The position numbers and the translations under genes are program-made. The notes under the pieces are model-generated. The model was not told the origin of the DNA. It saw only the letters and a program-made list of their open reading frames with translations, and searched no databases. Positions 1 through 64,000 of a DNA stretch of 64,000 nucleotides are shown one piece after another. The number at the start of each line of letters is the position of its first letter. The stretch's first letter is position 1. Source of the stretch: an uncultured Marivita sp. GTDB lineage: Bacteria > Pseudomonadota > Alphaproteobacteria > Rhodobacterales > Rhodobacteraceae. Location: the NCBI GenBank assembly GCA_947503115.1, contig CANNCS010000002.1, positions 1 through 64,000 on the forward strand. The letters run 5' to 3'.

Positions 1-1
1 A

Positions 2-73
2 ACCGCAGAAGATATTCTCACCAGGGAACGCCGTGCGCTGGACGCGCTCGATGAAATCCGCGGAAACAGGTAA
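2..73 (+). CDS. C-terminal fragment of an unidentified protein
   Basis: An open frame enters from the left edge and stops at TAA (71-73), giving about 23 residues that end in DALDEIRGNR. The charged, helical composition looks like a real protein tail, but too little is present to name a family. It runs convergently toward ugd. Bases 74-196 after it hold an inverted repeat (78-109) and no further gene that I can see. Confidence 0.45.
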   Translation, partial: TAEDILTRERRALDALDEIRGNR

Positions 74-77
74 GAAG

Positions 78-109
78 TGTCAGACTCGGAGCACTAGCTT
101 TGTCTGACA
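78..109. repeat. Inverted repeat, possible terminator of the upstream gene
   Basis: TGTCAGAC (78-85) and GTCTGACA (102-109) are perfect reverse complements around a 16-nt loop, just after the stop codon of the partial gene. There is no T-tract after it, so an intrinsic terminator is possible but not clear. The outer TGTCA/TGACA halves also resemble PpsR half-sites, but the spacing is wrong for PpsR. Confidence 0.35.
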
Positions 110-196
110 AGTGCGCTTTAATCCTGCCTCATTTCCACCACGTCCAGTCCGGCTGAGCGGGCTTACATTGCAAGAATCAAAGGGTGCTATTCAAAC

Positions 197-1513
197 TCAG
201 GAAAACCCAATTCGCCCAACGCTGTCATAGGCCACAAAGCCGGCATCGCGCGCCACAGTCGCATTATAGATGTTACGCAGGTCGGCCATCGCCGGACGCG
301 CCATATCCTCGGCGATCTGTCCAAGATCCAAAGCGCGGAATTCATTCCACTCTGTCAGAAGTACCAAGAGGTCCGCCCCTTTGGACGCTACGTAGGGATC
401 ATCCTGCCATTGCACCCCGGGTAAAAGCGCCTCGCCCTCATGCTGTCCTTGAGGATCGCACACACGCACTTTTGCACCGCCGCCGACAAGCGCAGGTACA
501 ATGGTTAGTGACGGCGCATCGCGCATGTCATCAGTGTTCGGTTTGAAGGTCACACCAAGAACCGCAATTGTTTTTCCATTGAACGATCCGCCACACAGAT
601 CCTGAAGCTTTTCGATCATGCGACGCTTGATGTCCTCGTTGACCGCGATCACGGCCTCGGTGATATGCATCGGGCTGGCGTGCTCCTGCCCAATCCGGGC
701 AAGCGCTTTGGTATCCTTCGGAAAACACGACCCACCATAGCCCGGTCCGGCATGAAGGAACTTGTTGCCAATACGGTTGTCCATGCCCATTCCCTTGGAC
801 ACTTGTTTGACGTCCGCACCGACCTTTTCGCAAAGCGCTGCAATTTCGTTGATGAAGGTGATCTTGGTCGCGAGAAACGCATTGGCGGCGTATTTGATCA
901 TCTCTGCGGATTCGAGATCTGTTGTGACGATCGGGAAGTCCCGCAGGTAAAGCGGTCGGTAAATGTCGCTCATCACAGCCGCAGCGCGATCGGTTTCGAC
1001 ACCCACGACAACGCGATCCGGTTTCATGAAATCGTCAATTGCAGCGCCTTCGCGCAAAAACTCGGGGTTCGACGCCACATCGAAATCAAGCTCTGGATTT
1101 GCGGCGGCCACAACCTCACGTACCTTGCGGTTGGTTCCAACGGGCACAGTGGACTTGGTAACGATGACTACGTAGTCCTTGGCCGCCTTGGCGATCTCTT
1201 CGGCCGCTGCCATCACGTAGGTCAGATCGGCGTGGCCATCGCCGCGGCGCGTTGGTGTTCCGACTGCGATAAACACCGCCTCTGCACCGTCAATCGCCGT
1301 CGCCAGATCCAGTGTAAACGACAATCGACCCGCATCCACATTCTTGGCCATCAAAGCATCAAGGCCCGGCTCATAAATGGGAACCTCACCACGCTCCAAC
1401 ATTTCAATCTTGCGCGGGTCCTTGTCGACACAGACAACATTGTGACCAAAATCGGAGAAACACACACCAGACACCAGACCAACATACCCGGTCCCGATCA
1501 TCGCAATTTTCAT
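197..1513 (-). CDS. ugd: UDP-glucose 6-dehydrogenase
   Basis: Oxidises UDP-glucose to UDP-glucuronate with NAD+, feeding exopolysaccharide or LPS synthesis in the cytoplasm. The 438-residue length is usual for the family. The N-terminal Rossmann motif GTGYVGLVSG is at residues 7-16. The catalytic-cysteine segment GPGYGGSCFPKD lies near residue 255, and the C-terminal UDP-binding domain carries the conserved VLGVTFKPNTDDMRD near residue 320. The gene lies just outside the PGC on the same strand as cycA, 141 bp beyond it, and is separated from it by the cycA terminator, so it is probably transcribed on its own. Family identity is firm; the pathway served is inferred. Confidence 0.93.
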   Translation of the reverse strand: MKIAMIGTGYVGLVSGVCFSDFGHNVVCVDKDPRKIEMLERGEVPIYEPGLDALMAKNVDAGRLSFTLDLATAIDGAEAVFIAVGTPTRRGDGHADLTYVMAAAEEIAKAAKDYVVIVTKSTVPVGTNRKVREVVAAANPELDFDVASNPEFLREGAAIDDFMKPDRVVVGVETDRAAAVMSDIYRPLYLRDFPIVTTDLESAEMIKYAANAFLATKITFINEIAALCEKVGADVKQVSKGMGMDNRIGNKFLHAGPGYGGSCFPKDTKALARIGQEHASPMHITEAVIAVNEDIKRRMIEKLQDLCGGSFNGKTIAVLGVTFKPNTDDMRDAPSLTIVPALVGGGAKVRVCDPQGQHEGEALLPGVQWQDDPYVASKGADLLVLLTEWNEFRALDLGQIAEDMARPAMADLRNIYNATVARDAGFVAYDSVGRIGFS

Positions 1514-1590
1514 AGCACTGCCTCACTTGTTCTTGGGGCGTGTTCTGCGCGAGCTAATCCCCTCGGTCAACTCCACATGGTTGAACACCC

Positions 1591-1625
1591 AAAAGAAAAG
1601 GGCGCGCTGTGGCAGCACGCCCCTT
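1591..1625 (-). terminator. Intrinsic terminator downstream of cycA
   Basis: Read on the minus strand, this is a roughly 12-bp GC-rich stem (one G-U pair and one bulge) with a CCA loop, followed by CTTTTCTTTT. It lies 30 bp past the cycA stop and is the clearest rho-independent terminator in the window. It would close the long bchF-to-cycA transcript. Confidence 0.8.
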
Positions 1626-1654
1626 CTTTAAACTCTTTGCTTCGAAAGCCCGAA

Positions 1655-2065
1655 TTAAGGACTGACCGAAACCAGATAGGCATAAACATCTTCCATGCCC
1701 TTGCGCAGCCGATACGACATCTTAGAACGCGCGCCGCTGTCATCCAGATATGTGGCAAGGAAGCCTTTGGGATCCTGAACGTATTCCACAAACGTGGCTT
1801 CGTCCCAAACAAGACCGGCTTCGCCAGCAGCAACAAGGCTGTCGCCGTAGCGGAAATCTTCAACGCCACCCGCTGTGCGCCCAATCACGCCATAGAGGTT
1901 CGGACCCGTGCGCCCGCCCTTGACGATTACAGTGCCATCGTCCGCTACAATCATGTGGCAGGACTTGCACTTGTTGAATTCTTTCTCACCAGCAGCGGCA
2001 TCTTGTGCAAAAGCCGCACCAGAACCGGCCAGCATCATGGCCACAGTTGCGATCATCAACTTCAT
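1655..2065 (-). CDS. cycA: Cytochrome c2 (periplasmic electron carrier)
   Basis: A soluble class I c-type cytochrome that carries electrons between the cytochrome bc1 complex and the photosynthetic reaction centre (here to PufC) in the periplasm. The 136-residue precursor has a signal peptide ending AFA|QD near residue 21. The heme motif CKSCH is at residues 34-38 and the likely axial methionine is in GARSKMSYRL near residue 116. Length and layout match Rhodobacter cytochrome c2. It is the last gene of the bchF-puhA-acsF-hemA series and is followed by a strong terminator. A paralogous cytochrome c (for example c-551 type) cannot be fully excluded from sequence alone. Confidence 0.85.
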   Translation of the reverse strand: MKLMIATVAMMLAGSGAAFAQDAAAGEKEFNKCKSCHMIVADDGTVIVKGGRTGPNLYGVIGRTAGGVEDFRYGDSLVAAGEAGLVWDEATFVEYVQDPKGFLATYLDDSGARSKMSYRLRKGMEDVYAYLVSVSP

Positions 2066-2088
2066 TGTTGAACTCCTCTATCGTGTTC

Positions 2089-2104
2089 GGCGCAATCTAG
2101 CGCC
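2089..2104 (-). other. Small hairpin in the cycA 5' leader
   Basis: GGCGC and GCGCC flank a 6-nt loop, about 24 nt before the cycA start in the 106-bp hemA-cycA gap. No T-run follows it in the direction of transcription. It may be an RNA processing or stability element, or nothing. Confidence 0.3.
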
Positions 2105-2171
2105 CTCTTGCCTTGTTAACCAATAGCAAACCTCTAAAGCCACCTACCACGTAACCGGAGCAAGGTCGAAG

Positions 2172-3386
2172 TCAAGCGACCTGATGCGCGATTGCGCACT
2201 GTTTCCAAAGGGTTGCGAGAGCTTGAACAAGCTGCTCAATATCTGCGTCGGAATGAAGCGGTCCCGGAGTAAACCGCAGACGCTCGGTCCCTTTTGGCAC
2301 AGTAGGGTAATTGATCGGCTGAACGTAGATGCCATAATCCTGCATCAGAATGTCCGCCAGCATCCGGCATTTAACCGGATCCTTGATCATCACGGGAATG
2401 ATGTGGCTCGGATTGGCAAGATGCGGGATACCCATGTCATCCAACCGCTTGCGCAATTTCTCAACCTGAACTTGCTGTTGCCTCCGCTCTGTATCGCTTG
2501 CCTTCAGATGCTGGATCGAAGTACGAGCCGCCGCCGCAACCGCCGGAGGCAGCGCAGTGGTGAAGATGAAACCGGACGAAAACGACCTGATGAAATCACA
2601 CATAGCTCCGGAGCCGGTGACATAACCGCCCATCACACCGAACGCTTTGCCCAGCGTGCCTTCGATCAAAGTGATCCGATCCGCCAAACCTTCACGCTCT
2701 GACACGCCACCACCACGCGGGCCATACATGCCAACGGCGTGAACTTCGTCGAGATAGGTCATCGCGCCGTGCCTTTCAGCAACATCGACAATTTCCTTCA
2801 TCGGGCAGATGTCGCCATCCATCGAATAGACCGATTCGAATGCGACAATCTTTGTCGCATTGCTGGGCAGCGCAGCCAACTTGCGATTCAAGTCTTCAGG
2901 GTCATTGTGCTTCCAGATGACTTTGTTGGCACGGCTGTGGCGAATTCCTTCAATCATCGACGCATGGTTCAACTCGTCCGAAAGAATAACTGCATCCGGC
3001 AAACGTGACCCAAGTGTAGAAAGAGCCGCCCAGTTTGACACATAGCCAGACGTAAACAGCAACGCCGCTTCCTTGCCGTGTAAATCGGCAAGCTCGTCTT
3101 CCAGCAATTTATGCTGGTGATTGGTGCCAGATATATTCCGCGTCCCCCCAGCACCACATCCGTTCTGAGCGACAGCATCCTGCATCGACTTGATCACGTC
3201 TGGGTGCTGACCCATGCCAAGGTAATCGTTGGAACACCAAACAGTCACTTCATCTGGACAGTCATCATCGTGTGACCTGGCCTTTGGGAAGGCCCCGCAT
3301 TTGCGCTCCAGTTCGGCAAAAATGCGATAATTCCCTTCTTCTTTCAGGGCATCAAGCTGGGCATTGAACAGGCTGTCAAAGTCCAT
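2172..3386 (-). CDS. hemA: 5-aminolevulinate synthase
   Basis: Condenses glycine and succinyl-CoA (Shemin pathway) to 5-aminolevulinate, the first committed precursor of heme and bacteriochlorophyll. It is a PLP enzyme of the alpha-oxoamine synthase family; the PLP-binding lysine is in [14 protein letters not shown]. The start ATG at 3386 (404 residues, beginning [10 protein letters not shown]) is preferred because GGAGG lies 6 nt upstream of it, whereas the in-frame ATG at 3392 abuts the GGAGG. The first 11 bp overlap the end of puhE. Placement at the downstream end of the bch/puh operon couples precursor supply to pigment genes. A second ALA synthase elsewhere in the genome is common in this group but cannot be seen here. 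Confidence 0.95.
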
Positions 3387-4197
3387 GGGCATCCTCCGTT
3401 CGTATCGTCTTATCTTGTTGTTTTGGATTGGGCGCTGGAAGCATCCAACGCCAGAGTTTCTCGTCGGGCAGCGGCAGTACCATGAACCAATGCTCAAGCA
3501 ACGCGAGCGCCGTCATGGCTGCCAACAGGGAAAAGCCCACCACATCACCGACCGTTGCCGCCGAATAAATGCGCTCAAGCCAGCAGGCGACGGCAAAGGT
3601 CAGAGCGGTGATAGACATCGGAAACAGCCAATTCATCTTCGCGATGCGGAAATGGCTGGGCAGATGCGCAAGCACGTTCGGCAGGAATTCGGTATTGATT
3701 TTGCGAACCCCAAGAAACAGGTTCAACTTGGCCGAGACACGCGCAAAAAAGAGCACCGCAAACGTCCAGAAACCAAACGTGTTTGCTGATCCATCTGTAT
3801 AAAGCCAAATCCCCACCAACGTCGCAGCTAGCAGCATCTCGTGGTAGGCGATTGTCCCCCATGCTCGGATAAACCGCTCCCATTCGGGAACGTCATCACG
3901 GCACACGCACCGGTTCGGACCGGTGATCGTGCCTGTCAGGAACGACATCTCGATCCAGGCCCAAAGTGCAAGGGCCGCCAAAAACGCATGAAAAGCCGCA
4001 CCTTGGCCGACCATGTCAGTGCTTGCCCAAATCCCAAAGATGCCAAACAGAAAAATCGGAAATGTGGCGATGCACAACATTTGGCCAAATCGTGGACCAT
4101 GACGATCAGCGTATTTGACCATCATCAGGATCACTCCGGTGGAAAACCACCAGAGAAAAAGCGCCACAAGGGCAGCGATCCAAGGGTCAGTCAACAC
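3376..4197 (-). CDS. puhE: PuhE, photosynthetic complex putative assembly protein
   Basis: A 273-residue polytopic membrane protein with about seven hydrophobic segments, matching the PuhE family (DUF3623) encoded next to acsF in purple bacteria. In Rhodobacter, loss of puhE affects bacteriochlorophyll production and RC-LH1 assembly, but no enzymatic activity is established. The cytoplasmic C-terminus is polar ([13 protein letters not shown]). It lies between acsF (92-bp gap holding two hairpins) and hemA (11-bp overlap). Confidence 0.88.
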
Positions 4198-4238
4198 GCG
4201 TCTTTGTCCTTCTTCTTCTCAAAAATATGCCGGGGGGT

Positions 4239-4281
4239 GTGGGGGGCTGGCCCCCCACTTGGTCGCCGCCCGTAGGCGGCG
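4239..4281. other. Two GC-rich hairpins between acsF and puhE
   Basis: GTGGGGGG-CTGG-CCCCCCAC (4239-4258) forms an 8-bp stem with a 4-nt loop. CGCCGCC-CGTA-GGCGGCG (4264-4281) forms a 7-bp stem with a 4-nt loop. They fill the only sizeable gap in the puh-acsF part of the operon. No T-tract follows, so RNA stabilisation or attenuation of downstream puhE-hemA-cycA expression is more likely than full termination. Confidence 0.65.
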
Positions 4282-4289
4282 AAACCGCT

Positions 4290-5417
4290 TCAATAGGCAG
4301 GCACCAGCCGTGTGATTTCAGGCACCTGATGTTTAACTGCGGGAATGGTATAGAGCGCGACAAAACACATCGCTGCCTTCGCAGAGCCCGAGAATTCCTT
4401 GAGCTTTCCGGCGAAACCGCCCCGCGTCTTGCCCTCGGCAATCTGCACATTGGCGCGCTGAAGTTTCTCCAACGTCGGTTGCCACCGCGGATGTTCGATA
4501 TCCAACGTGATTGGGAAAATCTGCTCGGTCAGTTTCGACGTCTTGGTAAACACTTCATGCGCATACCAATCCGGGTCAACGCCCAGTGCCTTGTGGAACG
4601 CAGGACGTTGGTGATCGCGAACGTACATCGTGGCATAAACGGCCGTCAGGAAGAACTTGATCCACAGAACGTTCTTGCCCTGCGTGAGTTTCGGATCAGT
4701 CTTCATCAACAAGGCAAAGGCCTCGCCATGGCTGAATTCGTCATTACACCATTCCTCGAACCACTTGAATATTGGATGGAACCGGTGTTCGGGGTTCGCC
4801 TCGAGGTGACGGAAAATCGTGATGTAACGGGCGTAGCCGATCTTTTCTGACAGATAAGTGGCATAGTAGATGAACTTGGGCCGGAAATAGGTGTATTTCT
4901 TCGACTGTGTCAGGAAGCCAAGGTTTACGCGAAGGCCCGCTTCACGCAGCGCGTCGTTGATGAATCCGGCATGACGTGCCTCGTCACGGGCCATCAGCTG
5001 GAATAGCTGCGTGATGTCCTTGTTGTTCCCACGCCGCTTCATTTCCTTGTAAAGCACACATCCTGAAAACTCGGCGGTGCAGCTTGAGATCAGGAAGTCG
5101 ATGAATTCCTTTTTCAGCTGCGGCTCCATATTCTCCCAATCGACATGGTCCCAGTCTTCATTCTTCTTGAAGTGACCTTTGTTCGGATCGGCTTCCATCT
5201 GGGCAATCAACTCATCCCATTCAGCACGGATGCCATCGACGTTGATCGCGTCAAGTTCATCAAAATCGGTGGTGTAGAAGCGCGGCGTGAGCAGCGTGTT
5301 CGCCATCGCAGTTTCGGTAGCGAAATCGTCATCGTATTTCGCCTGTTCCTCTTGGATAGCCAGGCCCTCTTCGACAGACGTCGCATCTGCAGTGTGTTTT
5401 CCAGTATAGGCGTTCAT
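4290..5417 (-). CDS. acsF: Aerobic Mg-protoporphyrin IX monomethyl ester cyclase
   Basis: The O2-dependent di-iron enzyme that forms the isocyclic ring (ring E) of bacteriochlorophyll, giving 3,8-divinyl protochlorophyllide. The 375-residue protein carries di-iron ligand motifs typical of the family: EFSGC near residue 117, DEARH near residue 143 and DEFSHGE near residue 230. The first four bases overlap the upstream 98-residue gene (ATGA). The anaerobic cyclase bchE is not in the window, which fits an obligately aerobic phototroph. Alphaproteobacterial enzymes of this type need the partner BciE; whether the small upstream gene plays that part is unknown. Confidence 0.96.
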   Translation of the reverse strand: MNAYTGKHTADATSVEEGLAIQEEQAKYDDDFATETAMANTLLTPRFYTTDFDELDAINVDGIRAEWDELIAQMEADPNKGHFKKNEDWDHVDWENMEPQLKKEFIDFLISSCTAEFSGCVLYKEMKRRGNNKDITQLFQLMARDEARHAGFINDALREAGLRVNLGFLTQSKKYTYFRPKFIYYATYLSEKIGYARYITIFRHLEANPEHRFHPIFKWFEEWCNDEFSHGEAFALLMKTDPKLTQGKNVLWIKFFLTAVYATMYVRDHQRPAFHKALGVDPDWYAHEVFTKTSKLTEQIFPITLDIEHPRWQPTLEKLQRANVQIAEGKTRGGFAGKLKEFSGSAKAAMCFVALYTIPAVKHQVPEITRLVPAY

Positions 5418-5710
5418 AGCGTCACCTCTTCAGAGAAGGAGAATTCGCAAAGTTCCATCACTTCGAAATCACCGGTCCAGCGGGTCCAAAGCTGTTCAAG
5501 CTTTGAGGCGCGGACGATGATCGCTTCGCGGTCTTCAGTCACCACTTCCCCAAACGGAGCCATGATTTCGGGCCCCTGAACTTTTACCTCGTCACCGGGA
5601 TAAATCACTGCGCCGTTGTTGAAACGCACATGCGCGTGCAGGCTCTCGAAACAGTGGCTGATTTCCACTGTGCAGGGTGCCTTCTCAATATCTTTGGTCA
5701 ACAATCCCAT
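5414..5710 (-). CDS. Conserved small PGC protein of unknown function
   Basis: Encodes 98 residues, soluble, without signal peptide or membrane segment. It begins MGLLTKDIEKAPCTVEISHC and is acidic at its C-terminus (ELCEFSFSEEVTL). The stretch PGDEVKVQGPEIMAPFGE suggests a beta-rich fold. It has three cysteines (residues 13, 20 and 87) but no CXXC motif. It lies 17 bp after puhC and overlaps acsF by 4 bp, so translation is probably coupled to the cyclase. Function is not known to me. A cyclase accessory role is suggested by position and by the need of alphaproteobacterial AcsF for a small partner (BciE), but I cannot confirm homology. Confidence 0.8.
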   Translation of the reverse strand: MGLLTKDIEKAPCTVEISHCFESLHAHVRFNNGAVIYPGDEVKVQGPEIMAPFGEVVTEDREAIIVRASKLEQLWTRWTGDFEVMELCEFSFSEEVTL

Positions 5711-5727
5711 ATCGGTTCCCCTTTTGG

Positions 5728-6195
5728 TTAGTTCAGCAGCTTGGCGAAAGCCGCTGAGTTATTGGCGCCGAACCCCATCAGGTCGGCCCCCCATCCCGTG
5801 CTGGGATCAAAGATCTCAAGACGGTTATTCTCACGCGCCCGAACGATCACTGGGCCGTTCAGATCAACGCGTACCTTGGTGCGTTCCCGCTGCAGGACAC
5901 GCCACATGCCAGATAGAAACCCGCCCTCTTCCGGCGAATACTCGGCAATCAATGTGCCGTCCTCGGCAAAAACCTTTGCAGCCCCGCTCATAGCGCCCTC
6001 AAGAAACAGCGTTTTCTCAATGACAACCGGAGACTCCGGCGTGGTGTACTGAAGCGGGCCATCCATCCACCGGTAGGCACTGACCATGATCAGGCAGATC
6101 ATGACCATGCCGAACATCGCTCGCACAAAAAGGCGCGGAACGAGTTCCCGCTCTGTCGCGTGAATACGGGCTTTGTCGACCGTCTGCGTTTGCAT
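5728..6195 (-). CDS. puhC: PuhC, photosynthetic complex assembly protein
   Basis: A 155-residue membrane-anchored factor needed for normal RC-LH1 assembly in Rhodobacter. One transmembrane segment spans about residues 24-43 (VRAMFGMVMICLIMVSAYRW), followed by a periplasmic domain. The downstream part with FAEDGTLIAEYSPEEGGFLSG and the C-terminal WGADLMGFGANNSAAF is characteristic of the PuhC family. It lies 11 bp after puhB and 17 bp before the 98-residue gene. Confidence 0.88.
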   Translation of the reverse strand: MQTQTVDKARIHATERELVPRLFVRAMFGMVMICLIMVSAYRWMDGPLQYTTPESPVVIEKTLFLEGAMSGAAKVFAEDGTLIAEYSPEEGGFLSGMWRVLQRERTKVRVDLNGPVIVRARENNRLEIFDPSTGWGADLMGFGANNSAAFAKLLN

Positions 6196-6206
6196 GACCA
6201 GTTCCT

Positions 6207-6845
6207 CTATTCGGCCGCGACTGCGGACGGTGCCGCGGTGCTGGTGCGCTCCACCTGCGGGGTCGAAACCCGTGCCTGTGCAGCCTCAGAGATCATCGCT
6301 GCGATCTTGTCCGCCTCTGGAATACAGCGCAGCGCCGGTTGCGTTGGCGAAACGCGCCACGGGCGAACATGCGGCCAGCACACAAGATAGCTGATCCGTG
6401 TGTCACCCATCAGGTCGAACGCAATCGTGCCAGTGCCGGACTTGCGACGGTCTAGATTGGCCGACCCAATCTGCGTGTAAGGCAGGTTCAAAGTCACGGT
6501 CAGCGCAGCTCCAATCCGCATCGCAATGCGGCGGTTCGTAACCGTGTAGACGGTATAATGCGCCTGCGCCCAAGCGATGCCGATCAATAGCGCACAAACA
6601 ATGATACCGAGGATCAGGAAGGGAACAGAAGCCCAGATCGCCTGTCCTAGCGGCATGAGATCAACCACTGCCACAAACCGCCACGCGGCAAGAAAAATAA
6701 AGTATCCCGCGACCCACAAAAGGTTCAGCGATTCCTTGGAAAGGGCCCACCAATCCGGTTTGCCTTGCCAGAGGATCACCTCCCCCTCAGGAGGTGTCTC
6801 TGGAAGACCTTTGACCGGTTCTACCTGAAAATCGTCGTGCGGCAT
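6207..6845 (-). CDS. puhB: PuhB, reaction centre assembly protein
   Basis: A 212-residue membrane protein with a PH-like (bPH2) core, required for reaction-centre and RC-LH1 assembly. It begins MPHDDFQVEPVKGLPETPPE and continues with GEVILWQGKPDWWALSKES, the family hallmark, then two to three hydrophobic segments. The ATG at 6845 is chosen because the family motif follows directly. An ATG at 6863 is possible; longer starts would run into puhA. The C-terminus is Ala/Thr-rich. Confidence 0.88.
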   Translation of the reverse strand: MPHDDFQVEPVKGLPETPPEGEVILWQGKPDWWALSKESLNLLWVAGYFIFLAAWRFVAVVDLMPLGQAIWASVPFLILGIIVCALLIGIAWAQAHYTVYTVTNRRIAMRIGAALTVTLNLPYTQIGSANLDRRKSGTGTIAFDLMGDTRISYLVCWPHVRPWRVSPTQPALRCIPEADKIAAMISEAAQARVSTPQVERTSTAAPSAVAAE

Positions 6846-6897
6846 GGTGGGTTCCCTTTCCATTAGCCGTGGCTGCGGCTGTTGGTCCTTGTCTTGA

Positions 6898-7677
6898 TCA
6901 GATCTGCGGATCTTGACGTTCCTTACTCGCGTAGAGCGTGCCGCCGCCGTAGTAAGCGCTGACCTTTTCTTCCTCGAGCTTGGTGATCTGTTGCGGTGAC
7001 GCGAGTTGCGGAACACCAGCGAAATGTTCCCCAAAGATCGAACGCACCTTTACGCGGTTGCCCCAGATACGGGTAAAAGTGATCGGCACGAGACGTGATC
7101 CACCGCCGTATTCGGCATCCAATTCCATCTCGAGGTAACGCACCATCTGTTCCGGCTCGTCGACCCACATGTCAGTGATCTTGCCCACGATGGCACCGTC
7201 ACCGGCAACAACCGGCAAACCACGCGGATCGCGGCCAGCAGAGACGCGGAAATGTTCGCTGCCTGACATCGGGATGATCTTCGGATGGCCGTGACCGTCC
7301 AGTTCCGGCTCGTCCCGTCGCGGTGCCCAGCTACCTGGGCCAACGCCATCGGCCAGCGGATTGCCAACCGGATCGAATGGAAAACCACCGCTGTCGAACT
7401 GGCGGGTCAATTTCGCGTCGATATCCGTCCGCTCGGGTGTCTGGCCTGACGGAACAGTGTATTCGCCACGACCATGTGGCAGCACGAACGTCTTGTCTGA
7501 CGGGTTCGGGAAAACGCCGCCCGCATCAGCCTGGCTACCGTCTTCGTCCATAAGCGGATAGCCTTCACGCTGGTTCTCGCGCTGAATCCAGATCACGAGC
7601 CCCACAAAGAAGATGAAAAACAACCAGAGCGAAATACTCGCGAGGTCGAGGTTTCCAAGGATATAGTCTTCGGTCAT
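6898..7677 (-). CDS. puhA: Photosynthetic reaction centre H subunit
   Basis: The H subunit caps the cytoplasmic face of the L/M core and helps proton delivery to QB. The 259-residue protein has one N-terminal transmembrane helix (about residues 13-31), then the cytoplasmic segment with YPLMDEDG and DKTFVLPHGRGEYTVPS, and a PRC-barrel domain from about residue 150 (PVVAGDGAIVGKITDMWVDE). This is standard PuhA length and layout. It lies downstream of lhaA (27-bp gap) as in other purple bacteria. Confidence 0.96.
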   Translation of the reverse strand: MTEDYILGNLDLASISLWLFFIFFVGLVIWIQRENQREGYPLMDEDGSQADAGGVFPNPSDKTFVLPHGRGEYTVPSGQTPERTDIDAKLTRQFDSGGFPFDPVGNPLADGVGPGSWAPRRDEPELDGHGHPKIIPMSGSEHFRVSAGRDPRGLPVVAGDGAIVGKITDMWVDEPEQMVRYLEMELDAEYGGGSRLVPITFTRIWGNRVKVRSIFGEHFAGVPQLASPQQITKLEEEKVSAYYGGGTLYASKERQDPQI

Positions 7678-7704
7678 TTTTTGGTTCTCCTTGATGGGCC
7701 TTGG

Positions 7705-9140
7705 TCAGGTCGGGAAATCGGCAAGGCCCAGCCCTGTCGGTTTCTGGTTGAGGGTGGGGATGCTTTTGTTCTGGCTGATCAGCCGGCCCAATATGATGAG
7801 CGTCACGAACAGAAGTCCGATTTCGATATGGTAAACGACTGAATAACCCGTCGTTGGTGTGGCCAGCGCTTCGCCAAGGTTTCCAGACAGTGCAACTATG
7901 TTGACACCGTCTCGCATAGCGCCTCCGATAAGGGTCGACAAACCAGCGGCTGTGGCTTGCGCCGCGCCCCACGCGCCAAGCGCGAGCCCACGACCGGCAA
8001 ACCCTTCGGCAGGAAGTGTCATGGCGGCTGTCAGGGTCGAGATCGCAAAGTAGCCCCCGCCAAATCCGATTAGGCCGGCACCGAAGAAAAACAGAAATGT
8101 TGAATTCATTGGCGCCGCAAAGATCACGATAGAGAAGGCTGCGACCCCCGCCAACAAACCAACAGACGCCATTCGGTAGGTGTTGCCACCTTTGGAAAGG
8201 ACGCGCGCAGCTAAACCAAATCCAAGCAGCGCTCCCAGCGCCCATGTCGCTGTGAGCAATGTCGTCGATGACACACTCAGGCCAAGGATTTCGCCCCCAT
8301 AAGGTTCCAGCAACACATCCTGCATGTTGAAAGCCATCGTTCCGAGGAACACCACTGCCAAAAGGCGGCCAGCAGTTCCACCGGCGGTCAAGTCAGCCCA
8401 AGCATCCTTGAACAACGGTTGCGGCGCTTCGCGATCTTCTTTGCTCATAGGGCGCACGCGCTCTTGTTTCCAAAGCGCGATCACGTTCAGCACCAAAGTC
8501 ACGACAGCACAGCCCTGCACAACGCTGATCAACAGAACACCCGAGAAATCGCGAAGCAGCCAACCAATCACAATCGCAGAAAGGCCCATGCCGACAAGGA
8601 ACATGACATAAAGAAGCGAAACGACGCGTGGGCGGGTCTCGTCCGTCGCGCGGTCGGCCGCCAGTGCCAGACCTGCGGTCTGGGTCATGTGCATCCCAAG
8701 ACCAGTCATGATGAAGGCAAGTGCCGCGAGAACTTCGCCGGCAAACGGCACCTCATGAGTGACATCTCCGCCAAGGACCAACAGACAGGCGGGCATCACG
8801 GCCAAGCCGCCAAATTGCCAAAGCGTACCGAACCAGAGGTAGGGAATACGCTTCCAGCCGATGGCCGAACGGTAATTGTCCGATTTGAACCCAAGCAAGG
8901 CGCGGAACGGCGCGATCAGGACCGGCAGCGCAACCATGATTGCAACAAGAGTCGCGGGCACCGAAAGTTCGACAATCATAACACGGTTCAAAGTGCCCAG
9001 AAGCATGACACCCGCCATACCGACGGAGACTTGGAACAACGCAAGCCGCAGCAGTTGGCCCAAAGGCAGGTCATCAGATGCCGCGTCCGAAAACGGTAGC
9101 ACCCTCATGCCCAAAGACTTCACCTGAGAGCGGCTTACGA

Positions 9141-9144
<4 letters not shown>
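7705..9144 (-). CDS. lhaA: LhaA, light-harvesting 1 assembly protein (PucC/BCH2 family)
   Basis: A 479-residue major-facilitator-type membrane protein with about twelve hydrophobic segments. It is needed for LH1 assembly in Rhodobacter and is thought to deliver bacteriochlorophyll to the LH1 polypeptides. Family marks include LNRVMIVELSVPATLVA near the N-terminus, DNYRSAIGWKRIPY near residue 95 and GLALGAWGAAQATAAGLS near residue 390. It overlaps bchM by 4 bp and precedes puhA, the conserved bchFNBHLM-lhaA-puhABC order. A second PucC-family gene occurs at 21209-22489. Confidence 0.94.
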
Positions 9145-10789
<1,645 letters not shown>

Positions 10790-10805
10790 TTATACGTGTT
10801 GGCGC

Positions 10806-13800
10806 TCATTCTGCAGCGATCCCCTCAAGGCGATCTTCCAGAGCGTCGGCAGCGTCTTGCAACGCCGCCAGCATTTCGGCATCGGGATGCCAATAGTTGC
10901 GGTCGTGGGCTTCAAGCAGACGGTTTGCCATGCGGCTCGATGCGGTCGGGTTCAGGTCCGCCAAACGCGCGCGCATGTCTTCGTCCAGAACGAAAGTCTC
11001 ACTCAGACGCTGATAGACCCAAGGTTCCACTTTACCGGTGGTGGCGGACCAACCCATCGTGTTGGTCACTTGCGCCTCGATCTGGCGCACACCTTCTGCA
11101 CCATGCTTAAGCATGCCTTCGAACCATTTTGGGTTCAGGCTGCGCGACCGCGTTTCCAATGCGACCTGATCCTGAAGTGTGCGCACCTTGCCTTTGCCAC
11201 GCGTGGTGTCTGAAATGTAGATCGCCGCTTCCTGACCACCGCGTGCGCGTTTCACCGCGCGGGAAATCCCACCCAGCGTGTCGAAGTAGTGATCGACGGT
11301 GGTCACTCCCAGTTCCACGGACTCAAGATTTTGGTACGCCACATCGACAGTCTTTAGCGTTTCCTGAAGCAGCGCAGGGTTGGCGGCCGCCTTACCATTC
11401 ACACCGTAGGCAAAGGATTTCCGCGCCTCGTAAGCATCGGCCAGTTCGTCTTCGTCGCCAAATGCAGAACTGTCGACCAGTGCATTAACGTTCGCCCCGT
11501 ATGCCCCTTCGGCGTTCGAGAACACACGCAGAGCGGCAGTTTCCAGATCAACGCCGTTTTCTTGCGCATAGACCCACGCATGTGCGCGGATGTAGTTCAG
11601 CTCTAGCGGCTCGTCCGCCTCAGCCGCCTTCTTGGCAGCCTCTGCCAGCATACGCGTCTGCAAGGGTAGAAGATCGCGGAAAATCCCAGACAAGGTCATA
11701 ACAACGTCGATGCGCGGACGACCAAGTTCTTCCAGCGGAATAAGGTCAGCACCCGAGATCCGACCAAAACTGTCAAATCGTGGTTTAGCGCCAATGAGCG
11801 CCAAGGCTTGCGCCAACGGTGCGCCGTCAGATTTGATGTTGTCCGACCCCCACAAAACCAACGCCACGGTACGCGGCAGGGTCTTGTGCGTGGCCAACAA
11901 AAGTTCGGCTTGCTTCGCGCCATCTCGGCAAGCGAACTCGGTCGGCATGCGGAATGGATCAAACGCGTGAATGTTGCGGCCCGTCGGCAGAACATCTGTC
12001 GACCGGATCAGATCACCTCCCGGTACGGGTGGGGTAAAACGTCCAGCCATGGCGCGTAAAAGACCAGCAAGCTCTGTCTCTTCCTGCAACAATGCATCAA
12101 CCCGCGCTTTGGTTGCGTCATCCGCATTGTCGATCAACCTGAGATATTCCGCTCGGGCACCGTCGCTAAAGGTCTTACCGACAATGTGCAGCCCATCGGG
12201 AATAAGCGCGTCTTCGGTCTCCAACAGCTTGAGCCACAACACGTCGGGTTCCGTCCCCTGCATGTCAACGGCTTCAGCTTGTTCAGCAATAAGCGTCTCT
12301 AATTCAGCCCGTTCGTGGTCCGAAGGATCAAGAGACCGCCAGCGCGTCAGGCTGTCCTTAAGCTCCTGAAGACCCTTATAGAGACCGGATTGTGCCAATG
12401 GCGGAGTCAGATGCGTAACCGTTACCGCACCGGACCGACGTTTGGCTAACGATGCTTCGGACGGGTTGTTGGAGGCATAGAGATACACGTTTGGCATCTC
12501 ACCAATCAAACGATCAGGCCAGTCGCGCGCACCAAGTCCAGCCTGCTTGCCCGGCATGAATTCCAGCGCGCCGTGCATGCCGAAATGCAGCACTACATCT
12601 GCACAGAAGGTGTTGCGCATCCACAGATAGAACGTCACGAAAGCATGGGTCGGTGCAAATCCGCGTTCGAACAGCAACCGCATCGGGTCGCCTTCGTGGC
12701 CGAAGGTAGGCTGAACGCCGATAAACACCTTGCCGAATTGTGCCCCCAGAACAAACACACCCCGCCCGTCAGACTGGATCTTTCCCGGTGCCGGACCCCA
12801 AACCGCTTCGATGGCTTTCAGAGGCGGCGTGTTGCGCACGATGTCGTCTGCGCTGACATGGGCGGCGACATTGGCCTCTTGGCCATATTGCTTGGCATTG
12901 CCGTCAAGAACGGCAGCCCGCAGCGCATCAACGGTTTCTGGTGGGTCAATGTCGTACCCATCGGCCTTCATCGCGTGAAGCGTATTAAACAAAGATTCAA
13001 AGACGCTGAGATATGCCGCCGTACCAACGGCACCCGCATTCGGCGGGAACCCAAACAGGACAATCGCAACGTTCTTGTCGGCATTCTGCTTGCGCCTTAG
13101 CGTGGCCTGACGCAGCGCCTTTTCGGCAAGGCTATCGATCCGTTCACGGCAGGGCGCCATCGCTTTGCTTTGCGCGTCGCAGGGGCATTGGTAGTGGCAC
13201 CCTTTGCACCCATCTGGCCCATGACGCCCCCCAAAAACGGTTGGGCTCGTTGCGCCGTCCAATTCAGGCAACGCGATCAACATAGTCGTTTCAATCGGGC
13301 CGAGACCCTGTTCGCCATTCGCCCATTGTCCCAAAGTCTGAAACTCAAGCGGATGTGCCGCGATGTAAGGGATGTCGAGGTCCGTAAGAACGCCAATCGC
13401 GGCGTTGCTGTCATTGTAAGCTGGACCGCCAACAAGGCTGAATCCGGTCAAAGACACCATCGTGTCGATTGTTGTCCTCCCATCCTTGCGAAAGAACTCG
13501 GCAATTGCTGGACGGCCATCCAGACCACCGGCAAATGCAGGGACGACCGCCATACCTTTGGCTTCGAACGCGCGGATCACCGCATCGTAATGTGCAGTGT
13601 CATTGGCCAGCACATATGACCGCATCAACAGTAGGCCGATGGTCGCCTTTACCTTGGCCGGCCGCGGTAAATCAGCAAGGTCAGTGGCAATTCGATTGGG
13701 CAAATCCGGGTGATACAGAGCCACATCTGGGTATTCAATCGGCGCCTCAGCCACAGAACCCAGCCACTCGTCACGGCCCCGGGCATACTTGCCCAGCAGA

Positions 13801-14364
13801 TACCGGACCATTGATTCAATATTGTCGTCAGAACCACCAAGCCAATACTGCATCACAAGGAACCACGAACGCAGATCCTGCGCCTTGCCAGGCACCATCT
13901 TGAGAAGCTTGGGCAAGCGGCGCAATTGCTGCATCCGCTTTTCGCCCTTTTCAACTTCAGAGTCGTCCGACTTAGGCTTGAGCGACTTGAGGATCTTCAT
14001 CAACCCAGACGCGGGTTTGCTCATGTCAAGCTTGCCGATCTTCGTCAGTTTGATGATTTCGGCATCTGCGATGACACCAACCATGCCATCGACTTTATCC
14101 CGAACCGCACGCAAATCGTCGATGATTGGCTTTATATGCTCTTCAAGAAACAGAAGGTTTGCCACGACCATATCTGCATTGGCGATCGCTGACCGTGCTT
14201 CGGTCAAAGCTTCCGGCGTTTCGGCCCATTCAGCCGCCGCATGCACCGATACGCTCAGACCAGGAAAATCGCGCGCTAGGTTCACAGAGGCCCGTGCCAC
14301 AGGTCCAGCCGAATGGCTGTCCAATGTGATGATGGCGATGTTATACGCCCGGGCTTCAGTGAAA

Positions 14365-14375
<11 letters not shown>
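10806..14375 (-). CDS. bchH: Magnesium chelatase, large subunit
   Basis: The porphyrin-binding subunit that inserts Mg2+ into protoporphyrin IX together with BchI and BchD (encoded at 45-48 kb). It is 1189 residues from the ATG at 14375, matching the usual ~1190-1250. The start [20 protein letters not shown] fits the family N-terminus; a more upstream ATG (14423) would lie within bchB and is less likely. Conserved CobN-like segments include [19 protein letters not shown] and [20 protein letters not shown]. The start overlaps bchB by 11 bp. Confidence 0.97.
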
Positions 14376-17710
<3,335 letters not shown>

Positions 17711-17761
17711 GTCTGCGATTCCGTCCTTGTTCCCTAAAAAGTATCTACTGGTGGCGCCAAG

Positions 17762-17801
17762 TGTCAATTAAAACTTACACACATGACCAGTGAGATTTAC
17801 A
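17762..17801 (-). promoter_or_regulatory. bchF promoter with a PpsR operator pair
   Basis: TGTCAATTAAAACTTACA (17762-17779) is a perfect TGT-N12-ACA PpsR/CrtJ palindrome. A second, imperfect copy (TGA-N12-ACA) is at 17784-17801, 22 bp on, about two helical turns. On the minus strand the first site contains TTGACA, and GATACT lies 16 bp downstream, giving a plausible -35/-10 for bchF. This is the expected control point for the whole bchF-cycA operon. Confidence 0.75.
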
Positions 17802-17906
17802 CCTCCTGAGATCTCGGACTGATTCTCGAAACGCCGAGGATAGCCATATAATTTTGGGGTTTGTCCGGTATCTATCGCGTTGAAAGGAAAGCTGAACGAT
17901 ACTCTG

Positions 17907-17970
17907 TGTCAATTATCTTTGACATTTTCGGTCGAGAATCAGAAACTATAGATGTCTGATGTGCTTGACA
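17907..17970 (+). promoter_or_regulatory. Two PpsR sites upstream of ppaA
   Basis: TGTCAATTATCTTTGACA (17907-17924) and TGTCTGATGTGCTTGACA (17953-17970) both fit TGT-N12-ACA exactly and lie 46 bp apart, the second ending 34 bp before the ppaA start. The wider spacing differs from the 22-26 bp pairs elsewhere and could allow looping or weaker control. The 294 bp between bchF and ppaA (17711-18004) hold both this array and the bchF array. Confidence 0.7.
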
Positions 17971-18004
17971 TGTGTCCTGCATTATCGGTTGCGAGGATGT
18001 GACA

Positions 18005-18790
18005 ATGGCAAATGACCATACCGACGATCGCGTGTCTTCCGAGGAGGGAAGACTCGACATCTCTGCTTTGGCGTCAACCGTTCTCTCTGTCATAAGCGAT
18101 AAGGGCGATGAGGGTGCTCAAACAATCCGGAACAGTGTGATTCAGAAGTTGGTGGATGTTGCGCTCCAGCCAGGTGCATTTAACGCCGAACTGCTTCTTG
18201 AGGATCTCAAGGACCGCAGGATCAGTCCCGACCAAATCGTCGATATCTATATTCCCCAAGCTGCACGCGAAATGGGTCGTATGTGGTCGGAAGACATTAT
18301 TGGCTTTGCCAAGGTGACAATCGCCACCGCACGCTTGCAAGGTCTATTAACAATGCTCGCACCGCCTTGGACGGCAAAGCCAACCGAGATCGCAAACGGG
18401 ACCAACGTGCTCTTGCTGCTTCAGGGCAATGACAGTCACACACTTGGGCCGCACGTCGCAACTGCGCAGATGCGACGTGCCGGCGCTTCGGTGCGAATTC
18501 TGTTCGGAGCTCGTGATGAAACCATCATCAGAGCGCTGTCAGAAGAAAGTTACGATATGGTTCTGTTTTCGGGGTCACGCCCCGACGCGCTTGCATCAAT
18601 CGCAAAGTTGGTTAAACGCATAAGGACCGGTGTTTTGGCACCCCCGCCGTTGGTTCTGGGAGGAATTGTTCTGAACCTCGCGGACGGAGTCAAAGAGAAG
18701 ACTGATGTTGATCTGGTGACAAACGATGTGAAGGTTGCGTTGAAGCTGTGCCAAAAGAACAAGTCCAGAAGCAGGTCTTTGACGCGGTAA
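18005..18790 (+). CDS. ppaA: PpaA/AerR, B12-binding antirepressor of PpsR
   Basis: A cobalamin-binding photoreceptor-type regulator that modulates PpsR/CrtJ activity in purple bacteria. It is 261 residues from the ATG at 18005, which has GAGG 8 nt upstream. The N-terminal half is helical; the C-terminal half is a B12-binding (SCHIC-like) domain with LLLQGNDSHTLGPHVATAQM near residue 140, including the likely cobalt-ligand histidine, and LVLGGIVLNLADGV near residue 220. The stop overlaps the ppsR start by one base (TAATG), the conserved regulator pair. Confidence 0.9.
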   Translation: MANDHTDDRVSSEEGRLDISALASTVLSVISDKGDEGAQTIRNSVIQKLVDVALQPGAFNAELLLEDLKDRRISPDQIVDIYIPQAAREMGRMWSEDIIGFAKVTIATARLQGLLTMLAPPWTAKPTEIANGTNVLLLLQGNDSHTLGPHVATAQMRRAGASVRILFGARDETIIRALSEESYDMVLFSGSRPDALASIAKLVKRIRTGVLAPPPLVLGGIVLNLADGVKEKTDVDLVTNDVKVALKLCQKNKSRSRSLTR

Positions 18791-20211
18791 TGAACACAAG
18801 TGGGTCCAGTTTCTGGAGTAGCGGATCCGTTCCACTTATCGACGCCGAGGTCTTGTCGAGTATCATTACCGTTGCGTCTGACATAGCGCTCGTGGTGTCA
18901 CGTGGCGGCAAAGTGCTGTCGGTCATGATCAACCCGAACGAGACATCTTTTGGTAAGTTGAACCATTGGGAGGGACGCCCTCTGATGGATTTTCTGACCC
19001 GCGAAAGTCACCCCAAGATCGAAGCCGTTATGGAGTTGATGGAAAAGGGCGAAACACCATCCCGATCCATCGAACTTAACCACACGGACAACGCGGTTTG
19101 GGAATTCCCGGTTCGGTACAGTTTTCATCCATTTGGTTCTGACGGCTCATTCCTCATGCTGGGGCGCGACCTTCGTCCGATCGCAGAGACGCAGCAACAG
19201 CTTGTGCAGGCGCAAATGTCGCTTGAACAAGGATACGAAGCGCGACGCGAATTCGATTCACGGTATCGCTTGTTGCTAAGAACGGTCCGAGACAACATCG
19301 TTTTCGTTTCAGTCAATGACGGCAAGATCAAAGATTTGAACGACCCGGCGGCGACACTTTTGCAGTCCAGCCGAGATGATTTGATTGGCACAAGCTTCGC
19401 GCAAGAATTTCGTGACAAGCGAACAGAAGAATTTACGGAAGCACTGATCAACGCGTCTATTTCGGAAAGTAACGCGAGCCTCGAAGTTCAATCTCGCCGA
19501 GGACGCCAACGCGTTATGATCACGCCACAGGTGTTCCGCGCCGCGGGCGAGCGCATTCTGATCTGTCGCCTTACCACGTCCGATGAAACAACAGCACGGA
19601 TCGACAACCTGTCGCAGAATCTTTCTGTTGTGTTCGAAAAGGGGCCGGACGCGTTTGTGTTCACATCGGCCACAGGCACGATAGAAGCCTGCAACGATGC
19701 GTTTTTGGACCTTGTCGACGCTGCGCACGCGGTCGATGTGCGGGGTCGCAGCTTTTCGGACTTCCTTGGTCGCGGTCAGATCGACATGAGCGTGTTGGTC
19801 GAAAACGCCCGCCGCACCGGTCAAATGCGGATGTATTCCACCAAGCTGCTTAATGATTTCGGGGCAAAGACTCCGGTCGAAATGTCCGTCACTTTCTTTG
19901 AAGATCGTAGCGAACCGACGCTGGGCTTTGTCATCCGCGACATCAGCCGAGTCGACACAATGCGCAAGGCGCCACTTCATACCAGCGAAGAATCAAACCG
20001 CAATGTGATGGAGTTGGTCGGGTCCGCCACCCTTAAAGAAATTGTCTCGGAAACCACGGACGTTGTCGAAAAGATGTGTATCGAGACCGCTGTTAGCCTG
20101 ACCCGGAACAACCGTGTGGCCGCAGCCGAGATGCTTGGGCTGTCCAGACAGAGCCTTTATGTCAAGCTTCGCAAGTACGGCTTGCTGAACAAGGATGGTG
20201 ACGGCGAATGA
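18790..20211 (+). CDS. ppsR: PpsR/CrtJ, redox-responsive repressor of photosynthesis genes
   Basis: The aerobic repressor of bch and crt operons that binds TGT-N12-ACA palindromes. It is 473 residues from ATG 18790, coupled to ppaA by TAATG. Three PAS-type domains (about residues 15-130, 155-270, 275-395) joined by a helical Q-rich linker precede a FIS-type helix-turn-helix (RVAAAEMLGLSRQSLYVKL, about residues 440-458). Two cysteines, C259 (ILICRLTT) and C430 (VEKMCIET), sit where the redox cysteines of Rhodobacter PpsR/CrtJ occur. Its own predicted targets are the operators listed here. Confidence 0.95.
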   Translation: MNTSGSSFWSSGSVPLIDAEVLSSIITVASDIALVVSRGGKVLSVMINPNETSFGKLNHWEGRPLMDFLTRESHPKIEAVMELMEKGETPSRSIELNHTDNAVWEFPVRYSFHPFGSDGSFLMLGRDLRPIAETQQQLVQAQMSLEQGYEARREFDSRYRLLLRTVRDNIVFVSVNDGKIKDLNDPAATLLQSSRDDLIGTSFAQEFRDKRTEEFTEALINASISESNASLEVQSRRGRQRVMITPQVFRAAGERILICRLTTSDETTARIDNLSQNLSVVFEKGPDAFVFTSATGTIEACNDAFLDLVDAAHAVDVRGRSFSDFLGRGQIDMSVLVENARRTGQMRMYSTKLLNDFGAKTPVEMSVTFFEDRSEPTLGFVIRDISRVDTMRKAPLHTSEESNRNVMELVGSATLKEIVSETTDVVEKMCIETAVSLTRNNRVAAAEMLGLSRQSLYVKLRKYGLLNKDGDGE

Positions 20212-20284
20212 CGCTGCCATAGCGTCTGTACGTCCTATTTAATTCCTAATTTGACCGCGCTGTTTCACTTGATGTGAATCGATT

Positions 20285-20326
20285 TGTCGTGTCTAGTTTA
20301 CACATGACTGTCAGCATTAGTTTACA
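20285..20326 (+). promoter_or_regulatory. PpsR operator pair spanning the bchG start codon
   Basis: TGTCGTGTCTAGTTTACA (20285-20302) and TGTCAGCATTAGTTTACA (20309-20326) are both perfect TGT-N12-ACA sites, 24 bp apart. The likely bchG ATG (20304-20306) lies between them, so the second site is inside codons 2-8. A weak TTGACC (20251-20256) could serve as a -35, with transcription starting just before the operators. Alternatively bchG is read through from ppsR. Confidence 0.75.
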
Positions 20327-21209
20327 CAACGATCGCTATCCTGCCCCTTCAGCCATGCTGGAACTGATCAAACCCGTCACATGGTTCCCGCCGATGTGGG
20401 CCTATGCGTGCGGGGCCGTGGCCTCGGGTGTGGCCATCACCGAACACCTTGGCCTTCTTATTGTCGGCGTGATCCTTGCCGGTCCAGTGGTCTGCGGAAT
20501 GAGCCAAGCCGCCAACGATTGGTGCGACCGACACGTCGATGCGATTAACGAACCGAATCGACCCATTCCTTCGGGTCGTATCCCCGGGCGATGGGGATTG
20601 TGGATCGCGCTTGCGATGTCGACACTGTCACTGGCTTTGGGCGCGACCTTGGGAACCTGGGGTTTCATCGCAACTGTCGTCGGAGTGATTGCAGCTTGGG
20701 CATATTCCGTCGAACCAATCCGACTAAAGCGGTCCGGCTGGTTCGGACCGGGTTTGGTCGGGCTGTCCTATGAATCCCTGCCGTGGTTCACCGGAGCCGC
20801 CGTTCTCAGTCAGACGCTCCCTTCGGGACCAATTATCCTGATCGCGTTACTCTATGGGATCGGTGCGCATGGGATCATGACACTCAACGACTTTAAGGCG
20901 CTCGAAGGTGACGCACAGATGGGAGTGAATTCACTACCTGTCACACTAGGGCCGGAAAAGGCGGCCAAGGTCGCCTGCTGCGTGATGATCGCTCCGCAGG
21001 TTTTTGTCATTCTTGCTTTGGCGAAATGGGGGCAATCCACACACGCCGCGATTGTTCTATTACTCATGCTGGGCCAGCTTTGGGCCATGTCCGTCATGCT
21101 CAAAGACCCAAAGGCAAAAGCGCCTTGGTATAATGCAACAGGCGTCCTGATGTATGTCTCTGGCATGATGGTTTCGGCCTTTGCCCTCCGCGCGATGGGA
21201 GTTGTCTGA
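20304..21209 (+). CDS. bchG: Bacteriochlorophyll synthase (esterase of bacteriochlorophyllide)
   Basis: Attaches geranylgeranyl diphosphate to bacteriochlorophyllide a at the membrane (UbiA prenyltransferase family). It is 301 residues with about eight transmembrane segments. The substrate Asp-rich motif is GMSQAANDWCDRHVDAINEP near residue 65; the second is TLNDFKALEGDAQ near residue 196. The start MTVSISLHNDRYPAPSAMLE resembles, from memory, the Rhodobacter BchG N-terminus, so ATG 20304 is preferred over 20355. No clear ribosome binding site precedes either. The stop overlaps the next gene by one base. Confidence 0.94.
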   Translation: MTVSISLHNDRYPAPSAMLELIKPVTWFPPMWAYACGAVASGVAITEHLGLLIVGVILAGPVVCGMSQAANDWCDRHVDAINEPNRPIPSGRIPGRWGLWIALAMSTLSLALGATLGTWGFIATVVGVIAAWAYSVEPIRLKRSGWFGPGLVGLSYESLPWFTGAAVLSQTLPSGPIILIALLYGIGAHGIMTLNDFKALEGDAQMGVNSLPVTLGPEKAAKVACCVMIAPQVFVILALAKWGQSTHAAIVLLLMLGQLWAMSVMLKDPKAKAPWYNATGVLMYVSGMMVSAFALRAMGVV

Positions 21210-22489
21210 TGACTTTAGGTTGGCTTGCCATTGTTCGACTTGGTCTGGTCCAAATGGCTCTTGGTGCCATCGTTGTGCTCACCACATCCACGCTCAACCG
21301 TCTGATGGTTGTCGAACTGGCGTTGCCCGCCGTTCTGCCGGGCATGTTGGTCGGGCTGCATTACGGAATCCAGATCACACGACCCAATTGGGGGTTCCTG
21401 TCGGATAAGGGCGGCAATCGCACACGTTGGATTCTGCGGGGCATGGTCATTCTTGCAGCCGGTGGCGTGCTGGCCGCGCTGGGCGTTGTCGAGATGGCGA
21501 CCAGCTATGCGGTTGGTCTGGCGATGTCGGTTCTGGCCTATGCGCTGATTGGCCTTGGTGCTGGCGCTGCGGGTACGTCCGTCCTCGCACTGCTTGCCAC
21601 AGCAACCGCACCGCACCGCCGCGCAGCAGCTGCCACGATCACCTGGCTGATGATGATCTTTGGCATTGCAATGACCGCCGGTGTCGTTGGTCAATTGCTT
21701 GATCCCTACACGCCCGCAGTTCTGATCGAAGTGGTCACAGGTGTCGCCCTCGCCGCATTGGCGATCACGGTTCTAGCAACATGGCGCATCGAACGCGGTG
21801 TCGAAGCGGCACCAGAACCCGATCCCGTACCCTTCCGCGAAGGATTGGCCGAGGTTTGGGCCGAACCCAAAGCGCGGCTGTTCACGATCTTTGTCTTCCT
21901 GTCGATGACCGCCTACTTCATGCAGGAACTGATCCTTGAGCCCTATGCGGGCCTCGTCTTTGGCTTCACCCCCGGCGAAAGCACCACGCTGTCCGGCATC
22001 CAAAATGGTGGCGTATTCTTGGGCATGTTGACGGTTGGCATCGCCGCAACCGCGCTGCGCTTTGGCTGTCTTCGCAACTGGGTGATTGGCGGTTGTCTAG
22101 GATCGGCCGCCAGCTTGTGCGTGATCGCCATTCTCGGCGGTTATGCCCTGTCCGAGACTCTGTTACCCGCCGTCTTCGCCTTAGGCTTTTTTAATGGCGC
22201 CTTCGCCGTCGCTGCTATCGGGTCGATGATGGCATTGGCAGGCGAAGGTCGGGAAAAGCGCGAAGGCACGCGAATGGGCCTGTGGGGCGCAGCGCAAGCC
22301 ATCGCGGCTGGTTTCGGTGGCCTGACCGGTGCAGCCGCCGCAGACGTTATGCGGACAATGACCACCGACGCGCCGGCCTTTGGCGCCGTTTTTGTATTTG
22401 AAGCTGGGTTGTTCCTGTGCGCTGCTTTCATGGCTCTGCGCATTATGGAGGGCAGCCCTGCACAAGCCGAACTGATCGCAGGAGAATGA
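21209..22489 (+). CDS. PucC/BCH2-family membrane protein (Orf428/LhaB-like)
   Basis: A 426-residue MFS-type transporter with about twelve transmembrane segments, homologous to LhaA and to the gene between bchG and bchP in Rhodobacter (orf428). Family marks are LVVLTTSTLNRLMVVELALP-like residues 23-40, ITRPNWGFLSDKGGNRTRW near residue 55 and GTRMGLWGAAQAIAAGFGG near residue 355. It probably helps pigment delivery or light-harvesting assembly; direct evidence for this paralogue is thin. The ATG overlaps the bchG stop, and bchP follows after 2 bp. Confidence 0.88.
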   Translation: MTLGWLAIVRLGLVQMALGAIVVLTTSTLNRLMVVELALPAVLPGMLVGLHYGIQITRPNWGFLSDKGGNRTRWILRGMVILAAGGVLAALGVVEMATSYAVGLAMSVLAYALIGLGAGAAGTSVLALLATATAPHRRAAAATITWLMMIFGIAMTAGVVGQLLDPYTPAVLIEVVTGVALAALAITVLATWRIERGVEAAPEPDPVPFREGLAEVWAEPKARLFTIFVFLSMTAYFMQELILEPYAGLVFGFTPGESTTLSGIQNGGVFLGMLTVGIAATALRFGCLRNWVIGGCLGSAASLCVIAILGGYALSETLLPAVFALGFFNGAFAVAAIGSMMALAGEGREKREGTRMGLWGAAQAIAAGFGGLTGAAAADVMRTMTTDAPAFGAVFVFEAGLFLCAAFMALRIMEGSPAQAELIAGE

Positions 22490-22491
22490 CC

Positions 22492-23676
22492 ATGTATGAC
22501 GTCGTTGTTGTAGGCGGTGGCCCATGCGGTGCAACAGCCGCCGAGGATTTGGCCCGTTCGGGGTACAAAGTCGCGATGCTTGATCGTGAAGGCCGAATCA
22601 AACCCTGCGGGGGCGCCATTCCCCCGCGCCTGATGCAGGACTTTGACATTGGGGAGGATCAGCTTGTCGCGAAGGTGAACACCGCTCGAATGATTTCGCC
22701 AACCGGGCGGCACGTCGATATCCCGATTGAAAACGGGTTCGTTGGAATGGTCGATCGCAAAGATTTTGACCCTTTCCTGCGGGACCGCGCAGTGAACGCC
22801 GGCGCACAGAAATTTACTGGGACTTATGTCCGGATCGAACGCGACACTGCCAAGAAAACGCGGTCGATCATCTACCGCGACAAGGAAAGCGGCGAAGAGC
22901 GGGCGCTTGAAACCAAGCTGATAATTGGCGCCGATGGTGCCAATTCCCGCGTGGCCCGAGACGAAATTCCCGGTGGAGACAAGGTGCCATTGGTCTTTGC
23001 CTATCACGAGATCATCGCCGCACCGGAAAAGAACGATGTCTACGACCCTGTACGTTGCGACGTGATCTACGATGGCGCAATCAGCCCCGACTTTTACGGT
23101 TGGGTTTTCCCTCATGGCGGCACAACCTCAGTCGGAATGGGGACATATGTGCAAAGCGTAAACCTCAAGGAAGCAACCGCTGCCTTGCGCGAGGCGTCTG
23201 GCCTTACCAATTGCGAGACGCTCCGCAAGGAAGGTGCGCCCATTCCGCTGAAGCCCCTGAACAAGTGGGATAACGGGAATGATGTTTTGGTTGCGGGCGA
23301 TGCGGCAGGTGTCGTTGCGCCCTCAAGCGGTGAAGGCATTTACTATGCGATGATCTGTGGGCGTCATGCCGCAACCGCCTGCGCGGCAGCATTGAAAACT
23401 GGCAAGATCAAGAACCTGACACTGGCCCGCAAGCTGTTCATGAAAGAGCACAAGATGGTGTTCCGAGTATTGGGCCAGATGCAAGACGCCTACTACAAAA
23501 GCGACTCACGCAGGGAACGCTTTGTGTCCCTGTGTCACGATGTCGATGTTCAAAAGCTCACCTTTGAGGCGTATATGAACAAAAAGCTCGTGAAAGCACG
23601 GCCCATGGCGCACCTGAAGATCGGCTTCAAGAACGCGCGTCACTTATTGGGACTTGTGCGGGAGACACATGTATGA
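22492..23676 (+). CDS. bchP: Geranylgeranyl reductase (bacteriochlorophyll/phytyl)
   Basis: A flavoprotein that reduces three double bonds of the geranylgeranyl tail to give phytylated bacteriochlorophyll a. It is 394 residues. The N-terminal FAD-binding motif is VVVVGGGPCGATAAEDLA (residues 4-21) and the second FAD segment is NDVLVAGDAAGVVAPSSGEG near residue 263. ATG 22492 is chosen because AGGAG lies about 7 nt upstream; the ATG at 22486 overlaps that site. It overlaps idi by 4 bp. Confidence 0.95.
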   Translation: MYDVVVVGGGPCGATAAEDLARSGYKVAMLDREGRIKPCGGAIPPRLMQDFDIGEDQLVAKVNTARMISPTGRHVDIPIENGFVGMVDRKDFDPFLRDRAVNAGAQKFTGTYVRIERDTAKKTRSIIYRDKESGEERALETKLIIGADGANSRVARDEIPGGDKVPLVFAYHEIIAAPEKNDVYDPVRCDVIYDGAISPDFYGWVFPHGGTTSVGMGTYVQSVNLKEATAALREASGLTNCETLRKEGAPIPLKPLNKWDNGNDVLVAGDAAGVVAPSSGEGIYYAMICGRHAATACAAALKTGKIKNLTLARKLFMKEHKMVFRVLGQMQDAYYKSDSRRERFVSLCHDVDVQKLTFEAYMNKKLVKARPMAHLKIGFKNARHLLGLVRETHV

Positions 23677-24221
23677 CGCAAACTCTGATCCCTGCTTGGC
23701 GTGGAGACACGCTCGAGCCCGTTGAAAAGCTCGACGCTCACATTCGAGGTCTCAAACACAAAGCGATCTCTGTGTTTGTGCTGCGCGGGGATGAGATTCT
23801 GATCCAGCGGCGTGCGATGGGAAAATACCACACACCGGGATTATGGGCGAACACATGCTGCACCCATCCGAACTGGAAGGAAAGCAGCTTGGCCTGTGCC
23901 AACCGCCGCCTGAATGAAGAACTGGGTATCACCGGTCTGGCCCTCGATTACCGAGACCGCGTTGAGTATCGCGCCGACGTGGGTGGTGGTTTGATTGAAC
24001 ACGAGGTTGTCGATATCTTCGTGGCCGAAGTCGAGAAAGCACCGAAAGTGTCGCTCAATCCCGACGAAGTCATGGCGACGCGATGGGTACGCTATGGCGA
24101 TTTGGTGCAAGAAGTGGTTAAGGAACCTAGCCGCTTTACCCCCTGGTTGCGCATTTACCTTGACACATACGCGCCACAAATCTTCGGAAAGCTGGCGGTT
24201 TCCTGCGTAAACCCAGCATAA
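23673..24221 (+). CDS. idi: Isopentenyl-diphosphate delta-isomerase, type I
   Basis: Interconverts IPP and DMAPP for carotenoid and geranylgeranyl synthesis. The 182-residue Nudix-fold protein has the active-site cysteine stretch NTCCTHP (about residues 64-70) and the Nudix-like segment SLACANRRLNEELGI. The metal/catalytic glutamate region is VEYRADVGGGLIEHEVVDIF. It is the last gene of the ppaA-ppsR-bchG-bchP-idi run, after which there is an 88-bp gap without an obvious terminator. Confidence 0.95.
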   Translation: MTQTLIPAWRGDTLEPVEKLDAHIRGLKHKAISVFVLRGDEILIQRRAMGKYHTPGLWANTCCTHPNWKESSLACANRRLNEELGITGLALDYRDRVEYRADVGGGLIEHEVVDIFVAEVEKAPKVSLNPDEVMATRWVRYGDLVQEVVKEPSRFTPWLRIYLDTYAPQIFGKLAVSCVNPA

Positions 24222-24309
24222 AATAGCTAATTTTAAACACATTCGCTCCTGTTTCTTGCCCTAGTCTTTCCCTAGACATTTACTTGGGGCTCGAACTGGG
24301 GAGTTTGAG

Positions 24310-25707
24310 ATGTCTGCTGCCACCGCCAGTGATCTGGAACGGTACATGTTGGATCTTGTAAACGAGGAGCGCACAAGCCGCGGCTTGAACGCACTTGTTC
24401 TCGATAAGGTCTTAAACGCGTCCGCTGATGAGCATTCCTTGTGGATGCTTGAAAACAATGTCTTCAGCCATACCGGCGTGGATGGATCCACGCCGACGGA
24501 ACGTATGACTGCCGAAGGGTTCGACCTTTCGGGGTCATGGCGCACTGCTGAAAATATCGCCGCGCAAAGTGAACGCGGCGACGAAGGTCTGTTCGACGAC
24601 GTGTATGATCTGCACCTCGCGTTGATGAACAGTCCCGGACACCGTGAAAATATCCTTATGCCCGATCTCGAGGTCGTCGGCATCGGTATTCAAACCGGCA
24701 CCTATGACTATGGGTCCGGCAAGTATCATTCCGTCATGGTTACGCAGAACTTTGCGATGACCGGCGGTGAAACAACCCCGGATATCGTCGAGCAAACGAC
24801 CCACTCGCCGGAAACGGTCGATACACAACCAGACGCTTCCGGCGTTCTGGTCGGCACAGCAACGGCCGAAAACCTTGTTGGCACAGATCAAGATGACCGG
24901 ATCACAGGGTCCGGTGGCAACGACATTCTGTCCGGCGGGGACGGCACCGATACCGCTGTCTACATGAATGACATATCAAATTACGGGCTGACGATCAGCA
25001 ACGGCTCGATCGTGATCGAAGATCGCAGCGGCGGTGATGGCACCGATACGCTGAATAGTATCGAAATTCTCGAATTCGACGGAACGCCTTTCGAACTCAG
25101 TCGCTTCACCAATGTCAGCACCCTGACAGAAGCTGACATGCTGGCGTTCTGCGAACTCTATGTCGCCTATTTCAACCGTGCACCGGATTCGACAGGCTTG
25201 TTGTTCTGGGGATCGGCACTTGCTGACGGCATGTCGATGAATGACATCGCGCGCCTGTTCTTTGATCAGCCTGAGACCCAAGCGCTTTATGGTGGTTCAA
25301 GCAGCACGGGTGACTTCGTGGCGGCTGTTTATTCCAACATTCTAGGCCGTGCGCCGGATGATACAGGGTTCGACTACTGGACTGGCATTCTGGATAGCGG
25401 CGCCGTCGAGCGGTCCGAATTTATTTTGGCGATGATCGACGGCGCAAAGGCTGCCACCGGCAGTGCCGCAGACGCGCAATTCCTCGAAACCAAGGCGGAA
25501 ATCGGTGCGTACTACGCTGTGGTGAACGGCCTCAACAACGTGTCTGTTGCCAACACCGCCATGCAAACCTTTGATGGAAGCATCGCCTCGGTCGTCGAAG
25601 CGAAAGAGCTTATCGACGATCATGCAGCCTTGGTTGATTCCGCCCTAGGTACGGAGTTCACGATCAGTGTGACTGGCCTTGTCGATGACGCTTTGGATTG
25701 GATTTAA
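24310..25707 (+). CDS. CAP/SCP-domain protein with RTX repeat and two DUF4214 modules
   Basis: A 465-residue protein unrelated to photosynthesis by sequence. Residues ~8-150 form a CAP/SCP (PF00188-like) domain with FSHTGVDGSTPTERM and the signature SPGHRENILMPDLEVVGIG. Residues ~178-215 hold an RTX/hemolysin calcium-binding repeat (GGNDILSGGDGTDTAVY). Two DUF4214 modules follow (YFNRAPDSTGLLFWGSAL and ILGRAPDDTGFDYWTGIL). There is no signal peptide. RTX plus DUF4214 suggests type I secretion and an extracellular Ca2+-binding role, which is inference. GGGGAG precedes the ATG. It lies convergent with dxs, 3 bp apart, at the junction of two PGC blocks. Confidence 0.85.
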   Translation: MSAATASDLERYMLDLVNEERTSRGLNALVLDKVLNASADEHSLWMLENNVFSHTGVDGSTPTERMTAEGFDLSGSWRTAENIAAQSERGDEGLFDDVYDLHLALMNSPGHRENILMPDLEVVGIGIQTGTYDYGSGKYHSVMVTQNFAMTGGETTPDIVEQTTHSPETVDTQPDASGVLVGTATAENLVGTDQDDRITGSGGNDILSGGDGTDTAVYMNDISNYGLTISNGSIVIEDRSGGDGTDTLNSIEILEFDGTPFELSRFTNVSTLTEADMLAFCELYVAYFNRAPDSTGLLFWGSALADGMSMNDIARLFFDQPETQALYGGSSSTGDFVAAVYSNILGRAPDDTGFDYWTGILDSGAVERSEFILAMIDGAKAATGSAADAQFLETKAEIGAYYAVVNGLNNVSVANTAMQTFDGSIASVVEAKELIDDHAALVDSALGTEFTISVTGLVDDALDWI

Positions 25708-25710
25708 CGT

Positions 25711-27636
25711 TCACGCCCCTTTGCTAAGCGGCACAACCTTTCCATCGCTTGATGTCAGAGATACTGCCATTTTGTAGAGATCAAAACGGGTCATGCCCGC
25801 GTCGGCGTACATCTCATCTGGTGACGCCTGGTCGATAAACCGATCAGGCAACGTCATTGTGCGGATCTTCAGACCCCGATCCAGTGCGCCGCGGTCCGCC
25901 AGTTCGTGCAAGACCATCGCGCCAAAACCACCGCGCGAACCCTGTTCGACTGTGATCAATGCTTCGTGCGTTCTGGCTAACTTAACGATCAGATCGATAT
26001 CCAGTGGCTTGGCAAAACGCGCATCCGCGATCGTCACGCTCACACCATCTTTTTCCAACAACCGAGCGGCGGCTTCGACCTCGGCGAGATGTGCTCCAAA
26101 ACTCAGGAAGGCGACGTCTGTACCTTCTTGAAGAACACGCCCCTTACCGATTTCAAGAACCTCTCCCCGCTCCGGCATCTCAACCCCATTGCCAGACCCT
26201 CGCGGGTAGCGGAATGCAATCGGGCCACTGTCATGTGCGACAGCTGTTGCGACCATGTGTTTGAGCTCGGCCTCATCCGACGCCGCCATAACTGTCATGT
26301 TTGGTAGGGCCGTAAGATACCCAACGTCAAAGGCACCCGCATGTGTCGCGCCATCCGCGCCAACCAATCCAGCGCGGTCGATGGCAAATCGAACTGGTAA
26401 GTTCTGAAGGGCGACATCATGCACAACCTGATCATAGCCGCGCTGCAGGAAGGTCGAATAGATAGCGCAGAACGGTTTTAACCCAGACGCGGCCATCGCT
26501 GCAGAAAACGTAACCGCATGCTGTTCCGCGATTCCCACGTCGAACACGCGCGACGGGAAACGGTCGGCCAATACGTCAATTCCGGTTCCGCCTGGCATAG
26601 CAGCAGTAACGCCAACGATGTTTGGATCGCGCGCCGCTTCTTCGGTCAGGGCATCCCCGAACACCTTGGTATAGCTAGGCGCATTTGGCTTGGATTTGGC
26701 TTGCGTTCCTGATTCCACGTCAAACTTCGACACACCATGATACTTGTCGGCACTGTTTTCGGCATGGGCATACCCTTTGCCTTTGACTGTACAACAATGG
26801 ATCAGAACAGGTCCCGTCGCCCGCGCCCTTGCCGCGCGCAGCACTGGCAAAAGCTGGCCCATATCGTGGCCATTGATCGGCCCAATGTACTCAAAACCCA
26901 ACTCTTCGAACAACGTACCGGACCCTTGCAAATTGCCGGTGACCAGCTGGCGCGCGCGCTTTGCGCTTTCACGCATCGGCGCGGGCAAAGCAGCTTCGAA
27001 CCCTTCAGCAAGCGACTTCATCTTGGCAAGTGGATCGTTGGCGTACATCCGGCTCAGGTAGGACGACATTGCGCCGACAGGAGGTGCAATGCTCATCTCA
27101 TTGTCGTTCAGAATGACGAAAAGGCGGCGGCCTTCGTGGCCCGCGTTGTTCATCGCTTCGTAGGCCATGCCAGCGCTGATCGATCCGTCACCAATCACAG
27201 CAATCGCGTCTCCGGTCGGACGGCCCATCTCCCGGCCAACGGCGAAACCAAGCGCGGCCGAAATCGAGGTCGACGAATGCGCAGCACCAAAGGGGTCGTA
27301 TTCAGACTCACTTCTCTTGGTGAAGCCGGACAGCCCATCCTTCTGGCGCAGTGTTTTCATCCGGTCACGACGACCTGTGAGTATTTTATGCGGGTAGCAT
27401 TGATGTCCAACGTCCCAGATCAACTTGTCCATCGGCGTGTTGAACACCGCATGGATCGCCACGGACAGTTCAACCACTCCGAGGCTTGAACCAAGATGCC
27501 CTCCGGTTTGCGAGACGGCGGAAATCACTTCGGATCGGACTTCGTTCGCGACTTTCGTCAGCGTCGCATCGTCCATATTGCGCAGATCAGCAGGTCCAGC
27601 GACCCGATCTAGATTGGGAGTAAGAGAGTGTGTCAT
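25711..27636 (-). CDS. dxs: 1-deoxy-D-xylulose-5-phosphate synthase
   Basis: Thiamine-diphosphate enzyme making DXP from pyruvate and glyceraldehyde 3-phosphate, the entry to the MEP isoprenoid pathway. The 641-residue length is standard. It has the ThDP-binding motif [18 protein letters not shown] near residue 150 and the transketolase-type domains from about residue 320 ([20 protein letters not shown]). It lies downstream of pufC on the same strand, as dxs does after puf in Rhodobacter. The 190-bp gap with hairpins suggests partial separation from puf transcription. Confidence 0.96.
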
Positions 27637-27734
27637 GTGGCAGTCTCCTCGGGGACAGAGGGAAGAGAGGCGCCACGTTTGCCAGGTATGCCGAGAAACG
27701 TGACGCCAGTTCCTGTAGCCAACAGGAAAGAGAC

Positions 27735-27751
27735 CGGGGTGTTGAGCCCCG
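27735..27751 (-). other. Hairpin in the pufC-dxs gap
   Basis: CGGGG (27735-27739) pairs with CCCCG (27747-27751) around a 7-nt loop. It sits mid-gap and lacks a T-run; it may be part of a 3' processing region of the puf mRNA or the dxs leader. Confidence 0.35.
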
Positions 27752-27803
27752 TATCCGGCTTTGCGTTTGGGAACCTGTCAAAACCGGATCTGGCGGATGG
27801 CAG

Positions 27804-27819
27804 GGGCGGAGGACCGCCC
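27804..27819 (-). terminator. Hairpin just after pufC, possible puf 3' end
   Basis: GGGCGG-AGGA-CCGCCC is a perfect 6-bp GC stem with a 4-nt loop that starts 7 bp past the pufC stop. In the direction of transcription only a short TTTT follows some 25 nt later, so it may stabilise or partly terminate the puf message while allowing some read-through to dxs. Confidence 0.55.
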
Positions 27820-27826
27820 TTGCCCA

Positions 27827-28942
27827 TCATTCGTAGACGGGCGCACCCGTCGTTGCGAGCTCGGGCCAGTCAGCGATGACATTCGTCCCTTGCAGCGGTT
27901 GCTGGTAACCTTTGTGGCAGGTCTTACAGGCGGCTTTCGGCGCGTCGGCAAAGACCGGACCAAGGCGTTCCGGCGGATACACATCCTCGAGCGGTACGAG
28001 GTAATCATTGTTCATTTCCTGAACCATCCCGATGCCCAGTTGCTCGGTCGACCATTGCGGGGTCACCTGCTCCGGGTCATAGAAAGCGCGGGTGTTGTGG
28101 CAGAACACACAATTCACCCCCAAGGAGTTGGAAACATAGTTCATCAAACTGAACGTCCGCTCCGTATCCTGCCAAGTCGTAACACCGTCTTCGTTCGGGT
28201 ATTCGGCTACATGCGCTTCGAGATTGTGGACACCAATCCGGCCGTAATCGAGAAGGAACGTCTCCAAGGCATCAGAAGGAAGCGACGTGTACTGGCTTTG
28301 CACCGTCACCCTGTTCTGAACCGCCGCCCAACCGCCGGCTGCTTCGTTGACTGCGCCCATCTTGAACCAGATGTCGGACGGCACGTTCTGACCACGATGG
28401 CAGGTGTAGCATGTGACGCCAACTTGCTTGTTGGCGTTGACGTGCCCATCCCAGCCTTCGTTGATGTTCTGGGTCATCTGAATCATGCGGCGCGCAACGA
28501 CTTTTGTATACAAGTCGTCATTGCCGTATTCTTCCATGTCAACATCGCCATGGCAGTACGCACAGCCCTGTTCCGGCGCGACCCAATCCGTCATGGCCGA
28601 CATAAGGCGGTTGAAGTTGTCCTCGGTTAGATCGCCCAGAACTTGAACGTTCTGATATATCTCGGACGCCTTCGCTTCGCCGCCTTCCGGCGCATAAGGC
28701 TCTTCAGTGTACATCACCTCGATCGTCGGATCGGGTTTCGCAAGGTCAGAGATGAACTCTGGCCGTGACATCCCCGTACCGCGCGGACCGCTTTGTAGGC
28801 TTTTTGTCTTGAAGGGCTGGCCGACCACCACGAGGAAGGCCGCTACTGTAACTGCCGTCCCCGCAACTCCGATGAGAATTGCCGGACCGTAGATGTTGGT
28901 CGGGTTCTCATTGTTCCATTTATCGAACCATTTGGGAAACAT
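27827..28942 (-). CDS. pufC: Reaction centre cytochrome c subunit (tetraheme)
   Basis: The periplasmic tetraheme cytochrome that re-reduces the photo-oxidised special pair. The 371-residue protein has four CXXCH motifs: CAYCH, CYTCH, CVFCH and CKTCH. The N-terminus has an uncleaved transmembrane anchor (about residues 18-40, IYGPAILIGVAGTAVTVAAF) and no lipobox cysteine, unlike the lipid-anchored Blastochloris type. It lies 2 bp after pufM, with AGGAG inside the pufM 3' end. Presence of pufC with no pufX is usual in Roseobacter-group PGCs. Confidence 0.96.
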   Translation of the reverse strand: MFPKWFDKWNNENPTNIYGPAILIGVAGTAVTVAAFLVVVGQPFKTKSLQSGPRGTGMSRPEFISDLAKPDPTIEVMYTEEPYAPEGGEAKASEIYQNVQVLGDLTEDNFNRLMSAMTDWVAPEQGCAYCHGDVDMEEYGNDDLYTKVVARRMIQMTQNINEGWDGHVNANKQVGVTCYTCHRGQNVPSDIWFKMGAVNEAAGGWAAVQNRVTVQSQYTSLPSDALETFLLDYGRIGVHNLEAHVAEYPNEDGVTTWQDTERTFSLMNYVSNSLGVNCVFCHNTRAFYDPEQVTPQWSTEQLGIGMVQEMNNDYLVPLEDVYPPERLGPVFADAPKAACKTCHKGYQQPLQGTNVIADWPELATTGAPVYE

Positions 28943-28944
28943 GA

Positions 28945-29928
28945 TCAGTTCTCCTGTCCAATAAAGGTTTCATAGGAACCGTAGGCTTCGTACCCGTAAG
29001 ACCCGTCGTACATCGGAGCGAAGTGATGCTCCTGCGCCCAGATGAACCAGTTGTCCACCACGGTGCCGGTCAGAAGGATACCGATGCCGCCAGTGATTGG
29101 GGTCAGTACCGCGAACCACCATGCCCAGCGGTGAATACCTTCCATCGTGGCGTTGAAGCCCATGGTCCAGCGCCAGAACAAAGCGGCGCGTTCGGTGGCT
29201 GTGCCCCGGTCAACGATCTGTTCAAGCTCGCGGTCGCCGCCGTAACGGGTCACCGCCAGGATGGTCGCGCCGTGCATCGCAAACAGCAGGACTGAGCCGT
29301 AAAGGAACACAATCGAAAGCGCGTGGAACGGGTTGTAGTAAAGGTTGCCATAGCGGATCGAGAACGCAGTGGTCCAGTCAAGGTGTGGGAAGATCCCGTA
29401 TGGCACCGCTTCCGACCATGATCCCATAAGGACCGGACGGAACAGGCCCAGGACCAGGAAAAGCCAGATGGCAGATCCGAACGCCCAGAAGACGTGTTTG
29501 CCCATCTTGTGTTCCATCGCGAGCAAATAGGTCCGTGCCCACCAGCTCATCACCGAAATCAGCAGGAAAAAGCTTGCGATGATGTACCAACCGCCTTCGT
29601 TCAGCGGCGGCATACGCAACCCGTATTCCGGGCTTGGCGGCTCAAGCGCCAACCAAAACAGCTGTCGGATGAATTCGGGGACTGACCAGCCAACTTGCGC
29701 CAGCATGTTCAGCCCGATGATGTTCAACGCAAGGATACCCGTCGCCAGCGACACCATCCCCGTCCAACCCAACCAAACAGGGCCAAGCTGCGCGTTGCCG
29801 ATCCAACCTATCAGGGTCGAAAAGCCCGCTTTGCGCGTCCGCTCTTGTTCGGCGTTCTCGGTCGCCATGCCCCATTCAGGTTTTCCCTGAACTTGGACTT
29901 GTGTGAAAATGTTCTGATACTCAGCCAT
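28945..29928 (-). CDS. pufM: Photosynthetic reaction centre M subunit
   Basis: One of the two pigment-binding core subunits; binds bacteriochlorophylls, QA and, with PufL, the non-heme iron. It is 327 residues from the ATG at 29928 ([19 protein letters not shown]). Five transmembrane helices are visible. Conserved stretches include [40 protein letters not shown] and [17 protein letters not shown], containing pigment- and iron-ligand histidines. It starts 2 bp after pufL. Confidence 0.98.
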
Positions 29929-29930
29929 GA

Positions 29931-30770
29931 TTACATCCCCACATTGGCGCCCCAGATGGGCAGTTCGAGCCACCAGTTCCACCACTCAGGCCAACCCTTT
30001 GTCCAAACGGGGCCAGAGATGATGATACAGATCGCAGACCAGAACCCGGCGTTGAGCGCGAGAAGCAGACCAACGCGGTGGATCCCCAAAGTTCCGACCG
30101 AGTAGCCGATGAAGTCGCGGAAGAACGTGTCTTCGTGATCCGGGGTTCGCATTTCTTCACCCTTTTCAGGGTTAGCTGCCGACAGGATCAGACCGCCATG
30201 CAACGCAAGCGCCAAGGTCGTGGTGAAGAAGAACGTCACCGCGATCATGTGGGCCGGGTTATAGTGGAAGTGCAGGTAGGCGTAGCCGGTGTTCGACACC
30301 CAGTCGAGGTGGCTGAAGATCCCGTACGGGAATCCATGTCCCCATGCGCCTAACAAAAGCGGACGGAACACAACCAGCGTGACATAAGCGAAAATCGCAA
30401 AGCTGAATGCAAAAGGAACGTGGTAGCCGATACCCAGCTTACGGCAAATTTCGACCTCGCGCAGCGCCCAGCTGCAGAACGCACCAACCGCACAAATCGT
30501 GATGATCTGCCACAGTCCGCCTTCCATCAGCGGCGCCATGCCCAGACCATAGCTTAGGTCAGGCGGCGCGATATTGATGAGCCATGGATTGAATGTGCCT
30601 TGATCGGCCGCTCCCCACAGTATGAGGATTGTGCCGAGCAGAGCGAAAAAGGCGGTCGTGACTCCGAAGAAGCCCACGTAGAAAGGCCCAACCCAGAAGT
30701 CGAACAGATCGCCGCCGATCAGCGTCCCTCCGCGGACGCGATACTTTTTTTCGAAGCTGAGCAGCGCCAT
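29931..30770 (-). CDS. pufL: Photosynthetic reaction centre L subunit
   Basis: Core subunit pairing with PufM; binds the active-branch bacteriopheophytin and QB. It is 279 residues from the ATG at 30770, starting [20 protein letters not shown], the standard N-terminus, with GGAGA upstream. Five helices; conserved [40 protein letters not shown] and [20 protein letters not shown]. It is separated from pufA by a 135-bp gap holding two hairpins. Confidence 0.98.
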
Positions 30771-30840
30771 CTTCTTTATCTCCGCGTTTGCCGGCATGTC
30801 CCGGATGGAACCCAGCCGTCATGTTTCAGTCAGTTTTGCC

Positions 30841-30897
30841 GCGGGCGGTCCGAAACCGGGCTCCGCCCGCAGCGATCTTTTGAGCTCTTCCGAGCTC
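30841..30897 (-). other. Hairpins between pufA and pufL
   Basis: GCGGGCGG (30841-30848) pairs with CCGCCCGC (30863-30870), with a small inner CCG/CGG stem. GAGCTC-TTCC-GAGCTC (30882-30897) forms a second stem close to the pufA stop. In Rhodobacter, hairpins at this place protect the upstream pufBA mRNA from 3' decay, so LH1 is made in excess over the reaction centre; the same job is inferred here. Confidence 0.75.
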
Positions 30898-30905
30898 GCG
30901 AGCAT

Positions 30906-31061
30906 TTACATGCCAGCGGCTGCTGCGGTTTCGAACCAATTGATGCCGTTGGACAGCACCACCAGGTGAATCATTGCAGCCAGCAGGAAGAGGAACACGC
31001 CTTGCGCGACAAACACGCGACGCGGATCAAAGATGAGCCAGATCTTGTAGAACTTTGCCAT
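30906..31061 (-). CDS. pufA: Light-harvesting 1 alpha polypeptide
   Basis: A 51-residue single-span polypeptide beginning [20 protein letters not shown]. The bacteriochlorophyll-ligand histidine is H32 in [12 protein letters not shown], inside the hydrophobic stretch ~16-37. The sequence and length match LH1 alpha chains. GAGGAAGG lies upstream, and the gene starts 14 bp after the pufB stop. It forms the RC-surrounding antenna ring with PufB. Confidence 0.97.
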
Positions 31062-31075
31062 TTTCTAATCCTTCC

Positions 31076-31225
31076 TCAGAACCACGGGCGCCAGATGAAG
31101 GTTGCAAGGTGTGCAACCACTGCAACCGCCGAGAACAGCCAAAGGCCGCTCATGTAGACGGAATGCAGCTCCTGGGCCTGCTCGTCAGTAAGACCTGTGA
31201 AGGACAGGTCGGTATTATCAGCCAT
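31076..31225 (-). CDS. pufB: Light-harvesting 1 beta polypeptide
   Basis: A 49-residue polypeptide, [20 protein letters not shown] at the N-terminus and FIWRPWF at the C-terminus. H39 in [11 protein letters not shown] is the bacteriochlorophyll ligand and H21 the second conserved histidine; both are typical of LH1 beta. GGAGG lies 7 nt before the ATG. It heads the structural part of the puf operon. Confidence 0.97.
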
Positions 31226-31261
31226 GAACTTTCCTCCGGAACGTTATGCTGACGCCGCACC

Positions 31262-31324
31262 CCCTGCGGCCGGGTCCGTTGGAGCCAAAGCTCCGCAGGT
31301 CCTGTCCACCCCGCCGGGCGGACA
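31262..31324 (-). other. Structured RNA leader between pufQ and pufB
   Basis: CCTGCGG (31262-31268) pairs with CCGCAGG (31292-31298) or, alternatively, GGAGC (31280-31284) pairs with GCTCC (31289-31293). CTGTCC (31301-31306) pairs with GGACAG (31319-31324) with an inner CCC/GGG. They fill the 119-bp pufQ-pufB gap. They probably mark the 5' end of a stable, processed pufBA message; no T-tract suggests termination. Confidence 0.6.
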
Positions 31325-31344
31325 GTCTCGCTCCCCCAACCCTT

Positions 31345-31572
31345 TCAGGCTGAGAAAATCAGTGGCGTAATCCGATCCGCTTCACACCATGCCCGCGCCA
31401 ACGGGCCCCGCATGTTGAGCGTCTGCTTCTGGAACACTTCGAACATCCAGATCACGAACGCGAACGGGATCGCGAGGATGAAGATGATGCTGAAATAAAC
31501 CAGAAACTCGGTTCCGCGTTTTGTGTGACCGTGCTTTTGCGAGCGCGTGTCAGAAGAGGTGAAATCCGTCAT
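31345..31572 (-). CDS. pufQ: PufQ, bacteriochlorophyll synthesis cofactor protein
   Basis: A 75-residue protein with one transmembrane segment ([20 protein letters not shown], about residues 23-42) and a polar N-terminus ([20 protein letters not shown]). Size, topology and position between bchZ and pufB match PufQ, which raises bacteriochlorophyll production in Rhodobacter by an unsettled mechanism. It overlaps bchZ by 4 bp. The puf promoter would be expected within bchZ, as in Rhodobacter; I could not fix it by eye. Confidence 0.9.
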
Positions 31573-33035
31573 GTGGTCGGTCCTCCTTGGGGATTTGCAA
31601 GAGCTTGAACCGTCTCGACGACGACACGTTCAGCGCCTTGTTTGAGTGCTGCGGCCTCTGCGGCGTCGCGCAGGTTCTTGGCAGCAGAAATTCGGGTGAG
31701 CACGGGATGCTGCGCGACGATCCGATCAAGTTCGGACTGCGCATCGGCATCCCATGGGAAATCGCGGCGAAGAGGGGTCAGGGTCGACTCCGCTTTGTCC
31801 ATTTCAGAGCCCAACGGCAGGATGTGGAACAGCGCATCGAAAAGCCCATTGCAGACTTCCTGAAGCAGGTAAGTCGCACCGGCGTAGCCCATCATCGGAG
31901 TGCCCGTATGCCGGCGGATCGCGGCCCCCGGAAAACTGGCCGGAATGAATGTCGGCTGCGGGCCATGCCCCGCCTTCATTTCGGCAAGGTACATTTTTTC
32001 GTTGATCGACCCCATCAGAACGAGCGGCTTCTTGGTATGCACCATCGACCGCACTTCTTCGTTGTTGGTCTTCGACCCGGCAACACGGGCAACGGCAAAC
32101 GCGCAGGGCAGGCCCAAATCACCTTCTAGGTAGTTGCGGATCCCGCGCGCATAGGTTTCGTTCGCAACAATCCCAAAAGACGCCGTCGCAAAGAAATCCT
32201 GCGTCACCGAACGCCATAAATCCCACACGGGCTTCAGCGTTGAATGCTTTTCCTGTTCGATGAACGGTTCTGGATCGAGACCCAAAAGATCGCCCAGCTT
32301 GCGCAGGAACTTTGTTGTTGAGTCCATGCCTATCGGTGCTTGCAAATAAGGCTTGCCAAGGCATTCACATAGACCGCGGCCAAACTCGCGATACATACAG
32401 ACGTTCACATCTGCATTTACCAGATTGCGCATTTCCGCAACGTGGGCGCCCAGCGGCATCACCATGTTAACCTCGGCGCCAATGCCTTCGACCAGACGCC
32501 GGATCTCGGCCAGATCAGACGGCATGTTGAACGTGCCATACATCGGACCAAGGATGTTCACGCGCGGTTTGGCGCCTTCTTCACGCTTCTTTTCCGGCGG
32601 CATCCGACCTTTGGTCATGCCGAATTCCGTGAAAATCCACGTCATTGCGCGATCTGCGCTTTCCCACTGATCCTCGTCGATAGTTCGCGGCAGAAACCGT
32701 TGCAGGTTTGTGCCCATCGGTGTCACGCCGCCACCGATCATCTCGGCAATAGACCCCGTGACAACAACTGCCGGAAGAGCCGGATCGAGCACACCCCAGG
32801 CACGCTTCATCGCGCCTTCGGTCCCCTCTCGACCCAACTCCTCCTCACCGAGGCCAGTCACCACGATAGGGAGCTCGTGCGGCGGAAGTGCGTCTGTGTA
32901 ATGCAGAACAGATGTTACAGGCAGGTTTTCGCATCCCACTGGGCCGTCGATGACAACCTGCAATCCCTTAACGGCGGTAAAGGCGTAAACCGCCCCCCAA
33001 TAGCCACCTGCACGGTCATGATCTTGAATCAGCAT
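31569..33035 (-). CDS. bchZ: Chlorophyllide a reductase, subunit Z
   Basis: Catalytic subunit (nitrogenase-like, BchYZ) of the reductase that converts chlorophyllide a to a bacteriochlorin by reducing ring B. The 488-residue protein starts [20 protein letters not shown]. The cluster-related cysteine is in [16 protein letters not shown] near residue 35. The start overlaps the bchY stop by one base (TGATG) and the end overlaps pufQ. Confidence 0.97.
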
Positions 33036-34624
33036 CAGATCATCTCCTGCGCTTTGGCGGCGCGCGCCTGTTTGTCGAGCTTCTTTTGATGCTGGGCGCG
33101 GAAATCAGGACGCAGGTTCGGGGACTTTTCCCAAACACCTGCAGTATCGCCAGCACCAACACCTTCGAAGAACGCCTTCATGTCATCCATGCGCGCCTTG
33201 CCCGCGATGGCAGCATTGATCACCTCGGCCAACGACCCAGCTCCAGCGGGGCCCATCAGAGGACGGGCGGAAATCAGGTTTGTGTAGTAGAGACCGGGAA
33301 TTCCCATTTCTTTGGCCTTCTGCACAACCGGAGTCGTGCCGATGGCAAGATCAGGCTTCACCGCTTCCATCGCGGCGCAATCGTCTTCAAGCGACGCGCG
33401 ATAGGTGACCTTGATACCCTTGCTTTCCAGCCACTCGCGATCGGGTTCCGACCATCTCGTGCGCGGACAAGCGGTTCCAACATAGCGAAGGTCCGCGCCA
33501 CTTTCGACAAGCAAGCGGGCAACAAGAAGTTCGGAACCTTCATAGCCCGACAAGGTGATCGTCCCCTTGATCGGAGTCTGCGTGAGTGCACCCTTGATCG
33601 CAGGGAGAAATGCATTTTGTGCTGCAGCGATCTGGGCGGCGGGAATGTTGAATGCATCCCCAATCCCCGCAAGCCAAGCGGCTGTGCCGTCATGACCCAC
33701 AGGCGCAGAACCTACGATGGGGCGGCCAGCCGCCTCGAATTCTCGGATTGCGGCCGTGTAGAACGGATGGATGGCAGCAACGACACCACAATCCAAAGCG
33801 GCGTAAAGCTCGCGCCATTCACGACATGGTACAACCGGACCAGCGGCCAGACCCATCGGGGCAAGCATCGCGCCAATCATCATTGGATCAGCAGGGAACA
33901 TCTCGCCCAACAGCGCGACAGTCGGCCGATCCGACTTGCCTCCAGCGGGCGCCCGCACTGGACCCGCTTTGATTTCTTCGCGGGCGTAGTTGAGCATCGC
34001 GCCCGCAAGCACGTCTTTCGCCTCGGCATGGGTCGGAATGCCAAATCCCGGCACGTCAATGCCAACGATACGAACGCCGTTGATCTCTTTCGGCAACAAC
34101 CGGAGCGGCACGCCAGACGCCGTAGGAACACAAAGGTTGGTGACGACAATGGCATCGAACCTCTCGGGATCGGCCATTTCATGCACACTTTCCCGGATAT
34201 CTTCGTAAAGCTTACCAGTGACGAGCGTTTCCGAATTGAACGGTACGTATCCAACCGAGCGACGCGCGCCGTAAAAGTGGGATACGAAAGTCAAACCATA
34301 CACACAGCACGCCGACCCGGACAAAACCGTAGCTACACGTTTCATCCGCAACCCGACACGCAACGACCCAAAGGCGGGACACATGCTTTGGGGTTGGTCA
34401 TGAGGACCTTTCGGATAGTCCTTTGCGAACTGATCCAGCATCTCGGAATTTCCGGAAAGGCGCGCCGCCTTTTCCATTTCGGAACCAGAGTGACATCCCA
34501 GCCCATCCGCCAGCACGGGCGCATCGGGGGTGTCGACCCGTGGTTCCCCACGGATCACTTCAACCTCTGCCGTCTCGTCGTATGTTGCTTCGTTCGTCAC
34601 GTTTTCTTCAACTTTCGTTCCCAA
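33035..34624 (-). CDS. bchY: Chlorophyllide a reductase, subunit Y
   Basis: Partner of BchZ. It is 529 residues; the conserved core begins near residue 40 ([19 protein letters not shown]), and the cysteine-bearing segments MCPAFGSLR and [20 protein letters not shown] follow. An acidic N-terminal leader ([18 protein letters not shown]) is typical of BchY. A 21-bp gap separates it from bchX. Confidence 0.97.
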
Positions 34625-34645
34625 GGGCGCTCTGGGGGCTAGCCG

Positions 34646-35647
34646 TCACGCTTCGTCGTAAATCACTTCCAAAGATTCCTGCGGGGCGGCATTCTTACCG
34701 CGCATGTCGATGTCTGTTGCAGGCTCAAGCACCACGCCCGCTCCGGTCTCGGACCCGTCAAAGAGTTCGAGCAAACCATCCTGACTCAGCGGAGTCGGTC
34801 GAACGGGCGGTGCGACAGCGACATTCATACCCAGTTCGGCAAACAGCGCTCCCCAGGGCGAGGCATCGGTGCCGACGATCTGATAGTTTGCTGACTTCTT
34901 GCGTAGGTCGTCATCCTGCGGGATGGACGCCAGCACTGGGATGTTTACCGCTTCGGCAAAAGCCTGCGCTTCGCCCGAACCATCGTCTTTGTTGATGACC
35001 AGACCAGCGACTCCAACGTTGCCACCCAGCTTGCGGAAGTATTCCACTGCAGAGCACACGTTGTTTGCGACGTAAAGCGACTGAAGATCGTTCGACCCAA
35101 CAAGGATCACCTTCTGCGCCATGTCACGGGCAATCGGCAGACCGAAACCGCCACACACCACGTCTCCCAAGAAGTCGAGTAGGACGTAGTCGAAGTCCCA
35201 ATCGTGGAAACCCAGCTTTTCCAAAAGCTCAAACCCGTGGATGATCCCTCGACCGCCACAACCACGGCCCACTTCAGGGCCGCCCAGCTCCATCGCGAAA
35301 ACACCACCGCGCTTGAAGCAGACATCGCCGATCTTCACCTCTTCCCCAGCCAATTTCTTTTTGGTCGAAGTTTCGATGATCGTCGGACATGCCTTACCGC
35401 CGAACAGCAGCGATGTGGTGTCGGATTTCGGATCACAGCCGATCAGCAGAACGCGTTTGCCCTGCTCGGCCATCATGTGGCTTAGGTTGGCCAGCGTGAA
35501 GGATTTTCCAATCCCACCCTTGCCATAGATCGCAATGATCTGGGTCTTCTTGGTGGCCTCTGCCGGGATAACATCCGCCAGGTCTTCATTCGCCTCGTCA
35601 CGAAGGCGCTGATCGAAGTCTTTTAGATTTGGAACGTCGTCTTTCAC
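34646..35647 (-). CDS. bchX: Chlorophyllide a reductase, iron protein subunit
   Basis: NifH-like ATPase that donates electrons to BchYZ. It is 333 residues. The P-loop is in [20 protein letters not shown] near residue 37; cluster cysteines are in [16 protein letters not shown] and [11 protein letters not shown]. The start overlaps bchC by 4 bp, so bchC-X-Y-Z are translationally linked. Confidence 0.97.
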
Positions 35648-36585
35648 GAAGGCGTCTCCCAGTTAAGGATCATTTTCAGACAGGTCGGATCTTCGAACGC
35701 CGTGCGATACGCACCCGGCGCATCCGTCGCTGCCACTTGATGTGTGATGAGGCCGTCAAGACTAAGCGCGCCGTTCTCGACCAGAGTGCGGGTCGCAGCG
35801 AGATCTTCGCGCGCCCATTCGGCGGCAACGCGGAAGCGGGCCTCTTTCATGAAGGCGGGCGGGAACGCGAATTGCAGAGGTTGCGTGTAGAAACCCGCCA
35901 GCACGATCTCGCCGCCCTTGGCGATGCGTCCGACCAGATCGTTCAACAAACCACCATTGCCGCTTGCATCGTAGATCGAGCGATAGTCGTGGCGGTCGTC
36001 TGTATCGGGATGAATAACCTCATAGCCATCGGCACCAGACATCCGGTCGGCATCGATTTCCCAAACCATGGGCGCAGGTGCGCCTGCGGCAATAGTCAAG
36101 CGCGCAAGCAGACGGCCCAGAACACCGTGGCCGACGATCAGATCGGGAACGGCCTTATCCAGACCCGCCATCGCGTGTCTTGCCGTCGCCGCAAGCGCGA
36201 GTAAAGCACCCTGCGCACCAAGTTCACGATCGATCCGCGTGACGCGATCTTGCGCTGTCACCAATCGACGGGTTGCCCCGCCGAACAAGCCAAAGACGCC
36301 GTTGTAACAATTCGCACCCGGGACAAAGACATGGTCGCCCGGCTTGTATCCGGTGTTTGATCCAGCCTCGACCACCTCGCCCGAGGCCTCGTAACCTGGG
36401 ATCAACGGATACCCCATCCCAGGAAACGGTGGCATGTCACCGGTCCAGAACAGTTTTTCAGTTCCGGTGGAAATTCCAGAATGGGCGATATCCACAACAA
36501 GATCGTCCGGCCCGGGATCGGTAAGATCAACCGACTCTAGCGCAAGAGTCTTGGGTGCATTCAGCACTACGGCGTTCGTTTGCAT
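35644..36585 (-). CDS. bchC: 3-hydroxyethyl bacteriochlorophyllide a dehydrogenase
   Basis: Oxidises the 3-(1-hydroxyethyl) group to 3-acetyl, a late step to bacteriochlorophyllide a. It is a 313-residue medium-chain dehydrogenase-like protein from the ATG at 36585 (GGAGG 5 nt upstream). The N-terminal GroES-like part has [20 protein letters not shown] near residue 55, and the nucleotide-binding part has [15 protein letters not shown] near residue 140. It is first of the bchCXYZ-puf series, behind the PpsR-controlled promoter. Confidence 0.94.
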
Positions 36586-36658
36586 CCTATCCTCCCGCAA
36601 TTTGACGAGTTCGGATTCGCAGAATCGATTCCTGTGTCTCGTCATTGGTTCTTGTTAG

Positions 36659-36702
36659 TGTCAGTTTATTATTACACACATGTCTGTCAACTATAATAGA
36701 CA
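36659..36702 (-). promoter_or_regulatory. bchC promoter with a PpsR operator pair
   Basis: TGTCAGTTTATTATTACA (36659-36676) and TGTCAACTATAATAGACA (36685-36702) are perfect TGT-N12-ACA palindromes 26 bp apart. On the minus strand TTGACA (36690-36685) and TAAACT (36668-36663) form a -35/-10 with a 16-bp spacer, so one PpsR site covers each promoter element. This matches the Rhodobacter bchC promoter layout. It lies in the 143-bp crtF-bchC gap. Confidence 0.85.
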
Positions 36703-36728
36703 CATGTGAAGTAAACTGGTGAAACGGC

Positions 36729-37874
36729 TCAGCCGCGCGTTTTCACAGCAGTCAGTGCCGTCGTCACAAACGGACGGCGTGACGGGTAAGCTTTGATTGA
36801 TGAAAAGCCTGCATTTTTGCAGAGTTCGCTGATGCGGGCAGCGCTGCGAACGGTGCCAGTCTGCATGGCGAGACAGTAAAAACTGAAGTAAACGTCGCCC
36901 GACACTTCGGGCCTCGCGCCGCCGGACATTGGTTCTGACACCAACAACCGGCCATTCTCGGGTAGACTGTCAATAATTTTAGACAGTAACGCTACGACGA
37001 CCTGATCTTCATGATCATATAGAACACGGATCAAAGAAATCGTATCCGCTCCATCAGGCAAAGGATCATCGCGGAAGGAACCCGGCACAAAATGCAACCG
37101 CTCTGCAGCGTTGGATCGGAGCAACGTAGCCCGAGCGGTCTCTTCTACTGCGGGAAGATCAAAGACTGTCGCTTGAAGGGTCGGATACTTCAAAGCCGCC
37201 GCTTCCGCAAAAACGCCGTACCCACCACCAACATCCAACATTTTCCGGGTTTGCCTCAGGTCCGCCATCGCCAACGTGTCTGCTGCAACGATCTGTTGGG
37301 ACCGCGCCATCAGATCTGAGTATCGATTGGAGGTTTCGACGTCCGTGGCGTTTGCTGCGCCAAACACATAGGGCCAGAACGCGGCAAGTTCTGTATCAAC
37401 CTCGCCACGCAACAACGCGACCGGATCATTAAGATCTCTGTAGAAAGCTTCGTGGTGCCGGATCATATCTTCAAGACCGGGAACCCCAACCATCGCCGCG
37501 CCCAAACGTGCAAGACAGTAGCGCCCTTTTCGATCACGCACAGTGAGCTTCATCGCGGTCGCAGCCATCATCACCCGCTCCATGCGGTCAGGCCGCAAAC
37601 CAGCGGCAGTCGCAAGGCCATCTGCGGTCTGCGGGCCATCCATAAGACGGTGCAGAACACGCAACTCGACCAACGCGAATAGAACCTGAGATTTGACGAA
37701 GCCCTGAACGATATCGAACAGTTCCGCCCCGTCTTTGGCAGCCGTCCCGCGCGTCAATGGAAAGGCCGACGCCCAGCGCTGAAACCCTGGCCGTGCAATC
37801 AGACGCATCAACCGCGTCCGCAATCCAAGTTTTGGGCGGTATCCGACCGGAGGGCTATCCGACGCTAGGGCCAT
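36729..37874 (-). CDS. crtF: Hydroxyneurosporene/demethylspheroidene O-methyltransferase
   Basis: SAM-dependent O-methylation of the tertiary 1-hydroxyl in the spheroidene pathway. The 381-residue protein has an N-terminal dimerisation/winged-helix part, then a methyltransferase domain with the SAM motif KMLDVGGGYGVFAEAAALKY near residue 215 and the catalytic-region YDHEDQ near residue 290. It follows crtE with no gap (TAA directly before ATG) and precedes the bchC promoter. Confidence 0.93.
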   Translation of the reverse strand: MALASDSPPVGYRPKLGLRTRLMRLIARPGFQRWASAFPLTRGTAAKDGAELFDIVQGFVKSQVLFALVELRVLHRLMDGPQTADGLATAAGLRPDRMERVMMAATAMKLTVRDRKGRYCLARLGAAMVGVPGLEDMIRHHEAFYRDLNDPVALLRGEVDTELAAFWPYVFGAANATDVETSNRYSDLMARSQQIVAADTLAMADLRQTRKMLDVGGGYGVFAEAAALKYPTLQATVFDLPAVEETARATLLRSNAAERLHFVPGSFRDDPLPDGADTISLIRVLYDHEDQVVVALLSKIIDSLPENGRLLVSEPMSGGARPEVSGDVYFSFYCLAMQTGTVRSAARISELCKNAGFSSIKAYPSRRPFVTTALTAVKTRG

Positions 37875-38750
37875 TTACCCAGCTCGCACCGGGCGGGTTT
37901 GGGGAACCGGTGTCAGTCGTTCAGCCTGCATGCGAACCATTTCGGCAAGTTGCGCTTCTCCGGGGCACGAGGGGATGGACGAAATCGCTCCGCTCAGAAT
38001 GTCCCGCAATCGCGATTGCGCGCCATCGACACCTAGCACTGTCACAGCGTTTGGTCGTCCATGCAGATCATCCTGACCAACCGGCTTGCCCAGCGTTTCG
38101 CAATCATAAAGCGCATCGCGCAGATCGTCGGCCACCTGGAACGCTTCACCAATGCGCGCGCCAAGCTCAAACCACGGTTCTTCGTCCTGTCCGGCCGCGA
38201 TGGCCCCCATCTGGGTGGCAGCAATAAACAACGCTCCGGTTTTGGACTTGTGATATGCGGAAAGGTCGATTTTGGACTCACTTTCCCAACCTTGTCCCGC
38301 GCAGATGCCGAACGGCATACCCGACTGCCGCGTCAAAATACGAATGAGCTTGATCGCCCGATCCGCATTGTGCTCCGCCGCTCGCGCAAGAATTTCAAAC
38401 GCCAGAATGATCAAAGAATCCCCGGTGAGCACGGCCAAGGGTTCGGAATACGCCCGATGGACCGTTGGCTTGCCACGCCGAATGTCGGCATCATCGAAAC
38501 ACGGCAAATCGTCATGTACGAGACTTGCACAGTGGATCAATTCCAGTGCCGCCGCAGCTGCATCCGCCATTTTAGGCGAATCATCCCCGCAGGCCATGGC
38601 AACCGACATGAGGATTGTGGGCCGGATACGCGCGCCACCCGGCGTGCAGGCGTAGTGCAACGCATCCGAAAGCTTGGCGGGAGAAGGTCCACCTTGTCCG
38701 ACGTGAATTGCCGCTTCAACTGCGGAATTAATGCGGCTGTGAAGTCCCAT
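37875..38750 (-). CDS. crtE: Geranylgeranyl diphosphate synthase
   Basis: Makes GGPP for carotenoids and for the bacteriochlorophyll tail. The 291-residue trans-prenyltransferase has the first Asp-rich motif HDDLPCFDDADIRRGKPT near residue 77 and the second DDLRD near residue 224. It is transcribed divergently from crtD behind a shared PpsR-operator region, and leads into crtF. Confidence 0.95.
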   Translation of the reverse strand: MGLHSRINSAVEAAIHVGQGGPSPAKLSDALHYACTPGGARIRPTILMSVAMACGDDSPKMADAAAAALELIHCASLVHDDLPCFDDADIRRGKPTVHRAYSEPLAVLTGDSLIILAFEILARAAEHNADRAIKLIRILTRQSGMPFGICAGQGWESESKIDLSAYHKSKTGALFIAATQMGAIAAGQDEEPWFELGARIGEAFQVADDLRDALYDCETLGKPVGQDDLHGRPNAVTVLGVDGAQSRLRDILSGAISSIPSCPGEAQLAEMVRMQAERLTPVPQTRPVRAG

Positions 38751-38773
38751 CGAGCGCTCCTAAAACAATGTGT

Positions 38774-38815
38774 TGTCATGTTGAGCTGACACACTAGTGT
38801 AAATCATACTGGACA
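38774..38815. promoter_or_regulatory. PpsR operator pair between crtE and crtD
   Basis: TGTCATGTTGAGCTGACA (38774-38791) and TGTAAATCATACTGGACA (38798-38815) are perfect TGT-N12-ACA palindromes 24 bp apart. They fill the divergent gap, so one operator pair can silence both crtE-crtF and crtD-crtC. Core promoter hexamers were not clear by eye. Confidence 0.8.
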
Positions 38816-38841
38816 CTTGGCAAATGCGAGTCAACAATTCG

Positions 38842-40416
38842 ATGATGAAAAAACCACGGCACAGCTCTGGACGGGTCATCGTGATTGGTGCGGGCATAGG
38901 GGGATTGGCGACCGCCCTGCCCCTTGTGCATCGCGGATTCGACGTGACCATATTGGAACGACAATCAGTGCCCGGCGGAAAAATGCGTCAGGTGAACGGT
39001 GTTGATGCCGGACCAACCGTTTTGACCATGCTCGACATGTTCGAAGCACTTTTCGATGATGTGGGCACAACACTTGCCGATCATGTCACGCTGATCCCGC
39101 AAGACGTTCTGGCCCGCCATTGGTGGCCAGACACGGGACCGCTCGATCTGTTCCAAGATCGTCAAAAAAGCGCCGATGCCATCGGGGAATTTGCCGGGTC
39201 AAAGTCCAAGGCTCAGTTTCTTGCCTTCGCTGAACGCGCCGCCAGACTGTTTGACGGTTTCAGCGACCCGATGATGCAGCATGCCGAACCATCGCTGGTT
39301 GGGCTTACCACTCATGTGATGAAATGCCCCGCGTTGATAAGGGACATGGGTGTAGGCCAAACGCTCAAGCGACTGCTCGCAAGTTCATTCTCTGACCCAA
39401 GATTGCGTCAACTCTTTGGCCGATATGCAACCTATGTCGGCGGTTCCCCCGATCGCTCTCCGGCTTTGTTGGCGTTGGTCTGGGAGGCAGAAGCGCGTGG
39501 CGTATGGTGTGTCAAAGGCGGGATGAGCGCGCTCGCAAAGGCGATCGCGTCCCTGATAGAGACCAAAGGCGGCACGATCCGCACCAACGCCACAGTAAAA
39601 AAGATCAACACTGCGTTCGGCGGCGTGTCTGGTGTCACCCTGACATCCGGAGAAACGGTCTATGCGGACCAAATCGTCTTTAACGGTGATCCACGGGCCC
39701 TTGCGCTGGGTTTACTGGGCGAGGCGACAAAGCCTGTTGCATCAATCACCAACAAGCGGGCGCGCAGTCATTCCGCCAATGTCTGGAGCTTCGCAGCAAA
39801 GCCGTCAAACTTGCCGTTGGTGCATCACAACGTCTTTTTCAGCGATCCCACAAAAAACGAATTCGCCGAGATCGAACGCGGGTTTATTCCGTCCAACCCC
39901 ACTCTTTACCTGTGCGCCGAAGATCGGGGGCAAGACACCCCCCACCCCGAAACCGAGCGCTTTGAGATCATCATGAATACACCGCCGCTGACGCAACGTG
40001 CGGCACAGCCCGAGGACTACGAGATATGTCACACACGGACGTTCCCAACTCTTCGCCGCTTTGGTCTGAGCTTCTTGCCGGAACCGGGACCGGACGCCCT
40101 GACAATGGCCAAGAACTTCGAGACGCTCTTTCCCGGCAGCGCCGGTTCACTTTACGGGCAGACCCCGCACGGGATGACAGCCGGCTTGGAACGCCCGACA
40201 GCACGCACGCCGATCAAGGGGCTGTATCTGGCGGGCGGCGGGGCACATCCGGGGGCCGGCGTTCCGATGGCGGCACTCTCCGGCAAGCACGCGGCCGCGG
40301 CGATTGTGACGGACCGAACTTCAATCTCAAAGTCCCGGAAAACGGTTACGCATGGTGGTACGTCGATGGAATCAGCGGTGACGGAAAACGCGCCGTTTCG
40401 GTCATTGGGTTCATAG
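38842..40416 (+). CDS. crtD: Carotenoid 3,4-desaturase (methoxyneurosporene dehydrogenase)
   Basis: Introduces the C-3,4 double bond in the spheroidene pathway. It is a CrtI-family flavoprotein of 524 residues. The FAD motif VIVIGAGIGGLATALPLVHR is at about residues 12-31, and the C-terminal FAD segment GLYLAGGGAHPGAGVPMAAL near residue 460. In-frame ATGs exist at 38824, 38842 and 38845; 38824 is only 9 bp past the PpsR operator, so a later one is favoured. Compared with CrtI (42765-44315), it lacks the CrtI-type mid-sequence, and its pairing with crtC supports CrtD. The 3' end overlaps the conserved start of crtC in another frame. Confidence 0.9.
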   Translation: MMKKPRHSSGRVIVIGAGIGGLATALPLVHRGFDVTILERQSVPGGKMRQVNGVDAGPTVLTMLDMFEALFDDVGTTLADHVTLIPQDVLARHWWPDTGPLDLFQDRQKSADAIGEFAGSKSKAQFLAFAERAARLFDGFSDPMMQHAEPSLVGLTTHVMKCPALIRDMGVGQTLKRLLASSFSDPRLRQLFGRYATYVGGSPDRSPALLALVWEAEARGVWCVKGGMSALAKAIASLIETKGGTIRTNATVKKINTAFGGVSGVTLTSGETVYADQIVFNGDPRALALGLLGEATKPVASITNKRARSHSANVWSFAAKPSNLPLVHHNVFFSDPTKNEFAEIERGFIPSNPTLYLCAEDRGQDTPHPETERFEIIMNTPPLTQRAAQPEDYEICHTRTFPTLRRFGLSFLPEPGPDALTMAKNFETLFPGSAGSLYGQTPHGMTAGLERPTARTPIKGLYLAGGGAHPGAGVPMAALSGKHAAAAIVTDRTSISKSRKTVTHGGTSMESAVTENAPFRSLGS

Positions 40417-41243
40417 GGTCGGTTTTTTCGCCCTGGTATCGCTGGTCGGGTCGCAAGAACCCCGAAGACCATGTCTGCATAAACGTGGCGACCTACGGAC
40501 CCGGCGGGCGTTTCACCATGACCGACCGCGGCACCCCTGCCCTGCGCCAAAGCGCCGATACCTTTTCCGTCGGTCCGTCTTCCATGCGTTGGGTAAACGG
40601 CCAACTGGTGATCGACATCAATGAAATTTCCGGCCCTCCGCTGATCAGCCGGGTGCGTGGAACGATTACCATCACGCCCAGCGCGATCACTTCTGTCGAA
40701 CTTCCTTTGACTGAGGACGGCACGCATATTTGGCGACCGTTCGGTCCAGTTTCTGACATCTCTGTCGATCTCGAAGCACCCGGCTGGCAATGGGACGGCC
40801 ACGGTTATTTCGATGCGAATTTCGGAACCCGCGCACTAGAGGAAGATTTCTCGTACTGGACATGGGGTCGATATCCGACCGCGGGTGGCAGCACCTGTTT
40901 CTATGATGCCATCAGGTTGGACGGTTCAAAACTTGGATCGGGCTTTCACTTCGATCCCGACGGCACGGCAACAGAAATCGACCTTCCGCCACAGCTCGAA
41001 TTCAAACGTTCGCTCTGGGCCGTCCGCCGCGAAACACGAGGCGATTGCGGCTTTCGCCCCCGTCAGGTGATGAACATGCTCGATGCTCCATTCTATTCCA
41101 GATCAATGGTGGAAACGCGATTAAATGGGGAAAAGACAGTTGGTGTTCACGAAGCGCTTGATTTGACGCGCTTCCGCTCGCCACTGATCAAACCGATGTT
41201 GGCGGTCCGTGTGCCACGACGGCGAAATTGGCGCTTCGATTAA
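40320..41243 (+). CDS. crtC: Acyclic carotenoid 1,2-hydratase; start codon unresolved
   Basis: Adds water across the terminal double bond of neurosporene/lycopene derivatives. Conserved CrtC sequence runs from VPENGYAWWYVDGISGDG through FIGSVFSPWYRWSG to the stop at 41243. The frame has no ATG, GTG or TTG between the ATG at 40026 and GTG 40485, well inside the conserved core. The coordinate given (40320) is where CrtC-like sequence begins, not a proven start. It overlaps crtD by about 97 bp in the -1 frame. Options are initiation at ATG 40026 (405 residues), a non-canonical start such as ATT 40404, or a frameshift or sequencing error. The stop overlaps the tspO stop on the other strand. Confidence 0.85.
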   Translation, partial: FNLKVPENGYAWWYVDGISGDGKRAVSVIGFIGSVFSPWYRWSGRKNPEDHVCINVATYGPGGRFTMTDRGTPALRQSADTFSVGPSSMRWVNGQLVIDINEISGPPLISRVRGTITITPSAITSVELPLTEDGTHIWRPFGPVSDISVDLEAPGWQWDGHGYFDANFGTRALEEDFSYWTWGRYPTAGGSTCFYDAIRLDGSKLGSGFHFDPDGTATEIDLPPQLEFKRSLWAVRRETRGDCGFRPRQVMNMLDAPFYSRSMVETRLNGEKTVGVHEALDLTRFRSPLIKPMLAVRVPRRRNWRFD

Positions 41244-41722
41244 GGACTTGCTGGCGCGCGCTTCTTCGCCTCGTCCGGGTTCAAACGCCAGACGCTCAGA
41301 TTCAACGCGCCTGCAATGGTGACCCAAACCAGATATGGCAGGAACAATAGCCCGGCGACCAAATCAACTTGCAAAAGCGCATAGATCGTCGCCGCAACCG
41401 ATAGCCAAAGGGCGATCAGAACGAACATACCCAGCTTGATCCGCTTCAATCCGAAAAAGACCGGAGTCCACAACCCATTCAGCGCGATCTGCAATGACCA
41501 AAGTGCCATTGCCACTGCGCTGTCTGGACTCATCGCCGCGCGCGCACCAGCTACTGACATACACAGGTAAAGCGTGGTCCATGCCACAGGAAACAACCAA
41601 TCAGGCGGTGTCCATGATGGCTTGTTCAAATTGCGATACCATTGTCCCGGCGGAAACAAACCACCAGTTGCGCCCGCTGCAAAGCAGGCCAATAGAAAGA
41701 TGCCAAACAAAAGCCAAAACAT
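41240..41722 (-). CDS. tspO: TspO, tryptophan-rich sensory protein
   Basis: A 160-residue five-helix outer-membrane/mitochondrial-type TspO/MBR protein, beginning MFWLLFGIFLLACFAAGATG. The family stretch WYRNLNKPSWTPPDWLFPVAWTTLY lies near residue 30, and the tail with YLVWVTIAGALNLSVWRLN is conserved. In Rhodobacter sphaeroides TspO binds porphyrins and dampens photosynthesis gene expression under oxygen. It lies 5 bp after crtB and so is likely co-transcribed with crtI-crtB. Confidence 0.93.
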   Translation of the reverse strand: MFWLLFGIFLLACFAAGATGGLFPPGQWYRNLNKPSWTPPDWLFPVAWTTLYLCMSVAGARAAMSPDSAVAMALWSLQIALNGLWTPVFFGLKRIKLGMFVLIALWLSVAATIYALLQVDLVAGLLFLPYLVWVTIAGALNLSVWRLNPDEAKKRAPASP

Positions 41723-41727
41723 GACGG

Positions 41728-42768
41728 TTAGGTAAGCCGGCCGCGCAGACCATTCAAGACTTCGCGTTGCTCTCGCTCGCGTTGCGCAACCTGAGTCAAC
41801 GCTTCGAACACCGCATCCGATCTGGACCTGCTGGTGTCTTCGTGACCCGCCGCCTGAACGAGAAACTCGGTTTCCGGCAAACTGCGTGCATACAATACTG
41901 CGGATCTTGGCATCACGACTGTCAGGCATGCCCTCATTGCTGATACAGACACCCAGCCCAGTTTCTGAACCTTGGATGTGCGCGCGCGTGACGATATGGA
42001 ATCGTATCCGCTTCGCTGAACTTGATCACCGATCCCTGCATAAATGAACCGCGCAGCATAGATGCCCGTCCGCGACGAAATGGGTAACGCCGCAACGCCT
42101 GCTTCGGACCGCATGTAAAGACGGTTCGCCTGCATAACGAGCCTGCGAGTCATCTGGCGAATGGCCTTTGTCGGTTTAGGGTTGGCAAGGAATCGGTCCG
42201 GGCTCAGCCCCGCTTCCTCCAGCCATTCTAAGGGAAGGTAAATGCGCCCCTCCAAGGCGTCTTCGCCAATGTCACGAGATATGTTCGTCAACTGCATAGC
42301 AACGCCAAGGTCGCAGGCTCGCGCCAATGCGTTCGGGTCGCGCACGCGCATAAGAACGCACATCATCGCGCCAACGGCAGAAGCCACACGCGCTGAGTAA
42401 TCAAAGAGTTCCGATAAAGTCTCGTACCGACGTCCCATCGCGTCCCAGGCCAGCCCTTCAAGCAAAGCATCGGGCAACGCTCGGGGCATGTCGAATTCCT
42501 CAACCACGCGGGCAAACGCCCGATCGGCCGCCGCATTTTCAGGTTGGCCGCTGTATATTCGCTCGAGTCGCTCTTCCAGTCGTAAAACCGCGGCCGCCTT
42601 TTCCCGCTGAAGATCCACCGCATCGTCAGCCAACCTGCAGAACGCATAAAGTGCTAGGGATGGGTCACGAACCGACGCAGGTAACAGTTTCGATGCCGCG
42701 TGAAAGGACAGCGACCCATGACGGATCGCTTCGCGGCAGGCCTCCATATCGCTTTCGTAGCAGCTCAT
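41728..42768 (-). CDS. crtB: 15-cis-phytoene synthase
   Basis: Condenses two GGPP to phytoene. The 346-residue squalene/phytoene-synthase protein has the Asp-rich motifs LADDAVD near residue 46 and LTNISRDIGEDALEGRIYLP near residue 158. It overlaps crtI by 4 bp (ATGA), so the two are translationally coupled. Confidence 0.95.
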   Translation of the reverse strand: MSCYESDMEACREAIRHGSLSFHAASKLLPASVRDPSLALYAFCRLADDAVDLQREKAAAVLRLEERLERIYSGQPENAAADRAFARVVEEFDMPRALPDALLEGLAWDAMGRRYETLSELFDYSARVASAVGAMMCVLMRVRDPNALARACDLGVAMQLTNISRDIGEDALEGRIYLPLEWLEEAGLSPDRFLANPKPTKAIRQMTRRLVMQANRLYMRSEAGVAALPISSRTGIYAARFIYAGIGDQVQRSGYDSISSRARTSKVQKLGWVSVSAMRACLTVVMPRSAVLYARSLPETEFLVQAAGHEDTSRSRSDAVFEALTQVAQREREQREVLNGLRGRLT

Positions 42769-44315
42769 CCGCGCACCAAAGCGGGATCGGGCACAAGCTG
42801 TGACAGCACTTCAGCAGATGAAATAACGCCCGGCAAACCTGCTCCGGGATGAGTGCCTGCGCCCGTCAGGAACAAACCTTTCAGCTCTTCGCTCACATTA
42901 TGCGGTCGGAACCAAGCGCTTTGCAGGATACGCGGTTCGATTGAGAAACCCGATCCGTATGGAGACAAATATCGGTCCTTGAAAGTCTCGGGTGTAAACA
43001 CCTCGCTCGCAGTCACTCGGCCTGAGAAACCGGGCAGCAACTGATCTTCCAGCGCTTTCGTCAGGCGGATCCGGTACTCCCGTTCAATGTCATTCCAATC
43101 CACGGAATCAGAATGGCCCAGATGCGGCACCGGACTAAGCACATAAAAGGTATCGTCCCCTTCGGGTGCCGCACTTGGGTCGGTCACGGTCGGTCGATGT
43201 ACATACAGCGAGAAATCGTCCGACACTTTACCTTTCATGAAAATATCGCGCACCAGCCCCTTGTAACGCGGGCCATTCAGGATGGTGTGATGCCCTACAT
43301 CTTTCCACATGTCCCGGGTGCCCTTGGTGCCAAAGTACCAGACATACAGGCCCATCGACCAACGACGTGATTTCAGCTTGTGTGTCGTCCATCGTTTGCG
43401 TGGTTGGTGGCGCAGCAATCGGTCATAAGTGTGCCCGGCATCAGCGTTCGACACGACGATGTCAGCCGTCAGCATATCACCCGACGCCAGCTTGACCCCC
43501 CGCGCCCGACCGTTCTTGACGAGGATCTCGTCAACTTCGGTTTCCATACGCATCGTACCGCCCTGTTCACCAATGATCTTGGCCATGTTTTCGGCAATCG
43601 CGGCAACACCACCCATCGCGTAATGAACCCCGAATTCTTTTTCGAGATGCGACACAAGGATATACATTGAGGTCACATTGAAAGGATCGCCGCCGATGAA
43701 CAACGGATGAAACGACAGCGCCATCCGCAGCCTTTCATCTTTTACGCGTTTGGCCGCGTGGCCATAGACAGACCGATCGGCCCGCAACTTGGCAAAACGC
43801 GGCAGGACGCGAATCAGGTCGCCCAGCTTGTGCATCGAGCGACGACCCAAATCCTCGAACCCGAACCAGTACCTTTCTTCGCTGTCACGCAGGAACTTGT
43901 CGTACCCGGCAACATCGCCCGGTGATAACCGACGCACCTCTTCACGCATCGCTTCGGTGTCCTGACGGGCGGTGAATTTAGACCCGTCCGGCCATCGGAT
44001 TTCGTAGAACGGATCAAGAGGCCGAAGATCAACCTCTTCGTGAAAACTCTTGCCGCAAGCGGCCCATAACTCTTTGAAAACCTGAGGCACGGTGACGATG
44101 GTTGGCCCAAGATCGAACCGATGCCCATCTTTCCAGATACAGGAACCTCGTCCTCCCGGAACATCTAGTTTGTCGATCACGGTCACACGGTAGCCCAGCG
44201 CACCCAATCGCATGGCCGAAGCCAACCCGCCAAGGCCCGCTCCGATGACGATGGCATGTGCCGAGGTCAGCTTGTCGGAATGGGCCGCAAGGGCTGTATC
44301 AAGTTTGGTCATCAT
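42765..44315 (-). CDS. crtI: Phytoene desaturase
   Basis: FAD-dependent desaturation of phytoene to neurosporene (three steps in the spheroidene pathway). It is 516 residues with the N-terminal FAD motif HAIVIGAGLGGLASAMRLGA near residue 20 and the C-terminal bacterial-desaturase signature GLFLTGAGTHPGAGLPGVIS near residue 485. It starts 16 bp from the nearer PpsR site and is divergent from crtA. Confidence 0.96.
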   Translation of the reverse strand: MMTKLDTALAAHSDKLTSAHAIVIGAGLGGLASAMRLGALGYRVTVIDKLDVPGGRGSCIWKDGHRFDLGPTIVTVPQVFKELWAACGKSFHEEVDLRPLDPFYEIRWPDGSKFTARQDTEAMREEVRRLSPGDVAGYDKFLRDSEERYWFGFEDLGRRSMHKLGDLIRVLPRFAKLRADRSVYGHAAKRVKDERLRMALSFHPLFIGGDPFNVTSMYILVSHLEKEFGVHYAMGGVAAIAENMAKIIGEQGGTMRMETEVDEILVKNGRARGVKLASGDMLTADIVVSNADAGHTYDRLLRHQPRKRWTTHKLKSRRWSMGLYVWYFGTKGTRDMWKDVGHHTILNGPRYKGLVRDIFMKGKVSDDFSLYVHRPTVTDPSAAPEGDDTFYVLSPVPHLGHSDSVDWNDIEREYRIRLTKALEDQLLPGFSGRVTASEVFTPETFKDRYLSPYGSGFSIEPRILQSAWFRPHNVSEELKGLFLTGAGTHPGAGLPGVISSAEVLSQLVPDPALVRG

Positions 44316-44330
44316 TCACTCATGATATAC

Positions 44331-44424
44331 TGTCAACTTTACTTTACAATATTTTGCCGCCTGATCGCATCGTTTTATTTAATATCTTCCCAGCTTGGCG
44401 ATATTATGTCAGACTTAGTTGACA
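44331..44424. promoter_or_regulatory. PpsR sites between crtI and crtA
   Basis: TGTCAACTTTACTTTACA (44331-44348) lies just before the crtI start; TGTCAGACTTAGTTGACA (44407-44424) lies just before the crtA start at 44439. Both fit TGT-N12-ACA exactly and are 76 bp apart, each close to one of the two divergent genes. The AT-rich stretch between them (about 44336-44405) should hold both promoters. Confidence 0.78.
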
Positions 44425-44438
44425 CTGTGGGAACCGAA

Positions 44439-45146
44439 ATGCAGACCGTGAGCCTGAGCTTTTACCGCTTTGCCACACCGCTTTCGCGGCTGTGGGCGCT
44501 GACTATGATGGGTGCGGCCCGCCTGTCGCTCCCGCGAATCGACGGCCTTCAATTCTGGAAACTCTGTGGTTCAGGCACTGGCGAAGGCTTCACGCCAATT
44601 CCCAATACATCAGTCTATGCGATACTGACGGTCTGGCCCGACCTAGACCGCGCACAGCAAGCACAACAACGGGAATCGATTTTCCAGCGTTACTGCTACA
44701 GGGCGTCGGAACACTGGACCCTCTTCCTGACCCCCTATTCCGCACGCGGCGCATGGTCAGGCGCAACACCTTTTACCGAAGAAGCGCCACTGCAAACCGG
44801 GCCCATCGCCGCCCTTACTCGCGCCACAGTCCGCCCCGTGGTCGCCGCGCAATTCTGGAAGCGCGTTCCGGACATCAGCGGTGTGATCGGCGCAGACAAG
44901 AACGTTCTCTTCAAGATTGGTATCGGAGAGGTTCCACTTCTCCAACAGATCACCTTTTCCATCTGGCCCGACTCCCAATCCATGGCCGAGTTCGCTCGCA
45001 ACAACGGCCCACACGCGCAAGCCATTCGCGCCGTGCGTGACGGCAAGTGGTTCCGCGAAGAACTGTATGCCCGTTTCCGCGTTGCCGATGAAATCGGCAG
45101 CTGGGAGGGCCAATCCCCCCGTATTCTCAAGGATATCGCCGCATGA
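44439..45146 (+). CDS. crtA: Spheroidene monooxygenase
   Basis: Inserts the C-2 keto group with O2, turning spheroidene to spheroidenone under aerobic conditions. It is 235 residues from ATG 44439 (MQTVSLSFYRFATPLSRLWA), with GGA 8 nt upstream. The upstream in-frame ATG at 44406 is overlapped by a PpsR site and adds non-conserved residues. The family stretch LQFWKLCGSGTGEGFTPIPN lies near residue 35. It overlaps bchI by 4 bp. Confidence 0.92.
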   Translation: MQTVSLSFYRFATPLSRLWALTMMGAARLSLPRIDGLQFWKLCGSGTGEGFTPIPNTSVYAILTVWPDLDRAQQAQQRESIFQRYCYRASEHWTLFLTPYSARGAWSGATPFTEEAPLQTGPIAALTRATVRPVVAAQFWKRVPDISGVIGADKNVLFKIGIGEVPLLQQITFSIWPDSQSMAEFARNNGPHAQAIRAVRDGKWFREELYARFRVADEIGSWEGQSPRILKDIAA

Positions 45147-46147
45147 AACATCCGTTCCCCTTTTCCGCCATCGTCGGTCAGGACCAGATGAAATTGGCCA
45201 TGATCCTCACGGCCATCGACCCCGGTATTGGTGGCGTGCTGGTTTTCGGCGACCGAGGCACCGGCAAATCCACCGCAGTCCGCGCGCTTGCGGCGTTGCT
45301 GCCCGAAATCACCAAGCTCAAGGGCAGCGCAACCAATGCAGCCACGCAAGCCGACATGCCAGAATGGGCCGATCCGGTTTCTGGTGAGATGATCAATGTC
45401 CCGACACCCGTGGTTGATTTGCCGTTGGGCACAACCGAGGATCGGCTGGTCGGCGCGCTTGATATAGAACGCGCTCTCAGCCGAGGCGAAAAGGCGTTCG
45501 AGCCGGGGCTCTTGGCCAAGGCCAACCGCGGGTATCTCTATATCGACGAAGTGAACCTGCTCGAAGATCACCTTGTGGATCTGCTGCTCGACGTTGCGCA
45601 ATCCGGGGAAAACGTCATCGAACGCGAAGGCTTGTCGATCCGTCATGACGCGCGCTTTGTGCTGGTCGGATCCGGCAACCCTGAAGAGGGCGAACTCCGC
45701 CCGCAATTGCTCGACCGATTTGGGCTGTCCGTCGAAGTCCGATCGCCCAACGACATCGAAGAACGGGTCGAAGTAATCCGACGTCGTGCTGCATTCGACA
45801 CAAACCCCGACGCCTTTGTCGACAAATGGGCGATCGAAGACAGCAAGATCCGCGATACCATTCTGACCGCCCGCGATGCGCTCAAGATGATTGATGCGCC
45901 GGATGACACGCTGCGCGATTGCGCTGGCCTGTGCGTTGCCATCGGATCGGATGGTTTACGCGGTGAACTGACGCTGCTGCGGGCCGCTCGGGCCCTTGCC
46001 GCCTACAAAAGCAGCCCTGTTGTCACCCGCGATCACCTCAGGTCCGTAGCTTCCATGGCTCTCAGCCACCGCTTGCGCCGTGATCCGCTGGACGATGCGG
46101 GCTCATCGACCCGCGTAAACCGAACAGTTGAGGAAGTCTTTGCATGA
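45143..46147 (+). CDS. bchI: Magnesium chelatase ATPase subunit I
   Basis: AAA+ motor of Mg-chelatase, working with BchD and BchH. The 334-residue protein has Walker A GDRGTGKSTAVRAL near residue 36, Walker B YLYIDEVNLLEDHLVDLLLD near residue 130 and sensor-1 LVGSGNPEEGELRPQLLDRF near residue 172. It overlaps crtA and bchD by 4 bp each. Confidence 0.97.
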   Translation: MKHPFPFSAIVGQDQMKLAMILTAIDPGIGGVLVFGDRGTGKSTAVRALAALLPEITKLKGSATNAATQADMPEWADPVSGEMINVPTPVVDLPLGTTEDRLVGALDIERALSRGEKAFEPGLLAKANRGYLYIDEVNLLEDHLVDLLLDVAQSGENVIEREGLSIRHDARFVLVGSGNPEEGELRPQLLDRFGLSVEVRSPNDIEERVEVIRRRAAFDTNPDAFVDKWAIEDSKIRDTILTARDALKMIDAPDDTLRDCAGLCVAIGSDGLRGELTLLRAARALAAYKSSPVVTRDHLRSVASMALSHRLRRDPLDDAGSSTRVNRTVEEVFA

Positions 46148-47832
46148 GAGAAGACCCCTCTGCCGTTAACGTCCAGGGCCAACTGGCCCTGACGCTTCTG
46201 GCGGTCGACCCGGCTGGGTTGGGGGGCCTCCATCTGCGCGCGCGCGCCGGACCAGTGCGAGATATGTTCTGCACACCGATCAAGACGCTGTTTCCCAACG
46301 CAAGACGCATTTCATCCTCGATCTCTGACCTGCAATTGTTCGGCGGTGTCGACATTGGCGAAACGCTTACACGGGGGCAGATCATCCGCGCCAAGGGCAT
46401 ACTTGAAACGCCCGCATCCCTTGTGTTCACAATGGCAGAACGTTGCGAACCCGGGCTTGCCGCGCGCCTTTCTCAAAGTCTCGACAGCGGCATCGGGCAC
46501 GCACTTATCCTTCTCGACGAAGGCGCCGAAAACGACGAAATCGCGCCCACTGCGCTGACCGAACGCCTTGCCTTCCGCGTCGATCTAGAAGGGCTGCGTC
46601 ATGTGGAGCTGGCCCAAATGGTTATGAACGAGGCCGAGATTGAAGCATCACGCGACCGGTTGCCTTTTGTCTCCGTCCCCGAAGATGCCCACACCGCGCT
46701 TACGGTGACAGCAGTGCGGTTCGGCATCAACAGCCTGCGAGCGCCTCTGATAGCCATGGCGACTGCACGGGCAAATGCGGCTCTAAACAACCGTAAAACA
46801 GTCAACGAGGACGATCTTCAAATCGCGGCTCAACTGGTTTACGCCCATCGTGCAACCCAGATGCCAGTCGAGGACGAAGACGACGAACCCGAGGACAACG
46901 CGCATCCCGACGACACTCCCGACACGCCAAGCCCGGATCAAGATGAATCCGATCTTAACCTCCCGGATGAATTGCTGATCGACGCCGTCAAAGCGGTGCT
47001 CCCGTTTGACGTGCTCGCCATGCTTGAAGGCTCAGGTCGGGTCAAAACCGCATCCGGCACCGGCGGCGCGGGGCAAAAGAAGCGGGGCAACCGGCGCGGA
47101 CGACCATTGCCATCGCGGGCAGGAAGGCTGGATGGCGGTAACCGGATTGATCTCGTCGCCACCTTGCGTGCCGCCGTTCCGTGGCAGACAATCCGTCGCA
47201 AACTCAGCCCTGCGCGAACTGGCGTTCTGATCCACTCGTCCGACATCCATGTGAAAATGTTTCAGGAAGTTTCTGACAGACTAGTGATCTTTGCGGTCGA
47301 TGCGTCTGGTTCGTCAGCTGTCGCCCGTCTGTCCGAGGCGAAAGGTGCGGTCGAACTGATGTTGGCCGATGCCTATGCCCGTCGCGATCATGTCGCCCTC
47401 ATCGCCTTTCGCGGCGAAAGCGCTGATCTGATCCTGCCGCCAACGCGGTCACTTGTTCAGACCAAACGCCGCTTGGCGGGTCTACCCGGCGGCGGTGGAA
47501 CACCTCTTGCGTCTGGCCTGAAGGCAGCGGCCGAACTTGCACAGCGTGTCCGCGCCCAAGGCTTGTCGCCTTCGATCGCCGTGCTGACCGATGGTCGCGC
47601 GAATGTCCCACTACCCGGAAAGGCGGGTCGGGCAGCCGCAAATGAAGACGCGCAGGCAATGGCGCGGCATGTTCGTTCCCTCAATATTCCCAGCGCTATG
47701 ATCGACACATCTGTACGCCCCCATCGTGACCTGCGCGCGCTGTGCGGCGTGATGAACGCCCAATACATTCCACTGCCTCGCGCCGATGCCAAAGGTCTCA
47801 GCAACGCCATCGAAACGGCACTTGGCGGGTGA
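46144..47832 (+). CDS. bchD: Magnesium chelatase subunit D
   Basis: Platform subunit linking BchI to BchH. The 562-residue protein has a degenerate AAA+ N-terminal half, an acidic Pro-rich linker (about residues 240-275, DEDDEPEDNAHPDDTPDTPS), then a C-terminal von Willebrand A domain with MIDAS-type AVDASGSSAVARLSEAKGAV near residue 384. The usual length and order are intact. It overlaps bchI by 4 bp; bchO follows 4 bp after the stop. Confidence 0.96.
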   Translation: MREDPSAVNVQGQLALTLLAVDPAGLGGLHLRARAGPVRDMFCTPIKTLFPNARRISSSISDLQLFGGVDIGETLTRGQIIRAKGILETPASLVFTMAERCEPGLAARLSQSLDSGIGHALILLDEGAENDEIAPTALTERLAFRVDLEGLRHVELAQMVMNEAEIEASRDRLPFVSVPEDAHTALTVTAVRFGINSLRAPLIAMATARANAALNNRKTVNEDDLQIAAQLVYAHRATQMPVEDEDDEPEDNAHPDDTPDTPSPDQDESDLNLPDELLIDAVKAVLPFDVLAMLEGSGRVKTASGTGGAGQKKRGNRRGRPLPSRAGRLDGGNRIDLVATLRAAVPWQTIRRKLSPARTGVLIHSSDIHVKMFQEVSDRLVIFAVDASGSSAVARLSEAKGAVELMLADAYARRDHVALIAFRGESADLILPPTRSLVQTKRRLAGLPGGGGTPLASGLKAAAELAQRVRAQGLSPSIAVLTDGRANVPLPGKAGRAAANEDAQAMARHVRSLNIPSAMIDTSVRPHRDLRALCGVMNAQYIPLPRADAKGLSNAIETALGG

Positions 47833-47836
47833 AAGC

Positions 47837-48697
47837 ATGGGTGCTGCAGAAACCCTGACGGCTTGGCCCCACGCCGAATATTCACGCTTTGTCGATGCGC
47901 GCCCTCATCATTGGCATGTGCAGGAAATGGGGCAGGGCGACACCGTCCTTTTGTTGCACGGCGCAAGCGGATCAACCCACTCATGGCGCGATGTGATGAC
48001 GGATCTGGCACGGGATCATCATGTGGTTGCAATAGACCTACCCGGCCATGGCCAAACCAAACTGGGCTCAAGGCACCGGTCATCCCTGCCGCTCATGACG
48101 CAAGACGTGCAAACACTAATCGACCACGAAGGCTGGAACATCAAAGCGATCCTCGCCCATTCCGCAGGTGCCGCCTTGGCCCTGCGTCTGCTGCAGCCTG
48201 TTGGCACGAAAATCCCCCTGATCGCGGTGAATCCCGCATTGACCCCCTTCAAGGGCCTGGCCGGGGTTCTATTTCCCATTGCGGCGCGTGTCGTCGCGCT
48301 TAGTCCGGTCATGGCCAAGATGATCAAACGTAGGATGTCGGGGCCGGGGCAAGTGGTGTCTTTGATGGAAACAACGGGGTCAAAGATTTCACCTGAGGGC
48401 CTGAATCTTTATGCCAAGCTCTTTCGCAGCGACAATCATCTCGACGGCACACTTTTGATGATGGCGCAGTGGAAACTCGATGGCCTGGTGGCCGATCTGC
48501 CCAAAATCGATGTGCCGTGCACCTTTCTAGTGGGTAAGAATGACAAAGCAGTGCAACCCCAATCGGTCAGGGACAGCGCGCAAAAAATGCCGAATGCGGC
48601 TGTTTTGTCCTACGACGGCTATGGTCACCTTCTGCACGAAGAAGCGCCTGAACTGGTGTCTGATCAGCTTCGCGCCGTTCTCCGCAAATACACATAA
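47837..48697 (+). CDS. bchO: BchO, alpha/beta hydrolase linked to Mg-chelatase
   Basis: A 286-residue alpha/beta-hydrolase-fold protein always found next to bchID; a role in early Mg-porphyrin steps is presumed, with no proven substrate. The nucleophile-elbow region ILAHSAGAALALRLLQP near residue 113 and the oxyanion-hole HGASGSTHSWRD near residue 43 are visible, and the catalytic histidine is likely in YDGYGHLLHEEAPE. The 3' end overlaps the Smr-domain gene on the other strand by 34 bp. It is the right-hand end of the PGC. Confidence 0.9.
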   Translation: MGAAETLTAWPHAEYSRFVDARPHHWHVQEMGQGDTVLLLHGASGSTHSWRDVMTDLARDHHVVAIDLPGHGQTKLGSRHRSSLPLMTQDVQTLIDHEGWNIKAILAHSAGAALALRLLQPVGTKIPLIAVNPALTPFKGLAGVLFPIAARVVALSPVMAKMIKRRMSGPGQVVSLMETTGSKISPEGLNLYAKLFRSDNHLDGTLLMMAQWKLDGLVADLPKIDVPCTFLVGKNDKAVQPQSVRDSAQKMPNAAVLSYDGYGHLLHEEAPELVSDQLRAVLRKYT

Positions 48698-49245
48698 TAC
48701 GCACCGCCTCCGCCATGGCGCAAATGCGCTTCTGACACATCCATCACGGCCGTGTTCAACGGCGCCATCCGAAGCCACATCGGCACCTGTCTTTTAAGAA
48801 CGCCGCGCTGGCGGGGGATCGGATCATGCGGATCGTCCTGCAGACCTTTGCCCGTGATCACCAGTACAAGCCGAAATCCACGAGAATACGATGTCAGAAT
48901 GAACCGCGTCAGCGCCGGATGCGCCTGATCAAGCGTCATACCGTGCAAGTCGATCCTTGCCTCGGGAACCAGCTTGCCGCGCTTCATCTTGCCGTAGGTT
49001 TTGGTGTCCATCACCGGCTTGGGTGTTTCCCTTGAAGGTGTGGTAACACGCGTCGTCGACCGCTCCGCCTTGCTACCAATGCCAAATGCTTTTGGAAGAT
49101 CCATTGGCTCGGGTTCTGCCTTCCGACGAACCGTTGGTTTCTGCGGCTCAGCAGCCCGCCGCAAAGCTTGGGGCAGGGGCGTGGTTGAGTGCGTCACCTT
49201 CTGCCAAAGCTCTTTTTCGTCTGGCCGGAGCCTCCGTCTGCTCAT
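48664..49245 (-). CDS. Smr/MutS2-domain protein
   Basis: A 193-residue protein with a basic, low-complexity N-terminal part (to about residue 85) and a C-terminal Smr domain (ARIDLHGMTLDQAHPALTRF, LVITGKGLQDD, GVLKRQVPMWL). Smr domains are nucleases or nucleic-acid binding modules; the role of this stand-alone type (DUF/YdaL-like) is unclear. It overlaps mltA by 4 bp as the last gene of a three-gene run, and tail-overlaps bchO. Confidence 0.88.
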   Translation of the reverse strand: MSRRRLRPDEKELWQKVTHSTTPLPQALRRAAEPQKPTVRRKAEPEPMDLPKAFGIGSKAERSTTRVTTPSRETPKPVMDTKTYGKMKRGKLVPEARIDLHGMTLDQAHPALTRFILTSYSRGFRLVLVITGKGLQDDPHDPIPRQRGVLKRQVPMWLRMAPLNTAVMDVSEAHLRHGGGGAYYVYLRRTARS

Positions 49246-50285
49246 TGCAGCGCCTCTGGAAGAAGTGCGTACGCGCGCTGAATCGGCATCAAGACGACCA
49301 TCCGACCGGGGTCTTTGATCCTTCCAGCAGCCCGACCGGCACCATCACCTGTTCCAAAGAAAACATCAGCGCGTTGTGCGCCCTTGATCGCAGATCCAGT
49401 GTCCTGCGCGATCATCAAACGGCGCAACGGGTCATCACCGTCTTTTTCGATCCAAACGGGTGCTCCAAGTGGGGTAAATGCTGGATCAACAGCGATAGAC
49501 CGCATCGGAGTGATCGACCGGTTCATCGCACCCAGCGGGCCCCGATCGGCGGGAACTTGACTGACTTCGCGGAAAAAGACGTAAGAGTCGTTGTGGAAAA
49601 GCAGGTTCTCGCCATCTACCGGATTGCGACGCACCCAGTTTTTGATGACATCAGCAGACACCTGATGCGGCTGGTACACGCCTCGCCGGACAAGCTCTTG
49701 TCCGATGGAACGGTAGTTGTGCCCATTCGCACCGCCATACCCAACCCGGATCATACGCCCGTCCGGGTAGCGGACGCGCCCAGACCCCTGCACCTGAAGG
49801 AAAAACAGCTCGACCGGGTCATCAACCCACGCAATCTCAAGCCCGCGTCCCTCCATAACGCCTGTGGTCAGAATTTCTTGGCGCGTCAGCCAAGGTCTTT
49901 GGCCATTTGCCTCTGCTGGCATCTTGTAGATTGGGTGACGATACCGACCGGTTCGAACCGGGGAACCAGACAATTCAGGTTCAAAATAACCAGTGAACAG
50001 CGGCTCTTTGTCGTCTGTAATCAACATCGGGCGAAAGAAGAGTTCAAAGAACTGCCGCGCGTCCTTTGCATCAAAGGCCAATGCGCAAAGCGAGGCCCAA
50101 TCCGGTTCATCTAGATCAGCACATGTGTTCTTGAAAACCGTCAGAGCCGACGCGTGATCGTCGTCGGCCCAACCGTTCAAATCCTCAAAACCAAGGATCG
50201 AATACTGTGTTTCCGGCTCATTGGGCACAACTGGTCCTGCCATCAGAACACCAAAGGTTATGGCTGCGCCCAGCCGTCGGATCAT
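49242..50285 (-). CDS. mltA: Membrane-bound lytic murein transglycosylase A
   Basis: Cleaves peptidoglycan glycan strands, releasing anhydromuropeptides. The 347-residue protein has an N-terminal secretory signal without lipobox cysteine (MIRRLGAAITFGVLMAG), the MltA barrel domain (GYFEPELSGSPVRTGRYRHP, FLQVQGSGRVRYPDG) and the C-terminal 3D domain with AQDTGSAIKGAQRADVFFG, including the catalytic Asp. It overlaps both neighbours by 4 bp. Confidence 0.94.
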   Translation of the reverse strand: MIRRLGAAITFGVLMAGPVVPNEPETQYSILGFEDLNGWADDDHASALTVFKNTCADLDEPDWASLCALAFDAKDARQFFELFFRPMLITDDKEPLFTGYFEPELSGSPVRTGRYRHPIYKMPAEANGQRPWLTRQEILTTGVMEGRGLEIAWVDDPVELFFLQVQGSGRVRYPDGRMIRVGYGGANGHNYRSIGQELVRRGVYQPHQVSADVIKNWVRRNPVDGENLLFHNDSYVFFREVSQVPADRGPLGAMNRSITPMRSIAVDPAFTPLGAPVWIEKDGDDPLRRLMIAQDTGSAIKGAQRADVFFGTGDGAGRAAGRIKDPGRMVVLMPIQRAYALLPEALQ

Positions 50286-50944
50286 TCGCCCGTGGCGACA
50301 AGCTGCCAGTTCGGATCATCCACACCCATACGGCGGGCATAGGTCCAAACGTCTTTTTGCCGCTTAACTTGGGTCGGCGACCCTTCAATAATCTCACCAG
50401 AACTGTCGCGCACTGCGGACGTCAATTCACCGATGTACTTGACCGTGATCTCAGCCATCGCGCTGCCTTCGTCGAATGTCGCATCCACTAGGGCCATTTC
50501 TCGAACGCCGACAAACTCGGCTTCGATGGTCAAACCCTGTTCTTCGCGTGCCTCGACGACCTCGGCGAAAGTTTCATACACATCCTCGGCAAGGAATGGT
50601 TTGATCTCGGCAAGATCGCCCCGTTCAAATCCCATGAGGATCATCTCGTAAGCGCCCCGCGCACCACCAAGGAAATCACCAACACCGAACGATGGCTCGG
50701 CCCGCTTCATGTTGGCCAACGCATCGGCAGCGTCGCTACCCGCATCAACATGATCAATGATATCGTGGTCAGGCCCACCTTCGATAACCTCAAAGTCGCG
50801 TCGAGTGGACGAATGCGGCTCCGGTTGTCGAGGCAACGGCTGCTTTTCAAAACCTTCCCGTGTGCCCAAAACACTCTTCAAGCGCAAAATCAGGAACACG
50901 GCGATGCCAGCAAGCACCAAAAGCTGTATCAGCGGAGAATTCAT
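50282..50944 (-). CDS. Tim44/TimA-like domain protein
   Basis: A 220-residue protein with an N-terminal membrane anchor (LIQLLVLAGIAVFLILRL, about residues 5-22), a polar linker, and a C-terminal Tim44-like domain (FGVGDFLGGARGAYEMILMG, LAEDVYETFAEVVEAREEQG, VWTYARRMGVDDPNWQLVAT). ATG 50944 is favoured by GAGG just upstream. Alphaproteobacterial TimA-like proteins are conserved next to mltA and the origin region; the function is uncertain. It is divergent from fxsA. Confidence 0.9.
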   Translation of the reverse strand: MNSPLIQLLVLAGIAVFLILRLKSVLGTREGFEKQPLPRQPEPHSSTRRDFEVIEGGPDHDIIDHVDAGSDAADALANMKRAEPSFGVGDFLGGARGAYEMILMGFERGDLAEIKPFLAEDVYETFAEVVEAREEQGLTIEAEFVGVREMALVDATFDEGSAMAEITVKYIGELTSAVRDSSGEIIEGSPTQVKRQKDVWTYARRMGVDDPNWQLVATGE

Positions 50945-51048
50945 CAGGACCTCGCCCAGACCAAAGTGGAAACGTCGTTGTTGGGTTCTTATGTAGGTGT
51001 TGGGCGATGCATAGTCCACCGCACGCCCGGTGAAAGGAGTGCCCCGCT

Positions 51049-51543
51049 ATGTGGCTATTTGTGGCTTTTTTGCTCGTTCCGTTGATCGAGATCGGTTTAT
51101 TTATTCAAATCGGCGGTCTGATTGGGCTTTGGCCGACCCTCGGCATCGTCATTCTGACGGCGATCTTGGGTACTTATCTGGTCCGATCGCAGGGGCTAAT
51201 GGCCTTAAACAATCTGCGTGGATCATTTTCTCGTCTCGAAGACCCGTCTGAACCTCTGGCCCACGGCGCCATGATCCTGATGGCTGGTGCATTGCTTCTC
51301 ACACCAGGGTTTTTTACGGATGCTGTCGGGTTTGCATTGCTCGCGCCACCAATACGATCCGCGCTGATCGCCTACATGCGCAAACGCATCAACGTGCAAC
51401 GCTTTGAAATGGGTCCACAGCCTGATCCCTTTGCAGAGCAAAACCGCCCGAGACCACGCGACACCGTCATTGAAGGCGATTTTCACGAAGTATCAGACTC
51501 GAAAAGACCAACCCACGAAGGTTCCGGTTGGACGAAGCATTGA
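51049..51543 (+). CDS. fxsA: FxsA family membrane protein
   Basis: A 164-residue protein with three to four hydrophobic segments in the first 110 residues (MWLFVAFLLVPLIEIGLFIQ, GIVILTAILGTYLVRSQG, AMILMAGALLLTPGFFTDAV) and a polar tail. The pattern PLIEI...G...GTYLVRSQG...LLTPGFFTD is the FxsA (phage T7 exclusion suppressor) signature. The cellular role is unknown. It precedes secB, as in other Rhodobacterales. Confidence 0.9.
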   Translation: MWLFVAFLLVPLIEIGLFIQIGGLIGLWPTLGIVILTAILGTYLVRSQGLMALNNLRGSFSRLEDPSEPLAHGAMILMAGALLLTPGFFTDAVGFALLAPPIRSALIAYMRKRINVQRFEMGPQPDPFAEQNRPRPRDTVIEGDFHEVSDSKRPTHEGSGWTKH

Positions 51544-51609
51544 GGCTTGGCATATCGGCTGATAAGCAACACCCGAGTTTATTAACCGCTCGTACCGAGG
51601 GAGAGACAC

Positions 51610-52116
51610 ATGGCTGATACGCCGGAAACCGCAAGCAATGGCGCTGCACCACAAGCAACACCCGTAAAGATGAACGTCCTCGCACAATTTGTGCGCGACA
51701 TGTCGTTCGAAAACATCCTGGCGCAAAAAGGCGTTCAAGGCGATGTCCAGCCTGACGTTCAGCTTCAGGTCAATCTTGATGCCAAGAAACGGACACCCGA
51801 CAACCAATACGAAGTGATCCTCAAGCTTCAGGTCACATCCAAGGCCAAGGAAAGCGGTGACACCCTGTTCGTTCTCGAACTGGAATATGCTGGCGTCTTC
51901 CACGTCGAAAACGTTCCGGATGACCAACTGCATCCGTTCCTGCTGATCGAATGCCCGCGGATGCTTTTCCCGTTTGTGCGTCGGATCGTCAGTGACGTGA
52001 CACGCGACGGTGGCTTCCCGCCGCTGAACTTGGAAACAATTGATTTCCTTCAGCTCTATCGCACTGAATTGGCACGCCGTGCCAGCGCACAGCAGGCTGA
52101 GACAGCAAACGCCTAA
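51610..52116 (+). CDS. secB: Protein-export chaperone SecB
   Basis: Cytosolic chaperone that keeps precursors unfolded for SecA. The 168-residue protein has the SecB core from MNVLAQFVRDMSFENILAQK, through DVQLQVNLDAKKR and FVLELEYAGVF to CPRMLFPFVRRIVSDVTRDG. It carries the usual alphaproteobacterial N- and C-terminal extensions. GGGAGAGA precedes the ATG. It ends 3 bp from the end of dnaQ (convergent). Confidence 0.96.
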   Translation: MADTPETASNGAAPQATPVKMNVLAQFVRDMSFENILAQKGVQGDVQPDVQLQVNLDAKKRTPDNQYEVILKLQVTSKAKESGDTLFVLELEYAGVFHVENVPDDQLHPFLLIECPRMLFPFVRRIVSDVTRDGGFPPLNLETIDFLQLYRTELARRASAQQAETANA

Positions 52117-52119
52117 GCG

Positions 52120-52809
52120 TTACTGCCGCTTCCACAAAGCGGCATCCCCAAGCTTTTCGACAAAGGCGGCGTGTGCCGCCTTTTCGCTGTCTGACAGGCG
52201 CGACGGCAAAGGGGCAGGGCGCGGTTTGGGTCGCCATTCAGAAGCACCTTCTTCAGCGTCGGATTTGCCTTGCGTCACACTCAACGCGAAATCAGGCTGC
52301 TTGCCCCCAATGAGCTCTAGATAAACCTCAGCCAGAATTTCAGAGTCGAGCAACGCGCCGTGCAATGTTCGGGACGAGTTGTCGATCCCGAACCGTCGAC
52401 ACAACGCATCCAGTGATGCCGGCGAGCCAGGAAATCTCCGCCGCGCAATTGCCAGTGTGTCGATCGCTCGGTCAAAGGGAATAGAGCCCCGGTTGACCCA
52501 GGACAGCTCCGCATTCAAAAACTTCATATCGAATGCCGCATTGTGGATCACCAGCTGGGCATCCCCAATAAAATCGACAAAGGCCTGTGCGACATCAGCA
52601 AAAACAGGCTTGTCCCGCAAGAAATCATCGCCAAGCCCGTGTACCTCGAATGCTTCTTGCGGCATCGAACGTTCAGGATTGATGTATTGGTGATAGGTCT
52701 TGCCGGTCGGTACATGGTTGAACAGCTCGACCGCACCGATTTCTACAATTCGATCGCCCTGTTCTGGCTCAAACCCCGTCGTTTCCGTATCGAGAACAAT
52801 CTCACGCAT
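52120..52809 (-). CDS. dnaQ: DNA polymerase III epsilon subunit (3'-5' exonuclease)
   Basis: The proofreading exonuclease of the replicase. It is 229 residues with the DEDDh exonuclease motifs: ExoI LDTETTG near residue 6, ExoII IHNAAFDMKFL near residue 90, and the ExoIII-type segment HGALLDSEILAEVY near residue 150. It overlaps coaE by 8 bp; the dnaQ-coaE-aroE-maf order is typical next to alphaproteobacterial oriC. Confidence 0.95.
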   Translation of the reverse strand: MREIVLDTETTGFEPEQGDRIVEIGAVELFNHVPTGKTYHQYINPERSMPQEAFEVHGLGDDFLRDKPVFADVAQAFVDFIGDAQLVIHNAAFDMKFLNAELSWVNRGSIPFDRAIDTLAIARRRFPGSPASLDALCRRFGIDNSSRTLHGALLDSEILAEVYLELIGGKQPDFALSVTQGKSDAEEGASEWRPKPRPAPLPSRLSDSEKAAHAAFVEKLGDAALWKRQ

Positions 52810-53392
52810 CGGTCATTCGTTTCCTGATCTGCTCCAAGACATCGTGAACCTGCGCACGTGCATGTTCAAGCGTATCGGTTTCGATCACGAAATCAGAACG
52901 CGCGCATTTCTCGTCATTTGGCATCTGCTTCGCCCGGATCGCTGCGAATTGCTCGCGCGTCATAGTTCCACGCTCCATAACCCGCTCTTCCTGCTTTTCA
53001 GGTGAAACAGTGACACATGCAACGGCATCCATCTCGGCCTCGCCACCCGTCTCGAACAAAAGCGGGATGTCGAAGACAATCACATCAGTATCGGCGTTCG
53101 CGGCAAATTGGGCACGATCATCGCGTACCAAAGGATGAACAATCCCTTCGATCATCCGCAACGCGTCCTGGTGCTTAACGATGATCGACCGCAGCGCGCC
53201 GCGATCCACCGTGCCATCCGAAATCGCATCTGGAAACAGCGCTTCCATAGGGCGCACGGCAGCGCCGCCCTTTGCATAAAGTCGATGCACAGCTGCATCC
53301 GCATCCCAAACAGAGCAGCCGGCGTCAGCAAACAAACGGGCCGTTGTGGATTTCCCCATCCCGATAGAGCCGGTGAGGCCAAGCTTAAACAT
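52802..53392 (-). CDS. coaE: Dephospho-CoA kinase
   Basis: Last step of coenzyme A synthesis. The 196-residue P-loop kinase starts [20 protein letters not shown], with the Walker A motif at about residues 8-15 and the substrate-binding VVFDIPLLFETGGEAEMD-like segment near residue 105. It shares one base with aroE and overlaps dnaQ by 8 bp. Confidence 0.96.
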   Translation of the reverse strand: MFKLGLTGSIGMGKSTTARLFADAGCSVWDADAAVHRLYAKGGAAVRPMEALFPDAISDGTVDRGALRSIIVKHQDALRMIEGIVHPLVRDDRAQFAANADTDVIVFDIPLLFETGGEAEMDAVACVTVSPEKQEERVMERGTMTREQFAAIRAKQMPNDEKCARSDFVIETDTLEHARAQVHDVLEQIRKRMTDA

Positions 53393-54222
53393 CAGCGCAG
53401 AACCGCAGCGCGCACGTTTTCATCAACCTCAGGCCGTTTCCCAAACCAACGCTCAAAGCCAGGAACCGCTTGATGCAACAGCATCCCCACGCCATCAACG
53501 ACCCGACACCCCCTGTCTTCGGCTGTGGCCAACAGACGAGTCCGAAGCGGCGTGTAGACAAGGTCATTAACAATCGCTCCGGGCCGCAAACCGTCCAAAG
53601 GAACACGCATCTCGGGTTTTCCGGTCATACCCAATGACGTCGTGTTTACCACGAGATCCGCGTCTTCAAGGACGTTGCCAGCCTGCACCCACTCAATAAC
53701 CTGAATGCGATTGCCAAAGTCTTCGCGCAATTTTTCGGCGCGGATCCGTGTGCGATTGGTCAGCATAATCTTCGGCACACCAACATCAATCAACGAAGCA
53801 AGAACCGCCCGACACGCGCCACCCGCGCCAAACACAACGGCGGGCCCGGATTTCGGGTTCCAGTCTGGGATGGACTGCCGAATGTTCTCGATAAACCCGT
53901 ATCCGTCTGTGTTATCCGCGTGAATTCGCCCATCCTTGCGGAAGATCAGTGTGTTCGCTGCCCCAATGAGGGTTGCACGATCGGTGATCAGATCAGCGAT
54001 CTCCATCACCTTTTCCTTGTGTGGGATCGTCACGTTGGCCCCAACAAACCCAAGATCGGCCAATCGTGGTAACAGCTCTGAAAGCTTATCAGGCTCTATA
54101 TCCATCGGGATGTAGTGCCCCTTAAGCCCATATTTACGCAGCCAGTAGCCATGTACATTGGGGCTTTTTGAGTGGGCGATAGGGTGGCCGATAACTGCAG
54201 CCAAAGGAATTTTATCACTCAT
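53392..54222 (-). CDS. aroE: Shikimate dehydrogenase
   Basis: NADP-dependent reduction of 3-dehydroshikimate in aromatic amino-acid synthesis. The 276-residue protein has the substrate-binding [17 protein letters not shown] near residue 12, the catalytic Lys segment [10 protein letters not shown] near residue 65, and the NADP motif [16 protein letters not shown] near residue 129. It overlaps maf by 4 bp. Confidence 0.95.
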
Positions 54223-54818
54223 CCGTGGATCCGTCCGGTCAAAGTAAGATGGTTCAGAAGTTCCAGTAACGGAAGTCCAAGCACCGTGAAATAGTCACCT
54301 TGCACCTGCGTGAACAGCCGCGCACCTTCTTCCTCAAGCTTATATGCTCCAACAGAATGGCGGATGCTGTCCCAGTTCCGTTCAACATATGCCTCAAGAT
54401 AGCTGTCCGAAAAGTCACGCATGCGAAGACGCACAACTCCGACATGCCGCCATTTCGGTTCGCCGTCCTGATACAAGACAGCCGCTGACATCAGCATATG
54501 AGACCGATTGCGAAGTGTGATTAGTTGTTCTCTCGCCTCATCGGGGGTTGTCGGTTTGGCAAAAACAGCCTTGTCCACCGCCAAGACCTGATCACACCCC
54601 AGAACAAGAGCACCGGGCATCTTATCTGACACTTTGCGAGCCTTCATTTCGGCCAGGGTGTCTGCAATGTCTCGAGGTGACGCCTCTTCCACTTCCAAAG
54701 CCAACCTGATGGAATCTTCGTCGATTCGAGCGACCTGAACATCGAATCGAATCCCTGCATTTCGAAGAAGGTCGGCACGGATCTGCGATCCAGAGGCGAG
54801 TACAAGGTCAGGATTCAT
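54219..54818 (-). CDS. maf: Maf-family nucleoside triphosphate pyrophosphatase
   Basis: House-cleaning pyrophosphatase for modified or canonical NTPs. The 199-residue protein has [19 protein letters not shown] at residues 5-23 and [11 protein letters not shown] near residue 72, the Maf hallmarks. The ATG at 54816-54818 abuts a perfect DnaA box. It reads away from the putative origin. Confidence 0.94.
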
Positions 54819-55328
54819 GTGGATAACTCTACGGAAAAGTACGGTTTGTTTACCGGAGTGTTTTGGGGAAATCCGGCCCCATCAGCAAGCCTGTAGAGTT
54901 CTCGGCAAGTTACCCGTGTCATGCACACGCGTTGTTCCGGCTGTGAAAAGGATAAATTCGTGTTGGGAATAACCTCTCAACTCGTAGATATGTCTCCAGG
55001 ATTTCCCAAGATTATCCCGTGCATCTGAACAAATTTATTTATTTATAACAATAACATAGCATCCCATGGTTGGCTTATCCCGATTTATACCCACAGACAT
55101 CCACAGTTTGAGAACTTGGGGGTAAACCCGGTAGAACCCTTTAATCCACAGGGTTGAGCTTAGACTACTATCATCAAAATCCTTTCTTTTTTCTTTATTT
55201 ATTTAAAGATTAGGTCCGATTTGACAGGTTCACTCCCCTCGGCTAAGAGCAGCACAGTCCTGTTCTGGACGCGACTTTCCTGAGACAAAGAAGATAAGAC
55301 TGCGATGACCCGCAGTCCGGGATATTTC
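54818..55328. other. AT-rich intergenic region, putative chromosomal oriC
   Basis: This 0.5-kb gap between divergent maf and rho holds no gene. It has a perfect DnaA box (TGTGGATAA, 54818-54826, minus sense), a one-mismatch box (TAATCCACA, 55142-55150), two weaker boxes (55087-55095, 55097-55105), related TTATCCC motifs (near 55075) and AT-rich tracts (55026-55060 and 55180-55210) suited to unwinding. The neighbours (maf/aroE/coaE/dnaQ and rho/mnmE/mnmG/rsmG/parAB) are those of known alphaproteobacterial origins. The right end also holds the rho leader and promoter. Confidence 0.65.
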
Positions 55329-56597
55329 ATGACAGAAAAGCTGAACCTTGCCGATCTTAAGGCAAAAAGCCCCAAAGACCTTCTCGCGATGGCTGAGGAT
55401 CTTGAGATCGAAAACGCATCCACCATGCGTAAAGGCGAGATCATGTTCCAAATTCTGCGCGAACGTGCAGATGAAGGTTGGACGATTTTCGGGGACGGTG
55501 TTCTTGAGGTTCTCCAGGACGGGTTTGGCTTCCTTCGTTCTCCCGAAGCTAACTATCTTCCCGGTCCCGACGACATCTATGTTTCGCCAGAAATGATCCG
55601 AAAATTTTCGCTTCGGACAGGCGATACGATTGACGGTGAAATCAAGGCGCCAGAAGATAACGAACGTTACTTCGCTTTGATGGATTGCACCCAGATTAAC
55701 TTCCAGGACCCAGAGCGTGCCCGTCACAAGATCGCCTTCGACAACCTGACACCGCTTTATCCAGATGAGCGGCTAACGATGGAAATCGAAGACCCTACAA
55801 TCAAGGATCGTTCTGCCCGCATCATCGACCTCGTTGCGCCTATTGGTAAAGGCCAGCGTTCGCTGATCGTCGCCCCGCCGCGCACCGGTAAAACCGTTCT
55901 GCTTCAGAACATTGCGCATTCGATCGAACGCAATCACCCGGAATGTTATCTGATCGTTCTGTTGATCGATGAACGCCCGGAAGAAGTGACCGACATGCAG
56001 CGTTCCGTGAAGGGCGAAGTTGTGTCCTCGACCTTTGATGAACCGGCCACCCGCCACGTCGCCGTATCCGAGATGGTGATCGAAAAGGCCAAGCGTCTGG
56101 TCGAGCATAAACGAGATGTTGTTATTCTTCTCGATTCAATCACAAGACTTGGTAGAGCATTTAACACTGTCGTTCCGTCTTCGGGTAAAGTTCTGACAGG
56201 TGGTGTCGACGCAAATGCGCTCCAACGTCCTAAGCGTTTCTTTGGTGCAGCGCGGAACATCGAAGAGGGTGGATCGCTTACGATCATCGCAACGGCTCTT
56301 ATCGACACCGGCAGCCGCATGGACGAAGTGATCTTTGAAGAATTCAAAGGTACAGGTAACTCTGAGATCGTTCTGGATCGCAAAGTTGCGGACAAGCGCG
56401 TCTTCCCGGCGATGGATATTCTCAAGTCTGGTACACGGAAAGAAGACCTGTTGGTCGACAAGATCGACTTGCAGAAAACCTTCGTTCTCCGCCGTATCCT
56501 GAACCCCATGGGGACCACGGACGCAATCGAATTCCTGATCTCCAAGCTCAAGCAAACCAAAACGAATTCGGAATTCTTCGACTCCATGAATTCGTAA
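55329..56597 (+). CDS. rho: Transcription termination factor Rho
   Basis: Hexameric RNA helicase. It is 422 residues from ATG 55329 ([20 protein letters not shown]); the ATG at 55305 adds eight residues and is less likely. It has the N-terminal RNA-binding domain with [20 protein letters not shown], the P-loop [20 protein letters not shown] near residue 176, and Walker B/Q-loop features downstream. Full length. Confidence 0.97.
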
Positions 56598-56618
56598 ACC
56601 TGTCAGGCGTGCAACGTC

Positions 56619-57902
56619 ATGGACACGATCTTTGCTCTGGCTACAGTGCCAGGAAAATCTGGCGTTGCTGTCATCCGCGTTTCAGGACCGGATGCGTTTC
56701 TAAGTTGCAAGCTGTTTGGGTTCAACGCACCGGAACCCAGAAAGACGGCGCTTCGTCGGCTTACCCACGAAACCAAAGGCTTCTTGGATGAAGCTCTGGT
56801 TCTGACATTTGAAGACGGGGCGAGCTTTACTGGTGAACCTGTTGTGGAGTTTCATGTCCACGGCAGCATTGCGATCATCAACAGCGTTTTGGACGCTCTG
56901 AAGTCAATTCCGAACTACCGTTCCGCGGAACCGGGCGAGTTTACTCGTCGGGCGTTGAATAATGGACGTTTGGATTTGACCCAAGTCGAAGCCTTGTCTG
57001 ATCTGATTGACGCTGAAACCGAAATGCAACGCAAACAAGCGCTTAAGGGGTTTACTGGTCGTCTGCGCGAAAAGTCTGAAACCTGGCGCGCTGATCTTAT
57101 CCACGCGTTGTCCTTGCTGGAAGCAACCATAGACTTTGCGGACGAAGAAGTTCCAGTTGACGTATCACCCGAAGTGGAACGTCTTTTGAATGATGTCATC
57201 GAAACCATGAACAAAGAGATTGATGGTTTTGGTGTGGCTGAACGCGTCAGGACAGGTTTTGAAGTTGCGATCGTCGGTCCTCCTAACGCCGGAAAATCGA
57301 CACTTCTTAACGCGTTAGCGGGCCGTGATGCTGCTATCACGTCAGAGATCGCTGGTACCACTCGGGACGTGATCGAAGTTCGAATGGATCTTGATTCTTT
57401 GCCGGTCACGTTTCTTGATACCGCGGGTCTGCGGGAAACCAACGATGTTGTTGAAAGTATTGGTATCCAACGCGCTGTAGATCGCGCTAAGGTAGCTGAT
57501 CTTCGTGTCTTTCTAAAGGGCGAGGGCGGTTTTGCTGATTTTGAACCGTTTGACCACGATATCGTCGTAGAGGGTAAATCCGACCTTCGCTCGGATGGTC
57601 AGGGTGTTTCCGGAGTGACGGGCGATGGGATTCAGAACCTGATTGATGCAGTAAAGACGTTCCTCTTTACTCGCGCGATTTCGGCTGGTCTGGTATCACA
57701 TGAACGGCAAAAACTGGTTCTGGAACAGGGGCGATCTTCATTGAACCAAGCGCTTTCCTTTGCGCAGTCGGGACCGGAACATTACGATTTAGCATCGGAA
57801 GAACTTCGCTCTGCGATTTTTACACTTGAAAGACTGGTGGGTCGTGTCGATGTGGAAGATGTGCTAGATAAGGTTTTCTCAAGTTTTTGCATCGGAAAGT
57901 AA
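56619..57902 (+). CDS. mnmE: tRNA-modifying GTPase MnmE (TrmE)
   Basis: With MnmG, installs the C5 aminomethyl-type modification at the wobble U34 of tRNA. It is 427 residues: N-terminal folate-binding domain (TIFALATVPGKSGVAVIRVS), helical domain, G domain with IVGPPNAGKSTLLNALAGRD near residue 222 and FLDTAGLRETND near residue 265, and the C-terminal CIGK motif with the catalytic cysteine. Confidence 0.96.
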   Translation: MDTIFALATVPGKSGVAVIRVSGPDAFLSCKLFGFNAPEPRKTALRRLTHETKGFLDEALVLTFEDGASFTGEPVVEFHVHGSIAIINSVLDALKSIPNYRSAEPGEFTRRALNNGRLDLTQVEALSDLIDAETEMQRKQALKGFTGRLREKSETWRADLIHALSLLEATIDFADEEVPVDVSPEVERLLNDVIETMNKEIDGFGVAERVRTGFEVAIVGPPNAGKSTLLNALAGRDAAITSEIAGTTRDVIEVRMDLDSLPVTFLDTAGLRETNDVVESIGIQRAVDRAKVADLRVFLKGEGGFADFEPFDHDIVVEGKSDLRSDGQGVSGVTGDGIQNLIDAVKTFLFTRAISAGLVSHERQKLVLEQGRSSLNQALSFAQSGPEHYDLASEELRSAIFTLERLVGRVDVEDVLDKVFSSFCIGK

Positions 57903-57906
57903 GGAG

Positions 57907-57922
57907 TGTTTCACGTGAAACA
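57907..57922. other. parS site 1 (ParB-binding palindrome)
   Basis: TGTTTCACGTGAAACA is a perfect 16-bp parS. The GTG at its centre (57915-57917) is the preferred mnmG start codon, so the centromere-like site lies across the translation start. Confidence 0.93.
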
Positions 57923-59789
57923 ATTTGATTTCGATGTCATCGTTGTCGGCGGAGGCCATGCGGGCTGCGAAGCAGCGCATGTGGCTGCACGTATTGGTGT
58001 ACGTACCGCTTTGGTCACTTTGACCGAAGAAGGCATCGGCGTTATGTCATGCAATCCTGCGATCGGTGGACTTGGAAAAGGCCATCTTGTGAGAGAGATT
58101 GATGCTTTTGATGGTGTCATGGGGCAGGTTGCGGATAAAGCTGGTATCCAGTTTCGACTTTTGAACCGCCGTAAAGGACCCGCGGTGCAAGGCCCCCGTG
58201 CGCAGGCGGATCGGAAGATCTATCAATCAGAAATGCTTAGCGTCACGAAAGCGCAGGATAACCTTGAGATTGTTTTGGGCGAAGTTACAAACTTGATGCT
58301 CGACGGTAATACTGTTGTTGGCGTTGAGATTGACGGATCGCATTCTTTGTCAGCACCATCAGTAATTTTGACCACCGGTACTTTCTTGCGCGGAGTTATT
58401 CATATTGGAGATCGTCAAATTTCGGGTGGGCGAATGGGGGAGCGCCCCTCAAATGAGCTTGCTAAAACGCTTGCATCCTTTGATCTTCCACTGGGACGCC
58501 TAAAAACAGGTACTCCGCCACGTCTTGATGGGCGTACCATCAATTGGGATGGGCTGGATGAGCAGCCAGGCGATGACGAACCAGTAATGTTTTCTTTCCT
58601 TTCTGACGCGCCCATCGCTCGGCAGGTGCCATGTGCAATCACGCATACAAACGAAACCACCCACAAGATTATTCGAGACAATCTTGATCGGTCGGCTATG
58701 TACGGCGGACACATCGAAGGCGTCGGTCCGCGTTATTGTCCGTCTATCGAAGATAAAGTTGTGCGGTTTTCTGATAAGTCATCGCATCAGATTTTCCTTG
58801 AACCTGAAGGACTTGACGATCACACGGTCTATCCGAACGGCATTTCTACGTCGCTGCCAGAGGACGTGCAGCTCGAATATGTTCGGTCAATCAAAGGGCT
58901 CGAACAGGCCGAAATTTTGCAACCAGGCTACGCAATTGAATACGACTACGTTGATCCGCGGGCCCTCAATCTCGATTTGTCTCTCAAGTCGCGGGACGGT
59001 TTGTATCTAGCGGGTCAGATCAATGGAACAACCGGGTACGAGGAAGCAGCGGCTCAGGGACTTGTTGCTGGTATCAATGCAGCGCGTCGAGCAATGAATC
59101 AAGAGCCCGTCACCTTTAGTCGGTCCGACAGCTATATCGGCGTAATGATCGATGATTTGACATCGCGTGGCGTAGCAGAGCCGTACCGGATGTTTACGTC
59201 GAGGGCGGAGTACCGCCTTTCGTTGCGTGCTGACAATGCGGATCAGCGTTTGACACCCAAGGCCATTGAAGTTGGCTGTGTGGGGCCTCAGAGAATTGAA
59301 GTATTCAGCCAAAAGATGGCGAAGATCGGTGCGGCGCGGAGCGATCTTGATGCTTTAACGGTTACATCACGGCAGCTTGTTGATGCTGGCGTTGCCATTT
59401 CTCAGGATGGATCGAAAAGATCGGGCTTTGAGGCGCTTGCTATTGATGCTGTGTCTTGGGACGCGTTGACTAAGATCGCACCGGGCCTTGGTTCCATTGA
59501 TGAGAAGACACGCGATCAACTGGGTAAGGATGCGTTATACGCCAATTATATTGAGCGCCAGCAAAAGGACATCGATGCGCTTCGTCGCGATGAGGCGCAG
59601 GTGATCCCGTTTGATTTCGCCTTTTCTGAAATCGATGGTCTGTCGAACGAGTTAAAAATCAAGCTGTCTAACGCGATGCCTGCAAACCTCGCGCAAGCTG
59701 CACGTATTGATGGGATGACGCCGTCTGCTCTCTTGTTGATTCTGTCCAAGCTAAGAATGTCTGGCTCACGAGAACGAGTTGCGGGATGA
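57915..59789 (+). CDS. mnmG: tRNA uridine-5-carboxymethylaminomethyl modification enzyme MnmG (GidA)
   Basis: FAD partner of MnmE. It is 624 residues from GTG 57915; AAGGAG lies 8 nt upstream, whereas the GTG at 57906 directly abuts it. The FAD motif is [20 protein letters not shown] at about residues 6-25. Other family marks are [15 protein letters not shown] near residue 200 and [20 protein letters not shown] near residue 360. The stop overlaps the rsmG start. Confidence 0.96.
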
Positions 59790-60373
59790 ATGTTTCACGT
59801 GAAACAGAAGATAAACTGAAAATATACTTGGCGCTGCTCCAGAAGTGGTCACCAAAAATTAATTTGGTTTCGCCAACGTCTTTAAAGGATGCTGCAAGGC
59901 GTCACTTTGATGATTCTTTGCAGGTCGCATCATTGTGTCCAGATGGCGCGCGAACGTGGGTTGACTTAGGTTCTGGTGGCGGGTTTCCGGGCGCTGTTGT
60001 TGCGATTGCATTAGAAAACAAAGAGTTAAAAGTGACGTTGATTGAAAGCGATCAGCGTAAAGCGACCTTTTTGAGAACTGTTTCACGTGAAACAAACGTT
60101 CCATTCAATGTCATTGCTCACCGAATTGAAGACGTCCCGGCAATGGAGTGTGATGTGCTTAGTGCACGGGCGTTGGCACCACTGGATGACTTGCTAGCTT
60201 TCACTGAACTGCATCTCGGAGCGCAAGGAACAGCATTGTTCATGAAAGGAGGAACTTGGCAGACGGAAGTTGATGACGCTCAAAAGAAGTGGCGATTCAC
60301 TTGTGAAGCGCATACAAGTGTAACACATCCTGACGCTGCCGTTCTGGAGATTGGAGGTCTATCTCGTGTTTGA
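59786..60373 (+). CDS. rsmG: 16S rRNA (guanine527-N7)-methyltransferase
   Basis: SAM-dependent methylation of G527 in 16S rRNA. The 195-residue protein has the Rossmann motif [20 protein letters not shown] near residue 60. Two parS sites are embedded in frame; each encodes VSRET (residues 3-7 and 99-103). The ATG overlaps the mnmG stop by 4 bp; the 3' end overlaps parA by 8 bp. Confidence 0.94.
59791..59806. other. parS site 2 (ParB-binding palindrome)
   Basis: A second perfect TGTTTCACGTGAAACA, lying in codons 2-7 of rsmG and 1884 bp from parS site 1. Confidence 0.93.
60079..60094. other. parS site 3 (ParB-binding palindrome)
   Basis: A third perfect TGTTTCACGTGAAACA, inside rsmG codons 98-103 and 288 bp from site 2. 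Confidence 0.93.
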
Positions 60374-61178
60374 TCCCACGCGCCCGGCTGGCCCAAAAAT
60401 CATAGCGATTGCAAATCAGAAAGGCGGCGTTGGAAAGACCACGACCGCAATAAACTTTGCGTCCGCCCTGGCGGAAATAGGACAAAAAGTACTTGTTGTT
60501 GATCTCGATCCGCAGGGCAATGCGTCCACTGGGCTAGGCGTCATGCCAGAAGATCGACATGCGACGACCTATGATTTGTTGCTCGACGATTTTCCACTGT
60601 CGGACATCATTTGCAAAACAGGTCAGGAAAATCTCTTTTTGGTGCCATCGACGACAGATCTCAGTTCCGCGGACATTGAACTGATAGCCAATGAAAAGCG
60701 CAGTTTCCTATTGCATGATGCATTGCGTCAGACCGATATGGATCAGTTTGCGTTTGATTTTATCCTGATTGACTGCCCGCCATCGTTGAATCTCCTTACG
60801 GTGAACGCAATGGTTGCTGCGCATTCCGTGCTTGTTCCGCTCCAAAGTGAATTCTTTGCGCTTGAGGGGCTAAGTCAGCTGATGCTCACGATCAGGGAGG
60901 TGCGCCAGTCGGCCAATCCGTCTTTGCGGATCGAAGGTGTGGTGCTCACGATGTACGATTCCCGGAACAATCTCTCGCAACAGGTCGAAACTGATGCGCG
61001 CGATAATTTGGGGGACCTTGTGTTCAAGACTGTCATTCCACGAAATGTTCGGGTCAGCGAAGCGCCATCCTACGCGATGCCGGTTTTGGAATACGACACC
61101 AACTCCAAGGGGGCTATTGCCTATCGTGCATTGGCGCACGAGTTCTTGGGAAAAAATGAAACAATGACAGCAGCGTAG
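60366..61178 (+). CDS. parA: Chromosome partitioning ATPase ParA
   Basis: Walker-type ATPase that moves ParB-parS complexes. It is 270 residues from GTG 60366 (GGAGGT 7 nt upstream), starting [20 protein letters not shown]. The deviant Walker A KGGVGKTTT and the motif VLVVDLDPQGNASTGLG are at the N-terminus. It overlaps rsmG by 8 bp and is 9 bp from parB. Confidence 0.96.
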   Translation: MFDPTRPAGPKIIAIANQKGGVGKTTTAINFASALAEIGQKVLVVDLDPQGNASTGLGVMPEDRHATTYDLLLDDFPLSDIICKTGQENLFLVPSTTDLSSADIELIANEKRSFLLHDALRQTDMDQFAFDFILIDCPPSLNLLTVNAMVAAHSVLVPLQSEFFALEGLSQLMLTIREVRQSANPSLRIEGVVLTMYDSRNNLSQQVETDARDNLGDLVFKTVIPRNVRVSEAPSYAMPVLEYDTNSKGAIAYRALAHEFLGKNETMTAA

Positions 61179-61187
61179 GTAGGTAAC

Positions 61188-62099
61188 ATGTCCGAGAAAA
61201 AAGAACAGCGGCGTGGCTTGGGTCGTGGTCTATCTGCGTTGATGGCAGATATTGAACCTGCCGTTGAAGCGGAAGCGACTTCTGCGCAACGCCCGGCGCG
61301 TACATTGCCTGTCGATCAGCTTTTCCCAAACCCTGATCAGCCGCGGCGTCAATTCGATGTGGAGGCGTTGGACGAATTGAAGGCGTCCATCCGTAGCAAA
61401 GGTGTGATTCAACCGTTGATCGTTCGTCCACGCGGCAGTGCGGCAGACCAATACGAAATCGTTGCAGGTGAACGTCGTTGGCGGGCTGCTCAGGCAGTGG
61501 GTGTTCATGAAGTTCCCGTTGTTATCCGTGAGTTTTCCGACGAAGACGTTCTGGAAATCGCGATTATTGAAAACATTCAGCGGGCTGATCTCAACGCTAT
61601 CGAAGAAGCAGCGGGCTACGAACAGCTTATGTCCCGCTTTGGCCATACACAGGAAAAGCTTGCTCAAGCTTTAGGAAAAAGCCGAAGCCATATCGCTAAC
61701 TTGCTTCGACTTTTGAACCTGCCGGATGTTGTGAAGCAGGCTGTGGTGGATGGAAAGATATCGGCAGGGCATGCTCGTGCGCTGATTACAGCACCTGACC
61801 CTGTACTGCTCGTAGGGCAAATTGTGCGGCAAGGTCTGTCAGTTCGCGATGTTGAACGGATGGTGCGTGACGCATTGAATCCAAGCGCCGAAACAAAGAC
61901 TAAGACCACCTCAAAATCTTCTGGTGGAAGCCAAAAAGATGCGGACACTAAGGCGTTGGAAGGAGATCTTTCTGCGGCTTTGGGAATGAAGGTCGCGATC
62001 AATCATAGTGCGGGTAAGGAATCTGGAACCGTGATGATCAGCTACGAAACTCTGGAAGACCTGGACGCGCTGTGTATTGTGCTAAGTTCTGGCCGGTGA
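61188..62099 (+). CDS. parB: Chromosome partitioning protein ParB
   Basis: CTPase and DNA-binding clamp that loads at parS. The 303-residue protein has the N-terminal QRRGLGRGLSALMAD (ParA-interacting), the CTP-binding motif VAGERRWRAAQAVG near residue 90, the helix-turn-helix TQEKLAQALGKSRSHIANLL near residue 160 and a C-terminal dimerisation domain. It stops directly before the hemW stop on the other strand. Confidence 0.96.
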   Translation: MSEKKEQRRGLGRGLSALMADIEPAVEAEATSAQRPARTLPVDQLFPNPDQPRRQFDVEALDELKASIRSKGVIQPLIVRPRGSAADQYEIVAGERRWRAAQAVGVHEVPVVIREFSDEDVLEIAIIENIQRADLNAIEEAAGYEQLMSRFGHTQEKLAQALGKSRSHIANLLRLLNLPDVVKQAVVDGKISAGHARALITAPDPVLLVGQIVRQGLSVRDVERMVRDALNPSAETKTKTTSKSSGGSQKDADTKALEGDLSAALGMKVAINHSAGKESGTVMISYETLEDLDALCIVLSSGR

Positions 62100-63275
62100 T
62101 CAGCTTTTTGCAAGCTGCGCGATAATATAATTCAGCACGGGCCGCCCCGTTGACGTGGCCCCGATGCGATCATCGGTCTGCCAGACAAATCCATCGGACT
62201 TAAGGTTTTTGAAGCGATCCCAGTCTATGTCGCTGGTCAAATCGTCAACAACTAGCCCTTCGAGAAGCCTTAACCCCATAATGAGGCGCTCATCCGCTAC
62301 ATCTTGCGGGGTTAGCGAATACTCTTCCCGTATCCCGGTTCCGTTTGAAGTTGCCTTAAGCCATGCTTCGGGCTGTTTCCAGCATTCGGTTGCGGTGCGA
62401 TGACCCTCGATCGTTAAGCGTCCGTGTGCGCCGGGGCCGATACCTGCGTAGTCGCCACCGCGCCAGTAGAGCAGATTATGCTTTGATTCGGCGCCAGGTC
62501 GGGCGTGATTGGAGACTTCGTAAGCGATATAACCCGCGTCTTCGCAAAGCTTTTGCGTGAGATCGTAAAGATCTGCGCCTAGATCGTCAGTTGGTAACCC
62601 GCGTAACATTCCGCGCTGTGCTCGATCCCAAAACGCAGTGCCTTCTTCGATTGTCAGTTGGTAAAGCGACAGGTGGTCGACCGCCATGTCCAAAGCGGAT
62701 GAGAGTTCTTGTTCCCAATCCTTCAGAGTTTGGTTTTGACGGGCATAGATCAGATCGAAACTGACCCGATCAAAGAACTCGCGAGCAATCTTGAAGGCTG
62801 ATTGCGCTTCAGGGACGCTGTGCAGACGGCCGAGATTGCGTAAGTCGTCTGGATTAAGGGCCTGAACACCAAGGGATACACGATTTACCCCGTGTTTCGC
62901 GTACCCTTCAAAACGGTGTGCTTCGACAGATGTTGGATTGGCTTCAAGCGTGACTTCAATGTCATTGGCGAAATGCCAAACGTCCCGAGCTGCAGATAGA
63001 ACGGTGTCGACCGTGCTAGGCTCCATCAAGCTGGGAGTGCCACCACCGAAAAAGATGGATGTCAGAACGCGCGGCCCGGTGAGCTGACCCGTGCGCCGAA
63101 TTTCTTGCGCCAAAGCTTCTGCCCAAACAGCTTGATCAACCGCCGCCCGAACATGGCTATTGAAATCACAATACGGGCATTTCGCGGCGCAAAAAGGCCA
63201 ATGGACATAGAGACCAAACCCGCGCTCTTGCCAGAGCTCAGCCAAAGCATCCCGCCACAAATTTGCGGAAGGCAT
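62100..63275 (-). CDS. hemW: HemW, radical SAM heme chaperone (HemN-like)
   Basis: Radical SAM protein related to coproporphyrinogen III oxidase. It is 391 residues from ATG 63275 ([20 protein letters not shown]), overlapping rdgB by 38 bp. The cluster motif is FCAAKCPYCDFNSH near residue 30. Position next to rdgB and rph is typical of HemW, which inserts heme, rather than true HemN. Confidence 0.9.
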   Translation of the reverse strand: MPSANLWRDALAELWQERGFGLYVHWPFCAAKCPYCDFNSHVRAAVDQAVWAEALAQEIRRTGQLTGPRVLTSIFFGGGTPSLMEPSTVDTVLSAARDVWHFANDIEVTLEANPTSVEAHRFEGYAKHGVNRVSLGVQALNPDDLRNLGRLHSVPEAQSAFKIAREFFDRVSFDLIYARQNQTLKDWEQELSSALDMAVDHLSLYQLTIEEGTAFWDRAQRGMLRGLPTDDLGADLYDLTQKLCEDAGYIAYEVSNHARPGAESKHNLLYWRGGDYAGIGPGAHGRLTIEGHRTATECWKQPEAWLKATSNGTGIREEYSLTPQDVADERLIMGLRLLEGLVVDDLTSDIDWDRFKNLKSDGFVWQTDDRIGATSTGRPVLNYIIAQLAKS

Positions 63276-63849
63276 CAGCGCGGTGGCTGATCTTGTTCTT
63301 TTCCCAGCGATCCATTTCGCCAAAGGTGATGTCATATCCGTCGGGTTGGAACACCGGATCGTAACCGTGCCCTTGATCGCCGCGCATCGGCCAGACAATT
63401 TGGCCTTCCATGGTGCCGGGGAACACTTCGTCATGGCCGTCGGGCCACGCAAGGACGAGGGTACAGCAAAAGCGACCCGTCCAGGGTGGCTTGATCCCGG
63501 AATCGATCAGCGCAGCGTTCGTCTTGGTCATTGCCATGACAAAGTCGCGACCAGTCTCTGTTTCCGCCCAATCGGCGGTATACACACCGGGCGCGCCACC
63601 CAAGGCATCGACTTCTAAACCGCTGTCGTCGGACAGCGCGGGCAGGCCGGTAGCCTTGGCTGCAGCGTGTGCTTTGATCCGCGCGTTTTCAACGAAGGTG
63701 GTTCCGTCTTCTACCGGTTCAGGCAGGTTCATCTCGGCCGCACCAACGACCGAGACTCCGTAGTCTTTCAAAAGATCGGCGATTTCTTCCAGCTTGCCCT
63801 TGTTATGGGTCGCCACGAGAAGCCGAGTTCCTTCGAATTTGCGCGTCAT
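63238..63849 (-). CDS. rdgB: dITP/XTP pyrophosphatase (non-canonical purine NTP hydrolase)
   Basis: Removes ITP/dITP/XTP from nucleotide pools. The 203-residue protein has [20 protein letters not shown] at residues 10-29, [20 protein letters not shown] near residue 65 and the C-terminal [11 protein letters not shown]. It overlaps rph by 4 bp and hemW by 38 bp. Confidence 0.95.
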
Positions 63850-64000
63850 TCGGCGGCCTTGAGCTGCAGAGCGACCAGTTCTTGGACACCAGCATCTGCC
63901 AGATCAAGAAGTTCGTTCATCTGAGTGCGCGAAAAGGTCGATCCTTCGGCCGACATTTGCACTTCAATCAACTGGCCGTCCCCGCGCATGATAAAGTTTC
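63846..64000 (-). CDS. rph: Ribonuclease PH, C-terminal fragment
   Basis: About 50 residues run in from the right edge, including [20 protein letters not shown], and stop at TGA (63846-63848). This matches the end of RNase PH, the 3'-5' phosphorolytic exoribonuclease that trims tRNA precursors. The rest lies outside the window. Confidence 0.88.

What the first reader, a model, noticed from the sequence alone, without database searches (positions are those of the whole stretch)
20285..20326. PpsR operator pair straddles the bchG start codon
Two perfect TGT-N12-ACA sites 24 bp apart flank ATG 20304; the second lies in codons 2-8 (encoding TVSISLH). PpsR/CrtJ pairs usually cover -35/-10 elements. 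Here they would act as a roadblock after initiation, or the true start is 20355 and the promoter lies in the operator. Since ppsR is directly upstream, PpsR might also control read-through from its own gene.
Basis: partly seen in the sequence, partly recalled or inferred. Interest (0 to 1): 0.58.

Follow-up and report, generated by a model that had tools for sequence, protein, structure and literature searches.

The report
Repressor site inside bchG's first codons
In this bacterium and many relatives, a binding site for the photosynthesis repressor PpsR appears to be written into the first eight codons of the chlorophyll-synthase gene bchG, so the same letters seem to serve as protein code and as a light and oxygen switch.

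Summary
The two TGT-N12-ACA sites are real (20285-20302, 20309-20326; gap 6 bp) and straddle the bchG ATG at 20304. Among 149 bchG loci of the family, the upstream site is exact in 120 and the coding site in 72, always in the same register; 0.8 is expected if the protein is kept and codons are redrawn. Leu codon 7 is TTA in 54 of 57 genes whose next codon can complete ACA, in 2 of 19 otherwise. The 72 genes encode 72 different residue 2-9 peptides: DNA, not protein, is being kept. A conserved -35 lies 17 bp from a -10-like hexamer inside the first site and there is almost never a Shine-Dalgarno, so bchG is probably leaderless and the pair covers -19 to +23. The motif published for R. sphaeroides PpsR ChIP-seq at bchG is the coding site. 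Outside the family the partner site sits near -47 on the -35 box (18 of 25), never in the gene (0 of 25). The second operator appears to have moved into the coding sequence. A 20355 start is unlikely; a post-initiation roadblock is not needed.

The parts
20285..20302 (+). op1: TGT-N12-ACA (TGTCGTGTCTAGTTTACA), -19 to -2 from the ATG; contains the -10-like hexamer
   Evidence: exact in 120 of 149 family loci at -19/-20/-21
20309..20326 (+). op2: TGT-N12-ACA (TGTCAGCATTAGTTTACA) inside bchG codons 2-8
   Evidence: exact in 72 of 149 family loci, expected 0.82 under a synonymous null; same place as the published R. sphaeroides ChIP motif
20269..20274 (+). -35-like hexamer TTGATG
   Evidence: CTTG lies exactly 17 nt before op1 in 91 of 120 op1-positive loci
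20292..20297 (+). -10-like hexamer TCTAGT, spacer 17, inside op1
   Evidence: the tool's strict consensus scan found no promoter
20304..20304 (+). predicted transcription start = A of the bchG ATG (leaderless mRNA); inferred
   Evidence: geometry; SD-like 4-mer in 1 of 149 bchG loci
20304..21209 (+). bchG, (bacterio)chlorophyll synthase, 301 aa
   Evidence: TIGR01476 365 bits, cut-off 212; PRK07566 403 bits, cut-off 313
18790..20211 (+). ppsR/crtJ, the presumed repressor of the pair
   Evidence: TIGR02040 471 bits, cut-off 275

Best explanation
bchG is transcribed from a sigma-70-type promoter whose start point is the A of the ATG, giving a leaderless mRNA. PpsR binds two palindromes, one over the -10 element (op1, -19 to -2) and one over the first transcribed codons (op2, +6 to +23), and thereby excludes RNA polymerase from the core promoter under repressing conditions. 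In this family the second, cooperating palindrome lies downstream inside the coding sequence instead of upstream on the -35 box, and selection keeps the operator letters at synonymous and N-terminal residue positions. Shown here: the sites, their conservation beyond the protein, the promoter geometry and the difference in placement between families. Inferred: PpsR binding in this organism, the exact start point, cooperativity, and the direction of the evolutionary move.
For: Exact op2 in 72 of 149 loci, at one register only; expected 0.82 (max 4 in 400 runs) with the protein kept and codons redrawn by bchG usage, 8.6 (max 16) with uniform synonymous codons. TGT and ACA halves co-occur (72/32/11/34, p 7e-7), N12 is the dominant spacer (72; next N14 with 12). 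Leu-7 is TTA in 54 of 57 when codon 8 is CAN, 2 of 19 otherwise; the next Leu column has 6.6% TTA; codon 2 ends in T in 104 of 120 when codon 3 is GTN, 4 of 29 otherwise. 72 different residue 2-9 peptides among the 72. CTTG 17 nt before op1 in 91 of 120 and a -10-like consensus at op1 +7..+12; SD-like motif in 1 of 149. The ChIP-seq motif listed for bchG in PMC4344238 Table 2 (7.8-fold; expression value -8.03) is the reverse complement of op2 in L203 and falls in the published peak coordinates. Outgroup: partner site at about -47 in 18 of 25 (at least 5/6), op2 in 0 of 25; family: upper site in 5 of 149. R. capsulatus bchC palindromes at -47/-30 and -21/-4 from the mapped start (PMC5362033, passages) match outgroup bchG positions measured from the ATG (L250, L251).
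Against: No RNA 5' end or PpsR footprint exists for this organism. 47 of 149 family loci have op2 at 4/6 or worse, so it is not indispensable. 15 loci keep op2 but lack an exact op1. The -10 match is weak (TCTAGT) and the generic scan found no promoter. The ChIP peak is 600 bp wide, so its motif is assigned, not footprinted, and the strain identity of G051 is inferred. Loci are related, so p-values are too small; tree-based pairs for op0 against op2 were not significant. The start rule required an ATG.
Confidence: 0.8

Rival explanations
1. The second site is a by-product of a conserved N-terminal peptide (SVSxxLH) and codon usage; only op1 is an operator.
For: V3 and H/Q8 are common; some loci lack op2.
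Against: Synonymous null gives 0.82 against 72 observed; rare TTA codons where ACA can be completed; 72 different peptides keep the site; early codons of the downstream gene use TTA in 3 of 175 Leu.
Confidence: 0.04
2. The true bchG start is 20355 and the pair lies at -35/-10 or in a leader upstream of it.
For: ATG 20355 is in frame; TTTACA 20297-20302 could be a -35.
Against: The equivalent codon is ATG in 55 of 149; promoter elements and op1 are fixed next to ATG 20304; the scan saw no promoter here.
Confidence: 0.05
3. PpsR acts as a post-initiation roadblock on polymerase, including on read-through from ppsR.
For: op2 lies downstream of the predicted start; no terminator was found between ppsR and bchG.
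Against: op1 lies on the -10, so promoter exclusion suffices; the roadblock itself was not tested.
Confidence: 0.1
4. The codon 2-8 letters are an RNA element for leaderless translation or mRNA stability rather than a PpsR operator.
For: Leaderless mRNAs are read through their 5'-terminal AUG (passages of PMC3616915); the TGT half is near the AUG.
Against: Palindromic halves at N12 share op1's letter preferences (TGTCA, TTACA); 0 of 25 outgroup loci have op2; the ChIP motif is at op2.
Confidence: 0.05

Closest known systems
Rhodobacter capsulatus bchC promoter, tandem CrtJ palindromes (PMC5362033, passages read)
   Same: Two TGT-N12-ACA palindromes a few bp apart, one over the -10; repressor is PpsR/CrtJ.
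   Different: bchC has its second palindrome upstream on the -35 (-47 to -30), 8 bp away; here it lies downstream, in codons 2-8, 6 bp away, and the gene is probably leaderless.
R. sphaeroides bchG-pucC-bchP operon, PpsR ChIP-seq target (PMC4344238, passages and Table 2 rows read)
   Same: Same gene; the listed motif is the coding-site op2.
   Different: The passages read describe sites as upstream of operons and do not remark that this one is inside the gene; op1 there is degenerate (5/6 by my reading of L203).
Dinoroseobacter shibae bchF promoter (PMC10890935, passages read)
   Same: PpsR sites over -10 and -35 of a photosynthesis promoter of the same family.
   Different: Those sites lie upstream of the coding sequence.
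Rubrivivax gelatinosus pucB/crtI (PMC4452267, passages read)
   Same: Paired sites whose spacing matters (8 against 9 bp).
   Different: Spacing here is 6-8 bp across loci and spans a start codon.

Membership tests
PpsR/CrtJ tandem operator | Two TGT-N12-ACA palindromes in close tandem | tested here: met
PpsR/CrtJ tandem operator | PpsR/CrtJ encoded in the genome | tested here: met
   TIGR02040 above cut-off, gene directly upstream
PpsR/CrtJ tandem operator | Sites conserved across relatives beyond chance and beyond the protein | tested here: met
PpsR/CrtJ tandem operator | Classical placement on -35 and -10 (bchC type) | tested here: not met
   op1 on the -10; second site at +6 to +23; so a variant placement
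PpsR/CrtJ tandem operator | PpsR binds it in vivo | not testable with these tools
   Only indirect: the published ChIP motif in R. sphaeroides equals op2
Leaderless mRNA | Transcription start at the A of AUG | tested here: inconclusive
   Promoter geometry and lack of SD; no RNA data

The most novel reading that the evidence does not exclude
In this family (Rhodobacteraceae) the cooperating PpsR palindrome of bchG moved from the -35 box into the first eight codons of a leaderless gene. The operator now dictates the N-terminal signature of BchG ([ST]-V-x-x-x-[LI]-[HQ]), a conserved protein motif that is really the shadow of a DNA switch.
Probability: 0.6. Interest if true: 0.65.

Novelty: new variant of a known kind. 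Interest (0 to 1): 0.57.

Why it matters
It shows a repressor operator under dual selection with protein code across a family, and gives a ready system to test how PpsR represses when its second site lies downstream of the start point. It also explains a conserved peptide that would otherwise be read as protein function, and warns that upstream-only scans miss half of this operator.

Tried and rejected
Mutual exclusion of an upstream site at about -55 (op0) and op2: raw counts are 3 both, 24 op0 only, 69 op2 only, 53 neither of 149, but independent pairs on the tree give no support (4 supported pairs), so no claim is made.

Generic promoter/terminator scan: nothing found.

Literature: searches listed no paper whose title, abstract or passages seen report a mapped bchG start or an in-gene PpsR site; (PpsR + leaderless) gave 2 papers off the subject and (bchG + transcription start + Rhodobacter) gave none. 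This covers only the CC-licensed library. Bruscella 2008 (cited in PMC4344238) is not held.

A first start-codon rule chose upstream ATGs in a few loci (such as L115, L125, L145); it was replaced, with one manual override (L165) and L227 restored. For the 25 outgroup loci the starts were typed in from the listing. Of 164 family genomes with a match, 149 were used: G207 was left out because its contig starts at the gene, and the others were not listed by the tool.

Full report
Observation. Both sites are present exactly as stated. They lie 24 bp start to start, 6 bp apart edge to edge. ATG 20304 sits in the gap, and the second site runs from the third base of codon 2 into codon 8. The window has 22 exact single sites against 11.6 expected, and the own genome has 6 close pairs against 0 for the reversed control. 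The window's pairs include 36659-36702 and 38774-38815; a further one on contig C21 precedes two small ORFs that look like pucBA (the names pucB/pucA are my reading of the translations). The gene upstream is PpsR/CrtJ (TIGR02040, 471 bits, cut-off 275) and the gene itself BchG (TIGR01476).

Conservation set. 80 relatives were fetched from named contigs, and 164 of 394 family genomes have bchG. I used 149 (own plus 148 others, nearly all of different genera), with the start chosen by frame and distance to the LIKP motif, not by the operator. Exact op1 occurs in 120 of 149, at -19 (62), -20 (46) or -21 (12). Exact op2 occurs in 72 of 149, always at the same offset; both are exact in 57, op2 alone in 15, neither in 14. 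In the 81 loci (80 named plus the window) the counts are 73 and 41.

Is op2 kept by the protein? No. With each protein fixed and codons redrawn by bchG usage, 0.82 exact op2 are expected (maximum 4 in 400 runs); with uniform synonymous codons 8.6 (maximum 16). Internal control: where codon 8 begins CA, so that ACA can form, Leu-7 is TTA in 54 of 57; where it does not, in 2 of 19. Among 38 well-filled Leu columns the next highest has 6.6% TTA; other early bchG codons use TTA in 8 of 84 Leu, the downstream gene in 3 of 175. Codon 2 ends in T in 104 of 120 loci with GTN next, 4 of 29 without. The halves co-occur (p 7e-7), N12 is the dominant spacer (72; N14 next with 12), and the 72 positive loci have 72 different residue 2-9 peptides. 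Relatedness inflates these p-values, but exact op2 needs at least 32 changes of state on the BchG tree.

Promoter and start. Aligned on op1, CTTG stands 17 nt upstream in 91 of 120 loci and moves with op1, not with the ATG; the columns op1 +7 to +12 read [TC]T[AT]A[GA]T. In the window this is TTGATG, 17 bp, TCTAGT, then TTACAC and the ATG. That is textbook -35/-10 spacing (recalled) with +1 on the A of the ATG. An SD-like 4-mer precedes bchG in 1 of 149 loci (2 of 80 in the named set, against 38 of 76 for the next gene); the operator occupying that stretch contributes to this. The generic promoter scan found nothing, so the promoter rests on conservation. Leaderless mRNAs are documented in alphaproteobacteria (PMC3616915, passages). 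The codon equivalent to 20355 is ATG in 55 of 149.

Binding evidence. PMC4344238 (passages and Table 2) lists bchG-pucC-bchP as a PpsR ChIP-seq target (7.8-fold, chr1 2005000-2005599) with motif TGTAAGGATAGATTGACACT and derepression on ppsR deletion. Of the 229 loci held then, one carries that string: L203, at G051:C4:2005133-2005152. There bchG is on the minus strand, and the string is the reverse complement of op2 in codons 2-8. The peak is 600 bp wide, so the motif is assigned, not footprinted.

Relocation. In 25 bchG loci of other families, an upper site near -47 scores at least 5/6 in 18 (10 exact); op2 at least 5/6 occurs in 0. In the family the upper site reaches 5/6 in 5 of 149, op2 in 102. 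Two outgroup loci (L250, L251) have exact pairs at -47 and -21 from the ATG, the positions of the R. capsulatus bchC palindromes from its mapped start. The simplest reading is that the second palindrome switched from upstream to inside the gene. A further family variant has a site abutting the -35 at about -55 (27 of 149 exact). Direction of change and cooperativity are inferred.

Verdict. The sites, conservation beyond the protein and geometry are shown; PpsR binding here and the transcription start are inferred. It is a known kind of operator in a new, family-wide placement.

Noticed in passing
L025, L031, L036, L066, L067, L078 and others, about -55 from the bchG ATG: A third TGT-N12-ACA abutting the -35 (TTTACAcTTG), exact in 27 of 149 family loci, mostly where op2 is weak.
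   Followed up: partly
window 24310-25707: An ORF of 465 aa between idi-like and dxs-like genes whose start resembles a secreted CAP-domain protein; unusual inside a photosynthesis cluster (my reading of the translation only).
   Followed up: no
G000:C115:8083-8122 (outside the window): A close operator pair with only a 4 bp gap on another contig; target gene not examined.
   Followed up: no
window 17953-18787: The ORF in the ppaA/aerR position gives no NCBIfam hit; an operator at 17953-17970 ends just before its first GTG at 17972, so its true start is unclear.
   Followed up: no
L061, L212: bchG with no recognisable op1 or op2 next to the start; possibly a different promoter or an operon.
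   Followed up: no
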